In this document: positions 1 through 64,000 of the stretch, in pieces
How the letters are laid out: each line of letters begins with the position of its first letter
How positions within the stretch are numbered: the first letter of the stretch is position 1
Source of the DNA: Sulfurospirillum diekertiae
GTDB taxonomy: Bacteria > Campylobacterota > Campylobacteria > Campylobacterales > Sulfurospirillaceae
Reading direction: 5' to 3'
Length of the DNA: 64,000 bases
NCBI RefSeq assembly: GCF_002309535.1
Contig: NZ_CP023275.1
Span: forward strand, 2,108,001 to 2,172,000
Translations under genes and position numbers: made by a program
Notes under the pieces: model-generated
The model's input: only the letters and a program-made list of their open reading frames with translations
Told to the model about the DNA's origin: nothing
Databases searched by the model: none

Positions 1-73
1 TAATTTGGAACATTATAACGTTATTACCTTAATAGCTATAACGCTTTATGTTTATTTTTTGATCATTTAAAGC

Positions 74-96
74 AAAGTGGCTATTTTAGCCATTTT
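74..96 (+). terminator. hairpin with T run, likely terminator
   Basis: The arms TGGCTA and TAGCCA pair perfectly around a 3-nt loop, are extended by four A-T or G-T pairs and are followed by T4. This fits a rho-independent terminator for a gene to the left of the window. No RNA data are available, so the role is inferred. Confidence 0.5.
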
Positions 97-121
97 AAAA
101 GGTAATTTTTAAGAAACTTTA

Positions 122-127
122 TATAAA
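122..127 (+). promoter_or_regulatory. candidate -10 box for the carboxypeptidase gene
   Basis: TATAAA lies 32 nt upstream of the ATG at 160. Campylobacterota sigma-70 promoters often have a clear -10 and a weak -35, as here. Weak evidence on its own. Confidence 0.35.
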
Positions 128-159
128 ATGATTAAATAAATCCTTCAAAAAAGAGCAGC

Positions 160-1083
160 ATGACACAAAAAATTTTATCGCTTATCTGCGGCGCATGTAT
201 TATTACCTCATCTCTGAGCGCAGCTTATCTTGACAAAGAGACTGCCGATCGTATTAAACGTAATACGGATTCTATTATTGCTAAAGACCTTAATAGTAAA
301 CAACTTATTTTTGCCAAAGATGAGCAAAAAATTAACCAACCTGCTAGTTTAACCAAGATTATGACGGCAATGCTTGCGATAGAAAGTGGCAGAATGAACG
401 ATGTCGTCACGATTACGCGTGAGATGATTCAAGTTGAACCTACCAAAGCAGGTCTTAGAGTGGGTGAGAGATTTTATCTTAGAGATCTTGTTAAAGCAGC
501 AATGGTGATGTCAGCAAATGATGCGGCCATGAGCATTGGCGTTTACTTAGGCGATGGTGATGTCGATAAGTTTGTAGGTATGATGAACAGAAAAGCAAAA
601 GCAATTGGCATGAGAAATACCAACTTCACAAATCCTTGTGGTTTTGATAGTAGTAATTTTGGGCACCACTACTCTACTGCACTGGATCTTTTAACCCTTA
701 GTGAATATGCCATTAAAAACAACGCATTTAATGATATGGCAAAACTCAAACGTCATGATTTTCAAGCCGTCAATACGAAGCGTAAATATGCGGCTTACAC
801 GCATAATAAACTCCTTAACAATTATAAATATGCCGTAGGAATTAAAACAGGATATACCCAAAAAGCGGGGCCTTGTCTCATTGCACGCGCTAAAAAAGAC
901 AACAAAGATATTTTAGTCGTTATGCTTAACTCTGAACACCGCTGGAACGATATTAAAACAATTTTTGAAGATGTTTTACCTGATCTTACCGAAACAAAAA
1001 GTAGCTCTCACAAAGTCATTTCTCATTCTAAAAGCACGAAGAAAATAGTATCAACGAAAAGAAAAGCTCATAAAATATCTTAA
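160..1083 (+). CDS. D-alanyl-D-alanine carboxypeptidase (peptidase S11, PBP5-like)
   Basis: This is a penicillin-binding protein that trims the terminal D-Ala from peptidoglycan pentapeptides in the periplasm. Residues 1-21 form a signal peptide ending near Ser-Ala-Ala. The three active-site motifs of the serine DD-peptidase fold are present: SLTK at 63-66 (nucleophile Ser63), SAN at 118-120 and KTG at 229-231. At 307 aa it is shorter than E. coli DacA. Instead of a clear C-terminal amphipathic membrane anchor it ends in a Lys/Ser-rich tail (about 270-307), so anchoring may differ. It is monocistronic, with a hairpin on each side. Which dac paralogue it corresponds to cannot be settled from sequence alone. 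Confidence 0.9.
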   Translation: MTQKILSLICGACIITSSLSAAYLDKETADRIKRNTDSIIAKDLNSKQLIFAKDEQKINQPASLTKIMTAMLAIESGRMNDVVTITREMIQVEPTKAGLRVGERFYLRDLVKAAMVMSANDAAMSIGVYLGDGDVDKFVGMMNRKAKAIGMRNTNFTNPCGFDSSNFGHHYSTALDLLTLSEYAIKNNAFNDMAKLKRHDFQAVNTKRKYAAYTHNKLLNNYKYAVGIKTGYTQKAGPCLIARAKKDNKDILVVMLNSEHRWNDIKTIFEDVLPDLTETKSSSHKVISHSKSTKKIVSTKRKAHKIS

Positions 1084-1103
1084 GGCTTGTCACAAGACAA
1101 GCC
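1084..1103. terminator. terminator between convergent dac-type gene and proC
   Basis: GGCTTGTC and GACAAGCC form a perfect 8-bp stem with a 4-nt loop directly after the + strand stop codon, followed by a T-rich stretch. It lies between convergent genes and may act in both directions. Confidence 0.75.
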
Positions 1104-1116
1104 CTTTAGGCTTCTT

Positions 1117-1863
1117 CTATTTTGAAAAACCCTTTGCTCTCTCATACGATGCTTCCATCGCTTTTATAAAACTATCTCTCACTTTTCCTTCTTCCAATTT
1201 TGCATACCCAGCAGCCGTTGTTCCTGATGGCGACATCACTTTATCTTTCAAGAGTGCTGGATGTTCTGTTTTAAGTACTTCACCAACCCCTTCAAAAAGT
1301 GTTGCAATGTATTGATACGTGATTTCACGCTTCATCCCTAGGTTGACCGCACCATCACTTAAGGCTTCAGCAACGAGTGCAATCCACGCTGGAGCTGAAC
1401 CTGAAAGACCTGTTGCGATGTCTAGCTCTTTTTCACTCTCTAACCAAAAACAGCGACCAATGGAGCTAAGTACATCCATTGCCTCATCTTTTAAAGCAAC
1501 ATCACCGCACAATGACGTAGCAGATTTTCGTACTAGCGCTGCCATATTTGGCATAGAGCGAATGTAATGCTTTGCCATAATGCCCGATTTGAGTTTTTCC
1601 AAATTAATGCCAGCCATAATGGAAATAACACCCTCTGCAATCCCTTTCGTGTGCAGCGTTCCAAAGGATTGAGGTTTAATGGCAAGAATAACAAGATACC
1701 CTTCCAATGAGGGAATTTCATGCACGATTTTGATGGTGGGATAGAGTTCTTGTAACTCTTTAGCGCGTGGGGGATATGCCTCTACCACCGTAATATCTTT
1801 TACATGTAAACCTTGAAGCATCGCTCCACCCATATTGCCGGCACCAATTAAAAGTAATTTCAT
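1117..1863 (-). CDS. proC: pyrroline-5-carboxylate reductase
   Basis: Catalyses the last step of proline synthesis, NAD(P)H-dependent reduction of pyrroline-5-carboxylate, in the cytoplasm. The N-terminal Rossmann motif GAGNMG is present. The C-terminal dimerisation domain has the family's GLSGSAPAW and SPSGTTAAG signatures. Two ATG codons lie 6 nt apart. AGGA sits too close to the first (1869) and at good spacing from the second, so I choose 1863 (248 aa). The N-terminal coding sequence contains one TTTACATGTAAA palindrome, read as Leu-His-Val-Lys. It is convergent with the carboxypeptidase gene and separated from the next minus-strand gene by about 30 bp. Confidence 0.93.
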   Translation of the reverse strand: MKLLLIGAGNMGGAMLQGLHVKDITVVEAYPPRAKELQELYPTIKIVHEIPSLEGYLVILAIKPQSFGTLHTKGIAEGVISIMAGINLEKLKSGIMAKHYIRSMPNMAALVRKSATSLCGDVALKDEAMDVLSSIGRCFWLESEKELDIATGLSGSAPAWIALVAEALSDGAVNLGMKREITYQYIATLFEGVGEVLKTEHPALLKDKVMSPSGTTAAGYAKLEEGKVRDSFIKAMEASYERAKGFSK

Positions 1864-1901
1864 TGACATTCCTATGCTAATTTAGAAGAATTATAGCGCA
1901 T

Positions 1902-3122
1902 TTATTGGTAACGAAGTGCCTCAATAGGCTCTAAATTTGCCGCTTTACGCGCTGGATAGAACCCGAAAAAGACACCAACACCTGTTGCCACTAAAAAAGA
2001 GATCACAATAGAATTTTGTGTAATCACCACGCTAATCGGAAAGAAATGTGCCACAGTATAAGCACCGCCCACGCCAACGCAGACTCCAATCAAACAGCCA
2101 ATGATGGAAATCATCAAAGCCTCAAGTAAAAACTGCACTAAAATATGATTTTGCTTCGCACCAATGGCGATGCGAATACCAATTTCCCGTGTGCGCTCAG
2201 TGACAGAAACCAACATAATATTCATGATACCAATACCGCCCACTAACAACGAGATCGAAGCAATCGCGGCTAACATCAATGACATCGCTTTAGTCGTCTT
2301 TTCAGCTGTATTAGCAAGAGCGGTGAGGTTACGAATAGTAAAGTCATCTTCGGCACTCTCACGCAGTTTATGGCGTTGACGCAAAAGCTGTGCCATCGCT
2401 TCTTCTGCTTGATCCATTGTCTCTTCAGAGCGCCCTTGCACCATAATAAACCGCACCGTACCTTTGAACTGACTTCCAAATAACTTTGTTTGCGCCGTAG
2501 TGATTGGAACCATCGCCGTATCATCTTGATCGCGCCCATCTAAGCTCTGTCCTTTTTTAGCCAGAACTCCCACCACAATATAAGGACTGTTTTTAATCCG
2601 AATCGTCTTTCCCACAGAAGATTCATCACCAAAAAGATTTTCAGCAACGGTTTTGCCCAGAACAACAACACGTGTTGCGCCTCTGACATCCGAATCCATA
2701 AAAGAGTAACCACTTTCAATCGCCCAATCACGCACTTGAAAAAATGAGGGCGTTGTTCCTATGACTTGAGTGTTCCAGTTTGCAGACTGGTAAACCATTT
2801 GAGCAGAACCCGATGAGACAGGAGCCGTTGCAGCAATGTTATCAATCTCCTCCATTGCCGTTGCATCCGATATGGTCAGTGTTTGCACCGCACCACTTCC
2901 GATACGTACACCGCCTGACGTCATTGAACCTGCAAGTACAATAAAAAGGTTACTCCCCATCGAAGCAATAGACTCTTTCACTTTGGCTTGCGTTCCAGCC
3001 CCAATGGATGACATCAAAATAACAGCACCGACACCAATGACCATACCCAGCATCGTTAAAAAGGTACGAAGTCTATTGGCACCCATCGCACTCCATGCTT
3101 CAGCCAACATGATAAATGTCAT
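1902..3122 (-). CDS. MacB-type ABC transporter permease (FtsX/MacB family)
   Basis: Membrane subunit of a tripartite efflux pump. The order is transmembrane segment 1 (about 15-40), a MacB-type periplasmic domain (about 45-270), and a C-terminal FtsX domain with three more hydrophobic segments after residue 280. The cytoplasmic coupling stretch TERTREIGIRIAIGA is typical of MacB and LolC/E. In E. coli MacB the ATPase and permease are fused; here they are two genes overlapping by 4 nt (3119-3122). The upstream genes encode the periplasmic adaptor and the outer-membrane channel, which points to drug, peptide or siderophore export rather than lipoprotein sorting. The substrate is unknown. Confidence 0.88.
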   Translation of the reverse strand: MTFIMLAEAWSAMGANRLRTFLTMLGMVIGVGAVILMSSIGAGTQAKVKESIASMGSNLFIVLAGSMTSGGVRIGSGAVQTLTISDATAMEEIDNIAATAPVSSGSAQMVYQSANWNTQVIGTTPSFFQVRDWAIESGYSFMDSDVRGATRVVVLGKTVAENLFGDESSVGKTIRIKNSPYIVVGVLAKKGQSLDGRDQDDTAMVPITTAQTKLFGSQFKGTVRFIMVQGRSEETMDQAEEAMAQLLRQRHKLRESAEDDFTIRNLTALANTAEKTTKAMSLMLAAIASISLLVGGIGIMNIMLVSVTERTREIGIRIAIGAKQNHILVQFLLEALMISIIGCLIGVCVGVGGAYTVAHFFPISVVITQNSIVISFLVATGVGVFFGFYPARKAANLEPIEALRYQ

Positions 3123-3829
3123 TGTGCTTTCTCCATCATCCGTGCAGTTGGACCATCGTGTTGTATTTTGCCATCCACAAAATTAACCAGTCGTTTGGCA
3201 TTCTCGGCAATATCGGGTTCATGTGTGACTAACACAACCGTAATGCCCTCTTTTTCATTGAGATCACTAAAAAGTTGCATAATCTCTTGACTCGTTTTAG
3301 TATCAAGATTTCCTGTAGGCTCATCCGCTAAAATGAGTTTTGGGTTATTGATAAGGGCACGAGCGATGGCAACACGTTGCTGCTGACCTCCTGAAATATG
3401 TGTAGGAAGGTAGGTTCCAAAGGCTTCCAATCCCACATTTTTAAGCATCATTTTTGCTCTTTCTCTGCGCTCATGTAGACTCACTCCAGCATACACCAAA
3501 GGCAATGCAACATTGTCAATCAGGCTTTTGCGTGGCAACAAATTGAAACCTTGAAAAACAAACCCAATAACCGTATTACGAAGTGTTGCGAGATCATTTT
3601 TACTTAAAGAAGTTGTATTGGTTTGATTGAGAAAATACTCTCCCGAAGTTGCTTTATCAAGGCAACCCAGAATGTTCATAAAGGTTGATTTACCTGAGCC
3701 TGATGGTCCCATAATTGCTACAAATTCACCACTTTGAATGGTCATATCAACCCCTTTTAACACACACACTTCTCCCGCATCGGTATAATAATTTTTCGTT
3801 AAATGCGTGATTTGGATGACTTCATTCAT
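3119..3829 (-). CDS. ABC transporter ATP-binding protein (MacB/LolD type)
   Basis: Cytoplasmic ATPase that powers the adjacent permease. Walker A is GPSGSGKST at 41-49. The signature is SGGQQQ at 146-151 and Walker B is LILADE at 165-170, followed by PTGNLD, which is characteristic of the LolD/MacB/FtsE class. Length is 236 aa, normal for a stand-alone subunit. It abuts the adaptor gene (shared boundary at 3829) and overlaps the permease gene by 4 nt, so the three are very likely co-translated. Confidence 0.9.
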
Positions 3830-5013
3830 TAGAAGGGTCTTCCCATTGGACCACCTACTGCGGCTGCTTTTGCAAAAGCTTTTGACTCTTCAAGGATGAT
3901 TTTATCACCTGCTTTAAGTTCATCGCTCACGATCTCAGTAAAACGATTATCGCTAATCCCTGTCGTCACTTTAATGGCTTTTGGCTCACCGTTTTCAAAC
4001 ACATACAATACGCCAGTATTTGGTTCTTTTCTTTCTTTTTTAGCTTTTTGAGTATCGCCTGTTCCTTTGGGCGACATTTCTGTGGGCTTATAACGCAGTG
4101 CCGCATTGGGAACAACCAAAACATTTTTGCGCTCCGCCAAAATGACATTCACATACGCCGTCATGCCAGGGGCTAAGATTTCATCTGGATTTTTGAGGGT
4201 TACAACCACATCATAGGTGACAACATTGGAAACGGTTGTGGCATTCAGCCTAACTTGTTTGACAACACCGGTGAAAGCGTTATTGGGAAACGCATCAACT
4301 GCAAAATTAACGTTCTGCCCCACTTTGATGCGACCAATGTCGGCTTCTGCAAAGTTGGAGTCAATCTGCATTTCACGAAGATCTTGCGCGATTTTAAACA
4401 GTACCGGCGCTTGCAAACTTGCTGCCACTGTCTGACCTACATCAATTTGTCGATCAACCACAACACCCGAAACGGGAGAGCGCACAATCGTATACCCTTG
4501 ATTGGTACGGTCTTTTTGAGACTGTGCACGCGCTAAATCAAGTGCGGCACGAGCCGACTTTAAGGCTTGCACCGAAGAGTCCAACTCTTGTTTCGAGATA
4601 TACTCTTTTGAAAAAAGTTCCCGCGATCTTTTTTCATTGGCAACAGCAAGCTCCAGTGAGGCTTCAGCACTTTTAACACTCGCCGCACTTTGTGCCGCTT
4701 GTGCATCTAAAAGAGCGGGGTCAAGCTCAGCCAAAATTTGTCCTTCCGTAACACGATCATTAAAATCAACGTAAAGTTTAATCACCTTTCCAGAGACTTG
4801 CGTACCTACCGTTACCAAAACCAAAGGGTTGAGTGTGCCATTGGCAGCAACACTTTGTGTGATGTCACCTAGTTCTAACGTGTGAAATTTATATTTTGCT
4901 TCAAGGGGTGGTTTCGTGTAGATTTCCCACGCTTTATAGCCACCCAAACCAACAGCGATTAGGACGATCAAAAGGGTCAATTTATGTAACAGTATCGTTT
5001 TTAAAAAGTTCAT
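3829..5013 (-). CDS. periplasmic adaptor of efflux pump (MacA/HlyD family)
   Basis: Membrane-fusion protein linking the inner-membrane transporter to the outer-membrane channel. One N-terminal membrane segment (about 10-27) is followed by a split biotinyl/lipoyl domain (ends near VGTQVSGKV and TIVRSPVSGVVVDRQ), an Ala-rich coiled-coil hairpin (about 105-165) and a beta-barrel domain. An Ala/Gly-rich tail follows. The protein has 394 aa, normal for MacA. Its start overlaps the TolC-like gene stop by 4 nt (ATGA). The domain order and the neighbours make the call firm; the substrate is not visible. Confidence 0.9.
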   Translation of the reverse strand: MNFLKTILLHKLTLLIVLIAVGLGGYKAWEIYTKPPLEAKYKFHTLELGDITQSVAANGTLNPLVLVTVGTQVSGKVIKLYVDFNDRVTEGQILAELDPALLDAQAAQSAASVKSAEASLELAVANEKRSRELFSKEYISKQELDSSVQALKSARAALDLARAQSQKDRTNQGYTIVRSPVSGVVVDRQIDVGQTVAASLQAPVLFKIAQDLREMQIDSNFAEADIGRIKVGQNVNFAVDAFPNNAFTGVVKQVRLNATTVSNVVTYDVVVTLKNPDEILAPGMTAYVNVILAERKNVLVVPNAALRYKPTEMSPKGTGDTQKAKKERKEPNTGVLYVFENGEPKAIKVTTGISDNRFTEIVSDELKAGDKIILEESKAFAKAAAVGGPMGRPF

Positions 5014-6368
5014 GGTTGTCCTTTTATCGTTGAAAAATCAAGTGAGCCCATCGCTTTAGCAAGGCTCGCTTTGGTAATGTACCAATTATAGAGTGACTGA
5101 ATGTACTGCTGTTTGGCACTGGCAAGCGCACTTTGAGCACTGAGGAGATCAAGGATCGTGCCCACTCCTGCTTTATACCGACCCAGAGCAAGGTCATAGG
5201 AAGCTTGTGCACTCGCAACCAAGTCGCTACTCGTGCGTGTTGCTTGGGTTTCACTGATTAACGTTTGATACGTTTGATAAACCTCTAAATTGGCACTTTG
5301 AGAAAGTTTATCATACTCTGCTTCATTTATTTTGAGCTGTTGTTGCGCTGCTTGCACTTTATACTTGGTATTAAACCCTGTAAAGATGGGAATGCTCACA
5401 TAAAGTCCGATGCTAGAGGTTCGCTGTGCGGTATCAAAAACGGTATTGGTGTGTCCTGACGTTGCAGAGAGTGAAAAAGTAGGCATGTTGTCTGCTTTGG
5501 CTGCTTTTATATTGGCTTCTGCTGCTTTAATCTTTGCACCTGCTGCCATAAGATCGGGTCGAAGTTTTTGTGCTTCTTCCATCAACGCCCTTATATTGCT
5601 TTCAAACACTTCACTGGGGATATCCAGCTTGGGTGTTTGAAGCTGTAAGGTTGTATCGGGAAGAAGTCCTAAAACACTGGCAAGCGTTCCTTGTGCACTT
5701 TTGACATTGCCCTCGGCTTGAATACGGTTTAGCATCGCTTGTGAATACGCCGTTTGAGCTTGCAAAGTGTCCGCGGGTGTGGCTGTTCCTACCGTGTAGC
5801 GTGTCTTGGCTGCATTGAGGCTCTCTAATGCGGAGCGTTCAGCCTCGCGGCTAGCTTCGAGGGAAGCATTCGAGCCAAACAAGGCATAGTACGCTTGGAT
5901 GGCAGAGAGAAATACGGTTTGAATCGTATCGTTTTCCGAAAAGAGTGCTACATCGAGCAGTGATTTTGCATTGTCATAGGTTGCATCACGTTTGCCAAAA
6001 TCATAGAGCAAATAGGAAAGCGTTACGCCAACGTTTTCTTGATTTCCTGTTTGGGTTTCACTGCTTTCAGCCCTGAGAATGGAACCCGTTGCGCTCAGTG
6101 TTGGCAAATACGCCGAGCGACTCACTCCCACTTGTGCGGCTTGGTAGAGCGATGTTTGCCAGGCTATTTTGGTCTGCGGATTGTTGCACAACGCACTCAT
6201 AACCACATCCGATAAACCCAATGTTTTTCGTACATCGATGGTTGCACACGATGCTAATTTGGCTTGTTGATTTGGAACGAGTGCATGGGTATTCAATGGA
6301 TCGAACTCCTCCGCACCAAGCATACTCATGATGCCAAAAACCATACACCCTAGTAACTTCAACTGCAT
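5010..6368 (-). CDS. TolC-like outer-membrane efflux protein
   Basis: Outer-membrane channel of the tripartite pump, first gene of the operon. A signal peptide of about 19 residues precedes two OEP repeats rich in Ala, Gln and Ser with long helical heptads. The motifs RYTVGTATPADTLQAQ and RYKAGVGTILDLLSAQ are the paired family signatures of TolC. Length is 452 aa. The downstream order channel-adaptor-ATPase-permease with 4-nt overlaps indicates one transcript. The -10 candidate is at 6400-6405. Confidence 0.9.
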   Translation of the reverse strand: MQLKLLGCMVFGIMSMLGAEEFDPLNTHALVPNQQAKLASCATIDVRKTLGLSDVVMSALCNNPQTKIAWQTSLYQAAQVGVSRSAYLPTLSATGSILRAESSETQTGNQENVGVTLSYLLYDFGKRDATYDNAKSLLDVALFSENDTIQTVFLSAIQAYYALFGSNASLEASREAERSALESLNAAKTRYTVGTATPADTLQAQTAYSQAMLNRIQAEGNVKSAQGTLASVLGLLPDTTLQLQTPKLDIPSEVFESNIRALMEEAQKLRPDLMAAGAKIKAAEANIKAAKADNMPTFSLSATSGHTNTVFDTAQRTSSIGLYVSIPIFTGFNTKYKVQAAQQQLKINEAEYDKLSQSANLEVYQTYQTLISETQATRTSSDLVASAQASYDLALGRYKAGVGTILDLLSAQSALASAKQQYIQSLYNWYITKASLAKAMGSLDFSTIKGQP

Positions 6369-6399
6369 TGGTATCCTTACGTAATGGACTCTTGATTTT

Positions 6400-6405
6400 A
6401 TTATA
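6400..6405 (-). promoter_or_regulatory. candidate -10 box for the efflux operon
   Basis: On the minus strand this reads TATAAT, about 32 nt ahead of the TolC-like start. It lies in a divergent intergenic region that also holds one palindrome TTTACATGTAAT at 6441-6452. Confidence 0.45.
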
Positions 6406-6512
6406 CTACGTTAATAGTAACATGAATTTGCTAACACTTCTTTACATGTAATACTTTAGTTTTAGTTTGGTTGTATACTTAGATCATAGAAATGATTTTG
6501 CAAGGAGTTCCT

Positions 6513-7304
6513 ATGTCTTCGTCATTCTCTTTGGTATCCATATCCCTTCCAACCCCTTTTGCTAAACATGAAATAGAAACACTGCTGGATTGCTCTTTAA
6601 AAAAAGGAATCGAAAAAGCCTTTTACTGGCAATACCGTGAAACGTTCTTAGTCTATACCCAATTCAATGTCCTCACCTTTATCAACTGGGGAAAAGAGTC
6701 CATCTATAAAGCGCTTACCAAACTGGGTTTAAAGCATGCAGATACGTTTGAACAGCACACTATTTTTCAAGACTACCCAATTCTCATCGATCCCGATTTA
6801 GACGTTACATGTAAAGTCAGTAATGAAAGAATTATCCTAAAAGAACCTCTCTCGCTTTACCTGATCATCATTGCGCTTGTTGTCTCTCAAAGTGTTGGAC
6901 TGGAAAAGTATGAGCAAGACCTCAACGTCCATTTTGATAAGAGCCAACAACTGCTCGATCTCACCCAAAGTTACGCACTGCTCAAACGTTCCAAACTCAT
7001 CGAATTTGCGCGAACATTAATGAATATTCAGCATGGCATGGTCAGTGATCTTTTGTTGTTAGATAAACCCAATATTTTATGGGATAACGAAGAAGCGGAA
7101 AATCTTTACAACAGACTGTCATCAACACTTGAACTCAAAGATCGTTTTGAAATTGTTGAGCATAAACTGACCCACCTCAAAGAGGACATTAGTATGTCGC
7201 TCGATCTTTTTAACCAAAAACACAGTGAATTTTTAGAGTGGATTATTATAGGATTGATCGGTTTTGAAATCGTAATGGGGCTGATCGAATTTTTTAAACA
7301 TTAA
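6513..7304 (+). CDS. RMD1/DUF155 family protein
   Basis: 263 aa. The DUF155 (YagE/RMD1) family is known in fungi and bacteria; eukaryotic members are mitochondrial or membrane-associated, and the bacterial role is unclear. The family pattern is visible: a mixed N-terminal half, a central hydrophobic stretch (LYLIIIALVVSQSVGLEKYE), then helices, and a single C-terminal membrane segment (IIIGLIGFEIVMGLIEFF) after the invariant-looking EFLEW. The start at 6513 is chosen because AAGGAG lies 6 nt upstream; an in-frame ATG at 6492 has no such site. One HIP-type palindrome lies at 6804-6815, read as Val-Thr-Cys-Lys. Confidence 0.75.
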   Translation: MSSSFSLVSISLPTPFAKHEIETLLDCSLKKGIEKAFYWQYRETFLVYTQFNVLTFINWGKESIYKALTKLGLKHADTFEQHTIFQDYPILIDPDLDVTCKVSNERIILKEPLSLYLIIIALVVSQSVGLEKYEQDLNVHFDKSQQLLDLTQSYALLKRSKLIEFARTLMNIQHGMVSDLLLLDKPNILWDNEEAENLYNRLSSTLELKDRFEIVEHKLTHLKEDISMSLDLFNQKHSEFLEWIIIGLIGFEIVMGLIEFFKH

Positions 7305-7379
7305 GACTCAGCCACCAATTTTTTGACGATCTTTCGCACGAGTGGAACAACGGTTAAAACCGCAGGAAAGGCGATGAAA

Positions 7380-8207
7380 TCAAACTTTTTCTCCTAAAAT
7401 ACGCACTTCACGTTGTGGGTAAGGGATGGTGATATGGTTTACATGTAAAGTGTTATAGAGGGCAAGATTGACTTCAAATTGTGTCTTAAAATAGCTCTTG
7501 GTCGGAACCCAATAGCGAAGCCCCAATTCAATAGAACTATCGCCAAACTTAGCAATACCTACGACAGGTTTGTGCGTATTGCTGACCTCTTTAAAGCCCG
7601 ATAATACCTCTTTGATCAAGGCAATCGCTTTAGTGGGGTCTTCCTCGTAGGCTACGCCAATACTTGACTCCACAATGCGAAATTCAAAAGAGTTGACCAA
7701 CACATCACCGATCATCTTTTTATTGGGGATGGTGATGAGCTCTTCATCTTCATTGCGAAGCACGGTATAGGAGAGTTTGATCTCTTCTACCACGCCGTAA
7801 AAACTACCGATGGAAAGGGTGTCACCCACTTTAAACGGACGGCTGATGATAAGAAGCACCCCAGCTGCATAGTTCGAAACACTGCCTTGAAGTGCTAAGC
7901 CAGCAGTTAAGGAAACAGCGCCAATAGCCGCGACAAAAGGCGCAATAGAAATGCCTACTTTTCCAAGTGCTATGATGATCATTGCAGCAAAAATCAGCAT
8001 TTTGACGACACTTGCCACAAATTTTGAAAGGGTCATGTCAAAATGATGGCTTTCAAAAAGGCGCATCAAAAGAGTATAGGTATACTTTGCCGCAAACCAT
8101 CCGATAATGACGATAATCAGCGCCCCAATCAGTTGAAAACTATAGTTGGTTAAAAACTCAATAGCGATATTGTAAAACTTTTGAAGGGTTTGCAGTTCTT
8201 TGTCCAT
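7380..8207 (-). CDS. small-conductance mechanosensitive channel (MscS family)
   Basis: Opens on membrane tension to release solutes in hypo-osmotic shock. Three membrane segments lie at about 18-38, 62-85 and 88-115. The third, Gly/Ala-rich helix (VAAIGAVSLTAGLALQGSVSN) lines the pore, followed by the MscS beta domain (SRPFKVGDTLSIG) and the C-terminal cytoplasmic vestibule. At 275 aa it has the size of E. coli MscS. The gene ends at a T5 run (7386-7390 on +). Removing one base there would add about 25 codons with no stop up to the neighbouring gene (see findings). A palindrome TTTACATGTAAA at 7438-7449 encodes Leu-His-Val-Asn. Confidence 0.9.
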   Translation of the reverse strand: MDKELQTLQKFYNIAIEFLTNYSFQLIGALIIVIIGWFAAKYTYTLLMRLFESHHFDMTLSKFVASVVKMLIFAAMIIIALGKVGISIAPFVAAIGAVSLTAGLALQGSVSNYAAGVLLIISRPFKVGDTLSIGSFYGVVEEIKLSYTVLRNEDEELITIPNKKMIGDVLVNSFEFRIVESSIGVAYEEDPTKAIALIKEVLSGFKEVSNTHKPVVGIAKFGDSSIELGLRYWVPTKSYFKTQFEVNLALYNTLHVNHITIPYPQREVRILGEKV

Positions 8208-8235
8208 CTGTTTAACCTTTGCGATGAAGTAAAAT

Positions 8236-8241
8236 ATTATA
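8236..8241 (-). promoter_or_regulatory. candidate -10 box for the MscS gene
   Basis: Reads TATAAT on the minus strand with an upstream TATGC (extended -10 style), 29-34 nt ahead of the MscS start. Confidence 0.45.
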
Positions 8242-8271
8242 GCATAGGATCATTTGAAGGAATAAAAAGTG

Positions 8272-8277
8272 TATAAT
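8272..8277 (+). promoter_or_regulatory. candidate -10 box for the FIST/EAL gene
   Basis: TATAAT preceded by GTG in the divergent region, about 68 nt upstream of the start at 8345. This leaves a 5' leader of roughly 60 nt. Confidence 0.45.
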
Positions 8278-8344
8278 TAGTCTTGCATTTAATAAAAAAT
8301 GAACATAAAATAATCGTTTCTATTCACATAAAAGGGCAAATCTT

Positions 8345-11116
8345 ATGAAAGTTTCAAATTTCACGTTTGAGGATTTTTCATCGCTGAAAAATCGTATTGA
8401 ATCCGGGGCTTTTGAAAATGAACCATCCCTTTTAGTGCAATTTTTTGATGGTCGCAACGACGAACAGCTTTTTAGCGATCTTGCCTCCACACTTTCGACG
8501 TTGCTCCCTCAAGCAACGATCTTAGGTGTGACTACAGCAGGAGAAATCCTCGATGGGAAAATGCTTGAAAACACCGTCACACTCTCTTTTTGTGCCTTCA
8601 CACATACAAAACTCATTCCCCTTTATACGCGCCGTTGTAATTTTAACGGTGGAATTTCTGTCGTTCAACATCTCAGTCATAATGTCACAGCGGCCATCTT
8701 TTTCAGTGAAGGCTTGCAAGGTGAACCTGAAGAATTTTTAAGTGGTGTTAATTTTATACGCAAAGATTTAACCATTGCAGGTGGTGCAGCAGCAGATTAT
8801 GGGAGGTTTGCGAGAACGTTAATTGCTTTAAATGGTACCGTGTACACTCATGGCGTTGTGGGTGTGGCATTTGACAATCTCTCTTTAAAAATCCTCAATC
8901 ATTGGAAACTTAACTGGAATCCTATTGGCAAACCGATGGTCATTACAAAAGTGGTCAACAATACGATTTTTGAGCTTGATCAAACACCTATATTTGAGGT
9001 TATTCGCCACTATTTTGGAGATGATGTTGTTGCTCATCTTCCTTCCAGTATCGTCAAATTTCCGCTCATTAAAACCGAAAAAGGTGTTTATATTGCCAGA
9101 GCGCCTGTCGCTGTAACGGAGAATGCCCTCGTTTTTGCAGGTAATTTTAAGGCAGGCGATCGTGTTCGTTTTGGTATCGCCAATGTTGATGAAATCGTAG
9201 AAAATAATGATGCAAGGCTTCTTCTTAAACCTGAAGTTGTCTGGATCTATTCGTGTATGGGGCGTAAAGCGTTTGCCGGTGAAATTCTTGAGAGTGAATT
9301 TCAGACCTACAATATCTTAGGCACAACCTGCGGCTTTTTTAGTTATGGTGAATTTTTCAAAACACCTCGTTCTTCGCAGATGATGAACCTCACCACGACT
9401 GTTTTGGCACTGAGTGAACAAGAAGAGCTCGAAACATTACCCCAACCGAGTAGAAAACAGTTGGATGAAAAACACGAGAACATTGCAGTCATGTCCAGAC
9501 TGACCAATGCCGTCGTGGATGAATTGGAACATACGATTAAAACACTTGATGCCTATAAACTAGCCCTCGATGCGAACTCTATTGTCTCGAGAACCAACAC
9601 AAAAGGCATTATCACCTATGTCAATGACCTTTTTGTCAAAATTTCAGGCTACTCAAGAGAAGAGCTTCTTGGTAAGTCGCATAACATCATTCGCCATCCT
9701 GATGTCCCTGATAGCACCTTTAAAGAGATGTGGACGACCATCAAAAATGGTCAAGTATGGAAAGGGCTTATCATCAATAAAGCCAAATCAGGAGAGCCTT
9801 ACTATGTCGATACAACCATCATTCCGCTTTTTGATGAGAACAAACAAATCGTCGAGTACATCTCTACACGCAATGACCTAACCAAAATCATCAAACAGCA
9901 AAAACAAATTCGCGAACAGACAACCGATGCTTTAACCAACCTTCCCAACAGAGTGAAATTTTTTGAAGATATTGCGGTATCCAAAAATCCGATTATCGCT
10001 CTAATTAACATTGATAATTTTGGTGAAATAAACCGCTTCTACGGGTTTGAAAGTGGCAATACACTCCTTAGAGAATTTTCCGCTCTTTTTCTTGAGATGT
10101 TAAACTTCACGCCCTATTCGCTTTATAAACTTGAAGCAGACAACTTTGTTATTTTTGGGGATGGAGAAGATAATGAGATATTTTGCACGACCATGGAAAA
10201 ATTTATTAACCAAATCCATACTCATCAATTTTTAGCAGATATGCAAGGCATTACCACACGTATTAGTGTGGGAATTGCGCTTGAGAAAGAACAAATTCTT
10301 TCACATGCAGAAGAAGCCCTTAAACAAGCACGAATGCGTAATCTAAACTGGATGCTCTCTAGCGAAAAAGAAGAAGCCATCCATCTGCAAAACTTTCAAA
10401 TGCTCCATACACTTAAAAGTGCCATTGAACAGGGCAGAATTGTTCCCTACTACCAAGCGCTTGTTCATCTCAAAAGCAACAAAATAACCAAATATGAAAG
10501 CTTAATACGCTTGATTGATGAAAATGGCAAGGTCTATTCGCCCTACTTCTTCCTCGAAGTCGCTAAAAAATCAAAGTATTATTTAGCCCTCACGCGTATT
10601 ATGATTGAAAAAACACTTTTGGATTTTGCCCATCGAGAAGAAAATGTTGCCATCAACCTTTCGGTGGAAGACATTGAAGATGCAGAGACTGTTTTATTCA
10701 TCGAAAATGCGATTAAAAACTTTGTAGATCCTTCACGCATCACCTTTGAATTGACCGAAACGGAAGCCATCAAAGACTATATCACGATCATCTCTTTTAT
10801 CGCATCGGTCAAAGCGTTAGGTGTTAAAATCGCCATTGATGATTTTGGAAGCGGCTACTCAAACTTTGCCTATCTCGCGCAATTTAATGCCAATATTTTA
10901 AAAATAGATGGTACCATCATCCAAAAAATAACAACCGATTCCAACGCATATCAAATTGCTGCTGCGATCAATGACTTTGCAAAACGACTCGGATTGCAAA
11001 CCGTTGCAGAGTTTGTCTTTGATGAAGCGACCAACGATGTTGTTAAAGATCTCAACATTGACTTTGCACAAGGCTACTTTCACGCTGAGCCTCTGCCGAT
11101 TGAAAAATTGCCGTAA
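8345..11116 (+). CDS. FIST sensor - PAS - degenerate GGDEF - EAL protein
   Basis: A 923-aa cytoplasmic multidomain signalling protein with no membrane segment. Order: FIST N domain (about 20-215) and FIST C domain (about 215-360), a family proposed to bind small ligands such as amino acids; PAS domain of the Aer type (about 405-500; ISGYSREELLGKSHNIIRHPD); GGDEF-like domain (about 530-665); EAL domain (about 680-915). The GGDEF signature is replaced by EADNF near residue 596, so cyclase activity is unlikely. The EAL domain reads ESL at the start but keeps the NLS, ELTE, DDFGSGYS, KIDG and AE motifs, so it may still hydrolyse cyclic di-GMP. The ligand is not known. It is flanked by its own promoter and lies next to a cupin gene. 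Confidence 0.85.
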   Translation: MKVSNFTFEDFSSLKNRIESGAFENEPSLLVQFFDGRNDEQLFSDLASTLSTLLPQATILGVTTAGEILDGKMLENTVTLSFCAFTHTKLIPLYTRRCNFNGGISVVQHLSHNVTAAIFFSEGLQGEPEEFLSGVNFIRKDLTIAGGAAADYGRFARTLIALNGTVYTHGVVGVAFDNLSLKILNHWKLNWNPIGKPMVITKVVNNTIFELDQTPIFEVIRHYFGDDVVAHLPSSIVKFPLIKTEKGVYIARAPVAVTENALVFAGNFKAGDRVRFGIANVDEIVENNDARLLLKPEVVWIYSCMGRKAFAGEILESEFQTYNILGTTCGFFSYGEFFKTPRSSQMMNLTTTVLALSEQEELETLPQPSRKQLDEKHENIAVMSRLTNAVVDELEHTIKTLDAYKLALDANSIVSRTNTKGIITYVNDLFVKISGYSREELLGKSHNIIRHPDVPDSTFKEMWTTIKNGQVWKGLIINKAKSGEPYYVDTTIIPLFDENKQIVEYISTRNDLTKIIKQQKQIREQTTDALTNLPNRVKFFEDIAVSKNPIIALINIDNFGEINRFYGFESGNTLLREFSALFLEMLNFTPYSLYKLEADNFVIFGDGEDNEIFCTTMEKFINQIHTHQFLADMQGITTRISVGIALEKEQILSHAEEALKQARMRNLNWMLSSEKEEAIHLQNFQMLHTLKSAIEQGRIVPYYQALVHLKSNKITKYESLIRLIDENGKVYSPYFFLEVAKKSKYYLALTRIMIEKTLLDFAHREENVAINLSVEDIEDAETVLFIENAIKNFVDPSRITFELTETEAIKDYITIISFIASVKALGVKIAIDDFGSGYSNFAYLAQFNANILKIDGTIIQKITTDSNAYQIAAAINDFAKRLGLQTVAEFVFDEATNDVVKDLNIDFAQGYFHAEPLPIEKLP

Positions 11117-11141
11117 CATTTTACATGTAAAGCATTACCAT

Positions 11142-11549
11142 CTATTTTTTGATGGAATACACGCTCTCTTTTGTGCCTGCATAAAAAACAACAATTTCCA
11201 CCGCTTCATCGCCCTCATTCACCCCATAATGCCATTTGTCTACCACCTCAATCAGTGCATCACCTGCTTTAAGATACAATGTTTTGTTCTCATCGGTAAC
11301 GACTTTGAGTGAGCCTTTTGCCATATACCCCGCATTGATAATAGGATGCTTGTGCAACGGAAGCGTCGTGTGAGCAGGAATGGTAATCTTCAAAACCGAA
11401 ATCTCAGGCGCGTCCTTTGGATAAGCAGGCAAGCGTGATCCATCCCAACTTTGAGCAGACTTCGCAAGCGTGACTGATTCTACATTTTCAGCAGCAAAAA
11501 TAGCGCTTGAAAGCAGTAGAAAAAAGCAGAATAATTTTTTCATAATCAA
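11142..11549 (-). CDS. exported small cupin-domain protein
   Basis: 135 aa. Residues 1-20 are a signal peptide (hydrophobic core CFFLLLSSAIFA), so the protein is periplasmic. A single cupin barrel follows with a metal-binding-like HKHP motif (near residue 62), the glycine-rich turn and a second His around residue 107 (DKWHYG). Periplasmic cupins of this size bind small molecules or metals; no reaction can be assigned. It is convergent with the EAL gene. Palindromes TTTACATGTAAA lie on both sides of the gene (11120-11131, 11582-11593). A second in-frame Met at codon 3 is an alternative start. Confidence 0.75.
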   Translation of the reverse strand: MIMKKLFCFFLLLSSAIFAAENVESVTLAKSAQSWDGSRLPAYPKDAPEISVLKITIPAHTTLPLHKHPIINAGYMAKGSLKVVTDENKTLYLKAGDALIEVVDKWHYGVNEGDEAVEIVVFYAGTKESVYSIKK

Positions 11550-11629
11550 CCTTTTGATGGGAGTTTTGAAGTCATTTTAGCTTTACATGTAAAGGGTTGT
11601 CAAGGTAGGGAAGAGTCCTCAATGTAGTT

Positions 11630-12742
11630 TTATCCCGATATTTTTTCTATATCTTGTTTATCAAAATAGGGACTCTTGGTGGTTTGTATTTGGAGCTGTT
11701 TTAAGGTATCAGAAATATTTTTCTCTTTTTGGTTAGTAAAATTTAATAGCTCAAAAGTGCTTATCTTTAAAGCATCTTGAAGCTTCTGCTGAAGGGTAGC
11801 TTCTTGCTCTTTTTTAGCTGCTGCAAACCCAAAGTCGTAGTTTTGTAGCTTAGAATCATCGTTTAAATTCGTGTGAATATCAAGAAAATCCGTGTGAAAT
11901 TTTTCTATACTAGTTATGATTTTTTGACGGTAATCTGTCCCTTCAGCTTGATCCTTCAAGCTTTCCTCAAGTGTAACAGTTCCATCAAGATTGGTATCCA
12001 TTTGCAATGTATGCTGAAGCTCTTTTTCAACACTGTTTTCAAAAGAAGGTTTGGGAGAGGGTTTGGATGAATGTTGACTTTGAAGCTCTTCTTTTTCATC
12101 GTTATTCTTCGAAGCAGACGGAGCAGAATCACCCAATATTTTATATTTTGCTACAACCCCCATATTTATTTTCACTACTTTCTTTCCAATATAATCGTAG
12201 TTAGTATAACCTTCCATACCAACAGTCAAGTTTTTTGCTTCGTCACCTTCTATCAATCCGTTTCCATCGGCATCAGACTTGGTGTAGTTACGATCAACTC
12301 TGATATTTTGCATCCATCCGGCAACAAAAGCTTCTGCATCGCCATTGAGGCGTAAAGTTCCATCACTGCGTTCAAAAAAGTTATTCGTTCCATCAAATTT
12401 TTGTTTGAGCTGATCAATACTCTTTTTTGAAAGTTGTATCGTCACAAATTTATTATTATTTTCAGGATCGTGCATGACAACAAGGCGATTTGGCTCATTT
12501 TTTGTACCATCAGAATAGCTAACGTAAGTAAATTTTGATTTATCAACGCTAATCTTTTCGTATTTGAGTTCTTCAAGCGAGAGTTCTTTAAAATGAATTG
12601 CTGTGGAGGTATAAATATTTCCTTCTGTCGTTACTTTTGTTGGCTCCTTTTTGAGTTCTGCCAACTCTTTAGCGGTAGGTTTAATTCTTGGTGTTATATA
12701 TGTTCCCGCCTGAGCGGTAGAAGATGAAATAGAAATTCCCAC
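11630..12742 (-). CDS. EF-hand-containing protein of unknown function
   Basis: 370 aa with no signal peptide or membrane segment. Two good 12-residue EF-hand loops: residues 157-168 (Asp157, Asp159, Asn161, Leu163, Glu165, Glu168) and 249-260 (Asp249, Asn251, Asp253, Thr255, Thr257, Glu260). Between them lies a Ser/Lys/Pro-rich linker, and the C-terminus is helical and Lys/Gln-rich. The start is GTG at 12742 with AGGAG 8 nt upstream. I do not recognise the family. Calcium binding is inferred from the loops. It is monocistronic, between the cupin gene and a divergent SRPBCC gene. Confidence 0.7.
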   Translation of the reverse strand: MGISISSSTAQAGTYITPRIKPTAKELAELKKEPTKVTTEGNIYTSTAIHFKELSLEELKYEKISVDKSKFTYVSYSDGTKNEPNRLVVMHDPENNNKFVTIQLSKKSIDQLKQKFDGTNNFFERSDGTLRLNGDAEAFVAGWMQNIRVDRNYTKSDADGNGLIEGDEAKNLTVGMEGYTNYDYIGKKVVKINMGVVAKYKILGDSAPSASKNNDEKEELQSQHSSKPSPKPSFENSVEKELQHTLQMDTNLDGTVTLEESLKDQAEGTDYRQKIITSIEKFHTDFLDIHTNLNDDSKLQNYDFGFAAAKKEQEATLQQKLQDALKISTFELLNFTNQKEKNISDTLKQLQIQTTKSPYFDKQDIEKISG

Positions 12743-12925
12743 AGATGAGCTCCTAAATAATACGACATACTCTAAAATCGACCAATGGGAAAATAAATCA
12801 ATTAAATTGAGAGCCCTAAAGGGAAAACATATTTATTTGAATAATTTTTGATGCTTCTTTGCTATGATATGGATGTATGCTTAAAATTATGGCATTTTTC
12901 TACAAGTGAACATTAAAGGAAATCC

Positions 12926-13381
12926 ATGAACCTCTACACCCTGCATTACACCTGCATTCTTGACGCAAGCGTTGAAGACGTGTGTGCTTTTCATACCGAT
13001 ACACACAACCTTCCACTGATTACGCCACCATCGATTAAGGTGAACATCGTGAAGATGGAGAACGACAGCGTCATTTTGGACATTAAAAAGTTTGGAATCA
13101 CGACACGTTGGGAAATGGCGCTTGAGAAAAACTGCCCTCACAGCATTGTCGATGTGATGATCAAAGGGCCTTTTGCGGCGTTTAGACATGAAAGACAATT
13201 CATAGCAGAAGATGAAAATCACACACGCATGGAAGAGACCATCACACTAGCGCCACCAATTCCTTTTTTAGGAAGACTCTTCTTTTGGTTTGTAAAAAAA
13301 GATATGGATGCTATGTTTGCGTACCGCCACACGATGACACAAGCGCATTTTCGCTTTGAAAATCAAGCCAAACACCTCTAA
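12926..13381 (+). CDS. SRPBCC (START-like) ligand-binding domain protein
   Basis: 151 aa, single-domain protein of the Bet v1/START/polyketide-cyclase fold: N-terminal strand, helix around 18-30, a long antiparallel sheet (IKVNIVKMENDSVILDIKK ending near residue 56) and a C-terminal helix (about 112-150). Such proteins bind hydrophobic ligands; the ligand cannot be read from sequence. AAGG precedes the ATG (tttAAGGaaatcc). A hairpin ending in the next gene provides termination. No operon partner. Confidence 0.65.
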   Translation: MNLYTLHYTCILDASVEDVCAFHTDTHNLPLITPPSIKVNIVKMENDSVILDIKKFGITTRWEMALEKNCPHSIVDVMIKGPFAAFRHERQFIAEDENHTRMEETITLAPPIPFLGRLFFWFVKKDMDAMFAYRHTMTQAHFRFENQAKHL

Positions 13382-13413
13382 CGTCATTATCATGACACAT
13401 GCAAATTAAACTT

Positions 13414-13452
13414 GAGTGATCTTTGTGAAAGAGTCTTCCTTAAAGATCACTC
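13414..13452. terminator. hairpin between SRPBCC and Sel1 genes
   Basis: GAGTGATCTTT and AAAGATCACTC form a perfect 11-bp stem with a 17-nt loop, placed between convergent genes and overlapping the last codons of the Sel1-repeat gene. Likely bidirectional terminator. Confidence 0.6.
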
Positions 13453-14136
13453 TTCCACAAATCCTGTGTTATTTTTAACAATCTGATAGTTTTTACAGCC
13501 TGTCTCATCGCCCAAATCACATGCCTTTTTGAACAGCTCTTGCGCCTTTTGCGCATCTTGGCTCACGCTGCCTCCCTCGTAGTACATACGAGCAATCGCC
13601 GAGCACTCTTGCGCATCGCCAGCATCACATCCATTTTGATGGTACATGGCAGCATAAACATAGTTTCCACCTTGCTCATACAGCAATGCAAGATGCGCAC
13701 AACTGCTTGCCAAGCCCGCACTGCATGCACGATCATAATAGTTCACCGCTTGTTGCAAGTCTTCACTCACACCCGTACCATTTTCATACAAAACCGCGAG
13801 GCTCGCACAACTACTCGCATCACCTAGCACACACCCTTTTTCATACAGTTCAGCTGCTTTGGCATAATTTTGTCCTATTTGACCACTTTCATACATGTAC
13901 CCCAAATTGGAACAACCACTTCCCATGCCCATTGAACAGGTTTGGTTATAAAGTTCTTTGGCCTTGCTAAAGCTCTGTTGGACACCATCACCGATGTGGT
14001 ACATCGCGCCTAATTGTAAACATGCTGTAGGATTGTTATGATCGCACTCGTTTTGCAGCTCGCTTTCACGCGCAAAATCCAATGCAAACAGTGAAGATGA
14101 AACCAGTATTGCCATGATCAATAAGAATTTTTGCAT
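13447..14136 (-). CDS. exported Sel1-repeat (SLR) protein, Hcp-like
   Basis: 229 aa with a signal peptide (about 1-18, SSSLFA). Five or more Sel1-like repeats of about 36 residues follow, each with the pattern A-x-x-L-Y-x-x-G-C-x-x-G-x-A-x-(S/A)-C-x-x-L. The pairs of Cys spaced about 8 residues apart are the hallmark of the cysteine-rich Helicobacter Hcp family, where they form disulfides that stabilise helix pairs. It acts in the periplasm or outside, as a protein-binding scaffold. The partner is unknown. Divergent from the AraC gene. Confidence 0.85.
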   Translation of the reverse strand: MQKFLLIMAILVSSSLFALDFARESELQNECDHNNPTACLQLGAMYHIGDGVQQSFSKAKELYNQTCSMGMGSGCSNLGYMYESGQIGQNYAKAAELYEKGCVLGDASSCASLAVLYENGTGVSEDLQQAVNYYDRACSAGLASSCAHLALLYEQGGNYVYAAMYHQNGCDAGDAQECSAIARMYYEGGSVSQDAQKAQELFKKACDLGDETGCKNYQIVKNNTGFVEE

Positions 14137-14182
14137 GCTCTTCTCCTTGCTAACATTTGAATTATTATATTACAATACTTTT

Positions 14183-14992
14183 ATGAACGAGACTAAAACA
14201 ATTTTGATTTGCTACGAGCAAGCCCCTTTTTTACAGATTCGCCAAACACTGCAGAGTGAGCGCGCTTATGAGGCACATGCACACTCTGCACTCTCCATAG
14301 GATTTATGCTCGAAGGCAAAACGTGCTTTCAGACACCTGAGGGAGAGTTCTTGCTCGAACATGGCGCCCTTGCCATCATTCCGCCTCACACACAACATGC
14401 CTGCAATCCTATTGCACAAACAAGACGAAGTTACATTATGGTCTATTTGGATATGGACTTTTGTACGCGTCTTCAAGCCAAACTGTTTGAAGACACTACA
14501 ACGCTGTTGCCACTGACCACACCACTCGTATTTCATAAGGCTTTATTTGAGGAGTTTGAGCGCATTATTACGGCGCTCATAGAGGGTTTTTTACCTTTAC
14601 ATGTAAAGGCATTGGAAGCATGGCTAGAGAGCTTTTTTTGGCTCTATACGAAACAAGGAGTGAGCCAAGACACAAACACTGCCCTTCAAGACATAGCACG
14701 CTTTTTGGAAAGTCGGCTGGATGAAACACCCAGTCTTGATGAGCTTTCCAAACGTTTTAGACTCAACCCCTATGTTCTCACACGCCACTTTAAACAAACC
14801 TATGGTTGCACACCCAAACACTATGCGCTGGATGTGCGTATCGAGCATGCGAAGCAGTTACTTCACGATGGCACTCCACTTGCCCTGTGCGCGCAATACT
14901 GTGGCTTCGTCGACCAAAGTCACTTCCACCGCTTTTTCAAGCGCCGTACCGCACTCACCCCCAAAGAGTACCAAGTCAATTTTATACAATAA
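14183..14992 (+). CDS. AraC-family transcriptional regulator
   Basis: 269 aa. The N-terminal cupin sensor domain (HAHSALSIGFMLEG; then GEFLLEHGALAIIPP) is of the AraC_binding type. Two C-terminal helix-turn-helix motifs lie at about 168-265 (SLDELSKRFRLNPYVLTRHF and ALCAQYCGFVDQSHFHRFFK), ending with the family signature LTPKEYQ. The ATG at 14183 is preferred because earlier in-frame starts overlap the divergent Sel1 gene and add a non-homologous hydrophobic stretch. The RBS is weak. The gene directly downstream is a LysE-type exporter, so the likely role is substrate-dependent control of that exporter (inference). A TTTACATGTAAA palindrome lies in the linker at 14596-14607. Confidence 0.85.
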   Translation: MNETKTILICYEQAPFLQIRQTLQSERAYEAHAHSALSIGFMLEGKTCFQTPEGEFLLEHGALAIIPPHTQHACNPIAQTRRSYIMVYLDMDFCTRLQAKLFEDTTTLLPLTTPLVFHKALFEEFERIITALIEGFLPLHVKALEAWLESFFWLYTKQGVSQDTNTALQDIARFLESRLDETPSLDELSKRFRLNPYVLTRHFKQTYGCTPKHYALDVRIEHAKQLLHDGTPLALCAQYCGFVDQSHFHRFFKRRTALTPKEYQVNFIQ

Positions 14993-15036
14993 CTTTTTTC
15001 GCATTTCGTTTATGCTTACATGTAAAAAGGAGTTAT

Positions 15037-15663
15037 ATGTTTGGAGTAGAATTCATCACCCTCACCTCTATCTATTTTTTAGCACTTCTCAGTCCGGGAC
15101 AAGACTTTTTTCTCATTATCAAGCACGCATTAACGCATGGATATAAAAAAGCATGGTGGAGTTGTCTAGGGATTGCCAGTGGGAATGCGCTTTACATCGC
15201 TTTAGCCTACATGGGGCATACGTATTTAAGCCAGTACCCCATGATTGTTTCATTTATCGAAATCGGTGGAGCACTTTTTTTACTTTATCTTGGATGTCTC
15301 CTACTTTTTGCGCCCAAACCAAACCTTGAAAACGCTTTACATGTAAAGAGCAAAATGGTATTTAAACTCTTTGTTCAAGGGCTGTTATCGGCTTTATTCA
15401 ATCCTAAAAATATTCTCTTTTATTTCTCACTACTTTTTACCATTGTCAAACCCGAAACAGTTTTACATGTAAAGATAGTTTATGCGGTATGGATGGTCAC
15501 AATGTTGCTGGTATGGGATATGTTTGTAGCGTTTCTATTTGGCAATCAAAGCGCTTTAAGACTTTTGCCTTACCTCAATTTTGTTCAAAAAATAGTGGGC
15601 ATTGGGCTGATCGGCTTTAGTCTCAAGTTAGCTTTTACTTTTTATAAACAGTGCGAGTTGTGA
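15037..15663 (+). CDS. LysE/RhtB-family amino-acid exporter
   Basis: 208-aa inner-membrane protein with about six hydrophobic segments and the family start pattern SPGQDFFLIIKHAL (equivalent of the LysE/RhtB P-G-P/Q motif), then GxxxGxA. Exports amino acids or related small molecules; the substrate is unknown. The start is the ATG with AAGGAG 5 nt upstream. Lies 44 bp after the AraC gene. Two palindromes (15336-15347, 15462-15473) are inside the gene, both read as Leu-His-Val-Lys, and a third sits just upstream (15015-15026). The 3' end overlaps the convergent hemerythrin gene by 36 nt. Confidence 0.85.
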   Translation: MFGVEFITLTSIYFLALLSPGQDFFLIIKHALTHGYKKAWWSCLGIASGNALYIALAYMGHTYLSQYPMIVSFIEIGGALFLLYLGCLLLFAPKPNLENALHVKSKMVFKLFVQGLLSALFNPKNILFYFSLLFTIVKPETVLHVKIVYAVWMVTMLLVWDMFVAFLFGNQSALRLLPYLNFVQKIVGIGLIGFSLKLAFTFYKQCEL

Positions 15664-15984
15664 GTCAATGTTACGAATATGAAGATCCAAACGATCCGCA
15701 ACACCGTTTTTAATATAATTCTTTGCAAACAAGGTATTGCCCTGCATCGCCATTGCTAAGAATTGGCTCATCTCTCCAAGAATTTTTTGGTGCTCTTCAA
15801 AGTGTTCAAAATAGCCTTGAAAATTGAGCTCTTTCATGATGCGCTCTTCATTGGCAAAATGCTCTTTGGTATGGTGAATAAGTGCGCTAAATGATTCAGT
15901 AAAATGAGTGTAGTCAAAAGTGCTGAGCAATTCATCACACTCTGCATGGTAAACGTCAAGTTCGGGACAGTTAAGGCTGAGCAT
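15628..15984 (-). CDS. bacteriohemerythrin
   Basis: 118-aa four-helix protein with a di-iron O2-binding site. The full ligand set of the family is visible: His13 in VYHAEC, then HxxxE (HTKEHFANEE), HxxxH (HFEEHQ) and HxxxxD (LHIRNID). It binds oxygen (or NO) reversibly in the cytoplasm; in microaerobic Campylobacterota such proteins are thought to store, deliver or scavenge O2 or protect Fe-S enzymes. Good RBS (AAGGAG) 5-6 nt before the ATG. Overlaps the convergent LysE gene by 36 nt. Confidence 0.9.
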   Translation of the reverse strand: MLSLNCPELDVYHAECDELLSTFDYTHFTESFSALIHHTKEHFANEERIMKELNFQGYFEHFEEHQKILGEMSQFLAMAMQGNTLFAKNYIKNGVADRLDLHIRNIDSQLALFIKSKS

Positions 15985-16187
15985 CTTTCACTCCTTTTTG
16001 AGACAGTATAGCCTTTTTAAGGGAGAAAGAGTCACATTTGGATGTTTACTTTTTATTCATTTAACTTTTACCAAAAGGTTTGAAAAATACAACCAAAGTA
16101 GGACACGTTGTGCTTGTGATAAAGAACTACTTTTGAGAGTAAATTGCTTAGCTTGGTAGTACGTTTTAGAGCTTGTTTTGGTCACAG
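15985..16187. other. intergenic stretch, nothing firmly identified
   Basis: About 200 bp between the hemerythrin gene and the small-protein module. It contains the RBS and promoter region of hemerythrin on the left. A short stretch near 16150-16185 superficially resembles a tRNA D-arm and anticodon region but does not fold (see rejected items). Confidence 0.3.
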
Positions 16188-16523
16188 CTAGTGCATCTCA
16201 ATCTTGATGTTTGGATTCTTTGATATATTTTTGCTTTCTTCTTTTTCAACCACTGTAAACTTTTTTGGTTCGATTTGTTTCATCATAACTGTTGGTTTAA
16301 CTTTTTCTTTTTTAACTTCGTTTGGTGTTTGATAGAGTAAAAAAACTATGATAAAAATTATTCCATAAATTGCTGTATTTATTGGTCTTATTTTGATTTT
16401 TGTTATGTAACTTAGTAGGCATAATGTGGTGATTGCTACTATAAATATAAGAATTAATTCTCCAATACTTTTTGAGTTCGTGATTGATTGAAACATGCTT
16501 TGTATCATTGTGTTTTCATTCAT
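16188..16523 (-). CDS. small membrane protein of unknown function
   Basis: 111 aa. Two strongly hydrophobic segments at about 18-40 and 48-66, then a Lys/Glu-rich tail of about 45 residues. No recognised domain. The start codon overlaps the stop of the upstream gene by 4 nt (ATGA at 16520-16523), so both are translated together. Codon use is more AT-rich than the flanking housekeeping genes. It belongs to a three-gene module next to the integrated element. A role in an envelope complex can be guessed from its partner's topology, but nothing more. Confidence 0.55.
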   Translation of the reverse strand: MNENTMIQSMFQSITNSKSIGELILIFIVAITTLCLLSYITKIKIRPINTAIYGIIFIIVFLLYQTPNEVKKEKVKPTVMMKQIEPKKFTVVEKEESKNISKNPNIKIEMH

Positions 16524-17002
16524 CTATAATATCCTACACTTGTTGATGTACTAGGATGTATTTCTTCTTCCTCTTGTACTTTTTGAATAGGTATTTGTTT
16601 ATGAGGAGTTTGTTGAGGCATAAGATTAATGGTAGTTTCTTGTTTTGAGGGTTCTATTTTGGGTGGTGTAATGATAGGTTTATTTGAAATGATTTCCATA
16701 TTTTTTGTCATTACTTGTTGAGAGGTTTCTTCTATTTTTTGTGTTTGGATTGTCTTTTGTAGGTCTGTAGTTGTTGTTTCTTCTTTTTTGAGTCTATCGT
16801 TAAATGCCTCATTGGGTTTTTTGTGAATACCGCTTAAATTCATTACAATAATATACACTATCAAAAGAATAATTGGAATCAATGAAAGACGAGGCAATTT
16901 TTTATTATTCTTGTTTGTTAAAAACTTTCCATTAGCTTTTTCTTGGTATTTTTGTTTTCGATACTTTTCTATTAAATCTAATGAATCATCATCATGAAAC
17001 AC
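16520..17002 (-). CDS. single-pass membrane protein with Gln/Thr/Pro-rich tail, unknown
   Basis: 160 aa. A charged N-terminus (DLIEKYRKQKYQEKANG), one membrane segment at about 36-55 (IPIILLIVYIIVMNL), then a long low-complexity tail rich in Thr, Gln, Ile and Pro ending in SVGYYR. The layout (short cytoplasmic part, one anchor, extended periplasmic part) is like structural adaptors of secretion or conjugation systems, for example VirB10-like or TonB-like proteins, but there is no motif to prove it. It overlaps the next gene by 4 nt. Confidence 0.5.
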   Translation of the reverse strand: MFHDDDSLDLIEKYRKQKYQEKANGKFLTNKNNKKLPRLSLIPIILLIVYIIVMNLSGIHKKPNEAFNDRLKKEETTTTDLQKTIQTQKIEETSQQVMTKNMEIISNKPIITPPKIEPSKQETTINLMPQQTPHKQIPIQKVQEEEEIHPSTSTSVGYYR

Positions 17003-17023
17003 TTTTTAGCACCTTGTTGTATT

Positions 17024-17338
17024 TTATTTGATAATTTTATATTCCATTGAGCCTATATAATAATAAGGTTTTTTGTCATGATCGTCATATCGTGCTTTTA
17101 CGATAGAAAAATTCTGTCCAGCACTTAGTTGTAAATCGCTTACGCTTTTATTTTGTCCATCTAATGAGACACTAATATGTTTTATTAAAACTGTATCTGC
17201 TGACATGTTTGTAATAATGATTTCTCCGCTTAATGGTCCTTTATAAAAATACGCACATACTTTTTGATCTGGTAAATCACATGGTGGAATTGCATACATA
17301 CTTGTGAGTAATCCAACAAGGATAAGTATTTTTTTCAT
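17024..17338 (-). CDS. small exported protein of unknown function
   Basis: 104 aa. Signal peptide 1-16 (ILILVGLLTSMYA), then a mature part that looks all-beta with one Cys pair (CDLPDQKVC, residues 20-28) and a conserved-looking SLDGQNKSVSDLQLSAGQ strand-turn region. First gene of the three-gene module; GGGGG lies about 5 nt before the ATG. The fold may be immunoglobulin-like (phrases such as IIITNMSADTVLIKHISVS), which would fit a periplasmic assembly factor. This is a guess from pattern only. Confidence 0.5.
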   Translation of the reverse strand: MKKILILVGLLTSMYAIPPCDLPDQKVCAYFYKGPLSGEIIITNMSADTVLIKHISVSLDGQNKSVSDLQLSAGQNFSIVKARYDDHDKKPYYYIGSMEYKIIK

Positions 17339-17664
17339 TCTAGCCCCCTAGTTTGTTTATGTAATATTAATATTATTTAGCTTTGAGTCATTTATTTTTT
17401 CTATATATTTTGTTGTTGTGCCAATTGAATTATAGCTTTTATTTTTCTTTACATTGGTGTGTATGAACATGCTACTTCTTCAATAAGTGTTTCTATGTTG
17501 AATTAGCACAGTATTTAGAGCATTCAAACACTCAAATGATGCAAATTACCTGTAAGGTCAAATTAAAACCATCAATACGAATATTTTGGTTTATTTTTAG
17601 GGGTAGGTAGAGGGATTTTCAGTTTTTTAAAAAGTGCTTTGAAAGTGCCTAAAATAGGGGCTTT
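17339..17664. other. 326-bp noncoding stretch left of the mobile element
   Basis: AT-rich, no ORF. Holds the promoter region of the three-gene module (palindrome AATATTAATATT near 17364) and a weak hairpin AAACCA/TGGTTT (17566-17592) followed by ATTTTTAG. Probably the ancestral sequence downstream of tRNA-Ser before the element inserted, or the edge of an older insertion. Confidence 0.4.
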
Positions 17665-17682
17665 GTGGCGGACAGAGAGGGA
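17665..17682. repeat. attL: 18-bp direct repeat of the tRNA-Ser 3' end
   Basis: GTGGCGGACAGAGAGGGA is identical to 22334-22351, which includes the CCA end and acceptor/T-arm part of tRNA-Ser(GCU). It lies directly upstream of the integrase, the usual layout for elements that integrate at a tRNA 3' end and leave a truncated copy at the far end. Confidence 0.88.
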
Positions 17683-17691
17683 AAGCCCTCT

Positions 17692-19063
17692 ATGACTGCC
17701 ACCAAACCCTTAAATTTAGGGATTTTAACCCATTATCATAATTCAAACTATGTCAATTTTACCAAAAAAGACATTAAACAAAGTGCTAATACTTCTTTAA
17801 GACTATACAGAGTTGAAAATATGTATTATTACAGAAGAACAATAAATAAGATAACTCATAGGATTAGTCTTAAAACAACAGATTTACAAAAAGCAAAACT
17901 TTTAAGAAATGAATTAAATCTATTAAAAAATGAGGAGTTTGTAAAAATGGCAAAAGGGAAAGATTACAAAAAAGTTATCAAGGCTGAACTAAATACAAAC
18001 CTTGAATTTGATGGTGAGACCATGGAAAAAATCATGGAATTAGGCATTAGAGCTTTAGGCAAAAATAGTGCTTATGCAAATGTTTTAAAAGAAAAACAAT
18101 TAACAGAACAAACAATCTATAAAAATTTCTGATAAAAATGACTTAGATGAAATATCAAAAAAGCTTGATAGTATCACCTCTTCTCAAATTAATCCTTCTG
18201 TGCAACAAACAAAAGAGCCATTAACATTTAAACAACTAGAAGACTTGTTTTTAAAACAGAAAGAAAAAGTTGGCAAAGTTGGACTTAGTAGCATTAAAAT
18301 GTATAAAGCAGCTCTTAAAGACTTAATGGAGTATTTTCAAAATATAAATATTAATGAATTAAAATATCAAGACTTTGAAAATTTCCAAAATTTCCTTATT
18401 GCTAAAGGACTTAATAATAAAACAATTAATAACAAAATCACATATTTGAGGATGTTCCTTGATTATGCAGAAAAATTTGAACTTATTGAAAAAAACTTTG
18501 CAAATAAGCTAGAAATGCTCAAAGAAGAAGTAAAAGAAAAAGAAAATTTCACTGGTGAAGAAATTAATTCATTGTTGGAAAATGCTTCTCAAGAATTTAA
18601 AGACTTTCTAAAAGTTGCCATGTTTACAGGCATGAGATTACAAGAAATCTTAGCTATAAAAGAGATTCTTACAGATTCAAAAACAAAAATTAAATACATT
18701 CAAGTTGGAGACTCAAAAACTGCTAGTGGAATAAGAAAAGTGCCATTACATGGAGAACTTTTAAATATTAAATTTCCTCTTTTTGATATAAAAAATGATG
18801 ATGTAAGAACTTTTAGTACAAACATAGGGAAAAGAATAAACAGGTATATAGAAACTATTGCAAAAGAAAAAACTATTCATACCTTTAGAGCTACATTTAT
18901 AAATAAAATAGTTAATAACTTTCCAGATAGAATTGAAATTGCTCAAGAATTAGTTGGACATTCCAAAGGTAACAAAACTTTAATATTAAACACATACTCT
19001 AAAGAATTTGATATTAGTTTGAAAAAAGAGATTGTTGATAGTGTTAAATATGGTCAAAATTAA
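17692..19063 (+). pseudogene. tyrosine recombinase (integrase), split by a frameshift
   Basis: Two ORFs together make one phage-type integrase. The first (to the TGA at 18130) carries the N-terminal arm-type DNA-binding region, with the Campylobacterota-typical YYYRRTINK and RISLKTTDLQKAKLLR. The second, in the next frame, carries the core-binding domain (about 18210-18500) and the full catalytic domain: Arg in GMRLQEI, Lys in GDSKTASG, HTFR, GH in LVGHSKG and the nucleophile Tyr in LNTYSKE. The shift lies at the A5 run 18121-18125; one base change would restore a protein of about 455 aa. It could be real inactivation, a sequencing error or programmed frameshifting. The ATG at 17692 has a purine-rich GAGAGGGA upstream inside attL. 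Confidence 0.8.
17745..17760. repeat. short direct repeat, possible integrase arm site (left)
   Basis: AAACTATGTCAATTTT, identical to 22207-22222 near the other end; a variant AAACTATGTCAGTT is at 22239-22252. Position just inside both att sites suits arm-type recombinase binding (inference). Confidence 0.4.
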
Positions 19064-19139
19064 GCTAAAATCAGCCCTTAAATGGAATTATTTTGGAAAA
19101 TTCAAGCAAATATAGGGATTTCAAAAAAAGCAGAGAATT

Positions 19140-19157
19140 AGGGCTATTTTTAGCCCT
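19140..19157 (+). terminator. hairpin downstream of the integrase
   Basis: AGGGCTA and TAGCCCT form a 7-bp stem with a T4 loop, 77 nt after the integrase stop, followed by AGCCTTTT. Plausible terminator. Confidence 0.45.
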
Positions 19158-19211
19158 AGCCTTTTAACAGTAGATTCTCTATATAAAAAATAATAGTTAT
19201 CTTTTAAAAGA

Positions 19212-19415
19212 GAATAATAGTTATTTTGAGTATATAAAAAATATTATTATTTTTATATTTCCACCTTAGTATTTATTATGAATATAGAGTTATTAGCATA
19301 ATAAGAATTATTGAATAGTAGTTATTTTAAGTATATAAAAAAATATCACTATTTTTATATTTCCACCTTAGTATTTATTATGAATATAGAGTTATTAGCA
19401 TAATAAGAATTATTG
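19212..19415. repeat. two tandem copies of a 101-102-bp AT-rich repeat
   Basis: Copy 1 at 19212-19313 and copy 2 at 19313-19415 are nearly identical, with an unchanged core from the CCACCTTAG block through ATAATAAGAATTATTGAATAG. A fragment of a third copy starts at about 19415. Noncoding. Only two units and no spacers, so not a CRISPR array. Confidence 0.85.
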
Positions 19416-19527
19416 AATAGTAGTCATTAAAAGTATTTATTATTAATTATGTAAACTCAATGAAGCTCTACAAATTAGTTATTAACTTTATTACAAAAAA
19501 AATAGTTATTCTTTGTTATATAACATA

Positions 19528-19571
19528 GCTTTAGAAAATAATGCGACTTGTTTAGCATTATTTTCTAAAGC
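19528..19571. repeat. 17-bp perfect inverted repeat
   Basis: GCTTTAGAAAATAATGC at 19528-19544 pairs exactly with 19555-19571 across a 10-nt loop. One of three strong hairpins in a row. Confidence 0.85.
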
Positions 19572-19626
19572 GTATAGTTTATTACAGTAGATTCTAAAAT
19601 ATATAATAAAAAGATTTATTGGATTA

Positions 19627-19655
19627 CAAACAATTTTTAGAATAAAAATTGTTTG
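19627..19655. repeat. 13-bp perfect inverted repeat, 3-nt loop
   Basis: CAAACAATTTTTA pairs with TAAAAATTGTTTG around GAA. Confidence 0.85.
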
Positions 19656-19656
19656 A

Positions 19657-19694
19657 GTTTAGAACATGTTTACAAAGTAATAAATGTTCTAAAC
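19657..19694. repeat. 11-bp perfect inverted repeat
   Basis: GTTTAGAACAT at 19657-19667 pairs with ATGTTCTAAAC at 19684-19694 across a 16-nt loop. Starts 2 nt after the previous hairpin, and its right arm overlaps a smaller palindrome TAAACAGACTGTTTA (19690-19704). Confidence 0.8.
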
Positions 19695-19760
19695 AGACTG
19701 TTTAAAAAAAAATAACAATTTATCATAGTAGAATCTGCTATATATTAATCTATATCAGAT

Positions 19761-19801
19761 GAGGGTCCGAGGAGGTGGTGGGGTGTCCCCTCCCAGCCCC
19801 C
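19761..19801 (-). repeat. GC-rich palindromic motif, copy 1 of 3
   Basis: A block of G and C in a region otherwise very AT-rich, centred on GGGGTGTCCCC and followed by CAGCCCCC. Resembles copies at 20339-20372 and 21640-21665. It lies downstream of the minus-strand ORF at 19972. Confidence 0.6.
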
Positions 19802-19971
19802 AAAAAACAACTTGTCAAAAAATGGCTTTTTTAGCATAATTTTTATGAATCTATACAAATATATGGATTTTTAAAAAAGGATGGCAAAGAGGTGCATTTT
19901 TATAGCTTAAATGACACCTTTTAAAAGATTAGTGAGACTTCAATTCATTGATAACATGACAAGAGAGCTTT

Positions 19972-20244
19972 TTATCTTGTTAAATCATAATTTTTGATTG
20001 ATTCTCTTTCTATTGTTTCACTTAGAGCTTTGAATTCTTCAAAATCACTCAATTTTATATTTTCCATGATTTCATTGTATAAGATTATTTTTTGTTTTTC
20101 TTTATCCTGTTCTGTTTTAAGTTTTGACAATATTTTTTTGATTTTCAATAATTCTTGTTCATCCAATTTTTTTTGGTTTTCAAAGAATTTATAAAATTCC
20201 TCATCTTCAAACAATTCAAGTAACTTCAAAAGTATAAATATCAT
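19972..20244 (-). CDS. small coiled-coil protein of unknown function
   Basis: 90 aa, rich in Lys, Glu, Leu and Ile, predicted all-helical with heptads (about 20-85). No recognised domain. AGGAGA 4-5 nt before the ATG supports translation. Lies downstream of the relaxase gene in the same direction, separated by about 180 bp with a GC-rich palindrome. Could be an accessory mobilisation factor or a regulator; nothing in the sequence decides. Confidence 0.5.
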   Translation of the reverse strand: MIFILLKLLELFEDEEFYKFFENQKKLDEQELLKIKKILSKLKTEQDKEKQKIILYNEIMENIKLSDFEEFKALSETIERESIKNYDLTR

Positions 20245-20338
20245 ATTTTCTCCTTTTTTTAATTTGAAATCAATTATACATTAAATTTTATTTAAGTATT
20301 TTTTTTATGAAAAAAAGAACTGTTCCTCCTTTTAAGGT

Positions 20339-20372
20339 AGGGGGTGGAGGGGTCTCCCCCCTGGCTCTTTAT
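20339..20372 (-). repeat. GC-rich palindromic motif, copy 2 of 3
   Basis: Contains GGAGGGGTCTCCCCCCTGGC between the relaxase gene end and the small coiled-coil gene. Same layout as the other two copies (G4-5, short centre, C4-6, then a GCC/GGC word). Confidence 0.6.
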
Positions 20373-20424
20373 GTGGTGGAATAACTAAAAATTTCTTGAT
20401 ATAATCATCATTTCTTTAGTTATT

Positions 20425-21531
20425 TTATCTCTCTCTATCTTTGTTTTTTTGGCTCATTTTTTGGGCTTGGATTTGATTGTTCAAATTGTAAATAGTTGTA
20501 TTTTGTTCACTCATTTTTTTCTCTAATTTCTCAATTTGCTCATCTTTTTCCTCAAGTTTTTTGTGAAGAAAAGTATTAGCTTGTTCAGCCCTCTCAAGGT
20601 CTTTTTTGATGTCTTCAATATTTTCAAAATCTTGTATCATAGTTTGGGCTACTTTTTTAATTTCTTGTAAGTCATTGACTTCTTTTTTTAATGTCTCATT
20701 TTGCAGTTTTAGCTCATCAAATTTCTTGATTTTATCTTTTTCAGTTTGGGGCATAATGTCATATTTTAAGGCTTTCAAGACCTCTTTTTTGATGTTTTGT
20801 TTTAAAAGTTTATTATCTATCTTTTCAGAAAATAGCCCTTTTTCAATGCTGTTTTCAATAGCACAGGAAGAACTTTTTTCTAGATATTGATTAATGTCTT
20901 GAGAAACCAATTTTTTAGCACTAATATAGTATTTTCTCTCAAGATGCTCCTTACCCTTGATTTCTTTTTTTTCTCCTCTTTTGTAGTCCAATCCACAATC
21001 TTGAAAACATTTGGCAGCCAAATCCTGAAACTTTGAAAAGTCATTTTTTTTCAATGTTCTCAAGACACTTTTTTCCTTTTCAAAATTGTAATTGTAGAAA
21101 CAAAGATGAGCATGAAAATTGTTTACATTGTCATCTCCATTTTTGTATCCCTCATCTCCATGAAAACTAAAAAAAATACTGGTAAAGCCATATCTTTCTG
21201 ATATTTTTGTCATAGTCAATTTGAGGGCATTTTGTAGCTTTTCATAGCCATTTTTTTGAGCTAGAATCTTTTCTGTTTGTTCTCTTCCAAGAGCTGCCAC
21301 AAATTCCACAATGGTATTCTCTTTCCCTTGCTCTCTTGTGTTCTTTCTTTTTAAAATTTGGGCTTTTCTGTTGCTTAAATTCTCAAATTTTTCAAATTCA
21401 TAGTTAAAATTTTGATAGCTTGATGATTTTAATTTATATGTCACATTTGACAGTCTAAAGTCATGTTCAAATATTTTTTTAAAATCATCATTTTTGTAGT
21501 ATTTTGCATGTAGTGAAATATAATTACTCAT
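20425..21531 (-). CDS. MobV-type relaxase (Mob/Pre family)
   Basis: 368 aa. Nicks the transfer origin and leads the single strand in mobilisation. The metal-binding signature of MobV relaxases is visible: HxDE (SFHGDE) followed by HxH (NNFHAHLCF) at about residues 123-143. The N-terminal half is the relaxase domain; from about 255 to 360 there is a long coiled coil (repeated Lys/Glu/Leu heptads), common in Pre/Mob proteins for oligomerisation or partner binding. No T4SS genes are nearby, so it would act with a helper conjugative element. Its upstream region holds an oriT-like hairpin (21617-21635). Confidence 0.8.
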   Translation of the reverse strand: MSNYISLHAKYYKNDDFKKIFEHDFRLSNVTYKLKSSSYQNFNYEFEKFENLSNRKAQILKRKNTREQGKENTIVEFVAALGREQTEKILAQKNGYEKLQNALKLTMTKISERYGFTSIFFSFHGDEGYKNGDDNVNNFHAHLCFYNYNFEKEKSVLRTLKKNDFSKFQDLAAKCFQDCGLDYKRGEKKEIKGKEHLERKYYISAKKLVSQDINQYLEKSSSCAIENSIEKGLFSEKIDNKLLKQNIKKEVLKALKYDIMPQTEKDKIKKFDELKLQNETLKKEVNDLQEIKKVAQTMIQDFENIEDIKKDLERAEQANTFLHKKLEEKDEQIEKLEKKMSEQNTTIYNLNNQIQAQKMSQKNKDRER

Positions 21532-21603
21532 ATTAATCCTTTTTGAATTTATATGAGTTAATTAGTAGTTTGATTTTTATTTTGTGAGTTTGTTAATTTT
21601 CTT

Positions 21604-21635
21604 GTCTAGCACACTCAGCACACCTAAAGGTGATG
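21604..21635 (-). other. candidate transfer origin (oriT)
   Basis: Directly upstream of the relaxase gene. On the minus strand it reads a hairpin (GCATCACC...GGTGTGC with a one-base bulge) followed by GAGTGTGCTAGACAAG. This recalls the hairpin-plus-nick layout of MobV origins such as pMV158, whose nick lies in TAGTGTGTTATAC. Similarity is by eye and partial. Confidence 0.4.
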
Positions 21636-21639
21636 CAGT

Positions 21640-21665
21640 ATGTTGGGGAGACCCCAAGCCCCCTC
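21640..21665 (-). repeat. GC-rich palindromic motif, copy 3 of 3
   Basis: TTGGGGAGACCCCAAGCCCCC; the inner TTGGGGAGACCCCAA pairs as TTGGGG/CCCCAA around AGA. Lies between the YbjQ-like gene and the oriT candidate. Confidence 0.65.
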
Positions 21666-21693
21666 ATTTTCACTATAGAGAACTATCTTTAAA

Positions 21694-22122
21694 TTACTTA
21701 TATTTTACTGCTGTCCCTGTATAAAAATATGCATTACGTGAGTCTATGTTTTTAGCATTTCCATAAACAGATGTAGTGGTAGCTAATTGAAAATTCACAA
21801 TTGCATGTGCATCCATTTCTAGGGCTTGTTCTAAACACTTAACAACAGCATCATCTTGATAATGTGCTGCACCCTCAACCATTCCTAATGCAATATAACT
21901 TCTTCCAATATCAGATGTATTAAAGAGTGGAATTTTTTTAGTTAGTTCTTTTCTTCTTGCTTTTGTATTTGCTGCATCAATCTCATTTGATACAAAGAAG
22001 GTTATTGCTGTAAGTATAAGACCTATTAAAATTTGAAAAAATATCCCTATATGATCTAACAAACTAAAATAACCAAGAACAGCATATGCACCAACTAAAA
22101 CTATCAGAGTGTTTATAATCAT
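21694..22122 (-). CDS. membrane-anchored YbjQ-like domain protein, element cargo
   Basis: 142 aa. Two membrane segments (about 2-22 and 27-45) with a short loop, then a cytoplasmic domain of about 75 residues. The C-terminal pattern CLEQALEMDAHAIVNFQLATT ... AYFYTGTAVKYK resembles the YbjQ/DUF74 fold, whose members end with a G-T-A-V strand. YbjQ proteins were proposed to bind heavy metals, without firm proof. The gene is the only candidate cargo of the element, next to attR. No motif for toxicity or defence is seen. The family call is by pattern only. Confidence 0.5.
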   Translation of the reverse strand: MIINTLIVLVGAYAVLGYFSLLDHIGIFFQILIGLILTAITFFVSNEIDAANTKARRKELTKKIPLFNTSDIGRSYIALGMVEGAAHYQDDAVVKCLEQALEMDAHAIVNFQLATTTSVYGNAKNIDSRNAYFYTGTAVKYK

Positions 22123-22206
22123 GTATCTTCCTCTTCTCTTATAAATTTTTATAAAATATTAACTTAAAATTATTATTATTTCAATACTATTGATTGTGGA
22201 CAAAAT

Positions 22207-22222
22207 AAACTATGTCAATTTT
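22207..22222. repeat. short direct repeat, possible integrase arm site (right)
   Basis: AAACTATGTCAATTTT, identical to 17745-17760, with a variant copy 32 bp further (22239-22252). It lies about 110 bp inside attR. Confidence 0.4.
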
Positions 22223-22333
22223 AAAAAAAATGAGGAATAAACTATGTCAGTTACAGTAGAGGACAGAGAATTAAAAAAGCTAGTAAACAGCCTAGTTCTT
22301 GGAGTTTTAAAAAAATTAGAAAAAAAAACCAAA

Positions 22334-22351
22334 GTGGCGGACAGAGAGGGA
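22334..22351. repeat. attR: 18-bp repeat within tRNA-Ser
   Basis: Identical to 17665-17682; covers the CCA end, acceptor stem and part of the T-arm. Confidence 0.88.
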
Positions 22352-22424
22352 TTTGAACCCTCGGTCAGGTTACCCCGACGCATCCTTAGCAGGGATGTGG
22401 TTTCAGCCACTCACCCATCTGTCC
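22335..22424 (-). tRNA. tRNA-Ser (GCU)
   Basis: 90 nt with a long variable arm, as expected for tRNA-Ser. Acceptor stem GGACAGA/TCTGTCC, discriminator G, encoded CCA. The anticodon loop is CTGCTAA with anticodon GCU (reads AGC and AGU). The T-loop GTTCAAAT is present. The gene is intact although an element uses its 3' end as integration site, because the element carries a matching end. Confidence 0.95.
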
Positions 22425-22464
22425 AAGTAAAAAGTAGAGTGCAAGTATATCAAAAGTATATAAT

Positions 22465-22496
22465 AAACGGCTTAAGAGGCTTTTCTTAAGCCGTTT
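22465..22496. terminator. hairpin between tRNA-Ser and a small gene
   Basis: AAACGGCTTAAG and CTTAAGCCGTTT make a perfect 12-bp stem with an 8-nt loop. No long T run on the minus strand, but position after the small ORF stop supports termination. Confidence 0.6.
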
Positions 22497-22501
22497 ATCG
22501 A

Positions 22502-22645
22502 TTAAATATAAGCGGCATCTTGCGATTTTAAAAGTTTTTCAAGCAGTTTTTGAAGTTTTGGCACAGAAGATTGATCTGTTTTTTTTGCCTCTTCAATTTT
22601 ATCTTTTAGCATCACAACCAATTTAACACCTTCTATAAAATGCAT
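22502..22645 (-). CDS. 47-aa small protein of unknown function
   Basis: Short ORF with AAAAGGAG 5-6 nt before the ATG and a strong hairpin right after its stop. Sequence: short hydrophobic start (MHFIEGVKLVVML), then a Lys/Glu/Gln-rich amphipathic helix ending in SQDAAYI. No recognised domain. Located downstream of the AsmA gene, separate from the element. The RBS plus terminator framing make it likely to be real. Confidence 0.6.
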   Translation of the reverse strand: MHFIEGVKLVVMLKDKIEEAKKTDQSSVPKLQKLLEKLLKSQDAAYI

Positions 22646-22690
22646 CGGATACTCCTTTTAGATTATGGTTTAATCTAAAAAAAGCAAAAT

Positions 22691-24184
22691 TTATTCCGAA
22701 ACTGAAGGTAGAGACGTTGTGGGTGAAACCAATTCAGGTTGCTTAATCACTCCATCATAGAAAACGGTACAATTTTCATCATTTTGCTTGGGTTGCGTAT
22801 GTGTTATTTTTGATTTTGTTGTAAAAGAAAGTACCACATCTTTGAGTGTCGCGACAGCTGTTGCATCAAGCTTTACAGAAGGTTTGGCATACGTTCCACT
22901 AAACTTTTGTTCAACAACAGCACACCCTTTTGTATCCAAAAGAGCTGCTTTAATATCAATCAATTTTTCATCAACAGTATTGATAGCACCCTTGATTGCG
23001 ATTCTATTAGAAGCTGTGCTCAGTGCTACATCACTTAGTTTGATCTCAGAATACCCAAGATCAACTTTAGTATTGAGCTCCTTAATCACGCTATTACCGC
23101 CTTTAAAAGCTTCAATAGTACCCGATATAAGTGTGTTAAGATTTAACTTCTCTTTTTGAAAAGGATCAAGCACTAAAGCAATTTTGTCTATATCATAACC
23201 CTTCAAGGCTATCTCTTCACCTGAAAGCTGAACAAATCCGTTGAGAGTGCTTTTAAAGGTCGTACCATCACCCACAAAGAATGAGAGTTTAAAGTCACCA
23301 TTGGCACTGCCATCCAACAGATCTTTGCCCCATAATTCTTTTGAGAGAGATGCCAATTTTAGACCTACAATCTTGCTCTTTAATGAAACTTTCGGTTGTT
23401 TACCACAAAAATCGAATTTGCCATTTCCTTGAATTTGCGTATCAAAAAGGGTGTATTTAAGAGCACTACTAACCGCAATACCATTTTTCAGCTCAAATGA
23501 CATCGAAATATCCTGCACAGCATAAGCATTACCATATTGAATTTTGTCGATATGCGTATCGGCAGTAAAATAAAGCCCTTGAATACTATGCTTGGAAGCA
23601 TCATAACTGATATCATTGATATCAAGATCAACGTGTTCGAAAACAATTTTATTCGTTGCATTCACATCTGCATAACTGACGGTACTGTTGCTAAAGATAA
23701 TTTTTTTGGCATTCATGAAAGCGGATAGATCGCTCTCTTTTTCAACGGTGGCATTATTCTCTTTAGTTTTTTTATCAGCTGTTTTTTGTGTTGAAATAGG
23801 CAGTAAATCGTAATTAAACTTACCATCTTTGATTTTTTCTATATTTAAAGCAAGTCCATCGAGAGAAAGCTGTGTAACTTTAATCTCTTTTTTAAGCAAT
23901 GCAGATACGTCAAGTGACACATCAAAACTACTCAACTTAGCAAAAGGAGTCTCAGGATGATACGTTGGGTTCGTGACCTCAATATCAGAGACACTAACAC
24001 CTATAGGTGAAAGGGTAAGTGTGATATCACCACGAATAATTACTTCATATCCGGTACTCTCTTTAATCGCTTTGTGCAATCGCGGTTTATATTCATTAAA
24101 ATCAATCACTTTAATAAGAAAGAAAAAAGCAGCAATGACAACAGCAACTAATACCACAATACCGAGTACAATCTTTTTAAACAT
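22691..24184 (-). CDS. AsmA-family protein
   Basis: 497 aa. One N-terminal membrane anchor (about 4-26, IVLGIVVLVAVVIAAFFFLI) and the AsmA start pattern (DFNEYKPRLHKAIKESTGYEVIIRGDITLTLSP, spanning residues about 28-60). A long beta-rich body follows that in this superfamily forms a groove thought to conduct phospholipids across the periplasm. Length is intermediate for the AsmA group. Last larger gene of the run DMT transporter-kdsA-ovoA-ribH-nusB-pyrF-asmA; 16 bp after pyrF, so probably in the same transcript. Confidence 0.8.
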   Translation of the reverse strand: MFKKIVLGIVVLVAVVIAAFFFLIKVIDFNEYKPRLHKAIKESTGYEVIIRGDITLTLSPIGVSVSDIEVTNPTYHPETPFAKLSSFDVSLDVSALLKKEIKVTQLSLDGLALNIEKIKDGKFNYDLLPISTQKTADKKTKENNATVEKESDLSAFMNAKKIIFSNSTVSYADVNATNKIVFEHVDLDINDISYDASKHSIQGLYFTADTHIDKIQYGNAYAVQDISMSFELKNGIAVSSALKYTLFDTQIQGNGKFDFCGKQPKVSLKSKIVGLKLASLSKELWGKDLLDGSANGDFKLSFFVGDGTTFKSTLNGFVQLSGEEIALKGYDIDKIALVLDPFQKEKLNLNTLISGTIEAFKGGNSVIKELNTKVDLGYSEIKLSDVALSTASNRIAIKGAINTVDEKLIDIKAALLDTKGCAVVEQKFSGTYAKPSVKLDATAVATLKDVVLSFTTKSKITHTQPKQNDENCTVFYDGVIKQPELVSPTTSLPSVSE

Positions 24185-24200
24185 TCCTACCTCTTAATGA

Positions 24201-24884
24201 CTAAATATTTTCAATAATTTTCTTTACCACGCCTAGCGGATCATCACTATGATAAATCGGTCTTCCCACAACAATAAAATCTGAATGTTGTTGTTTTGCA
24301 GTCTCAAGATCAGCCACTCTTTCTTGGTCATGACTATTCTCACCAAAAGGACGAATACCTGGCGTAAGCGTTAAGAAAGAAGAAGCCGTATGTGCCTTAA
24401 TGTCTAAACTCTCATAAACAGAAGAGACAACACCATTCAAGCCACTAGCATAAGCATCTTGGGCAAAATCAACCGCTTTTTGCGCAATAGGGGTATGATA
24501 AATTGCTTCAAAGGAAGCATTATCAAAACTTGTCAGTGCTGTCACGGCTAAAACAATCGGAGGATTTGGGAAGGTATTGACACGCTCCATCACCGTACGC
24601 ATTGCTTTGCGTCCGCTGGAGGCATGCACGTTGAACATATCCACACCAAGAGCAACCATCGACTCAGCAGCATCAGCCATCGTATTGGGGATGTCATGGA
24701 TTTTGAGGTCTAAAAAGATTTTAAAATGGGGGTTGATCGTTTTGATCTCATGTAAAAGGGCTTCACCATCTCGAATAAAAGAGCGAAGTCCCACTTTAAG
24801 CCAAACATCTTCACTTTTAAGCTTTTGAATCAGAGCAATATTTTCAGATTTAGTGGGGAGATCAAGCGCAACGCACAACTTCAT
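24201..24884 (-). CDS. pyrF: orotidine-5'-phosphate decarboxylase
   Basis: 227 aa, final step of UMP synthesis (OMP to UMP + CO2). The catalytic Lys-Asp network is in DLKIHDIPNTM (residues about 60-70). A TIM-barrel phosphate-binding end is seen at TPGIRPFG and VVGRPIYHSDDP. Starts directly after the nusB stop. The ribH-nusB-pyrF order is the one known from Campylobacter jejuni. Confidence 0.95.
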   Translation of the reverse strand: MKLCVALDLPTKSENIALIQKLKSEDVWLKVGLRSFIRDGEALLHEIKTINPHFKIFLDLKIHDIPNTMADAAESMVALGVDMFNVHASSGRKAMRTVMERVNTFPNPPIVLAVTALTSFDNASFEAIYHTPIAQKAVDFAQDAYASGLNGVVSSVYESLDIKAHTASSFLTLTPGIRPFGENSHDQERVADLETAKQQHSDFIVVGRPIYHSDDPLGVVKKIIENI

Positions 24885-25292
24885 TTATTTAGTTTCTCCA
24901 TCTCTTGAAATTGCATCTAAAACACCGTTAATAAATTTAGGGCTTGTTTCATTGCATAGTTTTTTTGCAAGTTCAATCGCTTCGTTAATAATAACGGCAT
25001 TATCGAGTTCAGAGTACAAAACTTCATACGCGCCCAGTCTTAAAATAGCACGTTCGATCGTTCCGATTTCACTGAGATTCCACTCTTTAAGATGATGGTT
25101 AATCGCTTCATCAATAATGATTAAATGCTCTTTCACACCGTGGTACAACCCAAGGGCAAACTCTTTTTGCTGATTTCGAATTTTTTTCTCTTCAAAAAGT
25201 TCGTCTATAAATTTTTCAATGCCAGAATTTCCAATATCTTCTGCATACAATAAACCAATAATACTCTCTCGTGCTTGATGTCGTGTTGCCAA
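24885..25292 (-). CDS. nusB: transcription antitermination protein NusB
   Basis: 135-aa all-helical RNA-binding protein that works with NusE on boxA for rRNA antitermination. Starts MATRHQARESIIGLLYA, and ends with the family pattern VIINEAIELAKKLCNETSPKFINGVL (residues about 98-123). Nine bp after ribH, abutting pyrF. Confidence 0.95.
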   Translation of the reverse strand: MATRHQARESIIGLLYAEDIGNSGIEKFIDELFEEKKIRNQQKEFALGLYHGVKEHLIIIDEAINHHLKEWNLSEIGTIERAILRLGAYEVLYSELDNAVIINEAIELAKKLCNETSPKFINGVLDAISRDGETK

Positions 25293-25301
25293 AGCGTTTC
25301 C

Positions 25302-25766
25302 TTATAGGTGTTTGTAAAGGCTAATAAGTTCGATTAAACCTGTCATGGCTTCAAAGCCTTTATTTCCCGCTTTGCTTCCAGCTCTCTCAATCGCTTGTTC
25401 GATGTTATCGGTCGTTAAAACACCAAATGTGACGGGTTTTTGATATTTCAGAGCTGTATTGGCAACACCTTTGGTTGCTTCTGCCGCAACGTAGTCAAAA
25501 TGCGGTGTGCTTCCGCGAATAATCGCACCCACACAACAGACCGCGTCATACTTACCACTGCTTAAAATTTTATCGAGTGCTAAAGGAATTTCATACGCCC
25601 CTGGCACTAAAATAAGGTCTAAATTTTTCTCATCGCCACCATGACGAATAAATGCATCACGTGCGCCTTCAACCAAACGATCAGTGATAATATGGTTAAA
25701 TCGACTATTAATAATGGCTACTTTTTCTTTACCATTAAGGGAGAGTTTTCCTTCAATAATATTCAT
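25302..25766 (-). CDS. ribH: 6,7-dimethyl-8-ribityllumazine synthase
   Basis: 154 aa, penultimate step of riboflavin synthesis. Motifs: [16 protein letters not shown] (substrate site), [25 protein letters not shown] with the catalytic His, and [24 protein letters not shown]. Normal length. About 50 bp separate it from the upstream ovoA. Confidence 0.95.
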
Positions 25767-25817
25767 AATTATCCTTTTACTTTTTCTTATAATACACTAT
25801 TTTTCGTTACAGTTTAA

Positions 25818-27908
25818 TTATCGCTTTTTCCACACACTGACATGTAACGTTTTTATCACACTTTTACGTTCACTCTCTTTCACTTCTAAACGCATCGTCA
25901 GTGGCTTTACATGTAAAGTAAAAAAGACCGATAAATGCTCATTGAGGGCATCAAATGTATTGTATTTTTCACCATTTTTCTTAAAGCCTCCTAGCCATTT
26001 AGCACGAGGTGTTTTGGCTTCATCCCAATCATAGCTACTTGCAATGACTAAAAATCCCCCAGCATTGAGACGCTCTTTGATCTTTTCTAAAAAAAGCGCA
26101 GGATCGTACAAAGTATCCAATACATCATTGGCAAGAATAAGATCATATCCGTCAAAATAAGGCTTCATATTGTGCGGGTCTGCTTGCCAAAATTCTACTT
26201 TTTGGACACGCGGATCAATGCCAAAATCACTGAGATTTTTTTCAATAAACAGTGCTAATTCGCCCTCTTCTTTTAAGGCGTATTTGAGTTTGCCACTCTC
26301 TTTGAAATTGGTTGCAAGCCTCACAACACGTGCGGTAAATTCAATGCCATGTACCATTTCAAAATGGCGTGCAAGTGCAAATGTTCCCCTGCCGATTCCA
26401 CACCCAATTTCCAATGCTTTTGCTTTTGAACCCCTTAAACCAATACAAAACTGTGCCATTTCTTCATAATAATTAGGCTCTTTTTGACCAAAATGGGCAT
26501 CGCAAATTTTAGAAAGGGCAAAATCTGTCTCGTAAAATACGGAGTGTGTTTCGACTGGCTCATTGGACTCAATATAGCGAAAACCTGCATGTTGGTAAAA
26601 ATGGCGGCGAAAGGCGTAGCGAGATGCACGAATAATCTCATTTCCCGTACTGATCCACGAGCCACCCTTGATGATGTTATGCCTATCATCAAACGTCGGA
26701 ACGGAAAAATCATCGTACAGTGGATGAACCATGAACCCATCAAACCCATTCATCGGCGTTTCAGTCCACTGCCACACATTGCCGATAAGATCGTAAAAAT
26801 CACCAAAAGCAAACGTGTCTACAGGCACAGAAGAGGCAAAATACTCGAGGTTAAGATTCGCAGGGGCCTTGTCCCAAAACGGTTCTTCTACCTTTACATG
26901 TAAATCATGCAGAACGTACCACTCCTCTTCACTCGGAAGGCGAATAGACTGCCCTGTCACTTGGCTTTTCCAGTTGCAAAAGGCTTTGGCTTCAAGGTAG
27001 TTGATCTCCACAGGCCAACTCCATGGCATTTCAATCTCTTCCGCCATAAGACGAAGTTTGTATCCTAAAGCATCAATACGCCAAAAAAGAGGCATGGTCG
27101 CATTTTTGTACGTACGCCATTTCCAGCCCTCTTCGCTCCAAAAACTTTGTGTTTCATACCCTTTATTGGCAACAAACGCTAAAAATTCGGCATTGGAGAC
27201 GAGGTATTTGGAGGCTTTAAAGTCTTTGACCTCTTTTACATGTAAACCGTATTCATTATCCCAACCGTACAGTGCATCGTCTCGTTTCTTCTCTAAACGA
27301 AGCGTCGTGCCTTTTACATGTAACAATTCATTTTTCACAATCGGGGTATCCAATGGACAGACTTTCCAAAAATTGCTCGGAGTAACTCTTTCTAACGGTA
27401 ATTGGCGAATAAGAACCGAGGAGGTTTCAAGATGAATTCGCTCATGCTCAATGCCCATCATTATTGCCCAAAAAGGACTTTCCCACGAAATGGGCATGGT
27501 AAGAGGTAACGTGTCAATAAGCTCTAAAATTTTAACTTTAACGGCATCACGATATGCCCTAATTTCGGGTATTCGTGGCCATTTATAATTAGATTGATTG
27601 AGATCGTCCCAACTCATTTCATCCACACCAATCGCAAAAATCGACTCGAATGTTGGATTGATGCGCTTATCAATCAGCTTGGCAAGAACCAGTTTATTGA
27701 TAAAAAAGGTCGCCGTATGACCAAAATAAAAAACAAGAGGATGACGCAAAGGATCTGCTGTGAGGTAATAACTCTCCTCGTCCTTCATCAATTCAAAGAG
27801 CTTCTCATACACCGTATAGGTTTTGAGAAAATACTCTTTGATCTCCGCTCTTTTTTGCTCTACTGTTCCTTGATTAAGAAGAATATTACGCGTTGGGATA
27901 AGTTGCAT
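25818..27908 (-). CDS. ovoA: ovothiol synthase OvoA (5-histidylcysteine sulfoxide synthase with methyltransferase)
   Basis: 696 aa, fusion with the known OvoA order: DinB_2-type helical domain with the iron-binding HxxxHxE-like GIEHERIHLE (about 153-162), an FGE-sulfatase/C-lectin-like domain (about 200-450; GNVWQWTETP, KGGSWIS, RHFYQHAGFRY), and a C-terminal SAM methyltransferase (about 480-690; EIGCGIGRGT). It joins cysteine and histidine oxidatively at C5 and then N-methylates towards ovothiol A, a strongly reducing thiol. The cysteine-desulfurase-like lyase step is not encoded nearby. Four TTACATGTAA palindromes lie inside the gene, the highest density of the window. It sits between kdsA and ribH, adjacent in C. 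jejuni. Confidence 0.85.
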   Translation of the reverse strand: MQLIPTRNILLNQGTVEQKRAEIKEYFLKTYTVYEKLFELMKDEESYYLTADPLRHPLVFYFGHTATFFINKLVLAKLIDKRINPTFESIFAIGVDEMSWDDLNQSNYKWPRIPEIRAYRDAVKVKILELIDTLPLTMPISWESPFWAIMMGIEHERIHLETSSVLIRQLPLERVTPSNFWKVCPLDTPIVKNELLHVKGTTLRLEKKRDDALYGWDNEYGLHVKEVKDFKASKYLVSNAEFLAFVANKGYETQSFWSEEGWKWRTYKNATMPLFWRIDALGYKLRLMAEEIEMPWSWPVEINYLEAKAFCNWKSQVTGQSIRLPSEEEWYVLHDLHVKVEEPFWDKAPANLNLEYFASSVPVDTFAFGDFYDLIGNVWQWTETPMNGFDGFMVHPLYDDFSVPTFDDRHNIIKGGSWISTGNEIIRASRYAFRRHFYQHAGFRYIESNEPVETHSVFYETDFALSKICDAHFGQKEPNYYEEMAQFCIGLRGSKAKALEIGCGIGRGTFALARHFEMVHGIEFTARVVRLATNFKESGKLKYALKEEGELALFIEKNLSDFGIDPRVQKVEFWQADPHNMKPYFDGYDLILANDVLDTLYDPALFLEKIKERLNAGGFLVIASSYDWDEAKTPRAKWLGGFKKNGEKYNTFDALNEHLSVFFTLHVKPLTMRLEVKESERKSVIKTLHVSVWKKR

Positions 27909-27909
27909 G

Positions 27910-28710
27910 TTATGCCTTTAAGCTGTCTTGAATCGCTTTAATATCTTTAAGTGCCAAAGCTAAATCATCAAGATCAAGCATATTCGGTCCATCGCAGAGT
28001 GCCTCACACGGGTTAAAATGGGTTTCAAAGAAGAAACCATCCACGCCCACAGCCGCAGCTGCGCGTGAAAGAGGGCGGACGTATTCGCGTTTCCCACCGC
28101 TTTTGCCTCCCTCCGTTCCAGGCATTTGCACCGAATGGGTTGCATCAAAAACAACGGGAGCAAACTCTCTCATAATGACAAAACTACGTGCGTCCACAAC
28201 CAAATTGCCGTATCCAAACGTACTGCCGCGCTCGGTGAGCCACACACCCGCTTTTTTAGCCGCATCGTAGCCCTCTTCTTTGACACCTCTGGTATCGAGC
28301 ACTTTTTTCACCGAATAACGCATATCTGCAGGGTTTAAAAATTGCCCTTTTTTGATGTTCACCACGCATTTGGTCTGTGCGGCCGCGACTAAAAGATCGG
28401 TTTGACGGCATAAAAACGCGGGGATTTGAAGCACATCGACCACTTCGCCCACAGGTTTTGCTTGGGTGTAGTCGTGAATGTCTGTTAACAGTTTGTATCC
28501 AAACTGTGATCTCACCTCATCTAAAAGTTTTAAACCCTCATCCATTCCTGGACCTCGAAAACTGTCGATACTGGTGCGATTGGCTTTATCAAAACTGCTT
28601 TTAAAATAAAAATCTATGGTGTTATCTTCGTGATAGCTCATTAATTTTTCGGCAACCCTAAACAGGTTGTCTCTGCTTTCAATGACACACGGTCCTGCGA
28701 TTAAAATCAC
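27910..28710 (-). CDS. kdsA: 3-deoxy-8-phosphooctulonate (KDO-8-P) synthase
   Basis: 266 aa. Condenses arabinose-5-phosphate with PEP for the KDO of lipopolysaccharide inner core. Clear DAHP/KDO8P synthase motifs: GPCVIES at the start, KSSFDKANRTS, FRGPGMDEGL, LTDIHD, PAFLCRQTDLL, GSTFGYGNLVVD and DATHSVQMPG. The ATG overlaps the stop of the DMT transporter gene by 4 nt. Implies a KDO-containing envelope. Confidence 0.95.
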   Translation of the reverse strand: MILIAGPCVIESRDNLFRVAEKLMSYHEDNTIDFYFKSSFDKANRTSIDSFRGPGMDEGLKLLDEVRSQFGYKLLTDIHDYTQAKPVGEVVDVLQIPAFLCRQTDLLVAAAQTKCVVNIKKGQFLNPADMRYSVKKVLDTRGVKEEGYDAAKKAGVWLTERGSTFGYGNLVVDARSFVIMREFAPVVFDATHSVQMPGTEGGKSGGKREYVRPLSRAAAAVGVDGFFFETHFNPCEALCDGPNMLDLDDLALALKDIKAIQDSLKA

Positions 28711-29615
28711 TCTTTCTCCTTTGCTACAATAATTCCACTAAGAACAACTAAGAGTATACCAAATAGTCCAAGAATATCGGGTAAACCATCCCCTAAAATA
28801 ATGCCGATAATCAGCGAGAAGAAGATAATCGAATACCCAGCCGCACCTACAATTCCCGCTTTGGTGGTTGCAAATGCCTTGGTCATATAGACTTGCCCAA
28901 TAGCACCGGAAAAGCCCATTAACACGATATAAAGCCACTGAATTCCCTGAGGCAGCACAAAATGCCCCAGCATAAAATCAAACATCGGTGTATGGAAAAA
29001 TTCACTCAAAACCATAAAAAGTGCGGGGAAAAATGTTCCGGTACAGACAAAGGCAAGCACAATAACACGTGTATCATACACACGGTTTAGCTCTCGAACA
29101 CTCGTGTAGGCAAGTGCTGCACCAAGTCCACTAAAAAGCCCAAAAAGATCCGTTTTGGAAAGCATTAAACCATTGGGTTTCATGACAAAAACGATACCGA
29201 TAAATCCAACAAAAACAGCGACCCACCCTTTCCAACCAATTTTTTCTTTCAAAAAGAAAAAGGCCAAAATAGCGGTAAAAATAGGCGCAGTGCGTGAAAA
29301 TGTAATCGCATCGGCAAGGGGAATATGGGCAATGTTGTAGAAAAAAACCAACATCGAAGCAAAACCAATGAGGGCACGAAAAAGAAGCAACCAAGGCTTT
29401 CCGCCAATTTGTTTTATCGGCAGTTTAAAAATACTCAGTGCTACAAAAAGCATTGTCAAACCATTGCGAAAAAAGACCACTTCCACCGAATCCATGCTTT
29501 GAGAAAGAACCTTGGCAAAAGCGCCATCAAACGCAAAGCTAAACGAAGAGAGTAACATGAACAGAACACCTCTGTTTATGCCTCCAAAAAACTGTCTCAA
29601 GATGACTCCGATCAA
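28707..29615 (-). CDS. DMT-superfamily (EamA) transporter
   Basis: 302 aa with about ten membrane helices in two EamA repeats (residues about 18-150 and 165-300), including SRTAPIFTAILAFFFLKEKIGWKGW, spanning about 105-130, typical of the family. Exports or exchanges small metabolites; the substrate is unknown. Conserved neighbour of kdsA in C. jejuni (Cj0385c next to Cj0384c), divergent from the MscS/der block. Confidence 0.85.
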   Translation of the reverse strand: MIGVILRQFFGGINRGVLFMLLSSFSFAFDGAFAKVLSQSMDSVEVVFFRNGLTMLFVALSIFKLPIKQIGGKPWLLLFRALIGFASMLVFFYNIAHIPLADAITFSRTAPIFTAILAFFFLKEKIGWKGWVAVFVGFIGIVFVMKPNGLMLSKTDLFGLFSGLGAALAYTSVRELNRVYDTRVIVLAFVCTGTFFPALFMVLSEFFHTPMFDFMLGHFVLPQGIQWLYIVLMGFSGAIGQVYMTKAFATTKAGIVGAAGYSIIFFSLIIGIILGDGLPDILGLFGILLVVLSGIIVAKEKE

Positions 29616-29690
29616 GCTATAAGTATGAAATCTTAATCAATTCTGTGTTAAAATCCGTTGATATTTGCATCTTAACCCTTAGGAGAAAGT

Positions 29691-30761
29691 ATGGATCTCC
29701 AACATATTTTAGAGTATAGCCTTTTTGGATTGCCTATTACCCATATTGCAATTGCCATCACTATTTTTTTACTCGGATTAGCCTTAAAAAATCTTATTGC
29801 AAGCATTATTCTCAAACCTCTTAGAACCATTGCTAAACGTACCAAAACGACCACCGATGACAAAATTATCGCTGTTCTTGAAGAGCCTTTGAAATTCTCT
29901 ATCGTCTTGGTTACCACATACATTGCAACCCTTTGGCTTCCTTTTAGAAGCTTTGACCATGTTGTCGATCTTGCGATCAAATCGTTTGAAACGTTTATTA
30001 TTTTTTGGATTTTGTATCGAATGGTGGATAAATTTTCCAATCTCTTTAGTTTTTTCTCTTCTAAATTTGGTAAAGAGTTGCATCAAGATATTCAACATTT
30101 CATTACAAAGGCCTTGCGCATCTTTCTTATTGCTCTAGGTATTATGGCAGTTTTGCAGGAATGGGGCATCAATGTCAGCGCTTTTGTCGCATCCTTAGGA
30201 CTAGGAGGTTTAGCCTTTGCCCTTGCGGCTAAAGATACCGTTGCCAATCTTTTTGGTTCACTGGTTATTTTTACAGACCGTCCTTTTAAAGTGGGCGATT
30301 GGGTCGAAACACCTGCAGTTGAAGGAATGATCGAAGAGATTGGGATTCGCTCAACCAAAATTCGCACCTTCGCACAAGCCCTCGTGAGTATGCCAAACGC
30401 AACACTTGCCAATACTCCCATTACCAACTGGTCTCGCATGGGAAAACGTCGTGTTAAAACACGTTTGGGTCTTACCTACAACACCTCAGTGGAGCAGATG
30501 AAAGCCATTATCCAAGAGATAAAAACCATGCTCAAAAAACACCCCGATGTCCACCAAGAGACGATTTTGGTGAGTTTTGATGAGTTTGATAACAGCGCAC
30601 TCAGTATTTTTCTTTACTTCTTTACCAAAACAACCGTTTGGTTAGAGTATTTACATGTAAGGGAAGATGTGAATTTTAAAATTATGGAGATCGTTGCACG
30701 CAACGGTGCGCAGTTCGCATTTCCTTCTCAAACGCTCTATGTCGAGAGTTTACCAAAATAA
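29691..30761 (+). CDS. MscS-family mechanosensitive channel
   Basis: 356 aa with about five hydrophobic segments: two extra N-terminal helices compared with the MscS at 7.4 kb. The pore helix reads SAFVASLGLGGLAFALAAKD, followed by RPFKVGDWVETP and the vestibule domain (to residue 356). This larger architecture is of the YbdG/YnaI-type group. AGGAGA lies 5 nt before the ATG. The palindrome TTTACATGTAAG at 30650-30661 is read Leu-His-Val-Arg. It lies 47 bp upstream of der but der has its own -10 candidate. Confidence 0.9.
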   Translation: MDLQHILEYSLFGLPITHIAIAITIFLLGLALKNLIASIILKPLRTIAKRTKTTTDDKIIAVLEEPLKFSIVLVTTYIATLWLPFRSFDHVVDLAIKSFETFIIFWILYRMVDKFSNLFSFFSSKFGKELHQDIQHFITKALRIFLIALGIMAVLQEWGINVSAFVASLGLGGLAFALAAKDTVANLFGSLVIFTDRPFKVGDWVETPAVEGMIEEIGIRSTKIRTFAQALVSMPNATLANTPITNWSRMGKRRVKTRLGLTYNTSVEQMKAIIQEIKTMLKKHPDVHQETILVSFDEFDNSALSIFLYFFTKTTVWLEYLHVREDVNFKIMEIVARNGAQFAFPSQTLYVESLPK

Positions 30762-30775
30762 CAGCAAACACAGAG

Positions 30776-30781
30776 TATAAT
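30776..30781 (+). promoter_or_regulatory. candidate -10 box for der
   Basis: TATAAT 28 nt before the der start, in the 47-bp gap after the MscS gene. No clear -35. Confidence 0.45.
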
Positions 30782-30808
30782 CAACCTAATTATGCAATAA
30801 AGGTTACT

Positions 30809-32266
30809 ATGAAGAAAATTGCCATTATCGGGCTACCCAATGTGGGGAAAAGCTCACTTTTTAATCGCATCGCTAAACAACGCATTGCGATTACTTCTGA
30901 TTTCAGCGGAACAACCCGTGACATTAAAACGCATCAAGTCTATATCACCGAAAAACCATGTCTTCTTTTAGATACAGGCGGGCTTGATAAATCCACCGAA
31001 CTGTTTGAAAATGTTCATAATATGTCGATGGAAGCCTCTAAAAAAGCCGATATTATCATCATGGTCGTTGATGGTAAAATGCTCCCCAGCGATGAAGAGA
31101 AAAAAATCTTTTACGCCCTTCAAGCACGTAAAAAACCGATCGCTTTGGTTATCAATAAAATTGACAACGACAAAGAGATGGAGCGTGCGTGGGAGTTTGA
31201 TGAATTTGGAGCCGAATTTGTTTTCCCCATCTCCGTTTCACATAACCGTGGTGTCAGCGCCCTTTTAGAGTGGATTGGGGAGCTTCTGCCTGCGGCGGAA
31301 GGAACAACACCTCCTCTTGTCAATGAAGACGACGATACCTTGGAAGAAGAGGATGATACAGAAGAAGACGTCTGGGACGATGACGATGCGTTTGCGGAAG
31401 AGGATGAAGAGATCATTCCTGAAGAGATCGTTGAAGAGGTTGAGACCAATCAAATCAATGTTGCAATCATCGGACGTGTTAATGTCGGGAAAAGCTCTCT
31501 TTTAAACGCCCTTGTGGGCAAACAAAGAGCTGTCGTTAGTAGTGTTGCTGGAACAACGATTGATCCTGTGGATGAGAGCATCGAGTACGAAGATAAAGTC
31601 ATCAACTTTGTTGATACTGCGGGACTTCGCAGACGTGGAAAGATCGAAGGCATTGAAAAATTTGCCCTAATGCGCACCAAAGAGATGTTGGAGCGCGCCA
31701 ATATTGCCCTCCTCGTTTTAGATACCAGTGAACCATTTTTAGAGCTTGATGAGCGCATCGCAGGACTTGTGGAAGAAAACCATTTAGCCTGTATTATCGT
31801 GCTCAATAAATGGGACAACCCGCTGGCTGATTTTGAGCAGATCACGGCAGAAGTCAGAGACCGTTTTAAGTTTCTCTCTTACGCGCCACTCATTACCGTT
31901 TCGGCGAAGAGCAAACAAAGAGTCGCAAAGATCAAAGATATGATTTTATCGGTTTATGCCAACTATTCACAACATATTCCAACTCGTCAGCTCAATGAAG
32001 TCATCCGAAATGCGACCATTAAGCATCAGATCCCGAGTGATCATTCCAAAGTGGTTAAAATTTACTTTGCCACCCAATACCTTACCAAGCCGCCTCGTAT
32101 TGCTTTGGTCATGAATAAACCACGCTCACTGCATTTTAGCTACAAACGCTACCTTGCCAATAAATTGCGTGAAAATTTCAACTTAGAAGGCTCTCCAATT
32201 CTGCTTTATCCACGAGCAAAAGGTGAGCGAGACAACGAACAGGAAGAAAACGGTGCTGAATCTTAA
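30809..32266 (+). CDS. der: ribosome-assembly GTPase Der (EngA)
   Basis: 485 aa. Two GTPase domains: G1 GLPNVGKSS at about 8-16 with DTGG and NKID, and a second G1 GRVNVGKSS near 224 with DTAGL and NKWD. The KH-like domain is C-terminal. Der helps mature the 50S subunit. The linker between the GTPase domains (about 168-215) is unusually long and acidic (runs of Asp and Glu). Gene order der-aroK-trpS-serS matches C. jejuni Cj0386-Cj0389. The 3' end overlaps aroK. Confidence 0.95.
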   Translation: MKKIAIIGLPNVGKSSLFNRIAKQRIAITSDFSGTTRDIKTHQVYITEKPCLLLDTGGLDKSTELFENVHNMSMEASKKADIIIMVVDGKMLPSDEEKKIFYALQARKKPIALVINKIDNDKEMERAWEFDEFGAEFVFPISVSHNRGVSALLEWIGELLPAAEGTTPPLVNEDDDTLEEEDDTEEDVWDDDDAFAEEDEEIIPEEIVEEVETNQINVAIIGRVNVGKSSLLNALVGKQRAVVSSVAGTTIDPVDESIEYEDKVINFVDTAGLRRRGKIEGIEKFALMRTKEMLERANIALLVLDTSEPFLELDERIAGLVEENHLACIIVLNKWDNPLADFEQITAEVRDRFKFLSYAPLITVSAKSKQRVAKIKDMILSVYANYSQHIPTRQLNEVIRNATIKHQIPSDHSKVVKIYFATQYLTKPPRIALVMNKPRSLHFSYKRYLANKLRENFNLEGSPILLYPRAKGERDNEQEENGAES

Positions 32267-32798
32267 GAACAAAAATATCGTTTTTATTGGTTTTATGGGT
32301 GTCGGAAAAGGCACCATTTCCAGAGCGCTGATTCAAAAAACCAAACGCTTTGGTCTAGATACCGATGATTTGATCGAAAGTATGGAAAACCGCAAAATCA
32401 AAGCTATTTTTGAAACAGACGGAGAAGCCTACTTTCGCAAGCTTGAGAAAAAAACAGCCAAATGGCTGGAAAAAAATGTTAAAAATGCCGTTATTTCAAC
32501 AGGTGGTGGCTTTTTCAAGGTCGATAATTTAGATGCGATTGGCACGATTATCTACCTTCGCTCCTCTTTTGATGGGATTTTAAAAAGACTCAAAGAGCAT
32601 GAAAATGCCGATCTTAAACTTGCAAAACGCCCATTGCTGAGTGATGAAGCCAAAGCGAGAACATTATTTGAAGAGCGATCATCCCTCTATGAAGCCAAAG
32701 CGGACATCACCATCAATGTTGAAAATCGAAGCGTTGATGCCATCGTACAAGACTTAATTACGTTACTCCACTTAAAAGAAAAAAAAGAGAAAGAGTAG
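32253..32798 (+). CDS. aroK: shikimate kinase
   Basis: 181 aa from the chosen start. Phosphorylates shikimate at O3 in aromatic amino acid synthesis. P-loop GFMGVGKGT (the usual GKS/T has Gly then Thr here), DTDDLIE for shikimate/Mg binding, GGG (STGGGFF) and the lid region with RPLL. Two GTG codons are possible: 32223, deep in der, and 32253, with AGGAAG about 8 nt upstream. The latter gives a 14-nt overlap with der and starts right before the family's first strand, so I prefer it. Confidence 0.9.
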   Translation: MLNLKNKNIVFIGFMGVGKGTISRALIQKTKRFGLDTDDLIESMENRKIKAIFETDGEAYFRKLEKKTAKWLEKNVKNAVISTGGGFFKVDNLDAIGTIIYLRSSFDGILKRLKEHENADLKLAKRPLLSDEAKARTLFEERSSLYEAKADITINVENRSVDAIVQDLITLLHLKEKKEKE

Positions 32799-32807
32799 GA
32801 CAGATTT

Positions 32808-33773
32808 ATGAGAGTATTAACAGGAATTCAACCCTCTGGTGCGCTTCACATAGGAAACTATTTTGGCGCGATTAAACAAATGGTCGATTTGCAAAATAAC
32901 AGCGACCTGTTTATTTTTATCCCCAACTACCATGCCCTAACCTCCCTAAAAGATGGTGTGGCACTTAAAAACAATACCCTTGATGCGGCGATTAATTTTA
33001 TGAGCCTTGGCATTGATCCCAATAAAGCCACTTTATGGGCACAATCGGATGTTAAAGAGGTCTTAGAGCTTTACTGGGTTCTCTCTGGCTACACGCCGAT
33101 GGGTCTGTTAGAGCGAGCACACGGTTACAAAGACAAAGTAGCCAAAGGCATTGCCGCCAACCACTCTTTATTCTCTTACCCTGTTTTAATGGCAGCCGAT
33201 ATTTTACTTTACGATGCGGAAGTGATTCCTGTTGGAAAAGACCAAATCCAACATGTTGAGATTACGCGTGATATTGCCATTAAATTCAACAATGAGTTTG
33301 GCGATGTCTTTAAAATCCCTGACTTTAAAGTCGATGACAACGTTGCAACCGTTCCAGGTTTAGATGGCGCTAAAATGAGTAAAAGCTATGGCAATACGAT
33401 TGATATCTTTTGCACGGAAAAAGAGCTCAAAAAAGCAACTTCGCGTATCGTAACAGATTCAACACCGATGGAAGAGCCCAAAGATTATCTTACATGTAAT
33501 GTGTATGCACTGGCTAAACTCTTTTTAGAAAAGGACGAAGTAGTTGCATTACAAGCACGCTATCTTAAAGGTGGCGAAGGATATGGTCACTTTAAAGCGT
33601 ATCTTGGCACACTGATTTGGGACTATTTTGCTGAAGCTCGTGAGAAAAGAGCTTATTATGTTGAGCATAAAGATGAAGTCATTGCAATTTTAGATGAAGG
33701 TGCGAGTAAGGCTCGTAAAATCGCAACGGAGAAGATGCGCATTATTCGTGATCTTGTTGGAATTTATCGCTAA
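32808..33773 (+). CDS. trpS: tryptophanyl-tRNA synthetase
   Basis: 321 aa class I synthetase. HIGH-type motif LHIGNYFG (about 14-21) and KMSKS in [10 protein letters not shown] (about 195). GKDQIQHVE is the tryptophan-site signature. Gap of 9 bp after aroK, 8 bp before serS: one operon. A palindrome (33489-33500) is read Leu-Thr-Cys-Asn. Confidence 0.96.
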
Positions 33774-33781
33774 GGGAAAGA

Positions 33782-35026
33782 ATGTTAGATATTAAATTAA
33801 TACAAAATGATTTTGAAAATGTCGCACAAAATCTTAGAAAGAAAAAAGTCGATGAGAATCTCCTCGAAGAGTTACGTCGTATTTCTTTGGAGCTAAAAAA
33901 TGCTCGTCTTGTACTTGAACCATTGCAAGCGGAGCAAAATACAAAAAGTAAACTTGTGGGTGTTTATGCCAAAGAAGGTAAAGACGTTCATGCGCTAAAA
34001 GCTGAACTCTCAGAAAATAAAGTAAAAATAGCCGATGCAACCGAAATTGTACGTGCATTAGAAGAAAAACTAGAAGCATTAGCAACCGTAATCCCCAATA
34101 TGCCCTCCCCTTTAGTCCCTGAAGGTGAAGATGAAAATGACAATGTGGAGCTCAAACGTGTGTTAGAACCTCGTACGTTTTCCTTTACCCCTAAAGAGCA
34201 CTGGGATATTGACGCCCAACAAAACTGGATTGACTTTGAACGTGGTGTAAAGCTTGCCAAAAGTCGTTTTAGCGTTTTAAAAAATGAAGCCGCAAGACTG
34301 GAACGCGCGTTGATTAACTACATGTTAGATTTTAACCGAACACGAGGGTTTCATGAAGTGGCTGTTCCTTATATTGTCAACCGTGAAACGCTTATGGGTA
34401 CTGGGCAACTCCCTAAATTTGAAGATGACCTTTTTAAAATTGAGGGTGAAGATCTCTTTTTAATCCCCACCGCAGAAGTACCTGTCACAAACCTTTTCAG
34501 AGATGAAATCTTAACCAAAGAAGAATTACCCCTTAAAATGACAGCGTATTCTGCCTGCTTTCGCAAAGAGGCTGGCAGTGCGGGAAGAGATACGCGTGGT
34601 ATGATTCGCCAACACCAATTCGACAAAGTAGAACTTGTTTGCATCACCACTCCTGAACAAAGTGAAGCCATTTTTGAAGAGATGCTTGCATGCGCTTCTG
34701 ATCTTCTCACTTCATTGGGACTTCCACACCGTCATTTAATGCTTTGCGGAGGGGACCTTGGTTTTAGTGCGGCGAAAACCGTTGATCTTGAAGTCTGGCT
34801 TCCAGGACAAAATAGGTACCGTGAAATTAGTTCTGTCTCCAATACCTTTGACTTCCAAGCCAGACGAGCCAAAATTCGTTTTAAAGATGAAGGAAAAAAC
34901 CGCTTGGTTCATACACTCAATGGCTCTTCTTTAGCAGTCGGTCGAACCCTGATCGCTATTATGGAAAACTACCAAAATGAAGATGGCAGTATCGCTATCC
35001 CTGAAGTTTTGAAAAAGTATATGTAA
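33782..35026 (+). CDS. serS: seryl-tRNA synthetase
   Basis: 414 aa. N-terminal coiled-coil arm (about 25-100) that grips the long variable arm of tRNA-Ser, then the class II core: motif 2 [20 protein letters not shown] (residues about 260-279) and motif 3 [18 protein letters not shown]. Ends one base before the ATG of the TPR gene. Confidence 0.96.
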
Positions 35027-35027
35027 A

Positions 35028-37370
35028 ATGGCTGAAGAAGCAGTAGTCATACTTGAAGCAGACCCTTTATCCACTACGGATGAAGGTTTTGCTCCTATTG
35101 AGGAGGAGAATGCAGCAGAAACAGCGGCTGCAGATTCTGCTGCCGAAGAAGAGGTAGAGGAGCAAAAGAACAAGTCTAAGAAAAAATTGTTAATGATGCT
35201 CATCCTTGGATCATTACTGCTTCTTGGTATGATCATTGCGCTTGTCGTTATCATCAAAAACAAACATAAAACTCCTGAGCCTATTGCCGTTGAAAAAGTT
35301 GTTGAAAAGCCTGTCATTAAGGAACAATTTTCCCCTTCTAAATTAGATGGGATGATTAAAAAAGCCCATCTGCTGTATGAACAAGGCAATAAAGATGATG
35401 CCCTAAAAATTTATGAAAAAATTGCGACTTTTAATGAAGCCATCTCCTACTACAACATCGGTGTCGCAAAGCTTAAAGAACAAAACTTCCCCGAAGCGTT
35501 AGAAGCATTTAAAAAAGCCATTCAAAATAAAGAACATCGCACTATTAGTGCCATTAATGCAGCCGTCTGTGCCCTAGAGATGAAGGACAATAAACTTTTC
35601 ACCTATTACATTGACTTAGCTTTTGCCTATTTACCCGAAGAGAGCAATGCACCTCTTTACTCTTATTATGTTGGGTTAGTAAACTACTATAAAGATTTTT
35701 ATTATGAGGCACTCAGTGCCATCTCGCATCCTATCAATGACTATTATAAAGAAGATCAGGACTATTTGGCATCTAAAATCTTAGCCTCTCTGGATAACAA
35801 CTCCTATGCTCTCGCTACTCTGGAAAAAATTGAAAAAGAGAATGACCACTTTACCGTTGGACTTTTACATGCAAAACTAGGAGAATATCCTAAAGCAAAA
35901 GCTTCTTTGCTCAAAGCACTACAAAATGATCATGAAAACCCAAAAATAAAAATGGCACTTGCAATGGTCGAAAATAAACTGGGCAATCTTGGAAATACCG
36001 CTTCACTCATGGGAGAAGTTTATAAGGTACGAGATGCCGATGCAAAACCTATCTATAAAATGAAAGCTATCCTCAAACCTTCTTTATTTGATGTCGAAAG
36101 AGCACAAGTCGAATTTGAAAAAGAGCTTTTCTTTGATGATGAAAATACGTATAGTCTCATTTTTTACTATGCCCCTTATAAAGTCTTTGATGCAAAGCAA
36201 ACCATTGACTATATTCGCAAAGGAAGCATGAATATCTTTATTGATGAAATCGGGCCTGCACTTTCATACCTTAAAGCCAGTTCAACCATTTCTAAAGTCA
36301 ATATTGCGATCAGTAAAGGGATTAAAAAAGCGCTTGACTTTCATGTATATGAAGCCAATGATATTTTCTCAAAAATGGTTGAAGAGTACAAAAACCACTC
36401 CATTTTGCACTATAATCTGGGGCTTACTTATGCACAAATGGGTGATTATGCCGCTGCTTATAAAAACTTTTCAAAAAGCTATCATCTGGATAGCAACAAC
36501 TATCTTGCGGGTGTCTTTGCCCTCATGAGCGGCAATTTGATTGGCAAGGACATTACCAAACTCTCTGAAGATGTCAAAGACAGTATTAACAAAAATCAAA
36601 CACTTGAAAAAGACAATCTTTATGCCTCGCTCATTCATCTCACCGATGGCAATCATTTTTCGCTGACACGTTGGATAGAAAAAGAGAAAGAAGATAGTCC
36701 TCTCAACCTGATGCTCAATATTATTGCCGCTCAAAAATTGGGCAATGAACGTATGTATCGTCTTGGATCTCAAAAGCTTCAAGCATTACTGCCTAAAGAT
36801 ATTATTGCCAATATTATCGCATTTAACGTGAAGCATCAAAAGCAAAATATCAAAAATTATGCCAAAGCCGTTCAAATTGAATTTAACCATCTTCCACTGG
36901 ATTATGATGCGTTCTACTATGGACCCAAAATTGTCAAAGAACAGTATATTAAACTCTTACAAGTCGGTGGACTTCTTCACCAAAAACGGGATAGTGTTCG
37001 TAAAAAAATGGAAGAAGAGCGTATTGATATTCCTTCCATCATGCAAACACTTGCCTACATGGAAATTTATACCAATAACTTTGAAGAGGCTTTTACGCTG
37101 TACAATAAACTCATTGATGATTTTCAGAAAAAAGATACCCATACCATCTTTTTAGCTTCAGTCTCAGCCATTGGCGCAGGACACAGTGACAATGCCATAG
37201 CCCTTTTGGAACTCTCAAAACTCACTGATCCAAGTAACGTGGAAAGTAAATACGCGCTTGGATTGTTATATCAAGAAATAGGGAATTTTGAAGCGGCAAA
37301 TGCACAGTATCGCAGTATCGGGAATATTGGTTTTATCTCTCAATATTTTAGTTTTGCCATTCAAAGATAG
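35028..37370 (+). CDS. membrane-anchored TPR-repeat protein
   Basis: 780 aa. Acidic N-terminal cytoplasmic segment (about 1-50), one membrane helix at about 57-80 (LMMLILGSLLLLGMIIALVVII), then a long periplasmic solenoid of tetratricopeptide repeats (for example SYYNIGVAKLKEQNFPEALEAFKKA and LHYNLGLTYAQMGDYAAAYKNF, repeats at about 110-145 and 460-500). Function unknown. It follows serS as Cj0390 follows serS in C. jejuni, where related proteins have been linked to flagellar function; that link is recalled, not visible here. The start follows the serS stop by one base, so translation is coupled. Confidence 0.85.
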   Translation: MAEEAVVILEADPLSTTDEGFAPIEEENAAETAAADSAAEEEVEEQKNKSKKKLLMMLILGSLLLLGMIIALVVIIKNKHKTPEPIAVEKVVEKPVIKEQFSPSKLDGMIKKAHLLYEQGNKDDALKIYEKIATFNEAISYYNIGVAKLKEQNFPEALEAFKKAIQNKEHRTISAINAAVCALEMKDNKLFTYYIDLAFAYLPEESNAPLYSYYVGLVNYYKDFYYEALSAISHPINDYYKEDQDYLASKILASLDNNSYALATLEKIEKENDHFTVGLLHAKLGEYPKAKASLLKALQNDHENPKIKMALAMVENKLGNLGNTASLMGEVYKVRDADAKPIYKMKAILKPSLFDVERAQVEFEKELFFDDENTYSLIFYYAPYKVFDAKQTIDYIRKGSMNIFIDEIGPALSYLKASSTISKVNIAISKGIKKALDFHVYEANDIFSKMVEEYKNHSILHYNLGLTYAQMGDYAAAYKNFSKSYHLDSNNYLAGVFALMSGNLIGKDITKLSEDVKDSINKNQTLEKDNLYASLIHLTDGNHFSLTRWIEKEKEDSPLNLMLNIIAAQKLGNERMYRLGSQKLQALLPKDIIANIIAFNVKHQKQNIKNYAKAVQIEFNHLPLDYDAFYYGPKIVKEQYIKLLQVGGLLHQKRDSVRKKMEEERIDIPSIMQTLAYMEIYTNNFEEAFTLYNKLIDDFQKKDTHTIFLASVSAIGAGHSDNAIALLELSKLTDPSNVESKYALGLLYQEIGNFEAANAQYRSIGNIGFISQYFSFAIQR

Positions 37371-37406
37371 TTTTACATGTAAAGATTTTAACCTTTACAT
37401 GTAAAA
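37371..37406. terminator. hairpin made of two TTTACATGTAAA palindromes
   Basis: TTTTACATGTAAAG and CTTTACATGTAAAA are perfect 14-bp arms around an 8-nt loop, directly after the TPR stop and before the leuA stop. Each arm is itself palindromic. Probably serves as a bidirectional terminator. Confidence 0.6.
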
Positions 37407-37417
37407 GGGTTAAAGCG

Positions 37418-38977
37418 TTAAATACTCTCTTGTGTATTACTACGAACGGTTCTAAGATGTTCTTTCATTGACATGTAACTGTTAAGTGCTCCAATATACG
37501 CTTTAGCCGTTGCTAGCATGGTATCAACACTTAAACCATGTCCCATAATCGCAGGTTTACTTTCATCAAATACTACTTTAACGAGCACCCTTGCCATTGC
37601 GTCTTTACCCTGAGAAACCGCGTCCACTTTGTAGTCTTTTAGCTCGCCACTCACGCCACACACACGATCAATGACTTTGAAGATCGCATCCATCGTTCCA
37701 TTCCCAATAGCAGCGTCAGTAATCTCTTTTCCATTATGTAAAATGGTCACAGCAGCACTCGGAACACCTCCTGGTGCGCAATCAGAAAGTTGCAAACGAA
37801 GTAAGTCAAAAATTTGAGGAATTTTGGTAATTTCCTCAGCAACAAGTGCACGTAAATCATCATCAAAAATCTCTTTTTTCTGATCTGCTAAGATTTTAAA
37901 ACGATCAAATGCCTCATTGATCTCTTCGTCTTTAAGCTCATAGCCTAATGTTTGAAGTTTGTCTTTAAACGCATGCCTACCAGAATGTTTACCAAGAACA
38001 ATCGAGTTTTTGTCAAGACCAATGTCTTTGGCACTCATAATCTCATAGGTTTGGGTGTGTTTCAACACGCCATCTTGGTGAATGCCACTCTCATGTGAAA
38101 AGGCATTCTTACCCACAATAGCTTTATTGGGTTGCGGCTCAATGCCTGTTACGGATGAAACCAATTTACTCGTAGGGTAAATCTCTTTAATATTAATGTT
38201 TGTATCATATCCATTGAAATGATCTTTACGTGTACGAAGTGCCATAACAATTTCTTCTAATGCCGCATTCCCTGCACGCTCACCTAAGCCGTTGATCGTA
38301 CATTCTACTTGGCGTGCACCATTTTCAATACACGCCAATGAGTTCGCTACAGCAAGTCCTAGATCATTATGATTATGCACAGAGATGATAGCACGATCGC
38401 CTACAAAATCATGTAATGACTTAATAATAGCCCCCATCTCCGTTGGTAAACGATATCCTACGGTATCGGGGATATTTAAGGTACTGGCTCCTGCATTAAT
38501 GACAGCGTCTAAAATCTCTTTCAGAAAGCTCACATCACTACGTCCGGCATCTTCACAGCTAAACTCCACATCATCACAAAATGTTTTAGCATACTGTACG
38601 GACTCAACTGCCTTTTTGATAACTTGATCCGGTGTCATTTTAAGTTTATATTCCATATGAATAGAGCTGGTTGCAATAAAGGTATGAATTCTGTTTAATT
38701 TTGCTTTTGCAACAGCCTCACCAGCAGCCTTAATATCACGATCTAATGCCCGCGCAAGAGAACAGATTCTACTTTTAGTGACAGCCTCACTAATACGAGC
38801 AATGGCATCAAAATCCCCAGGACTAGCCGCGGCAAAACCTGCTTCTATAACATCAACGCCCAATTTTTGTAACTGCAATGCAATCTGAATTTTCTCTTCA
38901 GTGTTCATTGAAGCACCCGGACTTTGTTCACCATCACGTAAGGTGGTATCAAAAATTATAATTTTAGTGTCATTCAT
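37418..38977 (-). CDS. leuA: 2-isopropylmalate synthase
   Basis: 519 aa. First committed step of leucine synthesis (acetyl-CoA + 2-oxoisovalerate). DRE-TIM motif [15 protein letters not shown], metal-binding [18 protein letters not shown], and a C-terminal LeuA regulatory domain (about 390-505) for leucine feedback. A small ORF with strong RBS lies between its promoter and its start (39030-39125), which suggests translational or attenuation control. Confidence 0.95.
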
Positions 38978-39029
38978 AGGTTGTATTCCTTGTTACATTA
39001 ATTTAAAAAGTTAAAAAAATAAAATGGGA

Positions 39030-39125
39030 TTAGAAGAAGAGGAGTTTTTGCAGGAGAGCGTTTTTGATCTCAATTTTTGGTAAAACTTTGATCGATTTCA
39101 TGATGCCAACATCAACGCTATTCAT
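39030..39125 (-). CDS. 31-aa small ORF upstream of leuA, possible leader peptide
   Basis: AAGGAG lies 5 nt before its ATG. The peptide is rich in branched-chain residues (about 12 of 31 are Val, Ile or Leu) and ends in LLQKLLFF. It lies between the leuA promoter and the leuA start, 52 nt upstream of it. Leucine operons are often controlled by such leaders. No strong terminator hairpin is seen after it, so the mechanism is open. Confidence 0.5.
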   Translation of the reverse strand: MNSVDVGIMKSIKVLPKIEIKNALLQKLLFF

Positions 39126-39165
39126 CGCTTCTCCTTGATTCAAGATACCTTGAGCTAAAATAGAT

Positions 39166-39183
39166 ATGCCCAAAAGTGGGCAT
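39166..39183 (-). terminator. hairpin after pssA, covering the leuA transcription start
   Basis: ATGCCCA/TGGGCAT, 7-bp perfect stem around a 4-base loop. It is just after the pssA stop (terminator) and just after the leuA -10 box, so it could also be an operator. Confidence 0.45.
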
Positions 39184-39213
39184 ATTATACTAAATTTTTA
39201 TGCGATTTTGCAA
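39184..39213 (-). promoter_or_regulatory. leuA promoter, -35 TTGCAA and -10 TATAAT
   Basis: On the minus strand TTGCAA (39208-39213) and TATAAT (39184-39189) are 18 bp apart. The -10 overlaps the pssA stop codon. Best-looking sigma-70 promoter of the window. Confidence 0.6.
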
Positions 39214-39925
39214 CGATGAAATTATAACATCCTCGAATAAGTCCATAGGCTAAATAAGCAGTCACTAAACTGGTCCCTGCTTCAATCGGATAGATATACA
39301 AAAAAGAAAAAACAATGACTAAATAAACAAGTATTTTAATGATATGACCTTTTTTCATATCGATCTTTTTAAAGCTTGGATAACGAATATTACTCACCAT
39401 TAAAAAAGAAAGTACACCGATGCCAATGAGCATAATCCACTCAAATCCTTGAAAAAATGCATGCTCTCGGTAGAATAAAATCCACATGGAAACAACAACT
39501 GCCGCCGTAGGAATAGGAACGCCAATAAAAACAGAAGGTTCTGACACGCCAATCATCACATTAAAACGTGCTAACCTAATAGCACCAAAAACAACATACA
39601 TCGCACATAACAAAGAGCCAAGCTTTCCATACATATGACCTACACTAAAGTAAAAGAGCATTGCAGGAGCGACACCAAAAGCCACAATGTCGGCTAAAGA
39701 ATCAAACTCAGCACCAAATTTACTGGTCGCATTCGTCATACGTGCAACACGTCCATCAAGACCGTCAAAAATCAAAGAGAGTAAAATATAAACAGCTGCC
39801 TTTTCAAATTGCCCATTCGTTGAAGATATAATACTAATAACCCCTAAAAAAGCACTTGCTGCTGTAAAAAGATTGGGAAAAACATACATCAATTGGAGTT
39901 TATTATTACTGCTATTATTTGTCAT
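39185..39925 (-). CDS. pssA: CDP-diacylglycerol--serine O-phosphatidyltransferase
   Basis: 246-aa membrane enzyme making phosphatidylserine. CDP-alcohol phosphotransferase signature: DGLDGRVARMTNATSKFGAE followed by FDSLAD, with the Asp residues in D-G-x-x-A-R-x8-G-x3-D-x3-D spacing. About seven membrane segments. RBS AAGGAT. Overlaps the psd-like gene by 11 nt. Block pssA-psd-like-ftsH-prmA-cheY is the C. jejuni Cj1114c-Cj1118c order. Confidence 0.93.
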   Translation of the reverse strand: MTNNSSNNKLQLMYVFPNLFTAASAFLGVISIISSTNGQFEKAAVYILLSLIFDGLDGRVARMTNATSKFGAEFDSLADIVAFGVAPAMLFYFSVGHMYGKLGSLLCAMYVVFGAIRLARFNVMIGVSEPSVFIGVPIPTAAVVVSMWILFYREHAFFQGFEWIMLIGIGVLSFLMVSNIRYPSFKKIDMKKGHIIKILVYLVIVFSFLYIYPIEAGTSLVTAYLAYGLIRGCYNFIVAKSHKNLV

Positions 39926-40574
39926 CTTTATCCTTGTAGGCTAGATAGCCTAAAATAGTTGCACCTGCTTTGACTTCATCACTGAGTGAAACTTTCACGC
40001 GTGTGTCAAGAGGAAGTAAAAGTGCCATTTCACCATCTCGTAAAAAGCCTATTCGTTCACCCGCTTTAAAGGCTCCAGCTTTCTTAAAGAGTGTCATTTT
40101 CTGGCTCCATAAACCTGCGCTGATGACAAGTTTAATGGAAGCAAATTGACTTTTACATGTAATGCTTTTTCGTTCACTTAAATTTGAGAATAAAGCAGAA
40201 GAGGAGTCCATAAATAGCCCAAAACGATTTTTAACGTCACTAAGCGTCATAGCAAGAGGCGCTCTTAAAACACCTACACCCAAAAGAGATTTTCGAATCA
40301 CGATACGAAGGGCTTCACTATTATCATTTAAACTAATTTTTGATATATCTGTCACCACTCCATCCATAGGTGCGATAAGACAACGTTCGTCATCTTCTTC
40401 AGCAATACGTTCAGGATTTCTGTAGCAAAAAACTGTGCCTAAAAAGAGTATAAAAAAGAACCAAGCAAAAAAAGAAAAAGCATAAGCAATTAGAAAAATC
40501 ATGAGTGCTAAAATGCTATAGATCCATCCCTCTTTCGCCAGAATATGCGTTGAAGTATAAGAATGATTACGCAT
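39915..40574 (-). CDS. phosphatidylserine decarboxylase-like protein lacking the pyruvoyl serine
   Basis: 219 aa. Two close N-terminal membrane segments (about 17-50), then a Psd-type domain (NPERIAEEDDERCLIAPMDG; KAGERIGF; KVSLSDEVKAGATILGYL). Active Psd of this short type has a Phe-Gly-Ser-Arg cleavage site after GERxG, where Ser becomes the pyruvoyl group. Here the aligned stretch reads LRDGEMALLLP, with Glu near residue 182 in place of Ser. Self-processing and decarboxylation therefore look impossible, or an unusual variant is used. Start at the ATG of 40574; the TTG one codon earlier is unlikely. A palindrome at 40152-40163 is read Ile-Thr-Cys-Lys. Confidence 0.75.
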   Translation of the reverse strand: MRNHSYTSTHILAKEGWIYSILALMIFLIAYAFSFFAWFFFILFLGTVFCYRNPERIAEEDDERCLIAPMDGVVTDISKISLNDNSEALRIVIRKSLLGVGVLRAPLAMTLSDVKNRFGLFMDSSSALFSNLSERKSITCKSQFASIKLVISAGLWSQKMTLFKKAGAFKAGERIGFLRDGEMALLLPLDTRVKVSLSDEVKAGATILGYLAYKDKDDK

Positions 40575-42531
40575 CAATAGTTGGGTGCTCTTCTGTTGTT
40601 TTTGGTATAGGACTGATAGAATGTTTGAGCTTTGAAGGTATATTGAACTCTATTTCATAGGCTTCAATAATCTCACGTAATTGCTCACCATCAATCGTCT
40701 CTTTCTCACTCAGCTTTGCCACAATGCGTTCAATACACTCACGATACTCTTCCAAACGTTCTTTAACGATCACATAGCGATCTTGAAGTGTATTTTTAAT
40801 ATGTTCATCTAGATTTTCAGCCATTTTATCACTATAGTCTTTGGTGGTTCCACCATTTAAAAAGACATTACGTTGCTTTTCAAGCACCATCAATCCTGCT
40901 ACATCACTCATACCATAAATACTAACCATAGATTTAATAATGTCTGTTGCACGCTCTAAATCATTACCCGCACCGGTTGATATTTCGCCTAAGAAAACTT
41001 CTTCAGCAGCACGCCCACCAAGGAGTACATCTACTTCAGCAATCAATTCATGCTTTTGCATTAAAAATTTATTTTCTTCTGGCGTATTAAGGGTATAACC
41101 AAGGGCAGCCAGTCCTCTTGGAATAATCGAAACCTTAGAAACTCTCTTCGCTCCAGTGGTTGTTTCAGCAACAAGAGCATGACCACTTTCATGATAAGCT
41201 ACAATACGTTTTTCTTCTGGATTGATACGACGGCTTTTTTTCTCAAGACCTGCAATGGCACGTTCAACAGCCTCAACAAGATCAATTTGTTCTACATAAT
41301 CTTTATTTTTTCGTCCACCAAGGAGTGCTGCTTCATTAATAATATTGGCCAAATCTGCACCTGCTAAACCTGCTGTTAGCCTTGCAATCTCTTCAAGATT
41401 GATATCTTTTCCCAGTTTAATATCGGCACTGTGTACTTTTAAAATATCACGTCTTCCTTGAAAATCTGGTTTATCGACTAAAACCTGTCTATCAAAACGA
41501 CCGGGTCTTAAAAGCGCTGCATCCAACACTTCTGGTCTATTGGTTGCAGCCAGAACAATGACAGGAGATTTATCAGAGCTAAAACCATCCATCTCCGCAA
41601 GCAATTGATTCAGTGTTTGCTCTCTTTCATCATTGCCACCCATCATACCGTTTGCAGCTCTACTTTTACCAATAGCATCAATCTCATCGATAAATACAAT
41701 GGCAGGTGCCTCTTTTTTAGCATTTTCAAATAGGTCTCTAACGCGACTAGCACCCACACCGACAAACATTTCAATAAAGCTTGAACCTGAAACGGAGAAG
41801 AAAGGAACACTCGCCTCACCTGCTACGGCTTTTGCGAGTAGTGTTTTACCCGTACCTGGAGGGCCAACCAAGAGAACACCTTTAGGAATTTTTGCCCCTA
41901 AATTCATATAGCGCTCAGGAAATTTTAGAAAATCTACAATCTCTTTGACTTCCTCTTTGGCTTCTTCAACACCTGCGACATCATCAAACTTAACATTTGG
42001 TTTTTCTGAATTGACTAACTTTTTACTGCTACCCATTCCCAAAATTCCACCACCCATATTTTTTTGCATTTTGTTTGCCAAAAACATCCAAATACCAAAA
42101 AATACAAATACAGGGAGTACCCATGAAAAAAGAATTTCTGTCAAGATATTGGATTCGTTATAGCCACCATAGCCCACTTTTTTCTCATCCATTAAAGGGA
42201 TAAACGTCGCATCCTCTCCAACTTTTTTTACAATATAAACAGTTTTCTGCGCACCTTCTGGGGAGAAAGCTTTGATCGTTGTTTGACCAATAGCGACATA
42301 ACTGATTTGATTATTTTTAATCAACTCTTTGAGTTCATAATAGCTTATATTTTTGGTTGCACTGTTTTGAGCACTAAAACTTGATCCAATGCCTGCATCA
42401 GACACTGATGTAAAATTTTTAAATAAAACAATGACAATAATTGAAAAAAGAGCAAACATTAAAAGCGGATTTTGATTGAAAAAGTTTTTTTTATCGTTTT
42501 TATTGTTATCTTGATTGTTATTTTGACTCAT
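40567..42531 (-). CDS. ftsH: ATP-dependent zinc metalloprotease FtsH
   Basis: 654 aa, hexameric inner-membrane AAA+ protease. Two N-terminal membrane segments (about 22-40 and 132-152) flank a periplasmic domain. Walker A GPPGTGKT near 222, Walker [34 protein letters not shown] (near 332), and the zinc site HESGH near 445. Starts directly after prmA. Confidence 0.96.
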
Positions 42532-43359
42532 CTAGTTCCTTTGTAACACGAGTGTAAACCACTCCTCTTTTTGATACTTTTCGACCAATTTCATCGAAGA
42601 AAATTTGTGTTCTACTTTATCTACATATTTATCTAAAATCCCAGAGAGAATCAGCAATCCTCCCTCTTTGACAGCTTTTTGCAAATCAGAAGAAAGCATA
42701 ATCAAAACATCGGCAATAATATTGGCAACAACCACATCATACGCTTGCTCACGCTTCTGAACGGAACCTGTCCATATACGATGAAAACTTTCATGATTCA
42801 GTTCAAAATTTTGTGTTGCACTATCCGTTGCTTGTTCGTCCGTATCACAGAGATCTACAATAGCACCGCACTTTCGGGCAGCGATAGACAAGATACCACT
42901 TCCACAACCTACATCTAAAAGTGTCGTACCTTCTTTAACATATTTTTGCAACAAAAGTAAACAGCCATACGTTGTTTCATGATGTCCTGAACCAAAGGCA
43001 AGGGCTGGATCAATAATAATATTTTTTTTGCCTTCAAAATTTTCTACCCACGTAGGACGGATATAAAAATCGTTTACATGTAAAGGTTGTACAGAGTTTC
43101 GATACTGTGCAATCCAATCTTCATTTTCTTTGACTAAGAGCTTAGTCTCAAGGTGAATATCTTTACCAAGTACAGAAGAAAGCTCTTTTGCAAATGTTTC
43201 TGTACCAAAAAGAACCATTTCCAAATTATCTTCACTGCGTAAAATAATCGTGCTTTCTTTTTCCTCAATAGCCTCATCACTGAGGCTCATAATAAAATCA
43301 AGAAAAAGTGGGTATTCACTACTAGGGGTGATTTGAAGTTCGTTATAGGTTTTTTCCAT
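42532..43359 (-). CDS. prmA: ribosomal protein L11 methyltransferase
   Basis: 275 aa SAM-dependent enzyme with an N-terminal L11-recognition domain and the methyltransferase core LLDVGCGSGILSIAARKCGA (residues about 148-167), then VVANIIADVL. Six-bp gap after cheY and none before ftsH. A palindrome at 43073-43084 is read Leu-His-Val-Asn. Confidence 0.93.
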   Translation of the reverse strand: MEKTYNELQITPSSEYPLFLDFIMSLSDEAIEEKESTIILRSEDNLEMVLFGTETFAKELSSVLGKDIHLETKLLVKENEDWIAQYRNSVQPLHVNDFYIRPTWVENFEGKKNIIIDPALAFGSGHHETTYGCLLLLQKYVKEGTTLLDVGCGSGILSIAARKCGAIVDLCDTDEQATDSATQNFELNHESFHRIWTGSVQKREQAYDVVVANIIADVLIMLSSDLQKAVKEGGLLILSGILDKYVDKVEHKFSSMKLVEKYQKEEWFTLVLQRN

Positions 43360-43364
43360 TCAAA

Positions 43365-43736
43365 TTAACCTAAAACATCCTCGAGTTTTTCTTTAAGCAC
43401 TTGAGGGGTAAAAGGTTTAACGATATAGTTATTAACACCCGCTTTAAGTGCTGTAATAACTTCCGCCTTACCACCTTCCGTTGTTACCATAATAATTGGC
43501 ATACTCTCATATTTTTTTTCTGCTCTGACTTTGCGAACCAATTCTAAACCGTTCATCTCAGGCATGTTCCAATCGGTAATCAATACATTAATATCAGGTG
43601 TTCTTTCCATAATTTGCCAAGCTTCAACACCATGTTCAGCTTCTAAAACATCATCAAACCCTAATCTCTGCAGTGTGTTTTTTATAATACGGCGCATTGT
43701 CGAGCTATCATCTACTACAAGCAGCTTCAATGTCAC
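43365..43736 (-). CDS. cheY: chemotaxis response regulator CheY
   Basis: 123-aa single receiver domain. Phospho-acceptor Asp in LITDWNMP (about residue 57), acidic pair VVDDSS at 8-13, Thr in MVTTEGG and Lys in IVKPFTP. Binds the flagellar switch when phosphorylated. No output domain. Promoter not obvious; 63 bp downstream of hisA. Confidence 0.93.
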   Translation of the reverse strand: MTLKLLVVDDSSTMRRIIKNTLQRLGFDDVLEAEHGVEAWQIMERTPDINVLITDWNMPEMNGLELVRKVRAEKKYESMPIIMVTTEGGKAEVITALKAGVNNYIVKPFTPQVLKEKLEDVLG

Positions 43737-43799
43737 TCCTTTTTGTCGTTAAGTTATTGCTATTGGTTAAATTCTAACCTAGTTTAGTTTGAACTTAGT

Positions 43800-44522
43800 T
43801 TAAAGCGTTTCTTTAGCGATATACGCAAACGCTTCACGCAAATCTAAACTACCTTCATAAAACGCTTTTCCTACGATGACACCAGCAACCTTTTGGCTCT
43901 GTTTCAACGTTATAATATCGTCTAAATTCTTTAATCCTCCACTTGCAATCGTGGCAATGCCTGAAGCTTCTGCGATAGAGAGTGTAAACTCAAGATTTAC
44001 GCCACTAAGCATTCCATCACGTCCTACATCAGTACAGATGATGGCTTCCACGCCAACATCGGCAAAAGCGCGTGCAAGGTCTGTTGCTTTCATGGTGGAT
44101 TTTTCAGCCCAACCTTCTACCGCGACATAACCATCAATGGCATCAATACCCACTACGACACAATATTTTTGAGCCATCTCTTTCACAAAAGCAGGATTTT
44201 TCAAAGCAATGGAGCCTAAAATAACACGATCAATGCCTAAATCCACATAACGACGAATTGTCTCTTCGTCTCGAATACCGCCACCCAGTTCTAATTTCAA
44301 ATGACAGTTTTGACGAATTTTTTCAATCTGCTCAAGGTTTTTTGGCTCGCCCGCAAACGCCCCATTTAAATCGACCAAGTGTACCCATTTTGAGCCCATT
44401 TTTTCAAAGACTTTGGCCACTTCCCAAGGCTCATTGGAATAAATTTTAGCACTTTCCATCAGCCCTTTGGTTAGGCGAACGGCTTTGCCGTCTTTCAGAT
44501 CAATCGCTGGTAAAATATCCAT
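43800..44522 (-). CDS. hisA: ProFAR isomerase HisA
   Basis: 240-aa TIM barrel. Isomerises ProFAR to PRFAR in histidine synthesis. Starts [17 protein letters not shown]; catalytic Asp8 and Asp in [10 protein letters not shown]; phosphate sites GGGIRDEE and [10 protein letters not shown]. The ATG shares a base with the hisH stop. Located between pglG/hisH and cheY, which are neighbours (pglG-cheY) in C. jejuni. Confidence 0.94.
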
Positions 44523-45133
44523 TACAACTCCACAAAATTCTTTAAAATTGCCAATCCATTGGCATGGGATTTTTCAGGATGAGGCTGAAAACCAAACACA
44601 TTCTTTTTTTGAACGGCACTGGGAAAATCATACCCATAGGTTGTTGTACCAATGGTGTATTGATCATCACAACGCGCATGAAAACTGTGCACAAAATAGA
44701 GGTAAAATGACTCTGGCATCCCTTTAAACAGAGGCGTTTCTTTTTTTACATGTAATTGATTCCAGCCCATATGAGGCACTTTAAGACGTTGATCAAAACG
44801 AGAGGTATCAAACTTCACAATCTCACCTTCGATCAAACCAAGCCCCTCACACTCGCCAAATTCAACACTGCTTTCAAACAGCAGTTGCATTCCAAGGCAA
44901 ATCCCTAAAAGAGGCTTGCCAGAAGCGGCAAAGGATCTTACAGCTTCATCAAGGTTTCGCTCTTTAAGGCACATCATCGCATCTTTAAAAGCACCCACAC
45001 CTGGCAAAATAATCTTATCAAATTTCGATACAGTCTCTGCATCTTTGACAATCTCAATGGCAACACCCAGCTTTTCAAACGCATTGGTGACACTCCTGAG
45101 GTTGCCCATATTGTAATCAATCAATCCTATCAT
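44522..45133 (-). CDS. hisH: imidazole glycerol phosphate synthase glutaminase subunit HisH
   Basis: 203 aa class I glutamine amidotransferase. Nucleophile Cys in [12 protein letters not shown] (about residue 79); His and Glu in GFQPHPEKS near the C-terminus. Supplies ammonia to HisF, not in this window. Overlaps pglG by 4 nt and hisA by 1 nt. A palindrome at 44745-44756 gives Leu-His-Val-Lys. Confidence 0.94.
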
Positions 45134-46035
45134 GAATCTCTCTTTTGAGGTATGGATTTAAGGTAAAATGCGAGTCCAAAGAGGAGCATTGTCACACCTC
45201 CAATCAGATAGACCGCATACACAATGTGTGCCGCATCGATAATCGCAAATTTAAAGACGAGCATTAAAGCTTCGATGGCAAGAGCGATGATAATGGAACC
45301 TAAAAAGCGTACCATCGTTTTATGCATACCACCACTGTCATCTCGCTCGTTTCGCCCTAACACTTCCTCTTCAAAAATTGTTTTCACCAGATCAAAAATC
45401 GCTAAAGAAAGGGTAATTAAAATGGTTGATTCAAACATCGCTTTAATATCAAGAAGATTAAACTCAAGTCCGTGCATAAAAAGACTGCGCATTCCATTAA
45501 AGAGCAATAACAGAGCAATCGCTAGTAGCGAGAGTGAAAAAATAGTGTAAATCAGCTGGGATGTTTTTCCAAAAGCAGACTGCAACGATGAAGGGTGCGC
45601 AATTTTAAGAATATGCTCTAAAGAGACATCAATACAGGCAATGAATTTAAGGATACCTTGCTCATCGTAAATAGGATACGAAGCGGTGACCGTTAAATCG
45701 TTGGTCAAGGTTGAAGGATAAGGATCACTTAACACACAGCGTTTTTCACGCACTGCACGGTAATAATAGGATTTTCCACTACGATTTTGCCCTAAACCAC
45801 CTTTACGATGTGGATCATCTGTAATATTATTGATGACTTGATTACCGGATTGGTCAAGTAAATAAAGGGCTTCAAACTCTTCGACTTCATGGACAATTTT
45901 ATCAAGACTTGCCGTAATGACGTCTAGGTTTGGTTCAGGCATACGATTAGGAATATTGCGTGTAAAAAGATAGCATAAATATGCTCTTGCTCTTGTCCTA
46001 ACCTCAGCAAACTGCTGAATTTCACGAATAATCAT
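45130..46035 (-). CDS. pglG: PglG-like membrane protein with PDC-type sensor domain
   Basis: 301 aa. The N-terminal part (about 20-145) looks like a periplasmic PDC/Cache sensor (LYLLDQSGNQVINN; SYYYRAVREKRCVLSDPY; ASYPIYDEQGILKFIACIDVS). It is followed by four membrane segments (about 162-182, 200-220, 240-262, 270-292). C. jejuni PglG (Cj1119c) is the equivalent neighbour of cheY in the pgl locus; its role in glycosylation there is not known. It is 29 bp downstream of pglB and overlaps hisH. Identification rests on synteny and layout. Confidence 0.7.
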   Translation of the reverse strand: MIIREIQQFAEVRTRARAYLCYLFTRNIPNRMPEPNLDVITASLDKIVHEVEEFEALYLLDQSGNQVINNITDDPHRKGGLGQNRSGKSYYYRAVREKRCVLSDPYPSTLTNDLTVTASYPIYDEQGILKFIACIDVSLEHILKIAHPSSLQSAFGKTSQLIYTIFSLSLLAIALLLLFNGMRSLFMHGLEFNLLDIKAMFESTILITLSLAIFDLVKTIFEEEVLGRNERDDSGGMHKTMVRFLGSIIIALAIEALMLVFKFAIIDAAHIVYAVYLIGGVTMLLFGLAFYLKSIPQKRDS

Positions 46036-46064
46036 ATCAGGCCTTTTCTTTTTTCTTATTTTAG

Positions 46065-48218
46065 CTAAATTTTGAGTTTATACACTTTAGCATATGCCTC
46101 TAGACTAATCGGCTCGAAAAATCGTTCATCATAATTTTCTAATACAAAAAGTTGAATATAGGTCGAATTGAACATTGCTTCATCAAGAATAAGAAATGTG
46201 TTATACGCTTGCATATAGATAATGGAGAAAACTCCATCCGCATGGATCATCGTTTGTTCTTTGACAAATTTAAATTCTGGTGTATAGGATGTTTGAATAA
46301 AATATTTAATAGGAATATCCTGCGCCCCAAGTTTTAGTACACCTTTTGCTTTATCCAGTACAAGACCACTGCTAAAATCTAGCGTTGTACCATTATCTTT
46401 AAAACGATTTGTCTGAAAGAAAAAAGGCTGGCGTACCATTTTCCCACTCATGACATCCAGATTACTAAACTGTGCAACCGTTGGGAAAATACTGAGCATT
46501 CGATAAGGCAGATAAAAATAGATTTCACGTGTTTTCGCAGGCATTGAGAGAGGTGTTTGCAAAGCGTCTAAAAAGTCGTTCGCATCATGAAAACCATAGT
46601 CCAAGGTCATTTGAGCCGTATTATTGATAATCTTTTTCTGCTCATTTTTAGTTTTTGTCTTATTTTGCTCTGCCACTAAAAATGCTTTTTCTGTATATTC
46701 AACTTCAAGTCGCGCCAGCCTTGCCGCACTTTCTTGAGGGTTGGTTAACATAAAGCTCACAGGGAAATTAACATCTCCATCATGTTTTGCTCCGTCTATC
46801 AGTGTTTTTGCATCGGTATAGTAACGAATAGGGTATCCATAATCCCACCAGCTCACAATATAATCTTCACGATCTGTTATTTTTCGAAGTGAATCCAGTT
46901 GTTCCACTTCTGTTTTATTAAAAACTGTTGGTACGCGATATTCAATGATATGCAAAAGATTGGGATATAAAATCCCTAGGCTTGATAGAATCACAAAGCT
47001 TGATTTAACGATGCCTCCAAGCTTTTGATTCACGAACAATTGAGTAATATAAGCACTCCATGTAAAAAGTAGATACGACACACCTAGAGCACAGACAGGA
47101 ACTGCATAAATCGTAAAGCGAAGTCCTCCCCAAAGTGCCAAAAATCCAAGCCCTAAAAGAGGAAGGCCTAAAAGTATCACAGGGTATTTTTTTGCCATTA
47201 AAATATAGCCCACAATCGAAAGTAAAAAAGTAACCGTGTGCCCACTAATGCGTTCTGCAAAGGTTATAAAATCAATTTGGCCGGCTTCTCGAACTGTTTG
47301 CATCACCGAAAAAAAGTGTAAAGATAAAATATCTTGGCTTGTTTCTATCGCATCTTTAAAAACATAAAGTTTAAGTCTAAGCCAAATAGGATCTAGTCCT
47401 CCACTGAAGAGGAAAAGCGCTCCTGCCGCTGCTAAGAAATACCATACGTACTGTTTTAATCTTTCGTGTTTAAAACTGATATAAACGCCAATGACAATCA
47501 ACAATCGTATGGTACTTGGTAAGCCCATCATTGCAAAAAGCATAATCGTTAAAAGCTTGAAATTAAACAGATTTTTGCGATCAAAGATTAAAGCATACGC
47601 CAAAATCAATCCAAAATAAGAAAATTCTAATGAGTAGCTTTGCGGATACCACCAGCGATAAGCAATAATTTCTAAAGCAGTGATTAAAAGGTATTTCTCT
47701 TCTTTCGTACGGAGTGCTAAAATCAATGACCACAAGAGGAATGTTGGCAATACAATAGTGAGCATATCCGTGTCATAGTACCCTACCATTGTTCGATTGT
47801 AATAACTTACCGCAATCGAGGCTAGAAGCGCTGCTAAAAAACCGACTTCTATCATTTTTAAATTAGAGGCAATCAAGATAATAGGAATAACGATTAACGA
47901 TCCAAGTACGGCTGGCATATAAAATATAATTGTTTCAAAAGAAAAAGGCAATACCTTCGCTACGACGTAGGTAAGCCATGACGCTGCTTCGGTAATCGGA
48001 GAAAGATCATGTTGCTTAGTAAAACCACCTAATAAATCTCTAGCACCTTCAGCCCAGTAATACCCATCGTTGGTATTGATCATAAACTGCCCAGCAAACT
48101 TGAAACTCTCAAAATCATTAAATTGATAAACCCAAATCAAACGTATACTAAAGCTAAAAATAAAAGCAAAAATTATGAGCCCTACAAGGCGTAAATGATT
48201 TTGGTTGAGTGTGTTCAA
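46065..48218 (-). CDS. pglB: oligosaccharyltransferase PglB (STT3 family)
   Basis: 717 aa. Transfers a lipid-linked oligosaccharide to Asn in periplasmic proteins. About 13 N-terminal membrane segments, then a periplasmic domain. Signature WWDYGYP (about residue 446), an acidic motif NDGYYWAEGARD in the first loop, and TVRE in the external loop that corresponds to the TIxE motif of C. jejuni PglB. The start is TTG at 48218, overlapping the TGA of an upstream gene fragment (TTGA). Transcribed in line with the large glycan operon and followed by pglG. Confidence 0.93.
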   Translation of the reverse strand: MNTLNQNHLRLVGLIIFAFIFSFSIRLIWVYQFNDFESFKFAGQFMINTNDGYYWAEGARDLLGGFTKQHDLSPITEAASWLTYVVAKVLPFSFETIIFYMPAVLGSLIVIPIILIASNLKMIEVGFLAALLASIAVSYYNRTMVGYYDTDMLTIVLPTFLLWSLILALRTKEEKYLLITALEIIAYRWWYPQSYSLEFSYFGLILAYALIFDRKNLFNFKLLTIMLFAMMGLPSTIRLLIVIGVYISFKHERLKQYVWYFLAAAGALFLFSGGLDPIWLRLKLYVFKDAIETSQDILSLHFFSVMQTVREAGQIDFITFAERISGHTVTFLLSIVGYILMAKKYPVILLGLPLLGLGFLALWGGLRFTIYAVPVCALGVSYLLFTWSAYITQLFVNQKLGGIVKSSFVILSSLGILYPNLLHIIEYRVPTVFNKTEVEQLDSLRKITDREDYIVSWWDYGYPIRYYTDAKTLIDGAKHDGDVNFPVSFMLTNPQESAARLARLEVEYTEKAFLVAEQNKTKTKNEQKKIINNTAQMTLDYGFHDANDFLDALQTPLSMPAKTREIYFYLPYRMLSIFPTVAQFSNLDVMSGKMVRQPFFFQTNRFKDNGTTLDFSSGLVLDKAKGVLKLGAQDIPIKYFIQTSYTPEFKFVKEQTMIHADGVFSIIYMQAYNTFLILDEAMFNSTYIQLFVLENYDERFFEPISLEAYAKVYKLKI

Positions 48219-48400
48219 TAACTTCCCTTTCTACTAAGAACGACTAAAATGGTTTTAATTAAGATTTGTATATCAAGTTCTATCGACCAGTTGCGAACAT
48301 ACCAAACATCAAGCTGGATTCTCTCGTCATACTCAATGTCATTGTGCGCCCACTTGCTTGCTAGAGTCCTGTCATATCTAGTTTTACAGCCGTAAAACAA
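48215..48400 (-). pseudogene. C-terminal remnant of a bacterial sugar-1-phosphate transferase
   Basis: 61 codons. About the last 45 residues (NDIEYDERIQLDVWYVRNWS, then LDIQILIKTILVVLSRKGSY) match the C-terminus of polyprenyl-phosphate sugar-1-phosphate transferases (PglC/WcaJ/WbaP group: ERIxLDVWYVxNWSxxLDIxILxKT). The N-terminal membrane helix and catalytic Asp-Glu region are missing. The stop overlaps the pglB TTG start, so an intact gene was once translated with pglB. The break at about 48.36-48.40 kb probably marks replacement of the older pgl genes by the present glycan cluster. Confidence 0.75.
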
Positions 48401-48457
48401 TCACTATATTTGCTAATTTTATTTAACTGATATTATTGTTGTGCATTTGCACACATA

Positions 48458-49462
48458 TTAATTTTTTCTTATTTTTTTTGGTGTTAGGCTAAAATAAAAA
48501 AAGACAAAACAAAGTATAAATAGAACAAGGATATAGGAATCATCTCTTACTTTAAATCCTAAGCCTATATAGGTAAATAGTATTTGCCATATACCTATTA
48601 ACATCACTGTCTGAACCACATGCCTATTTTGCTGCTTAAGCACAATATGGTGCATATGTGTTTGATCCGCTTTGAAGGGATTTTGCTTATTGACAATTCT
48701 TCTAACCATTACAATAAGTGTATCTAAGATAGGTATTGCAGCCAGTAATAGCACAGACACTGCTGTAATGTAACTCTGTTTAATAGAATAAACGGAAAGA
48801 ATAACAATGATAAATCCCAATGTTAAACTACCTGAATCACCCATAAAAATTTTAGCTGGATGCCAATTAAAAATGAGAAAACCTAATATGGCAGACATTA
48901 ACACTAAGGCGACACCAAATAAAAAATCATCATGCCAACGAAACCCTAAATAAGCAAATGCACAAAGAATAACTAGTGATACCAAAGATGCCAAACCATC
49001 TAAACCATCGATCAAGTTGATAGAATTGATAAACCCAGCACATGCAATACCAAAAAATAGACACGAAATCCAAGTAGGCAAAATAATGTCATAGCCAACA
49101 AAACATCCATATTTGTCTATATCAAAACCTAAATAAAATAAAAGTATAGAAGACAAAAAAGTTATTAGAAGCTTTTTTTTAGAGGAAAGAGGATTGATAT
49201 CATCATACAACCCTAGTGCAAATATAATAAATAATGGAAGAAAAAACCAATAATCATGGGCAATGTCTAATAAAAGCACTCCTAGTATAAACGCTATAAA
49301 AATACCCACACCCCCGCTGCGAGGAATAACTACAGTATGATAACTTCGTGCATTAGGTTCATCTAAAATACAAATAATATCTTTATATTTCACTAGCATA
49401 AATGAAAGGATTGTTGATACCAAAAAAACACTCACAAAGACACATACATTAAAAAAATTCAA
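48458..49462 (-). CDS. WecA/MraY-family polyprenyl-phosphate sugar-1-phosphate transferase
   Basis: 334 aa, about ten or eleven membrane segments. GT4-type motifs: GLYDDINPLSSKKK, NSINLIDGLDGLA and FMGDSGSLTLGF (catalytic Asp residues), then HMHH (HIGH-like sugar-binding loop). Attaches the first sugar phosphate, usually GlcNAc-1-P, to undecaprenyl phosphate to start O-antigen or other lipid-linked glycans. Sits at the downstream end of the glycosyltransferase set, next to the remnant of a different initiating transferase, so it may have replaced it. Confidence 0.88.
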   Translation of the reverse strand: MNFFNVCVFVSVFLVSTILSFMLVKYKDIICILDEPNARSYHTVVIPRSGGVGIFIAFILGVLLLDIAHDYWFFLPLFIIFALGLYDDINPLSSKKKLLITFLSSILLFYLGFDIDKYGCFVGYDIILPTWISCLFFGIACAGFINSINLIDGLDGLASLVSLVILCAFAYLGFRWHDDFLFGVALVLMSAILGFLIFNWHPAKIFMGDSGSLTLGFIIVILSVYSIKQSYITAVSVLLLAAIPILDTLIVMVRRIVNKQNPFKADQTHMHHIVLKQQNRHVVQTVMLIGIWQILFTYIGLGFKVRDDSYILVLFILCFVFFYFSLTPKKIRKN

Positions 49463-49560
49463 TTATACCCTCTCTTATATAGACAATAAAATACTTTATC
49501 ATACCCATTTAATACTTTAGTTTTTTTAATAAAGGCTAAAAAATCTTTTGAGGATACTTA

Positions 49561-49583
49561 TAGAAGGTTGGCTATGCCTTCTA
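49561..49583 (-). terminator. hairpin after a glycosyltransferase gene
   Basis: TAGAAGG/CCTTCTA, 7-bp stem with 9-nt loop right after the stop of the GT2 gene at 49586; a T6 run follows about 20 nt later. Possible terminator or processing site before the wecA-like gene. Confidence 0.4.
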
Positions 49584-49585
49584 CC

Positions 49586-50524
49586 TCATTGTACTTGTAA
49601 AAAATCACAACGTTTAGATACTAATGTCGCTAAAATTAAACACGCAATAAAAAACAAAACTTTATCTTTAGTTTTTCGCCTACATTGAGGTGCATGAAAA
49701 ACTAGTTTTATAAAGCTCCATCGAGTCAGTGCATGCCATTCTTTCACAAAAGAAGAATCTTTCATACCTATTAAAAAAGCTATATCTCTTGCTTGCTCAA
49801 GTGCTCCACCGTATAAAACTTTTTGAAAACGATGCAAAAATGCTTTCCATCCATAGTTTGCACCGACTTCATTATCGCTATGTTGGCGATACCGCATGCT
49901 CGGTTTTTCATCGATGACCCATGTATAGCCATTGGCACGAGCAAATGCATAACAAAACCAATCATGATACCATACATAATTCATGGCTTCTTTTTGATCT
50001 ATTGCACATTGCTGAATCTTTTTTGCTAATGACTGCGTCATTACATAAGTACATCCAGGACCTGCTGCTTCAAACAAATAGTCATACTGACATTGTGGCT
50101 GCGACTTGACAATCAACTTTTCACGTCCATCTTCCCAAAAGGCTAAGACATTGCTAGAATATCCATCAGATTTTGTTTCATTTAATTTTTGGATTGCGTG
50201 ACTTAACTTATCTTGGTACCAAATATCATCCTGATCTGCAAAAGCAATAAAATCATACGGCGTAAAATCAACATCACGAATAAGACGAAAGAAGTTTTTT
50301 GCGGCACCTCCAAATTTACCAACATCGTTTAAAATAGCAACATATGGATTGGTGCAATAAGTAGCTTCTAAAAGCTCTCTTGTTCCATCAGTCGAAGGAT
50401 CAATGCTAATAAAAATCATTACCTCAACATTTTTTTGATTTAGAATGCTGCCGATTTGCTCTTGAATGTATTGTTTACCATTATAAGCAGCTAATAAAAT
50501 GGCTATTTTATTTTGTTTTATCAT
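49586..50524 (-). CDS. family 2 glycosyltransferase (rhamnosyltransferase-like)
   Basis: 312 aa, cytoplasmic GT-A fold. N-terminal NTP-sugar site ILLAAYNGKQYIQEQIGSIL, DxD-like ADQDDIW near 97-103, and YHDWFCY, a pattern of RgpF/RfbN-type rhamnosyltransferases. A hydrophobic C-terminus (about 285-303) may attach it to the membrane. Overlaps the previous gene by 4 nt. Donor and linkage cannot be read from sequence; rhamnose is plausible because rfbABCD are in the operon. Confidence 0.82.
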   Translation of the reverse strand: MIKQNKIAILLAAYNGKQYIQEQIGSILNQKNVEVMIFISIDPSTDGTRELLEATYCTNPYVAILNDVGKFGGAAKNFFRLIRDVDFTPYDFIAFADQDDIWYQDKLSHAIQKLNETKSDGYSSNVLAFWEDGREKLIVKSQPQCQYDYLFEAAGPGCTYVMTQSLAKKIQQCAIDQKEAMNYVWYHDWFCYAFARANGYTWVIDEKPSMRYRQHSDNEVGANYGWKAFLHRFQKVLYGGALEQARDIAFLIGMKDSSFVKEWHALTRWSFIKLVFHAPQCRRKTKDKVLFFIACLILATLVSKRCDFLQVQ

Positions 50525-51276
50525 CGTATTATAAACTGCCTAATACAACGTAAAATAATATAATACACTATAATTCCCCTAAAGCTAATTTTTTTGAAAA
50601 TTGAGTACTTGGATTTTTCACTTGTCTGAGAAGCGTTTGTAGTATGACGTCTATAATACATCAATTTATCATTAGTGAAAACAACTGAACCAAAAATTTC
50701 TGAAATCAATCCAATCCACCAATCATGCATAGGTATATTCGTTGGTATAGGCATGGCTCTCTCATATATTTTGCGATTAAATGCCATAGCACATCCAATA
50801 TAAGAATTATGCAGAAGATTGTTCAAAAATCCTCTTTTAGAATGATTGAGTTTATAAAAAGAGTCATTTAAAAGATGCTTAACTTCATCCACGATTATTA
50901 CATCACTCATCACTAAGTCATATTTTTGGAGTAAAGGAATGATCGTTGCGAGCTTATAAGGGAACCATACATCATCTTGATCACACAATGTAATATATGG
51001 AGACGATGAAAACTGCATCAAATATGCAAAATTATTTTTTGCTTCACCCGTACAAATATCATCATCAATTAATATAATCTTTTCCGGATACTGTAACATA
51101 TATTCTTTTATAATATATACAGTATTGTCGATTGAGCCATCATCATGAATAATTAATTTCCAATCTTTATAAGTCTGATTTACAATAGAATCAAATTGTT
51201 CAGAAAGGTATTTTTCTCCATTATATGTGGCCATTAATATATCGATTGTAGAACTACTTGGAGCAATATTTGCCAT
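50521..51276 (-). CDS. family 2 glycosyltransferase
   Basis: 251 aa. ILMATYNGEKYLSEQFDSIV and LCDQDDVWFPYK mark a GT-A enzyme of the same group as its downstream neighbour; PMHDWWIGL takes the place of YHDWF. C-terminal basic/hydrophobic helix. Overlaps the upstream GT gene by 23 nt at its start (51254-51276); an internal start would shorten the overlap. AT-richer than the nucleotide-sugar genes. Acceptor unknown. Confidence 0.8.
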   Translation of the reverse strand: MANIAPSSSTIDILMATYNGEKYLSEQFDSIVNQTYKDWKLIIHDDGSIDNTVYIIKEYMLQYPEKIILIDDDICTGEAKNNFAYLMQFSSSPYITLCDQDDVWFPYKLATIIPLLQKYDLVMSDVIIVDEVKHLLNDSFYKLNHSKRGFLNNLLHNSYIGCAMAFNRKIYERAMPIPTNIPMHDWWIGLISEIFGSVVFTNDKLMYYRRHTTNASQTSEKSKYSIFKKISFRGIIVYYIILRCIRQFIIR

Positions 51277-52114
51277 ATTTCCCTCTAAAAAAATCTCTAA
51301 TTCCTTCTAGTGTAGCTTTATTTTTAGCTATTTTATCTTTTTCAAGAACTATAATCTTAATCCATTCAAAGATAATCCATTTTATGATTTTAAATCCAAA
51401 TAATGGAAACTCCCAAAAATATTTTTGAAAAAGGTAGAGCCGATTTCGTGTTATGTAGTATCTTCTTATGGGACTATGATTAGAATAGCGAATAGATTTA
51501 AACCCTAACTTAACCTCCCTAAGATCACCTAAGCAATGTTCTAATAGTGCAAATTCACACAACAATATTTTGTAACGATTATGTCGCAATCTTAAACAAT
51601 ATTCTTGATCTACGGCATCAATAAACAATTCATTAATAAACTCACCTATCTTTTGATAAATATGAAGATTAAGCAAATTCCCAGAAGTCATTACATCAAA
51701 GGTTTCAGATACCTTTTGAATTTGGACGGGTTTATTTATAGAATGTTCTAGTACATGTACGGGAGACATTATACCTATAGAAGTAATATCGCAGTGTAAA
51801 GCACATTGAATTAAATTTTCTAAATTATTACCTTCAAATCTACTGTCTTGATCCATAGTCAAAAGCCAAGAAGCACCGTCTTTAATGGCTAATTTAGCCC
51901 CAACGTTCAAAGCATGTGCTATACCTTGATTCCCACTGTTATTAATATAGATTAAATTTTTAAATTGTGCAAGACTATCAACAAATTGTCTATTAATAAC
52001 ATCTGAATTATCAACAACATAAAGTTTAGAAACGTTATTAATATAACTTTGAATATTGTTTATTATTGTTGAATTTGGATTATACAACACGATGATTGCA
52101 GAAATTGGATTCAT
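51254..52114 (-). CDS. family 2 glycosyltransferase, rhamnosyltransferase type
   Basis: 286 aa. AIIVLYNPNSTI, GNQGIAHALNVGAKLA, LLTMDQDSRF (DxD region) and AVDQEYCLRLR, then HSPIRRYYITRNRLYLF, the recognisable signature of rhamnosyltransferases of the WbbL/RfbF-like GT2 group. Cytoplasmic with a membrane-binding basic C-terminal helix. Two bp separate it from the next gene upstream. Most likely uses dTDP-rhamnose (inference from family and operon). Confidence 0.82.
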   Translation of the reverse strand: MNPISAIIVLYNPNSTIINNIQSYINNVSKLYVVDNSDVINRQFVDSLAQFKNLIYINNSGNQGIAHALNVGAKLAIKDGASWLLTMDQDSRFEGNNLENLIQCALHCDITSIGIMSPVHVLEHSINKPVQIQKVSETFDVMTSGNLLNLHIYQKIGEFINELFIDAVDQEYCLRLRHNRYKILLCEFALLEHCLGDLREVKLGFKSIRYSNHSPIRRYYITRNRLYLFQKYFWEFPLFGFKIIKWIIFEWIKIIVLEKDKIAKNKATLEGIRDFFRGKYGKYCSK

Positions 52115-52115
52115 A

Positions 52116-53078
52116 TTACTTATTCCTTTTCAAAAATCGCCAAAAAAATCTTAAAAAATTATATGTTTTCCGTGGAAGTAAGCTGATAAATACGATAATG
52201 TATTTTGAATATGATATTGTAAAAGGGAAAATATAAGAGTATTGTTTATAAGTTTTATAGTTTAATATATTCATACTTCGAAGAAACAGCAAGTTATTAA
52301 AAGAAAAAATATTAGATTTTGTTCCATGATCTAAAATACACTTTAATTTTACATGTAAATCATATTTACATGGCAGAGAAAAAATAAAATTGGACCAAGC
52401 AACACAAGCAATATCAAAAACACACGCCTCTTGTGTCCATCCTCTTTTTTTTAAACGAGTATCGTTTATCCCCATCACAGAAATACTATCACTCCAATAA
52501 ATTGTAAAATTCTTTTCTGCTATATACTCAAATATAATCCCTGTCTGAATAAAAGAAGTATTATAATAACGTTCAAAATCAGCTTGGGCAACAAGTCTAG
52601 AACTATAAATTAAGCTTGATAAGCAAGTTAGATGCCACCCTAAGTCATTAAGAAGTTTATTAGGATTTTTATATCGTTGAGATGGTATATTTAAAACACG
52701 ATTTTCTACATTACAAATAATTACTTCGTATTTATTGTTTTCGGGAAAAAGTCTTAAAAAGTATTCAATACCATTACTTGGGATTTGATACGTATCTCCC
52801 AACAACCAAATATATTCAGTATCTGGCAATTTTAGTCCAATTTCAAAATTTCTATCAGGCCCTACATTAGATGCATTTTGGTGATACTTTAATAACGGAT
52901 ATTCCTTCATCCATTTTGAAACTATTTCTCTAGTATTGTCTGTCGATGCATTATCAGATATAAAGATTTGTATATTGTATTCTCTTGCTAATGGAATATG
53001 AAATTCAAGGCAATAATCAAGAAAATCAGCACGATTGTATGTTGGAACCACAATAGACAAGAGACTATTATATATCAA
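52116..53078 (-). CDS. family 2 glycosyltransferase, possible dideoxyhexose transferase
   Basis: 320 aa. SIVVPTYNRADFLDYCLEFH, FISDNASTDNTREIV, and an unusual LLGDTYQIP in place of the DxD region. The N-terminal part recalls abequosyltransferase-type enzymes that use CDP-3,6-dideoxyhexoses, which would suit the ddh genes in this operon; this is from memory of the pattern and uncertain. Overlaps the flippase gene by 4 nt. A palindrome at 52348-52359 encodes Leu-His-Val-Lys. Confidence 0.7.
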   Translation of the reverse strand: MIYNSLLSIVVPTYNRADFLDYCLEFHIPLAREYNIQIFISDNASTDNTREIVSKWMKEYPLLKYHQNASNVGPDRNFEIGLKLPDTEYIWLLGDTYQIPSNGIEYFLRLFPENNKYEVIICNVENRVLNIPSQRYKNPNKLLNDLGWHLTCLSSLIYSSRLVAQADFERYYNTSFIQTGIIFEYIAEKNFTIYWSDSISVMGINDTRLKKRGWTQEACVFDIACVAWSNFIFSLPCKYDLHVKLKCILDHGTKSNIFSFNNLLFLRSMNILNYKTYKQYSYIFPFTISYSKYIIVFISLLPRKTYNFLRFFWRFLKRNK

Positions 53079-54382
53079 TTTTTCCCACCTCTATATTTTC
53101 TAAAAATTATTAACACCCAAGGAATACCCCATATATAACTACTCAAGAATCCTAAGAAAAAATACTCAAACGGCAAATACATAGCAACAAATAAAGTGGT
53201 TATAACTATATATACGCCTGTCACAAATGATGAGAGCATCAATGGCTCTTCTTTGTGAGCTCGCATATACATAGCATACCCATTTATGATAATTTGAAAT
53301 AACCATCCTAAAGTTATGATACTGAGAGAAAAAGGGCTTACCAGCCTATTTGCAAATGGTAAGATATCTTTCAGAAATAGCACTATGATAAATAGCGTAC
53401 CCACACTCAAGAGATATGTAATAACTGCTAAAATTAAATGTCGGGTAAAGATAGAATTTAGTGTATCATAGTCTTTATGGGCTACATACATATTTGTCTT
53501 AGGCGTTATTACTGTCATCCATATATTTGCTATCCCGAAAATTGCCGTACACATTGCAATACTAAATCCAATTTGTCCTGCTTCAACCACCCCATAATAA
53601 TGAAAGGCAATTGGTGTAAAAGAAAAAAAGATAAAATATCCACTTATCCAACTTACCGCATATCTTCCCACCAAAGGCAAAATATCTTTTTCCCAATCAT
53701 GTACAATATCTTTACTTAAAACAAAACATTGCTTTAACATATATTTATATCTATAAAAAATAATTATCGTGCCACTGGATGCTCCAATAACCAAAGAAAT
53801 TGCTAAAGCATATAGTTTTAAACCGAGAACAAGAAGTATCGCTGTAGAAAGAGATGTAATAAAAGAGATAAGAAAACGAATTTTTTGAACTTCTCCAACA
53901 CTATTGCACCCTTCTATAAAAGAAAGTAGCATACTGTTTATAAATACAAAAATAGAAGCAATGCCATAAACTATCCATGGAATTACCCACATCACATCTG
54001 TTTTTTTTTCATTTAATATTATAAAACCGACTATTAAAATGATAGGAAAAGCTAAGCATCCCATGCGGATAGACCATTTCATAGAAAACCTAAATAAAGT
54101 AGCTATTCTTTCTAAATAATGTTGATTACCAGATAAAGTTTTATTTTCTTCAAACTTTAAATGCGCAAATTCATGAGCAGAAAATTGAAGCAATATCGTC
54201 GAAAACCCCATATCAGCAAAAATTGCTAATGCAGCCAAACTGACAAATGTATACCAATACCCTTGTGCCTCTGCACTCAAGTATAATGGTATTAGTATAA
54301 GCATTAAAGGACCAGAAAACAACCGCCATATCTGATTTATAGCAGTATGACGAAAATCATGGCTTAAAAGAGTTTTTAACAA
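53075..54382 (-). CDS. Wzx-type lipid-linked oligosaccharide flippase
   Basis: 435 aa, about 12 membrane helices, polysaccharide-biosynthesis (MOP/MATE) superfamily pattern: SAEAQGYWYTFVSLAALAIFADMGFS at the N-terminus (about 34-59). Moves undecaprenyl-linked glycan units to the periplasmic face. No Wzy polymerase or PglK-type ABC flippase is seen in the window, so this is the only translocation step visible. Overlaps ddhC by 7 nt and the downstream GT by 4 nt. Confidence 0.85.
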   Translation of the reverse strand: MLKTLLSHDFRHTAINQIWRLFSGPLMLILIPLYLSAEAQGYWYTFVSLAALAIFADMGFSTILLQFSAHEFAHLKFEENKTLSGNQHYLERIATLFRFSMKWSIRMGCLAFPIILIVGFIILNEKKTDVMWVIPWIVYGIASIFVFINSMLLSFIEGCNSVGEVQKIRFLISFITSLSTAILLVLGLKLYALAISLVIGASSGTIIIFYRYKYMLKQCFVLSKDIVHDWEKDILPLVGRYAVSWISGYFIFFSFTPIAFHYYGVVEAGQIGFSIAMCTAIFGIANIWMTVITPKTNMYVAHKDYDTLNSIFTRHLILAVITYLLSVGTLFIIVLFLKDILPFANRLVSPFSLSIITLGWLFQIIINGYAMYMRAHKEEPLMLSSFVTGVYIVITTLFVAMYLPFEYFFLGFLSSYIWGIPWVLIIFRKYRGGKN

Positions 54383-55725
54383 AAATACCCTTTTTTTGTA
54401 ATAAGAAAATTCTTGATAATCTCAATCATATAGTCGATTGCTTCATCGCCCATTCCAGGGTAAAGTCCAATCCAAAAACTATCGTTCATGATCTTATCGG
54501 TATTGGGAAGTAAACCTACAGATCTATAGTCTTTATCTTTTTCAAGTGACTCAAATAGGGGATGTCGTAGCATATTTCCCGCAAAAAGATTTCGTGTTTG
54601 AATGTTGTTGTTTTCCAAGTATTCAACAAGATCATTTCTTGTGAATTTTGCTTCTTTTGTCAGGGTCATCATAAATCCAAACCAACTGGGATCACTCTGT
54701 ATTTGTGCTTCTACTAACATTAACTCTTGAATGTCTTTAAGTCCATTGTAAAGCTTTTTAAAATTCTCTTTTCGTTTTTCCACAAAACTTGGAAATTTCT
54801 CTAGTTGTGCACACCCAACGGCTGCTTGCATATCCGTTGCTTTAAGGTTAAAGCCAAAATGGCTATAAACGTATTTATGATCGTACCCTTTTGGCAAACT
54901 GCCAAATTGTTGGGTAAAACGACATCCACACGTATTATCCACGCCACTTTCACACCAACAATCTCTTCCCCAATCACGCATGGAGAGCATAATCTTTTTA
55001 AGCAGTGGATTGTCGGTATAGGTGGCTCCGCCCTCACCCATAGTCATGTGATGTGGTGGGTAAAAGCTACTGGTTCCAATGTCACCCCATGTACCGGTTG
55101 GTTTACCATCATACATAGAGCCAAGGGCATCACAGTTATCTTCAATAAGCCAAAGGTTGTGTTTATCACAAAAGGCTTTGACGGCTTTGATATCAAAAGG
55201 ATTACCAAGGGTATGCGCTATCATCACCGCTTTTGTTTTGGGACTCAGTGCTTGTTCTAACTGTGTTACATCAATGTTAAAATGTTTAAGTTCCATATCG
55301 ACAAAGACAGGTACGGCACCGTATTGAACAATAGGAGCTACAGTTGTTAGAAAACCTGCCGCTACCGTGATGACTTCATCGCCTCGTTTGACTTGTCGCT
55401 CTTTGAGCAGTGGTGAAGTGAGTGCATAAAAAGCCAACAAATTGGCAGAACTGCCACTATTAACTAAGAACGCCCATCTTACATGTAAAAACTTTGCTAA
55501 CTCTTTTTCAAACTTTTTAGAGTAATCCCCATATGTCAACCAAAAATCAAGCGAGCTATCGACAAGGTTCATCATCTCTTTTTCATCAAAGACGCGCCCT
55601 GCATAATTAACGCGACTTTCTCCTGCTACAAACGGCTTAGTTTGATTTTTTTTATGCACAAGTTCATAATATTCTTTTGTTTTATCTAAAATCTCTTGTT
55701 TTAATTGTTCTTCTTGAGTCATCAT
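54376..55725 (-). CDS. ddhC: CDP-4-dehydro-6-deoxyglucose-3-dehydratase (E1, DdhC/RfbH)
   Basis: 449 aa from the ATG at 55725, which overlaps the upstream stop as ATGA; an ATG four codons earlier is less likely. DegT/DnrJ fold, but the usual PLP-binding Lys is His in FYPPHHMTMGEGG, the mark of the E1 dehydratase. Cys residues in CWCESGVDNTCGC are the [2Fe-2S] ligand region of this enzyme. With a reductase (E3) it removes the 3-OH to give CDP-3,6-dideoxy-4-ketohexose. No E3 gene (ddhD/rfbI) is in the window. A palindrome at 55478-55489 is read Leu-His-Val-Arg. Confidence 0.9.
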   Translation of the reverse strand: MMTQEEQLKQEILDKTKEYYELVHKKNQTKPFVAGESRVNYAGRVFDEKEMMNLVDSSLDFWLTYGDYSKKFEKELAKFLHVRWAFLVNSGSSANLLAFYALTSPLLKERQVKRGDEVITVAAGFLTTVAPIVQYGAVPVFVDMELKHFNIDVTQLEQALSPKTKAVMIAHTLGNPFDIKAVKAFCDKHNLWLIEDNCDALGSMYDGKPTGTWGDIGTSSFYPPHHMTMGEGGATYTDNPLLKKIMLSMRDWGRDCWCESGVDNTCGCRFTQQFGSLPKGYDHKYVYSHFGFNLKATDMQAAVGCAQLEKFPSFVEKRKENFKKLYNGLKDIQELMLVEAQIQSDPSWFGFMMTLTKEAKFTRNDLVEYLENNNIQTRNLFAGNMLRHPLFESLEKDKDYRSVGLLPNTDKIMNDSFWIGLYPGMGDEAIDYMIEIIKNFLITKKGYFC

Positions 55726-56642
55726 TTCCCTTTCCACATTGTATCTATTGCGTTTAGATACGGATCTTCTTTGATTATTTTGGTATCTAATTTATCTAAA
55801 TTCTCTTGAAAATAACATCTCATCTTTGCTATTGCATTTTTATGAGATGTAAACTGAAAATCTCCAAGCTCTTTTAAAAGACGCTCATTATTCGAAGTAT
55901 ATTCGTTATTGAGTCCTTCATTGACAACTCTTATATCGGAATGAAAATCACTGACTTCATTCACCAAATTTGCTAAGGTGAAAAGGTCTACTTTGGTTCC
56001 TGTCGTTACATTATAAATCTTCTCTCTAACATCATTATGGATAAAAAAGTCGATCATTTTAACTAAATCATCACTATAAATATAGTCAAAATAGACATTT
56101 TTATTGATCGTTATAGGCAAATGCAATAAGTTTTTAACAATGGCATTTGAAATAAACTTATAGCGATAGTTTTCATACTCACCGTATGCTCCAAAAATCC
56201 GTAACTGTACAATGTTCTCAGACTTCTCAATAAAATGCGATGTAATGGATTTATAAAATCCATATTCATCTAAGGGCAACGCTTGTAAATAATCATCTTC
56301 TTTTGCTTCGATAATGGGCTTTTGCTTACTATACTCGGCACCACTCCCAAAAGAGATGATTTTCTTTACATTTTTTTCGTGTTTAGCGATATTGAAAAAA
56401 ATACGTAAATTGTACTCTGTCACATTTTTCATATCAGCAGTATCGCGGCCTCCACCACGATTGGCAGTATGGACAATCACATCAATTTTATTTTCTAAAA
56501 TATATCTATCAACTGCTTTTTCATCACTTAAATCAAGCTCTTTACTAGATGGTATAAAAAGTGTGTCATGATGATGCCCGAGAAGATACTCTTTTAGATG
56601 AGAGCCAATAAAGCCGCTAGAACCTGTAATGAAAATATTCAT
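55722..56642 (-). CDS. NAD(P)-dependent epimerase/reductase of CDP-sugar pathway (YerF-like?)
   Basis: 306 aa extended SDR. Rossmann motif ITGSSGFIGSHL at the N-terminus, Ser in SFGSGAEYS, catalytic Tyr-x3-Lys as YGFYK, and a C-terminal substrate domain. Lies between the TPP enzyme and ddhC, both overlapping or nearly so. In the yersiniose A pathway an SDR reductase (YerF) reduces the branched keto-sugar made by the TPP enzyme YerE; this protein is in the right place. It could instead be a CDP-abequose- or tyvelose-type synthase/epimerase. Specificity is inferred. Confidence 0.72.
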   Translation of the reverse strand: MNIFITGSSGFIGSHLKEYLLGHHHDTLFIPSSKELDLSDEKAVDRYILENKIDVIVHTANRGGGRDTADMKNVTEYNLRIFFNIAKHEKNVKKIISFGSGAEYSKQKPIIEAKEDDYLQALPLDEYGFYKSITSHFIEKSENIVQLRIFGAYGEYENYRYKFISNAIVKNLLHLPITINKNVYFDYIYSDDLVKMIDFFIHNDVREKIYNVTTGTKVDLFTLANLVNEVSDFHSDIRVVNEGLNNEYTSNNERLLKELGDFQFTSHKNAIAKMRCYFQENLDKLDTKIIKEDPYLNAIDTMWKGK

Positions 56643-56645
56643 AAA

Positions 56646-58406
56646 TTAGTGTTCCAATGGTTTAATAATCATTTGGGCGTTGAACTCTTCTCTTTCTAAA
56701 AAAGGATACATATCTTCAATAGGTTTATTGACAATAAGCTTTGGCTCAACCGTTGTCATTTGCTCTTGTAGACAGATATTAATGATTTCTGCCTCGTCTG
56801 ATAGGAGTGTTTCGTGAATCTTTTGAGAAATCTCCTCTATGGTCGAGATCGTACTGCTTTTAAGTCCATAGGCGTTTGCTATGCTTGCAAAATTTGGGAC
56901 ACTGTAATCTTTTTGTGTGCCAATGTATCTCTGTTCAAAATAAATTTCTTGAAATTGCCTCACCATACCAAGGTTTGCATTATTCATGATAAATACTTTA
57001 ATGGGTAAATTTCTTCTTTTAATGACTTCTAATTCTTGAATATTCATCTGAAATCCACCATCACCCACAATCACAAGAGCTCTTTTTTTTGTGCCAATCG
57101 TTGCACCGATGGCTGTCGGTAAAGCAAAGCCCATGGCACCCATACCGCCAGAAAAAAGAACACGTTGATCTGCTTTGGTCTCAAAGGACTGGGCGACCCA
57201 CATTTGATGTTGCCCCACATCAACACAAATCATGTCATGATCAGAGGAAGATTGAGCAATCCATTGAATGATTTGATTCGGTACTTTTGCTTTGCCATCA
57301 ATGCCAGTTGTGGATGAATAGTTTTGCTTATACGTTACCAGTTTTTCAAGCCACTGACCTAAATTAAGTTTAAAATCATAGTGCGATAGTGTGTTGATAA
57401 AATCAGCAATATCACAATGCAAAGTGACATCTGCCTTGATTTTAGAGTCTAACTCATTGACATCTATATCAACGTGTATGATTTTTGCTGCTCTTGCAAA
57501 CGTTTTCAAATCGGTACCCGTTTGTCGTGTATCAAGGCGAGAGCCTAAGACAATAATTAAATCAGCATTGGCTAAAGCTAAATTGCTGTATCGATTCCCG
57601 TAAGAGCCAATGAGTCCAAAATTATATTTATAATCGTCCTTAACAACATCTTTTCCCATTAGAGAGTACACAACAGGCAAATTGGATTTTTCTAATAAGC
57701 GATGAATGGCTTCTGGTGCCAAGGATGAAAGGCGGCTACCTCCACCGACAAGTATAATAGGACGCTGAGATACCCTCAACATTTCTACAATTTTTTCAAA
57801 ATCAATCTTATCACCCTGAATACGCATCATTTTATATTCATCACTCTCAAAAAAAGATTTTTGTTCGGATGGATTGAAATCAGTCCGTTGAATATTCATT
57901 GGGATATCAATAAGTACAGGACCTTTTCTGCCATTTTGTGTTAAAAAATACGCTTTTTCAAGTTCATAACGAAGGTTTTGAATCATATCAATCATAACCG
58001 CATATTTTGTAATGGGCTTAACGATACTGACAATATCGGTTTCTTGAAACCCTATTTGCCTTACAGGCGTATCGTATTTGTATTCATACGTATTGACCTG
58101 TCCTGTAATAAAGAGAGTAGAAATTGAGTCAAAAAAGCAACTTCCAATAGGTGTTATAAGATTGGTTGCGCCTGGTCCACTTGTGGCTGTTGCCACACCT
58201 GTTTTCCCACTCACACGGGCATATCCCTCAGCGGCAAACCCTGCTCCTTGTTCATGAATGGTATTGACGATTTCAATACCTGTATTTTTATCAAAAGAAT
58301 CATACAAATGAGCAACTGCACCGCCAATATACCCAAAAGCTTTATCAATGCCTTGATCAACTAAAAATTGCACAATATAATCAGATGCTTTCATTTGATA
58401 GTCCAT
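56646..58406 (-). CDS. acetolactate-synthase-like TPP enzyme, candidate YerE
   Basis: 586 aa. Full TPP-enzyme layout: N-terminal Pyr domain with the catalytic Glu in IHEQGAGFAAEGYARVSGK, a central domain (about 195-335) with a FAD-site-like GSRLDTRQTG, and the C-terminal TPP motif GDGGFQMN...NN (about 432-460). Biosynthetic acetolactate synthases normally stand with ilvH/ilvN; here there is no small subunit and the neighbours are ddhA, ddhB, an SDR and ddhC. YerE of Yersinia uses such an enzyme to add an acetyl unit from pyruvate to C4 of a CDP-3,6-dideoxy-4-ketohexose. I infer the same here. Start could be Met5. Confidence 0.78.
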   Translation of the reverse strand: MDYQMKASDYIVQFLVDQGIDKAFGYIGGAVAHLYDSFDKNTGIEIVNTIHEQGAGFAAEGYARVSGKTGVATATSGPGATNLITPIGSCFFDSISTLFITGQVNTYEYKYDTPVRQIGFQETDIVSIVKPITKYAVMIDMIQNLRYELEKAYFLTQNGRKGPVLIDIPMNIQRTDFNPSEQKSFFESDEYKMMRIQGDKIDFEKIVEMLRVSQRPIILVGGGSRLSSLAPEAIHRLLEKSNLPVVYSLMGKDVVKDDYKYNFGLIGSYGNRYSNLALANADLIIVLGSRLDTRQTGTDLKTFARAAKIIHVDIDVNELDSKIKADVTLHCDIADFINTLSHYDFKLNLGQWLEKLVTYKQNYSSTTGIDGKAKVPNQIIQWIAQSSSDHDMICVDVGQHQMWVAQSFETKADQRVLFSGGMGAMGFALPTAIGATIGTKKRALVIVGDGGFQMNIQELEVIKRRNLPIKVFIMNNANLGMVRQFQEIYFEQRYIGTQKDYSVPNFASIANAYGLKSSTISTIEEISQKIHETLLSDEAEIINICLQEQMTTVEPKLIVNKPIEDMYPFLEREEFNAQMIIKPLEH

Positions 58407-59503
58407 GCTATATTTTTTTCTTTTGCATCAACAATGTAATTTTCCAAATCTTTTTGACTCAAAATTTCACCGTTTTCATAAAACGCTTTATACCATTTAA
58501 CGGTCTTCTCAAATGTATCCTCGCTATCCCACACATCTTTCCAATGAAGCTTGATATGGGCTTTTGAGCAGTCTAATTTTAAAAGATTGGCTTCATGAAG
58601 CTGGTTTGGATCACGGTTTATTTCATACGCAATCGCATCCCAATGCTTCTTTACATGTAAAACCACTTCTTCGACGCAAATGCTTCCCTCATCACTGGGT
58701 CCAAAGTTCCATGCTTCTGCAAATTCAACTCGTTCTTCAAGCAGTTTTTGCCCGACCTGTAAATAGCCACTGAGTGGTTCAAGGACATGTTGCCACGGTC
58801 TGGTCGCTTTTGGGTTTCGGATACTTACTTTTTTACCTTGACTGACGGAGAGCATAATATCGCTCATCAATCTATCTTGCGCCCAGTCTCCACCACCAAT
58901 GACATTTCCAGCTCGACAAGTTGCTAAAAGCGTTTGATGCGATTTTTTGTAGTCGTTTGTATTAAAATAAGAATTGCGATATGAAGTTGCGAGTAAATCT
59001 GCACATCCTTTTGAAGCGCTGTAAGGGTCATACCCGCCCATTGGGTCATTCTCTCGGTATCCCCAAATCCACTCTTTATTTTCATAGGCTTTATCACTGG
59101 TGATGTTGACAATGGCTTTCACCTGATGTTTGCGACATGCCTCAAAAACTTTAAGGGTACCCATGACATTGGTTTCATAGGTTTCGATAGGATTGGCATA
59201 AGAAGGTCTGACCAACGCTTGAGCAGCCAAATGAAAAACAATATCTGGCTTATAGGTTGCAAAAGTTTTATCTAACGTTTCTAAGTCTCGTATATCACCG
59301 ATGATCGACGCGATATCAAGATCAAGCAATGCTAAATGATTGGGGTGGGTGGGAGCTTCCAAAGAATAGCCCACGACCTTAGCACCCATCTGCTTGAGCC
59401 AATACACAAGCCATGAGCCTTTAAAGCCTGTATGTCCTGTGACTAAGACAGTTTTATCTTTGTAGATACCACCAAAAAGATGTTGCATTACCAAACTTTC
59501 CAT
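58391..59503 (-). CDS. ddhB: CDP-glucose 4,6-dehydratase
   Basis: 370 aa SDR. VTGHTGFKGSWLVYWL Rossmann start (the FKGSW word is specific to RfbG/DdhB), catalytic Tyr-x3-Lys in DPYSASKGCADL, and NVIGGGDWAQDRL. Converts CDP-glucose to CDP-4-keto-6-deoxyglucose. Overlaps ddhA and the TPP gene by 16 nt each, so one transcript. A palindrome at 58650-58661 gives Leu-His-Val-Lys. Confidence 0.94.
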   Translation of the reverse strand: MESLVMQHLFGGIYKDKTVLVTGHTGFKGSWLVYWLKQMGAKVVGYSLEAPTHPNHLALLDLDIASIIGDIRDLETLDKTFATYKPDIVFHLAAQALVRPSYANPIETYETNVMGTLKVFEACRKHQVKAIVNITSDKAYENKEWIWGYRENDPMGGYDPYSASKGCADLLATSYRNSYFNTNDYKKSHQTLLATCRAGNVIGGGDWAQDRLMSDIMLSVSQGKKVSIRNPKATRPWQHVLEPLSGYLQVGQKLLEERVEFAEAWNFGPSDEGSICVEEVVLHVKKHWDAIAYEINRDPNQLHEANLLKLDCSKAHIKLHWKDVWDSEDTFEKTVKWYKAFYENGEILSQKDLENYIVDAKEKNIAWTIK

Positions 59504-60261
59504 GGCGCTTTGTTCTCTTTCCAGAGTTTATTGAGTTTTTGGTTATCACGAAGTGTATCCATGGGTTGCCAAAAACCATCATGTTTATAAGCAAACATTT
59601 CACCATCTTTGGCTAAATTTTGTAAAGGAGCTTGTTCAAAAATACAATTTTCATCTTCAATAAGATAATCAAATACTTTAGGTTCACATACAAAAAAGCC
59701 ACCATTAACCCAACCCGCTTCTGTCTTTGGTTTCTCTATAAAACTGTTAATATTCATCGTTTCATCAATATCAAGATTACCAAACCGCGCCTCTGGCTGA
59801 ATTGCAGACATTGTAAGCGCTTTTCCATGCTTTTGATGAAAGGCTACCGTTTTTGCAATATCAATATCACTCACGCCATCTCCATAGGTCAATAAAAAAG
59901 ACTCGTCTCCTATATACTTTTGAGCACGCTTAATACGACCTCCGGTCATCGTATCAAGGCCGGTATCCACAAGGGTGACTTTCCATGGCTCACTGGTATT
60001 ATTATGCACTTCCATGCTATTAGTTTGAAGATCAATGGTTATATCACTTTGGTGCAAAAAATAATTTGCAAAATACTCTTTAATGTAATAGCCTTTATAA
60101 CCAAGAAGCACGACAAATTCATTAAAACCATAATGGGAATAGATCTTCATAATATGCCATAAAATTGGCTTGCCACCAATTTCCACCATCGGTTTTGGTT
60201 TTATATCGGTCTCTTCTGCTATTCGTGTTCCATATCCACCTGCGAGTAATACGACTTTCAT
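59488..60261 (-). CDS. ddhA: glucose-1-phosphate cytidylyltransferase
   Basis: 257-aa nucleotidyltransferase. LLAGGYGTRI and KPKPMVEIGGKPILWHIMKI, followed by FLLTYGDGVSDI and the C-terminal FWQPMDTLRD, are the RfbF/DdhA pattern. Makes CDP-glucose, entry of the CDP-dideoxyhexose route. Eighteen bp after rfbD. Confidence 0.94.
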   Translation of the reverse strand: MKVVLLAGGYGTRIAEETDIKPKPMVEIGGKPILWHIMKIYSHYGFNEFVVLLGYKGYYIKEYFANYFLHQSDITIDLQTNSMEVHNNTSEPWKVTLVDTGLDTMTGGRIKRAQKYIGDESFLLTYGDGVSDIDIAKTVAFHQKHGKALTMSAIQPEARFGNLDIDETMNINSFIEKPKTEAGWVNGGFFVCEPKVFDYLIEDENCIFEQAPLQNLAKDGEMFAYKHDGFWQPMDTLRDNQKLNKLWKENKAPWKVW

Positions 60262-60279
60262 TGTATCTCCATAAATAAC

Positions 60280-61149
60280 TTATTCATTATTAACGTTTAT
60301 TTTATACAAACATTCTTCCAAACTATCTTTCCAGTAAGAAATTTCTATGCCAAACTCATTTTTGATTTTTGATTTGTTTAAAAGAGAGTAGTGAGGCCTT
60401 GTTGCAGGTGTTGGGTACTGCGATGTTTCAATAGGATTGATTTTACATGTAAGCTTTGCCATCTGCATAATCTCTCGTGCAAAATCATACCAACTGGCAA
60501 CACCTTCATTAGAATAATTATAAATCTCCGTTTGGGTATTTTTGATTCTTGGCAGAATATCTAAAATCACTTTCGCTAAATCTTTTGCATAAGTAGGACT
60601 CCCTACTTGATCGTAAATAACACCCAAAGAGTCTTTTTCTTTACCTAAACGAAGCATCGTTTTGACGAAGTTAGCACCATGACTACTGTAAACCCACGAT
60701 GTTCGAATAATGACGCTATTGGGGAGCTTACCATGTAAAAGCGCATTCTCTCCACCCAACTTCGTTTTACCATAAACCGATTGAGGATTGGTCTTATCTG
60801 TTTCGCCATAAGGTTTATGATTAGTTCCATCAAAAACATAATCCGTTGAGATATGAATCAGTTTGATATGCTTTTCTTTTGCAATGCTTGCTAAATGCTC
60901 TACTGCTTGATGATTGATTTTATCGGCTAAAGCTTCTTCACTTTCAGCTTTATCGACTGCGGTATAAGCCGCACAGTTAATAATGGCATGAATAGTATTT
61001 TTTTCAACAAATGATTCAATAATGTGTTTATCCGTAATATCAAGTTGATCTTTACATGTAAAGAAAAATGTATAGGGGAAATGGGGAGAAAGTGCTTGTA
61101 TCTCGCTTCCTAATTGACCGTTTGCACCTGTCACTAAGATATTAAGCAT
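60280..61149 (-). CDS. rfbD: dTDP-4-dehydrorhamnose reductase
   Basis: 289 aa. LVTGANGQLGSEI, ISTDYVFDGT, KPYGETD, VYGKTKLGGE (catalytic Tyr-x3-Lys) and TSWVYS are canonical RmlD motifs. Final step to dTDP-L-rhamnose. Overlaps rfbC by 8 nt. Two palindromes (60442-60453, 61051-61062) are read Leu-Thr-Cys-Lys and Phe-Thr-Cys-Lys. Confidence 0.94.
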   Translation of the reverse strand: MLNILVTGANGQLGSEIQALSPHFPYTFFFTCKDQLDITDKHIIESFVEKNTIHAIINCAAYTAVDKAESEEALADKINHQAVEHLASIAKEKHIKLIHISTDYVFDGTNHKPYGETDKTNPQSVYGKTKLGGENALLHGKLPNSVIIRTSWVYSSHGANFVKTMLRLGKEKDSLGVIYDQVGSPTYAKDLAKVILDILPRIKNTQTEIYNYSNEGVASWYDFAREIMQMAKLTCKINPIETSQYPTPATRPHYSLLNKSKIKNEFGIEISYWKDSLEECLYKINVNNE

Positions 61150-61717
61150 AGTAATTTACGCCATATTCAAAAAGGTCATTGGTCTCTGCAAGTTTAGGTT
61201 GCTTGGTATCTTTTGCGGAGAGTTGAAACAAATCTGCACTCATTTGCCAATCAATACCCAGTTTTGGATCATTAAATGAAATTCCTCGGTCACACTCAGG
61301 GGCATAGTAGTTATCGACTTTATAGGTAAAGGTACAGGTTTCACTCAGCACTACAAAACCATGAGCAAAGCCTCTTGGAATAAACATCTGTTTTTTATTT
61401 TTTCCATTAAGTTCTACAGCTACATATTTTCCAAATGTGGGACTCCCTACACGAATATCTACAGCAACATCCAGAACTCGTCCATCAATGACACGAACTA
61501 ATTTTGATTGGGCAAAAGGTGCAAGTTGATAATGAAGTCCCCGCAAAACACCATGATGACTTCGTGATTCATTATCTTGACAAAAATTCACTTTGAAACC
61601 TACAAATGCTTCAAACATGTCTTGTCTAAAGGTCTCTACAAAGTACCCTCGCTCATCACCATGTACTTTGGGCTCTATTATGATCACGTCTGGTATAGAG
61701 GTAGGCGTAAATATCAT
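61142..61717 (-). CDS. rfbC: dTDP-4-dehydrorhamnose 3,5-epimerase
   Basis: 191 aa cupin-fold epimerase. DERGYFVETFRQDMF, SRHHGVLRGLHYQ-like segment (here SRSHHGVLRGLHYQ) with the catalytic His, PRGFAHGFVVLS, YYAPECDRGISFNDP. Normal length. Confidence 0.95.
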   Translation of the reverse strand: MIFTPTSIPDVIIIEPKVHGDERGYFVETFRQDMFEAFVGFKVNFCQDNESRSHHGVLRGLHYQLAPFAQSKLVRVIDGRVLDVAVDIRVGSPTFGKYVAVELNGKNKKQMFIPRGFAHGFVVLSETCTFTYKVDNYYAPECDRGISFNDPKLGIDWQMSADLFQLSAKDTKQPKLAETNDLFEYGVNYYA

Positions 61718-61749
61718 CTCTTACTTCTTTCTTGTGTCATTTTTTATTT

Positions 61750-62568
61750 TTATATCTCTTCTTTCATTCTCATATAAATAGGAAACCGTGGTTTACCGCC
61801 TTTAGTCATCTCTTGAAATTTATAAGTAATCTTAGCACCAATGGCAGGAGGATTTTTACGTTCCGCATCACTAAAGCCTGAACCGATGTCAAACATCACG
61901 CCATCATCCGTTTTACATGTAAGCGAACCAAAGCTATTTTTGTACTTGCCTTCGCCTTTGTGATGCTCCACCACTTCACACTCTGCATCTTGAAAACTTT
62001 TCACTTTCAGGCTATTAGGATCACGCTTAACGACATATTTGGTATCGGGATTGCGCACGACAACACCCTCTCCACCGCCTTTTTCAACTTCTGTAAGAAA
62101 ACGTTTCAGATCATCATTGTCTTTACATGTAAACTGTTTTGCCACTTTGAGGTAGTCGGCTTGATTGAGTTTAAGATAATACTCCAACTTTACTAAACGC
62201 TGGATCAGCCCACCATTTTCATTCGGCACATCAAAGGCGTAAAAAGCGATGTTTTTCCATCCATCATGCGGCTCTTTTTTCTTCACAATAGAGATAATAG
62301 TTTCAAAATCACCCCGTTTACTCCAAAGCTCTCCATCCACGGCAAAGGGAGGAAATCCTTCGGTAAACCAAGCAGGAGCCGCGAGTTCAATGCCACCGCG
62401 TGAGATCAGCTTTTGCCCATCCCAGTACGCCCGCACTCCATCCATTTTTTCACTCATGAGCCACCCTGAAACGTCTTGTCCATCCCATTCTTGTAACAAC
62501 ATCAATTCAGGCTTAGCTCCGAACATTAAACTTGTTAATAGGAGCCAAGAGAGCATTAATCGCTTCAT
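61750..62568 (-). CDS. exported ATP-dependent DNA ligase (Lig E type)
   Basis: 272 aa. Residues 1-18 form a signal peptide (MLSWLLLTSLMFGA), so the mature enzyme is periplasmic. Adenylation domain with nucleophile Lys in SEKMDGVRAYWDG (about residue 41), VDGELW, YAFDVP, EGVVVRNP and VKSFQDAECEV, then a minimal OB domain. This is the small Lig E family, known in Neisseria, Haemophilus and Campylobacter, where links to natural competence and extracellular DNA have been proposed. It sits between rfbB (no gap) and rfbC (32 bp), an odd place in a sugar operon. Two palindromes (61912-61923, 62122-62133) are inside the gene. Confidence 0.88.
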   Translation of the reverse strand: MKRLMLSWLLLTSLMFGAKPELMLLQEWDGQDVSGWLMSEKMDGVRAYWDGQKLISRGGIELAAPAWFTEGFPPFAVDGELWSKRGDFETIISIVKKKEPHDGWKNIAFYAFDVPNENGGLIQRLVKLEYYLKLNQADYLKVAKQFTCKDNDDLKRFLTEVEKGGGEGVVVRNPDTKYVVKRDPNSLKVKSFQDAECEVVEHHKGEGKYKNSFGSLTCKTDDGVMFDIGSGFSDAERKNPPAIGAKITYKFQEMTKGGKPRFPIYMRMKEEI

Positions 62569-63591
62569 TTATGCCTCTGTTGTGTATTTTCTCAAATACC
62601 ACTGAATCGTTTTAAGAATGCCGCTTTCAAAGTTTTCTTCTGCTTCCCAGCCTAGTTTTGTCTCAATTTTGGTGGCATCAATGGCGTAACGTCTATCATG
62701 CCCTGCTCTATCTTCCACAAAGGTAATCTGCTCTTTATACGAAGTGGCTTTTGGTTTTAGGGTATCGAGTATCTCACAAATCTTATGCGCGATATAAAGG
62801 TTATCTCGCTCATTGCGTCCACCAATATTATAGGTTTCTCCTGAGTTTCCTTCATGGAAGACCAAATCAATGCCTTTGCAGTGATCTAGCACATAGAGCC
62901 AATCACGGATATTTTTGCCATCACCGTAAATGGGGATTTTTTGATTGGACAATGCTTTGCGTATGATCGTAGGAATAAGCTTTTCATCGTGTTGTTTAGG
63001 ACCATAGTTATTAGAACAATTGGTAATGACCGTATTCATCCCATACGTATGATGATAGGCGCGTACGATCATATCACTGCTTGCTTTGGAAGCTGAATAG
63101 GGAGAGTTTGGTGCATAGCTTGTGTTTTCTGTAAAAAGTCCCGTAGCGCCAAGCGTTCCATACACTTCATCGGTAGAGATATGGTGAAAACGACACGCTT
63201 CGTATCCTTCTTTCAGCACAAACGGTTTTTCCATCCAGGTTTTGTACGCTACATCAATAAGTGTAAAGGTTCCATTGACATTGGTTTCGATGAACACGCC
63301 TGGGTTTTTGATGGAGTTATCCACATGCGACTCTGCTGCAAAGTGAATCACGCCTTGGATATCATATTTTTCAAACAGAGACTCGACTAGAGCCCTATCA
63401 CAAATATCCCCTTGAACAAAAGTATAACGAATACTTTTTTCTACCTCTTTGAGGTTATCTAAATTACCAGCATAGGTTAAAAGATCCAAATTGATCAGAT
63501 GGTACTCTGGATACTTTTCTAGGAAATACGGTACAAAGTTTGAACCGATAAAGCCTGCACAACCGGTGACTAAAATACATTTTTGACTCAT
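62569..63591 (-). CDS. rfbB: dTDP-glucose 4,6-dehydratase
   Basis: 340 aa [49 protein letters not shown] (catalytic Tyr-x3-Lys), RNERDN. Second step of the dTDP-rhamnose route. Overlaps rfbA by 4 nt. Confidence 0.95.
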
Positions 63592-64000
63592 TTAACCAAT
63601 TCCTTGAGGTATTCTCCATAACCATTTTTACTCAGAGGTTTTGCAATCTCCAAGACTTGCTCTTTGGTAATCCAGCCATAATTATAAGCAATCTCTTCCA
63701 AGCAAGCAATTTTGAAACTCTGTCGCTTTTCAATCGTTTGCACAAACATGCCAGCTTCCAGTAAACTGTCATGCGTTCCCGTATCAAGCCACGCAAAACC
63801 ACGTCCCAAAACTTCAACTTGTAAATCGCCTCGTTTAAGATAGGCTTCATTTACAGAAGTAATTTCAAGCTCACCTCGATCACTTGGTTTAACCGCTTTG
63901 GCGATCTCAATCACACTGTTATCGTAAAAGTAAAGTCCCGTTACGGCAAAAGGTGATTTGGGATTTTTAGGTTTTTCTTCAATGCTAATCGCTTTTTGGT
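63588..64000 (-). CDS. rfbA: glucose-1-phosphate thymidylyltransferase, C-terminal part
   Basis: Only the last about 137 codons are in the window; the frame stays open to position 64000 and the start lies beyond. The visible part has the RmlA features [54 protein letters not shown] and the C-terminal YLKELV. First step of dTDP-rhamnose synthesis. In-window Met codons are internal, not starts. Confidence 0.93.

Follow-up and report, generated by a model that had tools for sequence, protein, structure and literature searches.

A hairpin-rich spacer in a small integrative mobilizable element of Sulfurospirillum: a possible strand-conversion site

Introduction

Why does a mobile element of only 4.67 kb hold 908 bp of ORF-free DNA folded into perfect hairpins? 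This question is raised by a locus in Sulfurospirillum diekertiae, analyzed here within a stretch of 64,000 nucleotides (hereafter the window; positions are counted from its first letter), where a hairpin-rich spacer lies at 19064-19971 within an integrative mobilizable element (IME) that is inserted in tRNA-Ser(gct). Such a length would hardly be kept without use in so small an element. Among the explanations considered below, the one that fits best, and that we tentatively favor while stopping short of calling it probable, is that the spacer is a strand-conversion origin (sso-like) of a minimal IME.

The element and its genes

The ends of the element are marked by direct copies of GTGGCGGACAGAGAGGGA, one at its far end (17665-17682) and one (22334-22351) overlapping the 3' end of the tRNA-Ser(gct) gene (22335-22424, minus strand), an arrangement that is expected of an IME. 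Both att copies were placed from the sequence together with breakpoints in a second genome of the same species (G020), which matches the right flank at 98.3%, starting exactly at 22334, and the left flank at 92%, ending at about 17663. In this genome the same two flanks enclose about 12.8 kb of other DNA (L040), with a different integrase among its genes, and the ends of the IME can therefore be placed. The preliminary description of the locus had spoken of a mobile element that excises; the att repeats and the breakpoints support this, although the integrase of the window copy is frameshifted. In addition, AAACTATGTCA is repeated at 17745, 22207, and 22240, and these copies are candidate integrase arm sites.

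From left to right, the element consists of a tyrosine integrase gene on the plus strand, the 908-bp spacer, and three genes on the minus strand, namely a 90-aa ORF, a relaxase, and a 142-aa ORF. It thus has its own relaxase and no mating-pore genes, as an IME should. The integrase gene (17665-19063, plus strand; Pfam Phage_integrase and tblastn) is frameshifted between about 18012 and 18143 and appears as two ORF pieces (17665-18132 and 18200-19063, plus strand), and an intact relative gives two tblastn hits in different frames on the window copy. Given this frameshift, the window copy lacks the functional site-specific recombinase of an IME and may be a relic or defective member.

It had been stated that no Rep-type gene is present, and this is borne out; the element does, however, carry a protein of 368 aa with an HGDEG...HAH motif and a coiled-coil C-terminus (20425-21531, minus strand), which can be called a MobV-like relaxase. 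The HxDE...HxH metal-binding motif of MobV relaxases is present, and H124, D126, E127, H140, and H142 are invariant in an alignment of six relatives. The protein itself has no direct Pfam match, Mob_Pre (PF01076) included, and a related protein of a small Vibrio plasmid matches Mob_Pre (E 5.3e-5), slightly under the Pfam cut-off. Comparison of the relaxase domain with solved structures gave coiled-coil hits only, and a structure predicted without an alignment (pLDDT 39) was set aside. Among viral contigs, phages, and plasmids, searches turned up no relative of the spacer and none of the relaxase beyond a distant one on each of three small Vibrio/Pseudomonas plasmids.

The 90-aa ORF (19972-20244, minus strand) has counterparts of like length near the relaxase in related elements, with identities of 17-33%. 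The 142-aa ORF (21694-22122, minus strand) is 67% identical to its counterpart in the sister element described below, and its product was not found outside these two elements among 399 genomes of the order. Between this ORF and the relaxase gene, upstream of the latter, lies a candidate oriT region (21532-21693), its position being predicted and its sequence partly conserved in the sister element.

The segment just to the left of the IME (17600-17664) recurs elsewhere in the genus, sometimes near integrase hits, which suggests that several elements have accumulated at tRNA sites of one kind.

The structured spacer

The spacer lies between convergent genes, and the longest ORF starting within it encodes 37 aa. 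The earlier claim of an ORF-free region is thus confirmed, except that the region ends at 19971 and not at 19810. Within it, three perfect hairpins are found: hairpin 1 (19528-19571), with a 17-bp stem and a 10-nt loop, GACTTGTTTA; hairpin A (19627-19655), with a 13-bp stem and the 3-nt loop GAA; and hairpin B (19657-19694), with an 11-bp stem and a 16-nt loop that contains TTTACAAAGTAA. A tandem array with a period of 102 and 2.2 copies (19212-19436, plus strand) is also present, the duplicated units 19236-19337 and 19338-19439 being 94% identical. The motif AGTAGA(T/A)TCT occurs three times, as AGTAGATTCT at 19169-19178 and 19586-19595 and as AGTAGAATCT at 19727-19736 (all plus strand); the whole 64-kb window has four occurrences, against 0.17 expected. 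A GC-rich block with GGGGTGTCCCC, similar to a block in the sister element, is located at about 19765-19805. The hairpins, the 102-bp duplication, the three motif copies, and the GC-rich block had all been listed in the preliminary description and are present where it had placed them, and their clustering holds as well, over about 575 bp rather than 500 bp.

The hairpins are far in excess of chance expectation. In 300 dinucleotide shuffles of 19064-19971, hairpins with a stem of at least 10 bp numbered 0.13 on average and two at most, with a longest stem of 14 bp, against three hairpins and a longest stem of 17 bp in the actual sequence, and none of the shuffles contained an adjacent hairpin pair such as A and B. 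Folded as single-stranded DNA, the spacer is predicted to adopt a stable multi-hairpin structure of the kind expected of an sso (z = -6.1), and no shuffle was as stable. The whole window contains nine perfect hairpins (stem of at least 10 bp, loop of at most 30 nt), three of which fall within one 170-bp stretch. Measured against a background of about 378 kb of related loci, the density of hairpins with stems of at least 10 bp is 3-4 per 0.9 kb in the spacer vs 0.23 per kb.

The sister element

Just one other genome among the 399 of the order, that of Sulfurospirillum cavolei UCH003 (locus L034), encodes a close counterpart of the relaxase (68%) together with one of the 142-aa protein (67%). 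This sister element sits in tRNA-Ser(gga), has an intact integrase of 504 aa, and shares the gene order of the window element, with a syntenic spacer at L034 7255-8191. In a blast comparison, the window spacer matches the sister element at its edges only (78% over the first 77 bp or so and 74% over 66 bp at the right edge). The middles of the two spacers cannot be aligned, and automatic alignment of the spacers or of the A/B pairs is not meaningful there.

Nevertheless, the sister spacer folds equally strongly (z -6.4). It contains perfect hairpins of 17 bp with a loop of 3 (L034 7466-7502), 12 bp with a loop of 16 (L034 7505-7544), and 14 bp with a loop of 6 (L034 7668-7701). In both elements, therefore, a loop-3 hairpin and a loop-16 hairpin stand in this order 1-2 nt apart (the A/B pair), and the two 16-nt loops, GTTTACAAAGTAATAA and TATTTACGCAGTAAAT, have TTTACnnAGTAA in common; this coincidence of loop lengths (3 and 16) was noticed afterwards and not predicted. 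Two hairpins with stems of at least 10 bp and at most 2 nt apart occur nowhere else in the approximately 378 kb of related loci. A comparison of the stems across relatives had been proposed in the preliminary description. In our own alignment, built from the loops outward, 16 of the 24 stem pairs of the A/B hairpins are changed on both sides with pairing intact, in a comparison that has only two close members. The hairpin layout is thus retained in the sister element with its stems replaced, and this suggests that the folded shape matters. The earlier judgment that the structures are unlikely to be drift in AT-rich DNA is likewise supported, both by the shuffles and by this retention of architecture despite replaced sequence.

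The likeness does not extend to every feature. The order of the hairpins is not the same in the two elements. In the sister element, an 18-bp perfect inverted repeat (L034 7397-7414/7563-7580; 0/300 shuffles) encloses the first two hairpins, whereas a corresponding closing stem in the window, which motif copy 2 (19586-19595) could form with 19729-19739 around hairpins A and B, is not significant (235/1000 shuffles). The motif AGTAGATTCT recurs in the sister spacer at L034 7362, as the full palindrome AGTAGATTCTACT.

At its edges, the window spacer has a left repeat (19071-19130, plus strand; 78% similar to the sister element) and a right repeat (19836-19879, plus strand), with 73% similarity between 19087-19130 and 19836-19879. 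Similar repeats are also found at both spacer edges of the sister element (L034 ~7270-7340 and 8107-8165). These diverged direct repeats bracket the spacer as if its middle were a replaceable cassette. Furthermore, GC-rich GGG(G)TnnCCCC-like blocks with a C-rich stretch nearby occur in about three copies per element in AT-rich surroundings, at 19765-19805, 20336-20368, and 21640-21668 in the window and at about 8005-8035, 9860-9890, and 10565-10590 in L034.

Possible functions of the spacer

A shape that persists when its sequence is exchanged suits a site acting in the form of folded single-stranded DNA, and a strand-conversion site is favored because retained structure with replaced sequence has been described for sso's. 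The element has a relaxase and no Rep, which supports this reading. The MobV-like relaxase would nick the circle of the element, so that a single strand is transferred or copied; the single-stranded spacer would then fold into the A/B hairpin pair and one further hairpin, plus the long closing stem in the sister element, and host RNA polymerase or primase would start the complementary strand at the folded spacer. We infer that single-stranded DNA is the active form and priming the function. Against the strand-conversion reading stands the fact that there are only two close members, the one in the window with a broken integrase. In addition, the spacer resembles no known plasmid or phage sequence, its two strands fold about equally as RNA so that neither is singled out, the hairpin order differs from that of the sister element, and the closing stem falls short of significance in the window. 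TAGCGW is the CS-6 box of ssoA. This box is absent from 19064-19971, and given this and the lack of a match among plasmid records, the spacer is termed sso-like with respect to the way in which it is proposed to work and is not assigned to any known sso class.

Several other explanations have to be weighed. The spacer might give rise to a structured noncoding RNA, antisense or regulatory, that controls the genes or the transfer of the element. Strong folding and double-sided changes are expected of an RNA too, and Rfam holds nothing similar (nothing above threshold in Rfam 15, and two chance-level eukaryotic hits, E 0.34-0.38, in a permissive search), so that an undescribed RNA is conceivable. 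However, in either element one strand folds about as stably as the other when treated as RNA, the best hairpins have no G-T pairs (though the search was for perfect complementarity), and promoter-like sites are no more frequent than expected (33 vs 27.8); such an RNA appears unlikely. Nor do we think it likely that the palindromes are functionless, that is, made and kept perfect by template switching in a relaxed, AT-rich spacer, the element being often single-stranded, while point mutations replace the sequence. The stems are perfectly Watson-Crick paired, as template switching would give without selection, and the tandem duplication indicates that slippage occurs in the spacer, but this account sits poorly with the hairpin density of 3-4 per 0.9 kb vs 0.23 per kb in related loci, with the recurrence in both elements of an A/B pair with loops of 3 and 16 and TTTACnnAGTAA, and with the retention of AGTAGATTCT.

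Two explanations remain. The spacer could be a mobilization site proper, either a second oriT or a set of hairpins recognized by the relaxase or the 90-aa protein. Hairpin clusters adjoin other relaxases found with the same profile (plasmids L093, L094, and L095, and L078, L086, and L087), L039 has such a cluster upstream of its relaxase, and in L037, a more distant element whose relaxase is likewise distant, a 21-bp closing stem (11/1000 shuffles) encloses two hairpins, one of them with a 9-bp stem and a loop of 3, an architecture whose similarity we count as a lead only. The region that is partly conserved with the sister element, however, lies upstream of the relaxase, the usual place of an oriT, while the spacer comes after both the relaxase gene and the 90-aa gene, which makes a mobilization site improbable. 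Least probable by far is a promoter active as single-stranded DNA, like Frpo of the F plasmid, for early gene expression in the recipient. The Frpo stem-loop restores -10 and -35 boxes, to which RNA polymerase is recruited (PMC9849209), and the spacer would resemble it in being folded single-stranded DNA usable by RNA polymerase; unlike Frpo, it has no element gene directly downstream on either strand, as the flanking genes converge with their 3' ends. The same position, with the 3' end of a gene on either side, argues against an ordinary promoter region.

Comparison with known systems

The strand-conversion reading draws on what is known of single-strand origins. The ssoA folds as single-stranded DNA that RNA polymerase recognizes and primes (PMC5703833), and an sso of pBAA1 with a new sequence but retained structure is stated in PMC4595007 to have stayed functional. 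An sso can also be part of an integrative element, as ICEBs1 demonstrates, and its function there matters for stable acquisition after transfer (PMC4595007). The spacer is similar to the sso's of rolling-circle plasmids and to sso1 of ICEBs1 in that it comprises a few hundred bases of non-coding DNA with multiple hairpins, carried by an element that would pass through single-stranded DNA, with structure apparently counting for more than sequence (PMC4595007, PMC5703833). There are also differences: the classes in PMC5703833 come from Gram-positive plasmids, the spacer shows neither plasmid similarity nor TAGCGW, and priming at the spacer is putative.

As an element, the IME resembles the MobV-type IMEs Tn4451, Tn5520, and IMESag-rpsI (PMC5704250), which also combine an integrase with one relaxase, lack mating-pore genes, and integrate site-specifically. 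Unlike these, it has a Campylobacterota host, a size of 4.67 kb, a long structured spacer, a relaxase whose divergence precludes a direct Pfam match, and, in the window copy, a broken integrase. Within the same order, the small plasmids L093, L094, and L095 have a distantly related MobV-like relaxase with hairpins beside it, but their hairpins lie upstream of the relaxase gene and no sequence similarity to the window spacer was found.

If the spacer is a strand-conversion site, it would offer a small testable example outside Gram-positive bacteria along with a signature for shape-based searches; if it is not, it would clearly exemplify the renewal of hairpins in a mobile element. That it might represent a class of Campylobacterota strand-conversion sites defined by shape, with an adjacent loop-3/loop-16 pair, TTTACnnAGTAA in the second loop, and stems replaced wholesale between sisters, is a speculative proposal and rather unlikely at present.

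Further observations

When a covariance model was derived from only the A/B pair of the window, it missed the sister structure as such and was dropped; its weak hits elsewhere (best E 0.0056) included none with adjacent perfect hairpins. An enrichment of CTTG/CAAG in hairpin loops (21 vs 6.5 expected) was a post hoc finding with some redundancy and no specificity for relaxase loci, and was left unused. Finally, in the small plasmids, a multi-hairpin structure lies directly upstream of the MobV-like relaxase (L093 3067-3180) and is identical in L094 and L070, with 171 bp shared without change by three genomes; this structure is probably the oriT of these plasmids.
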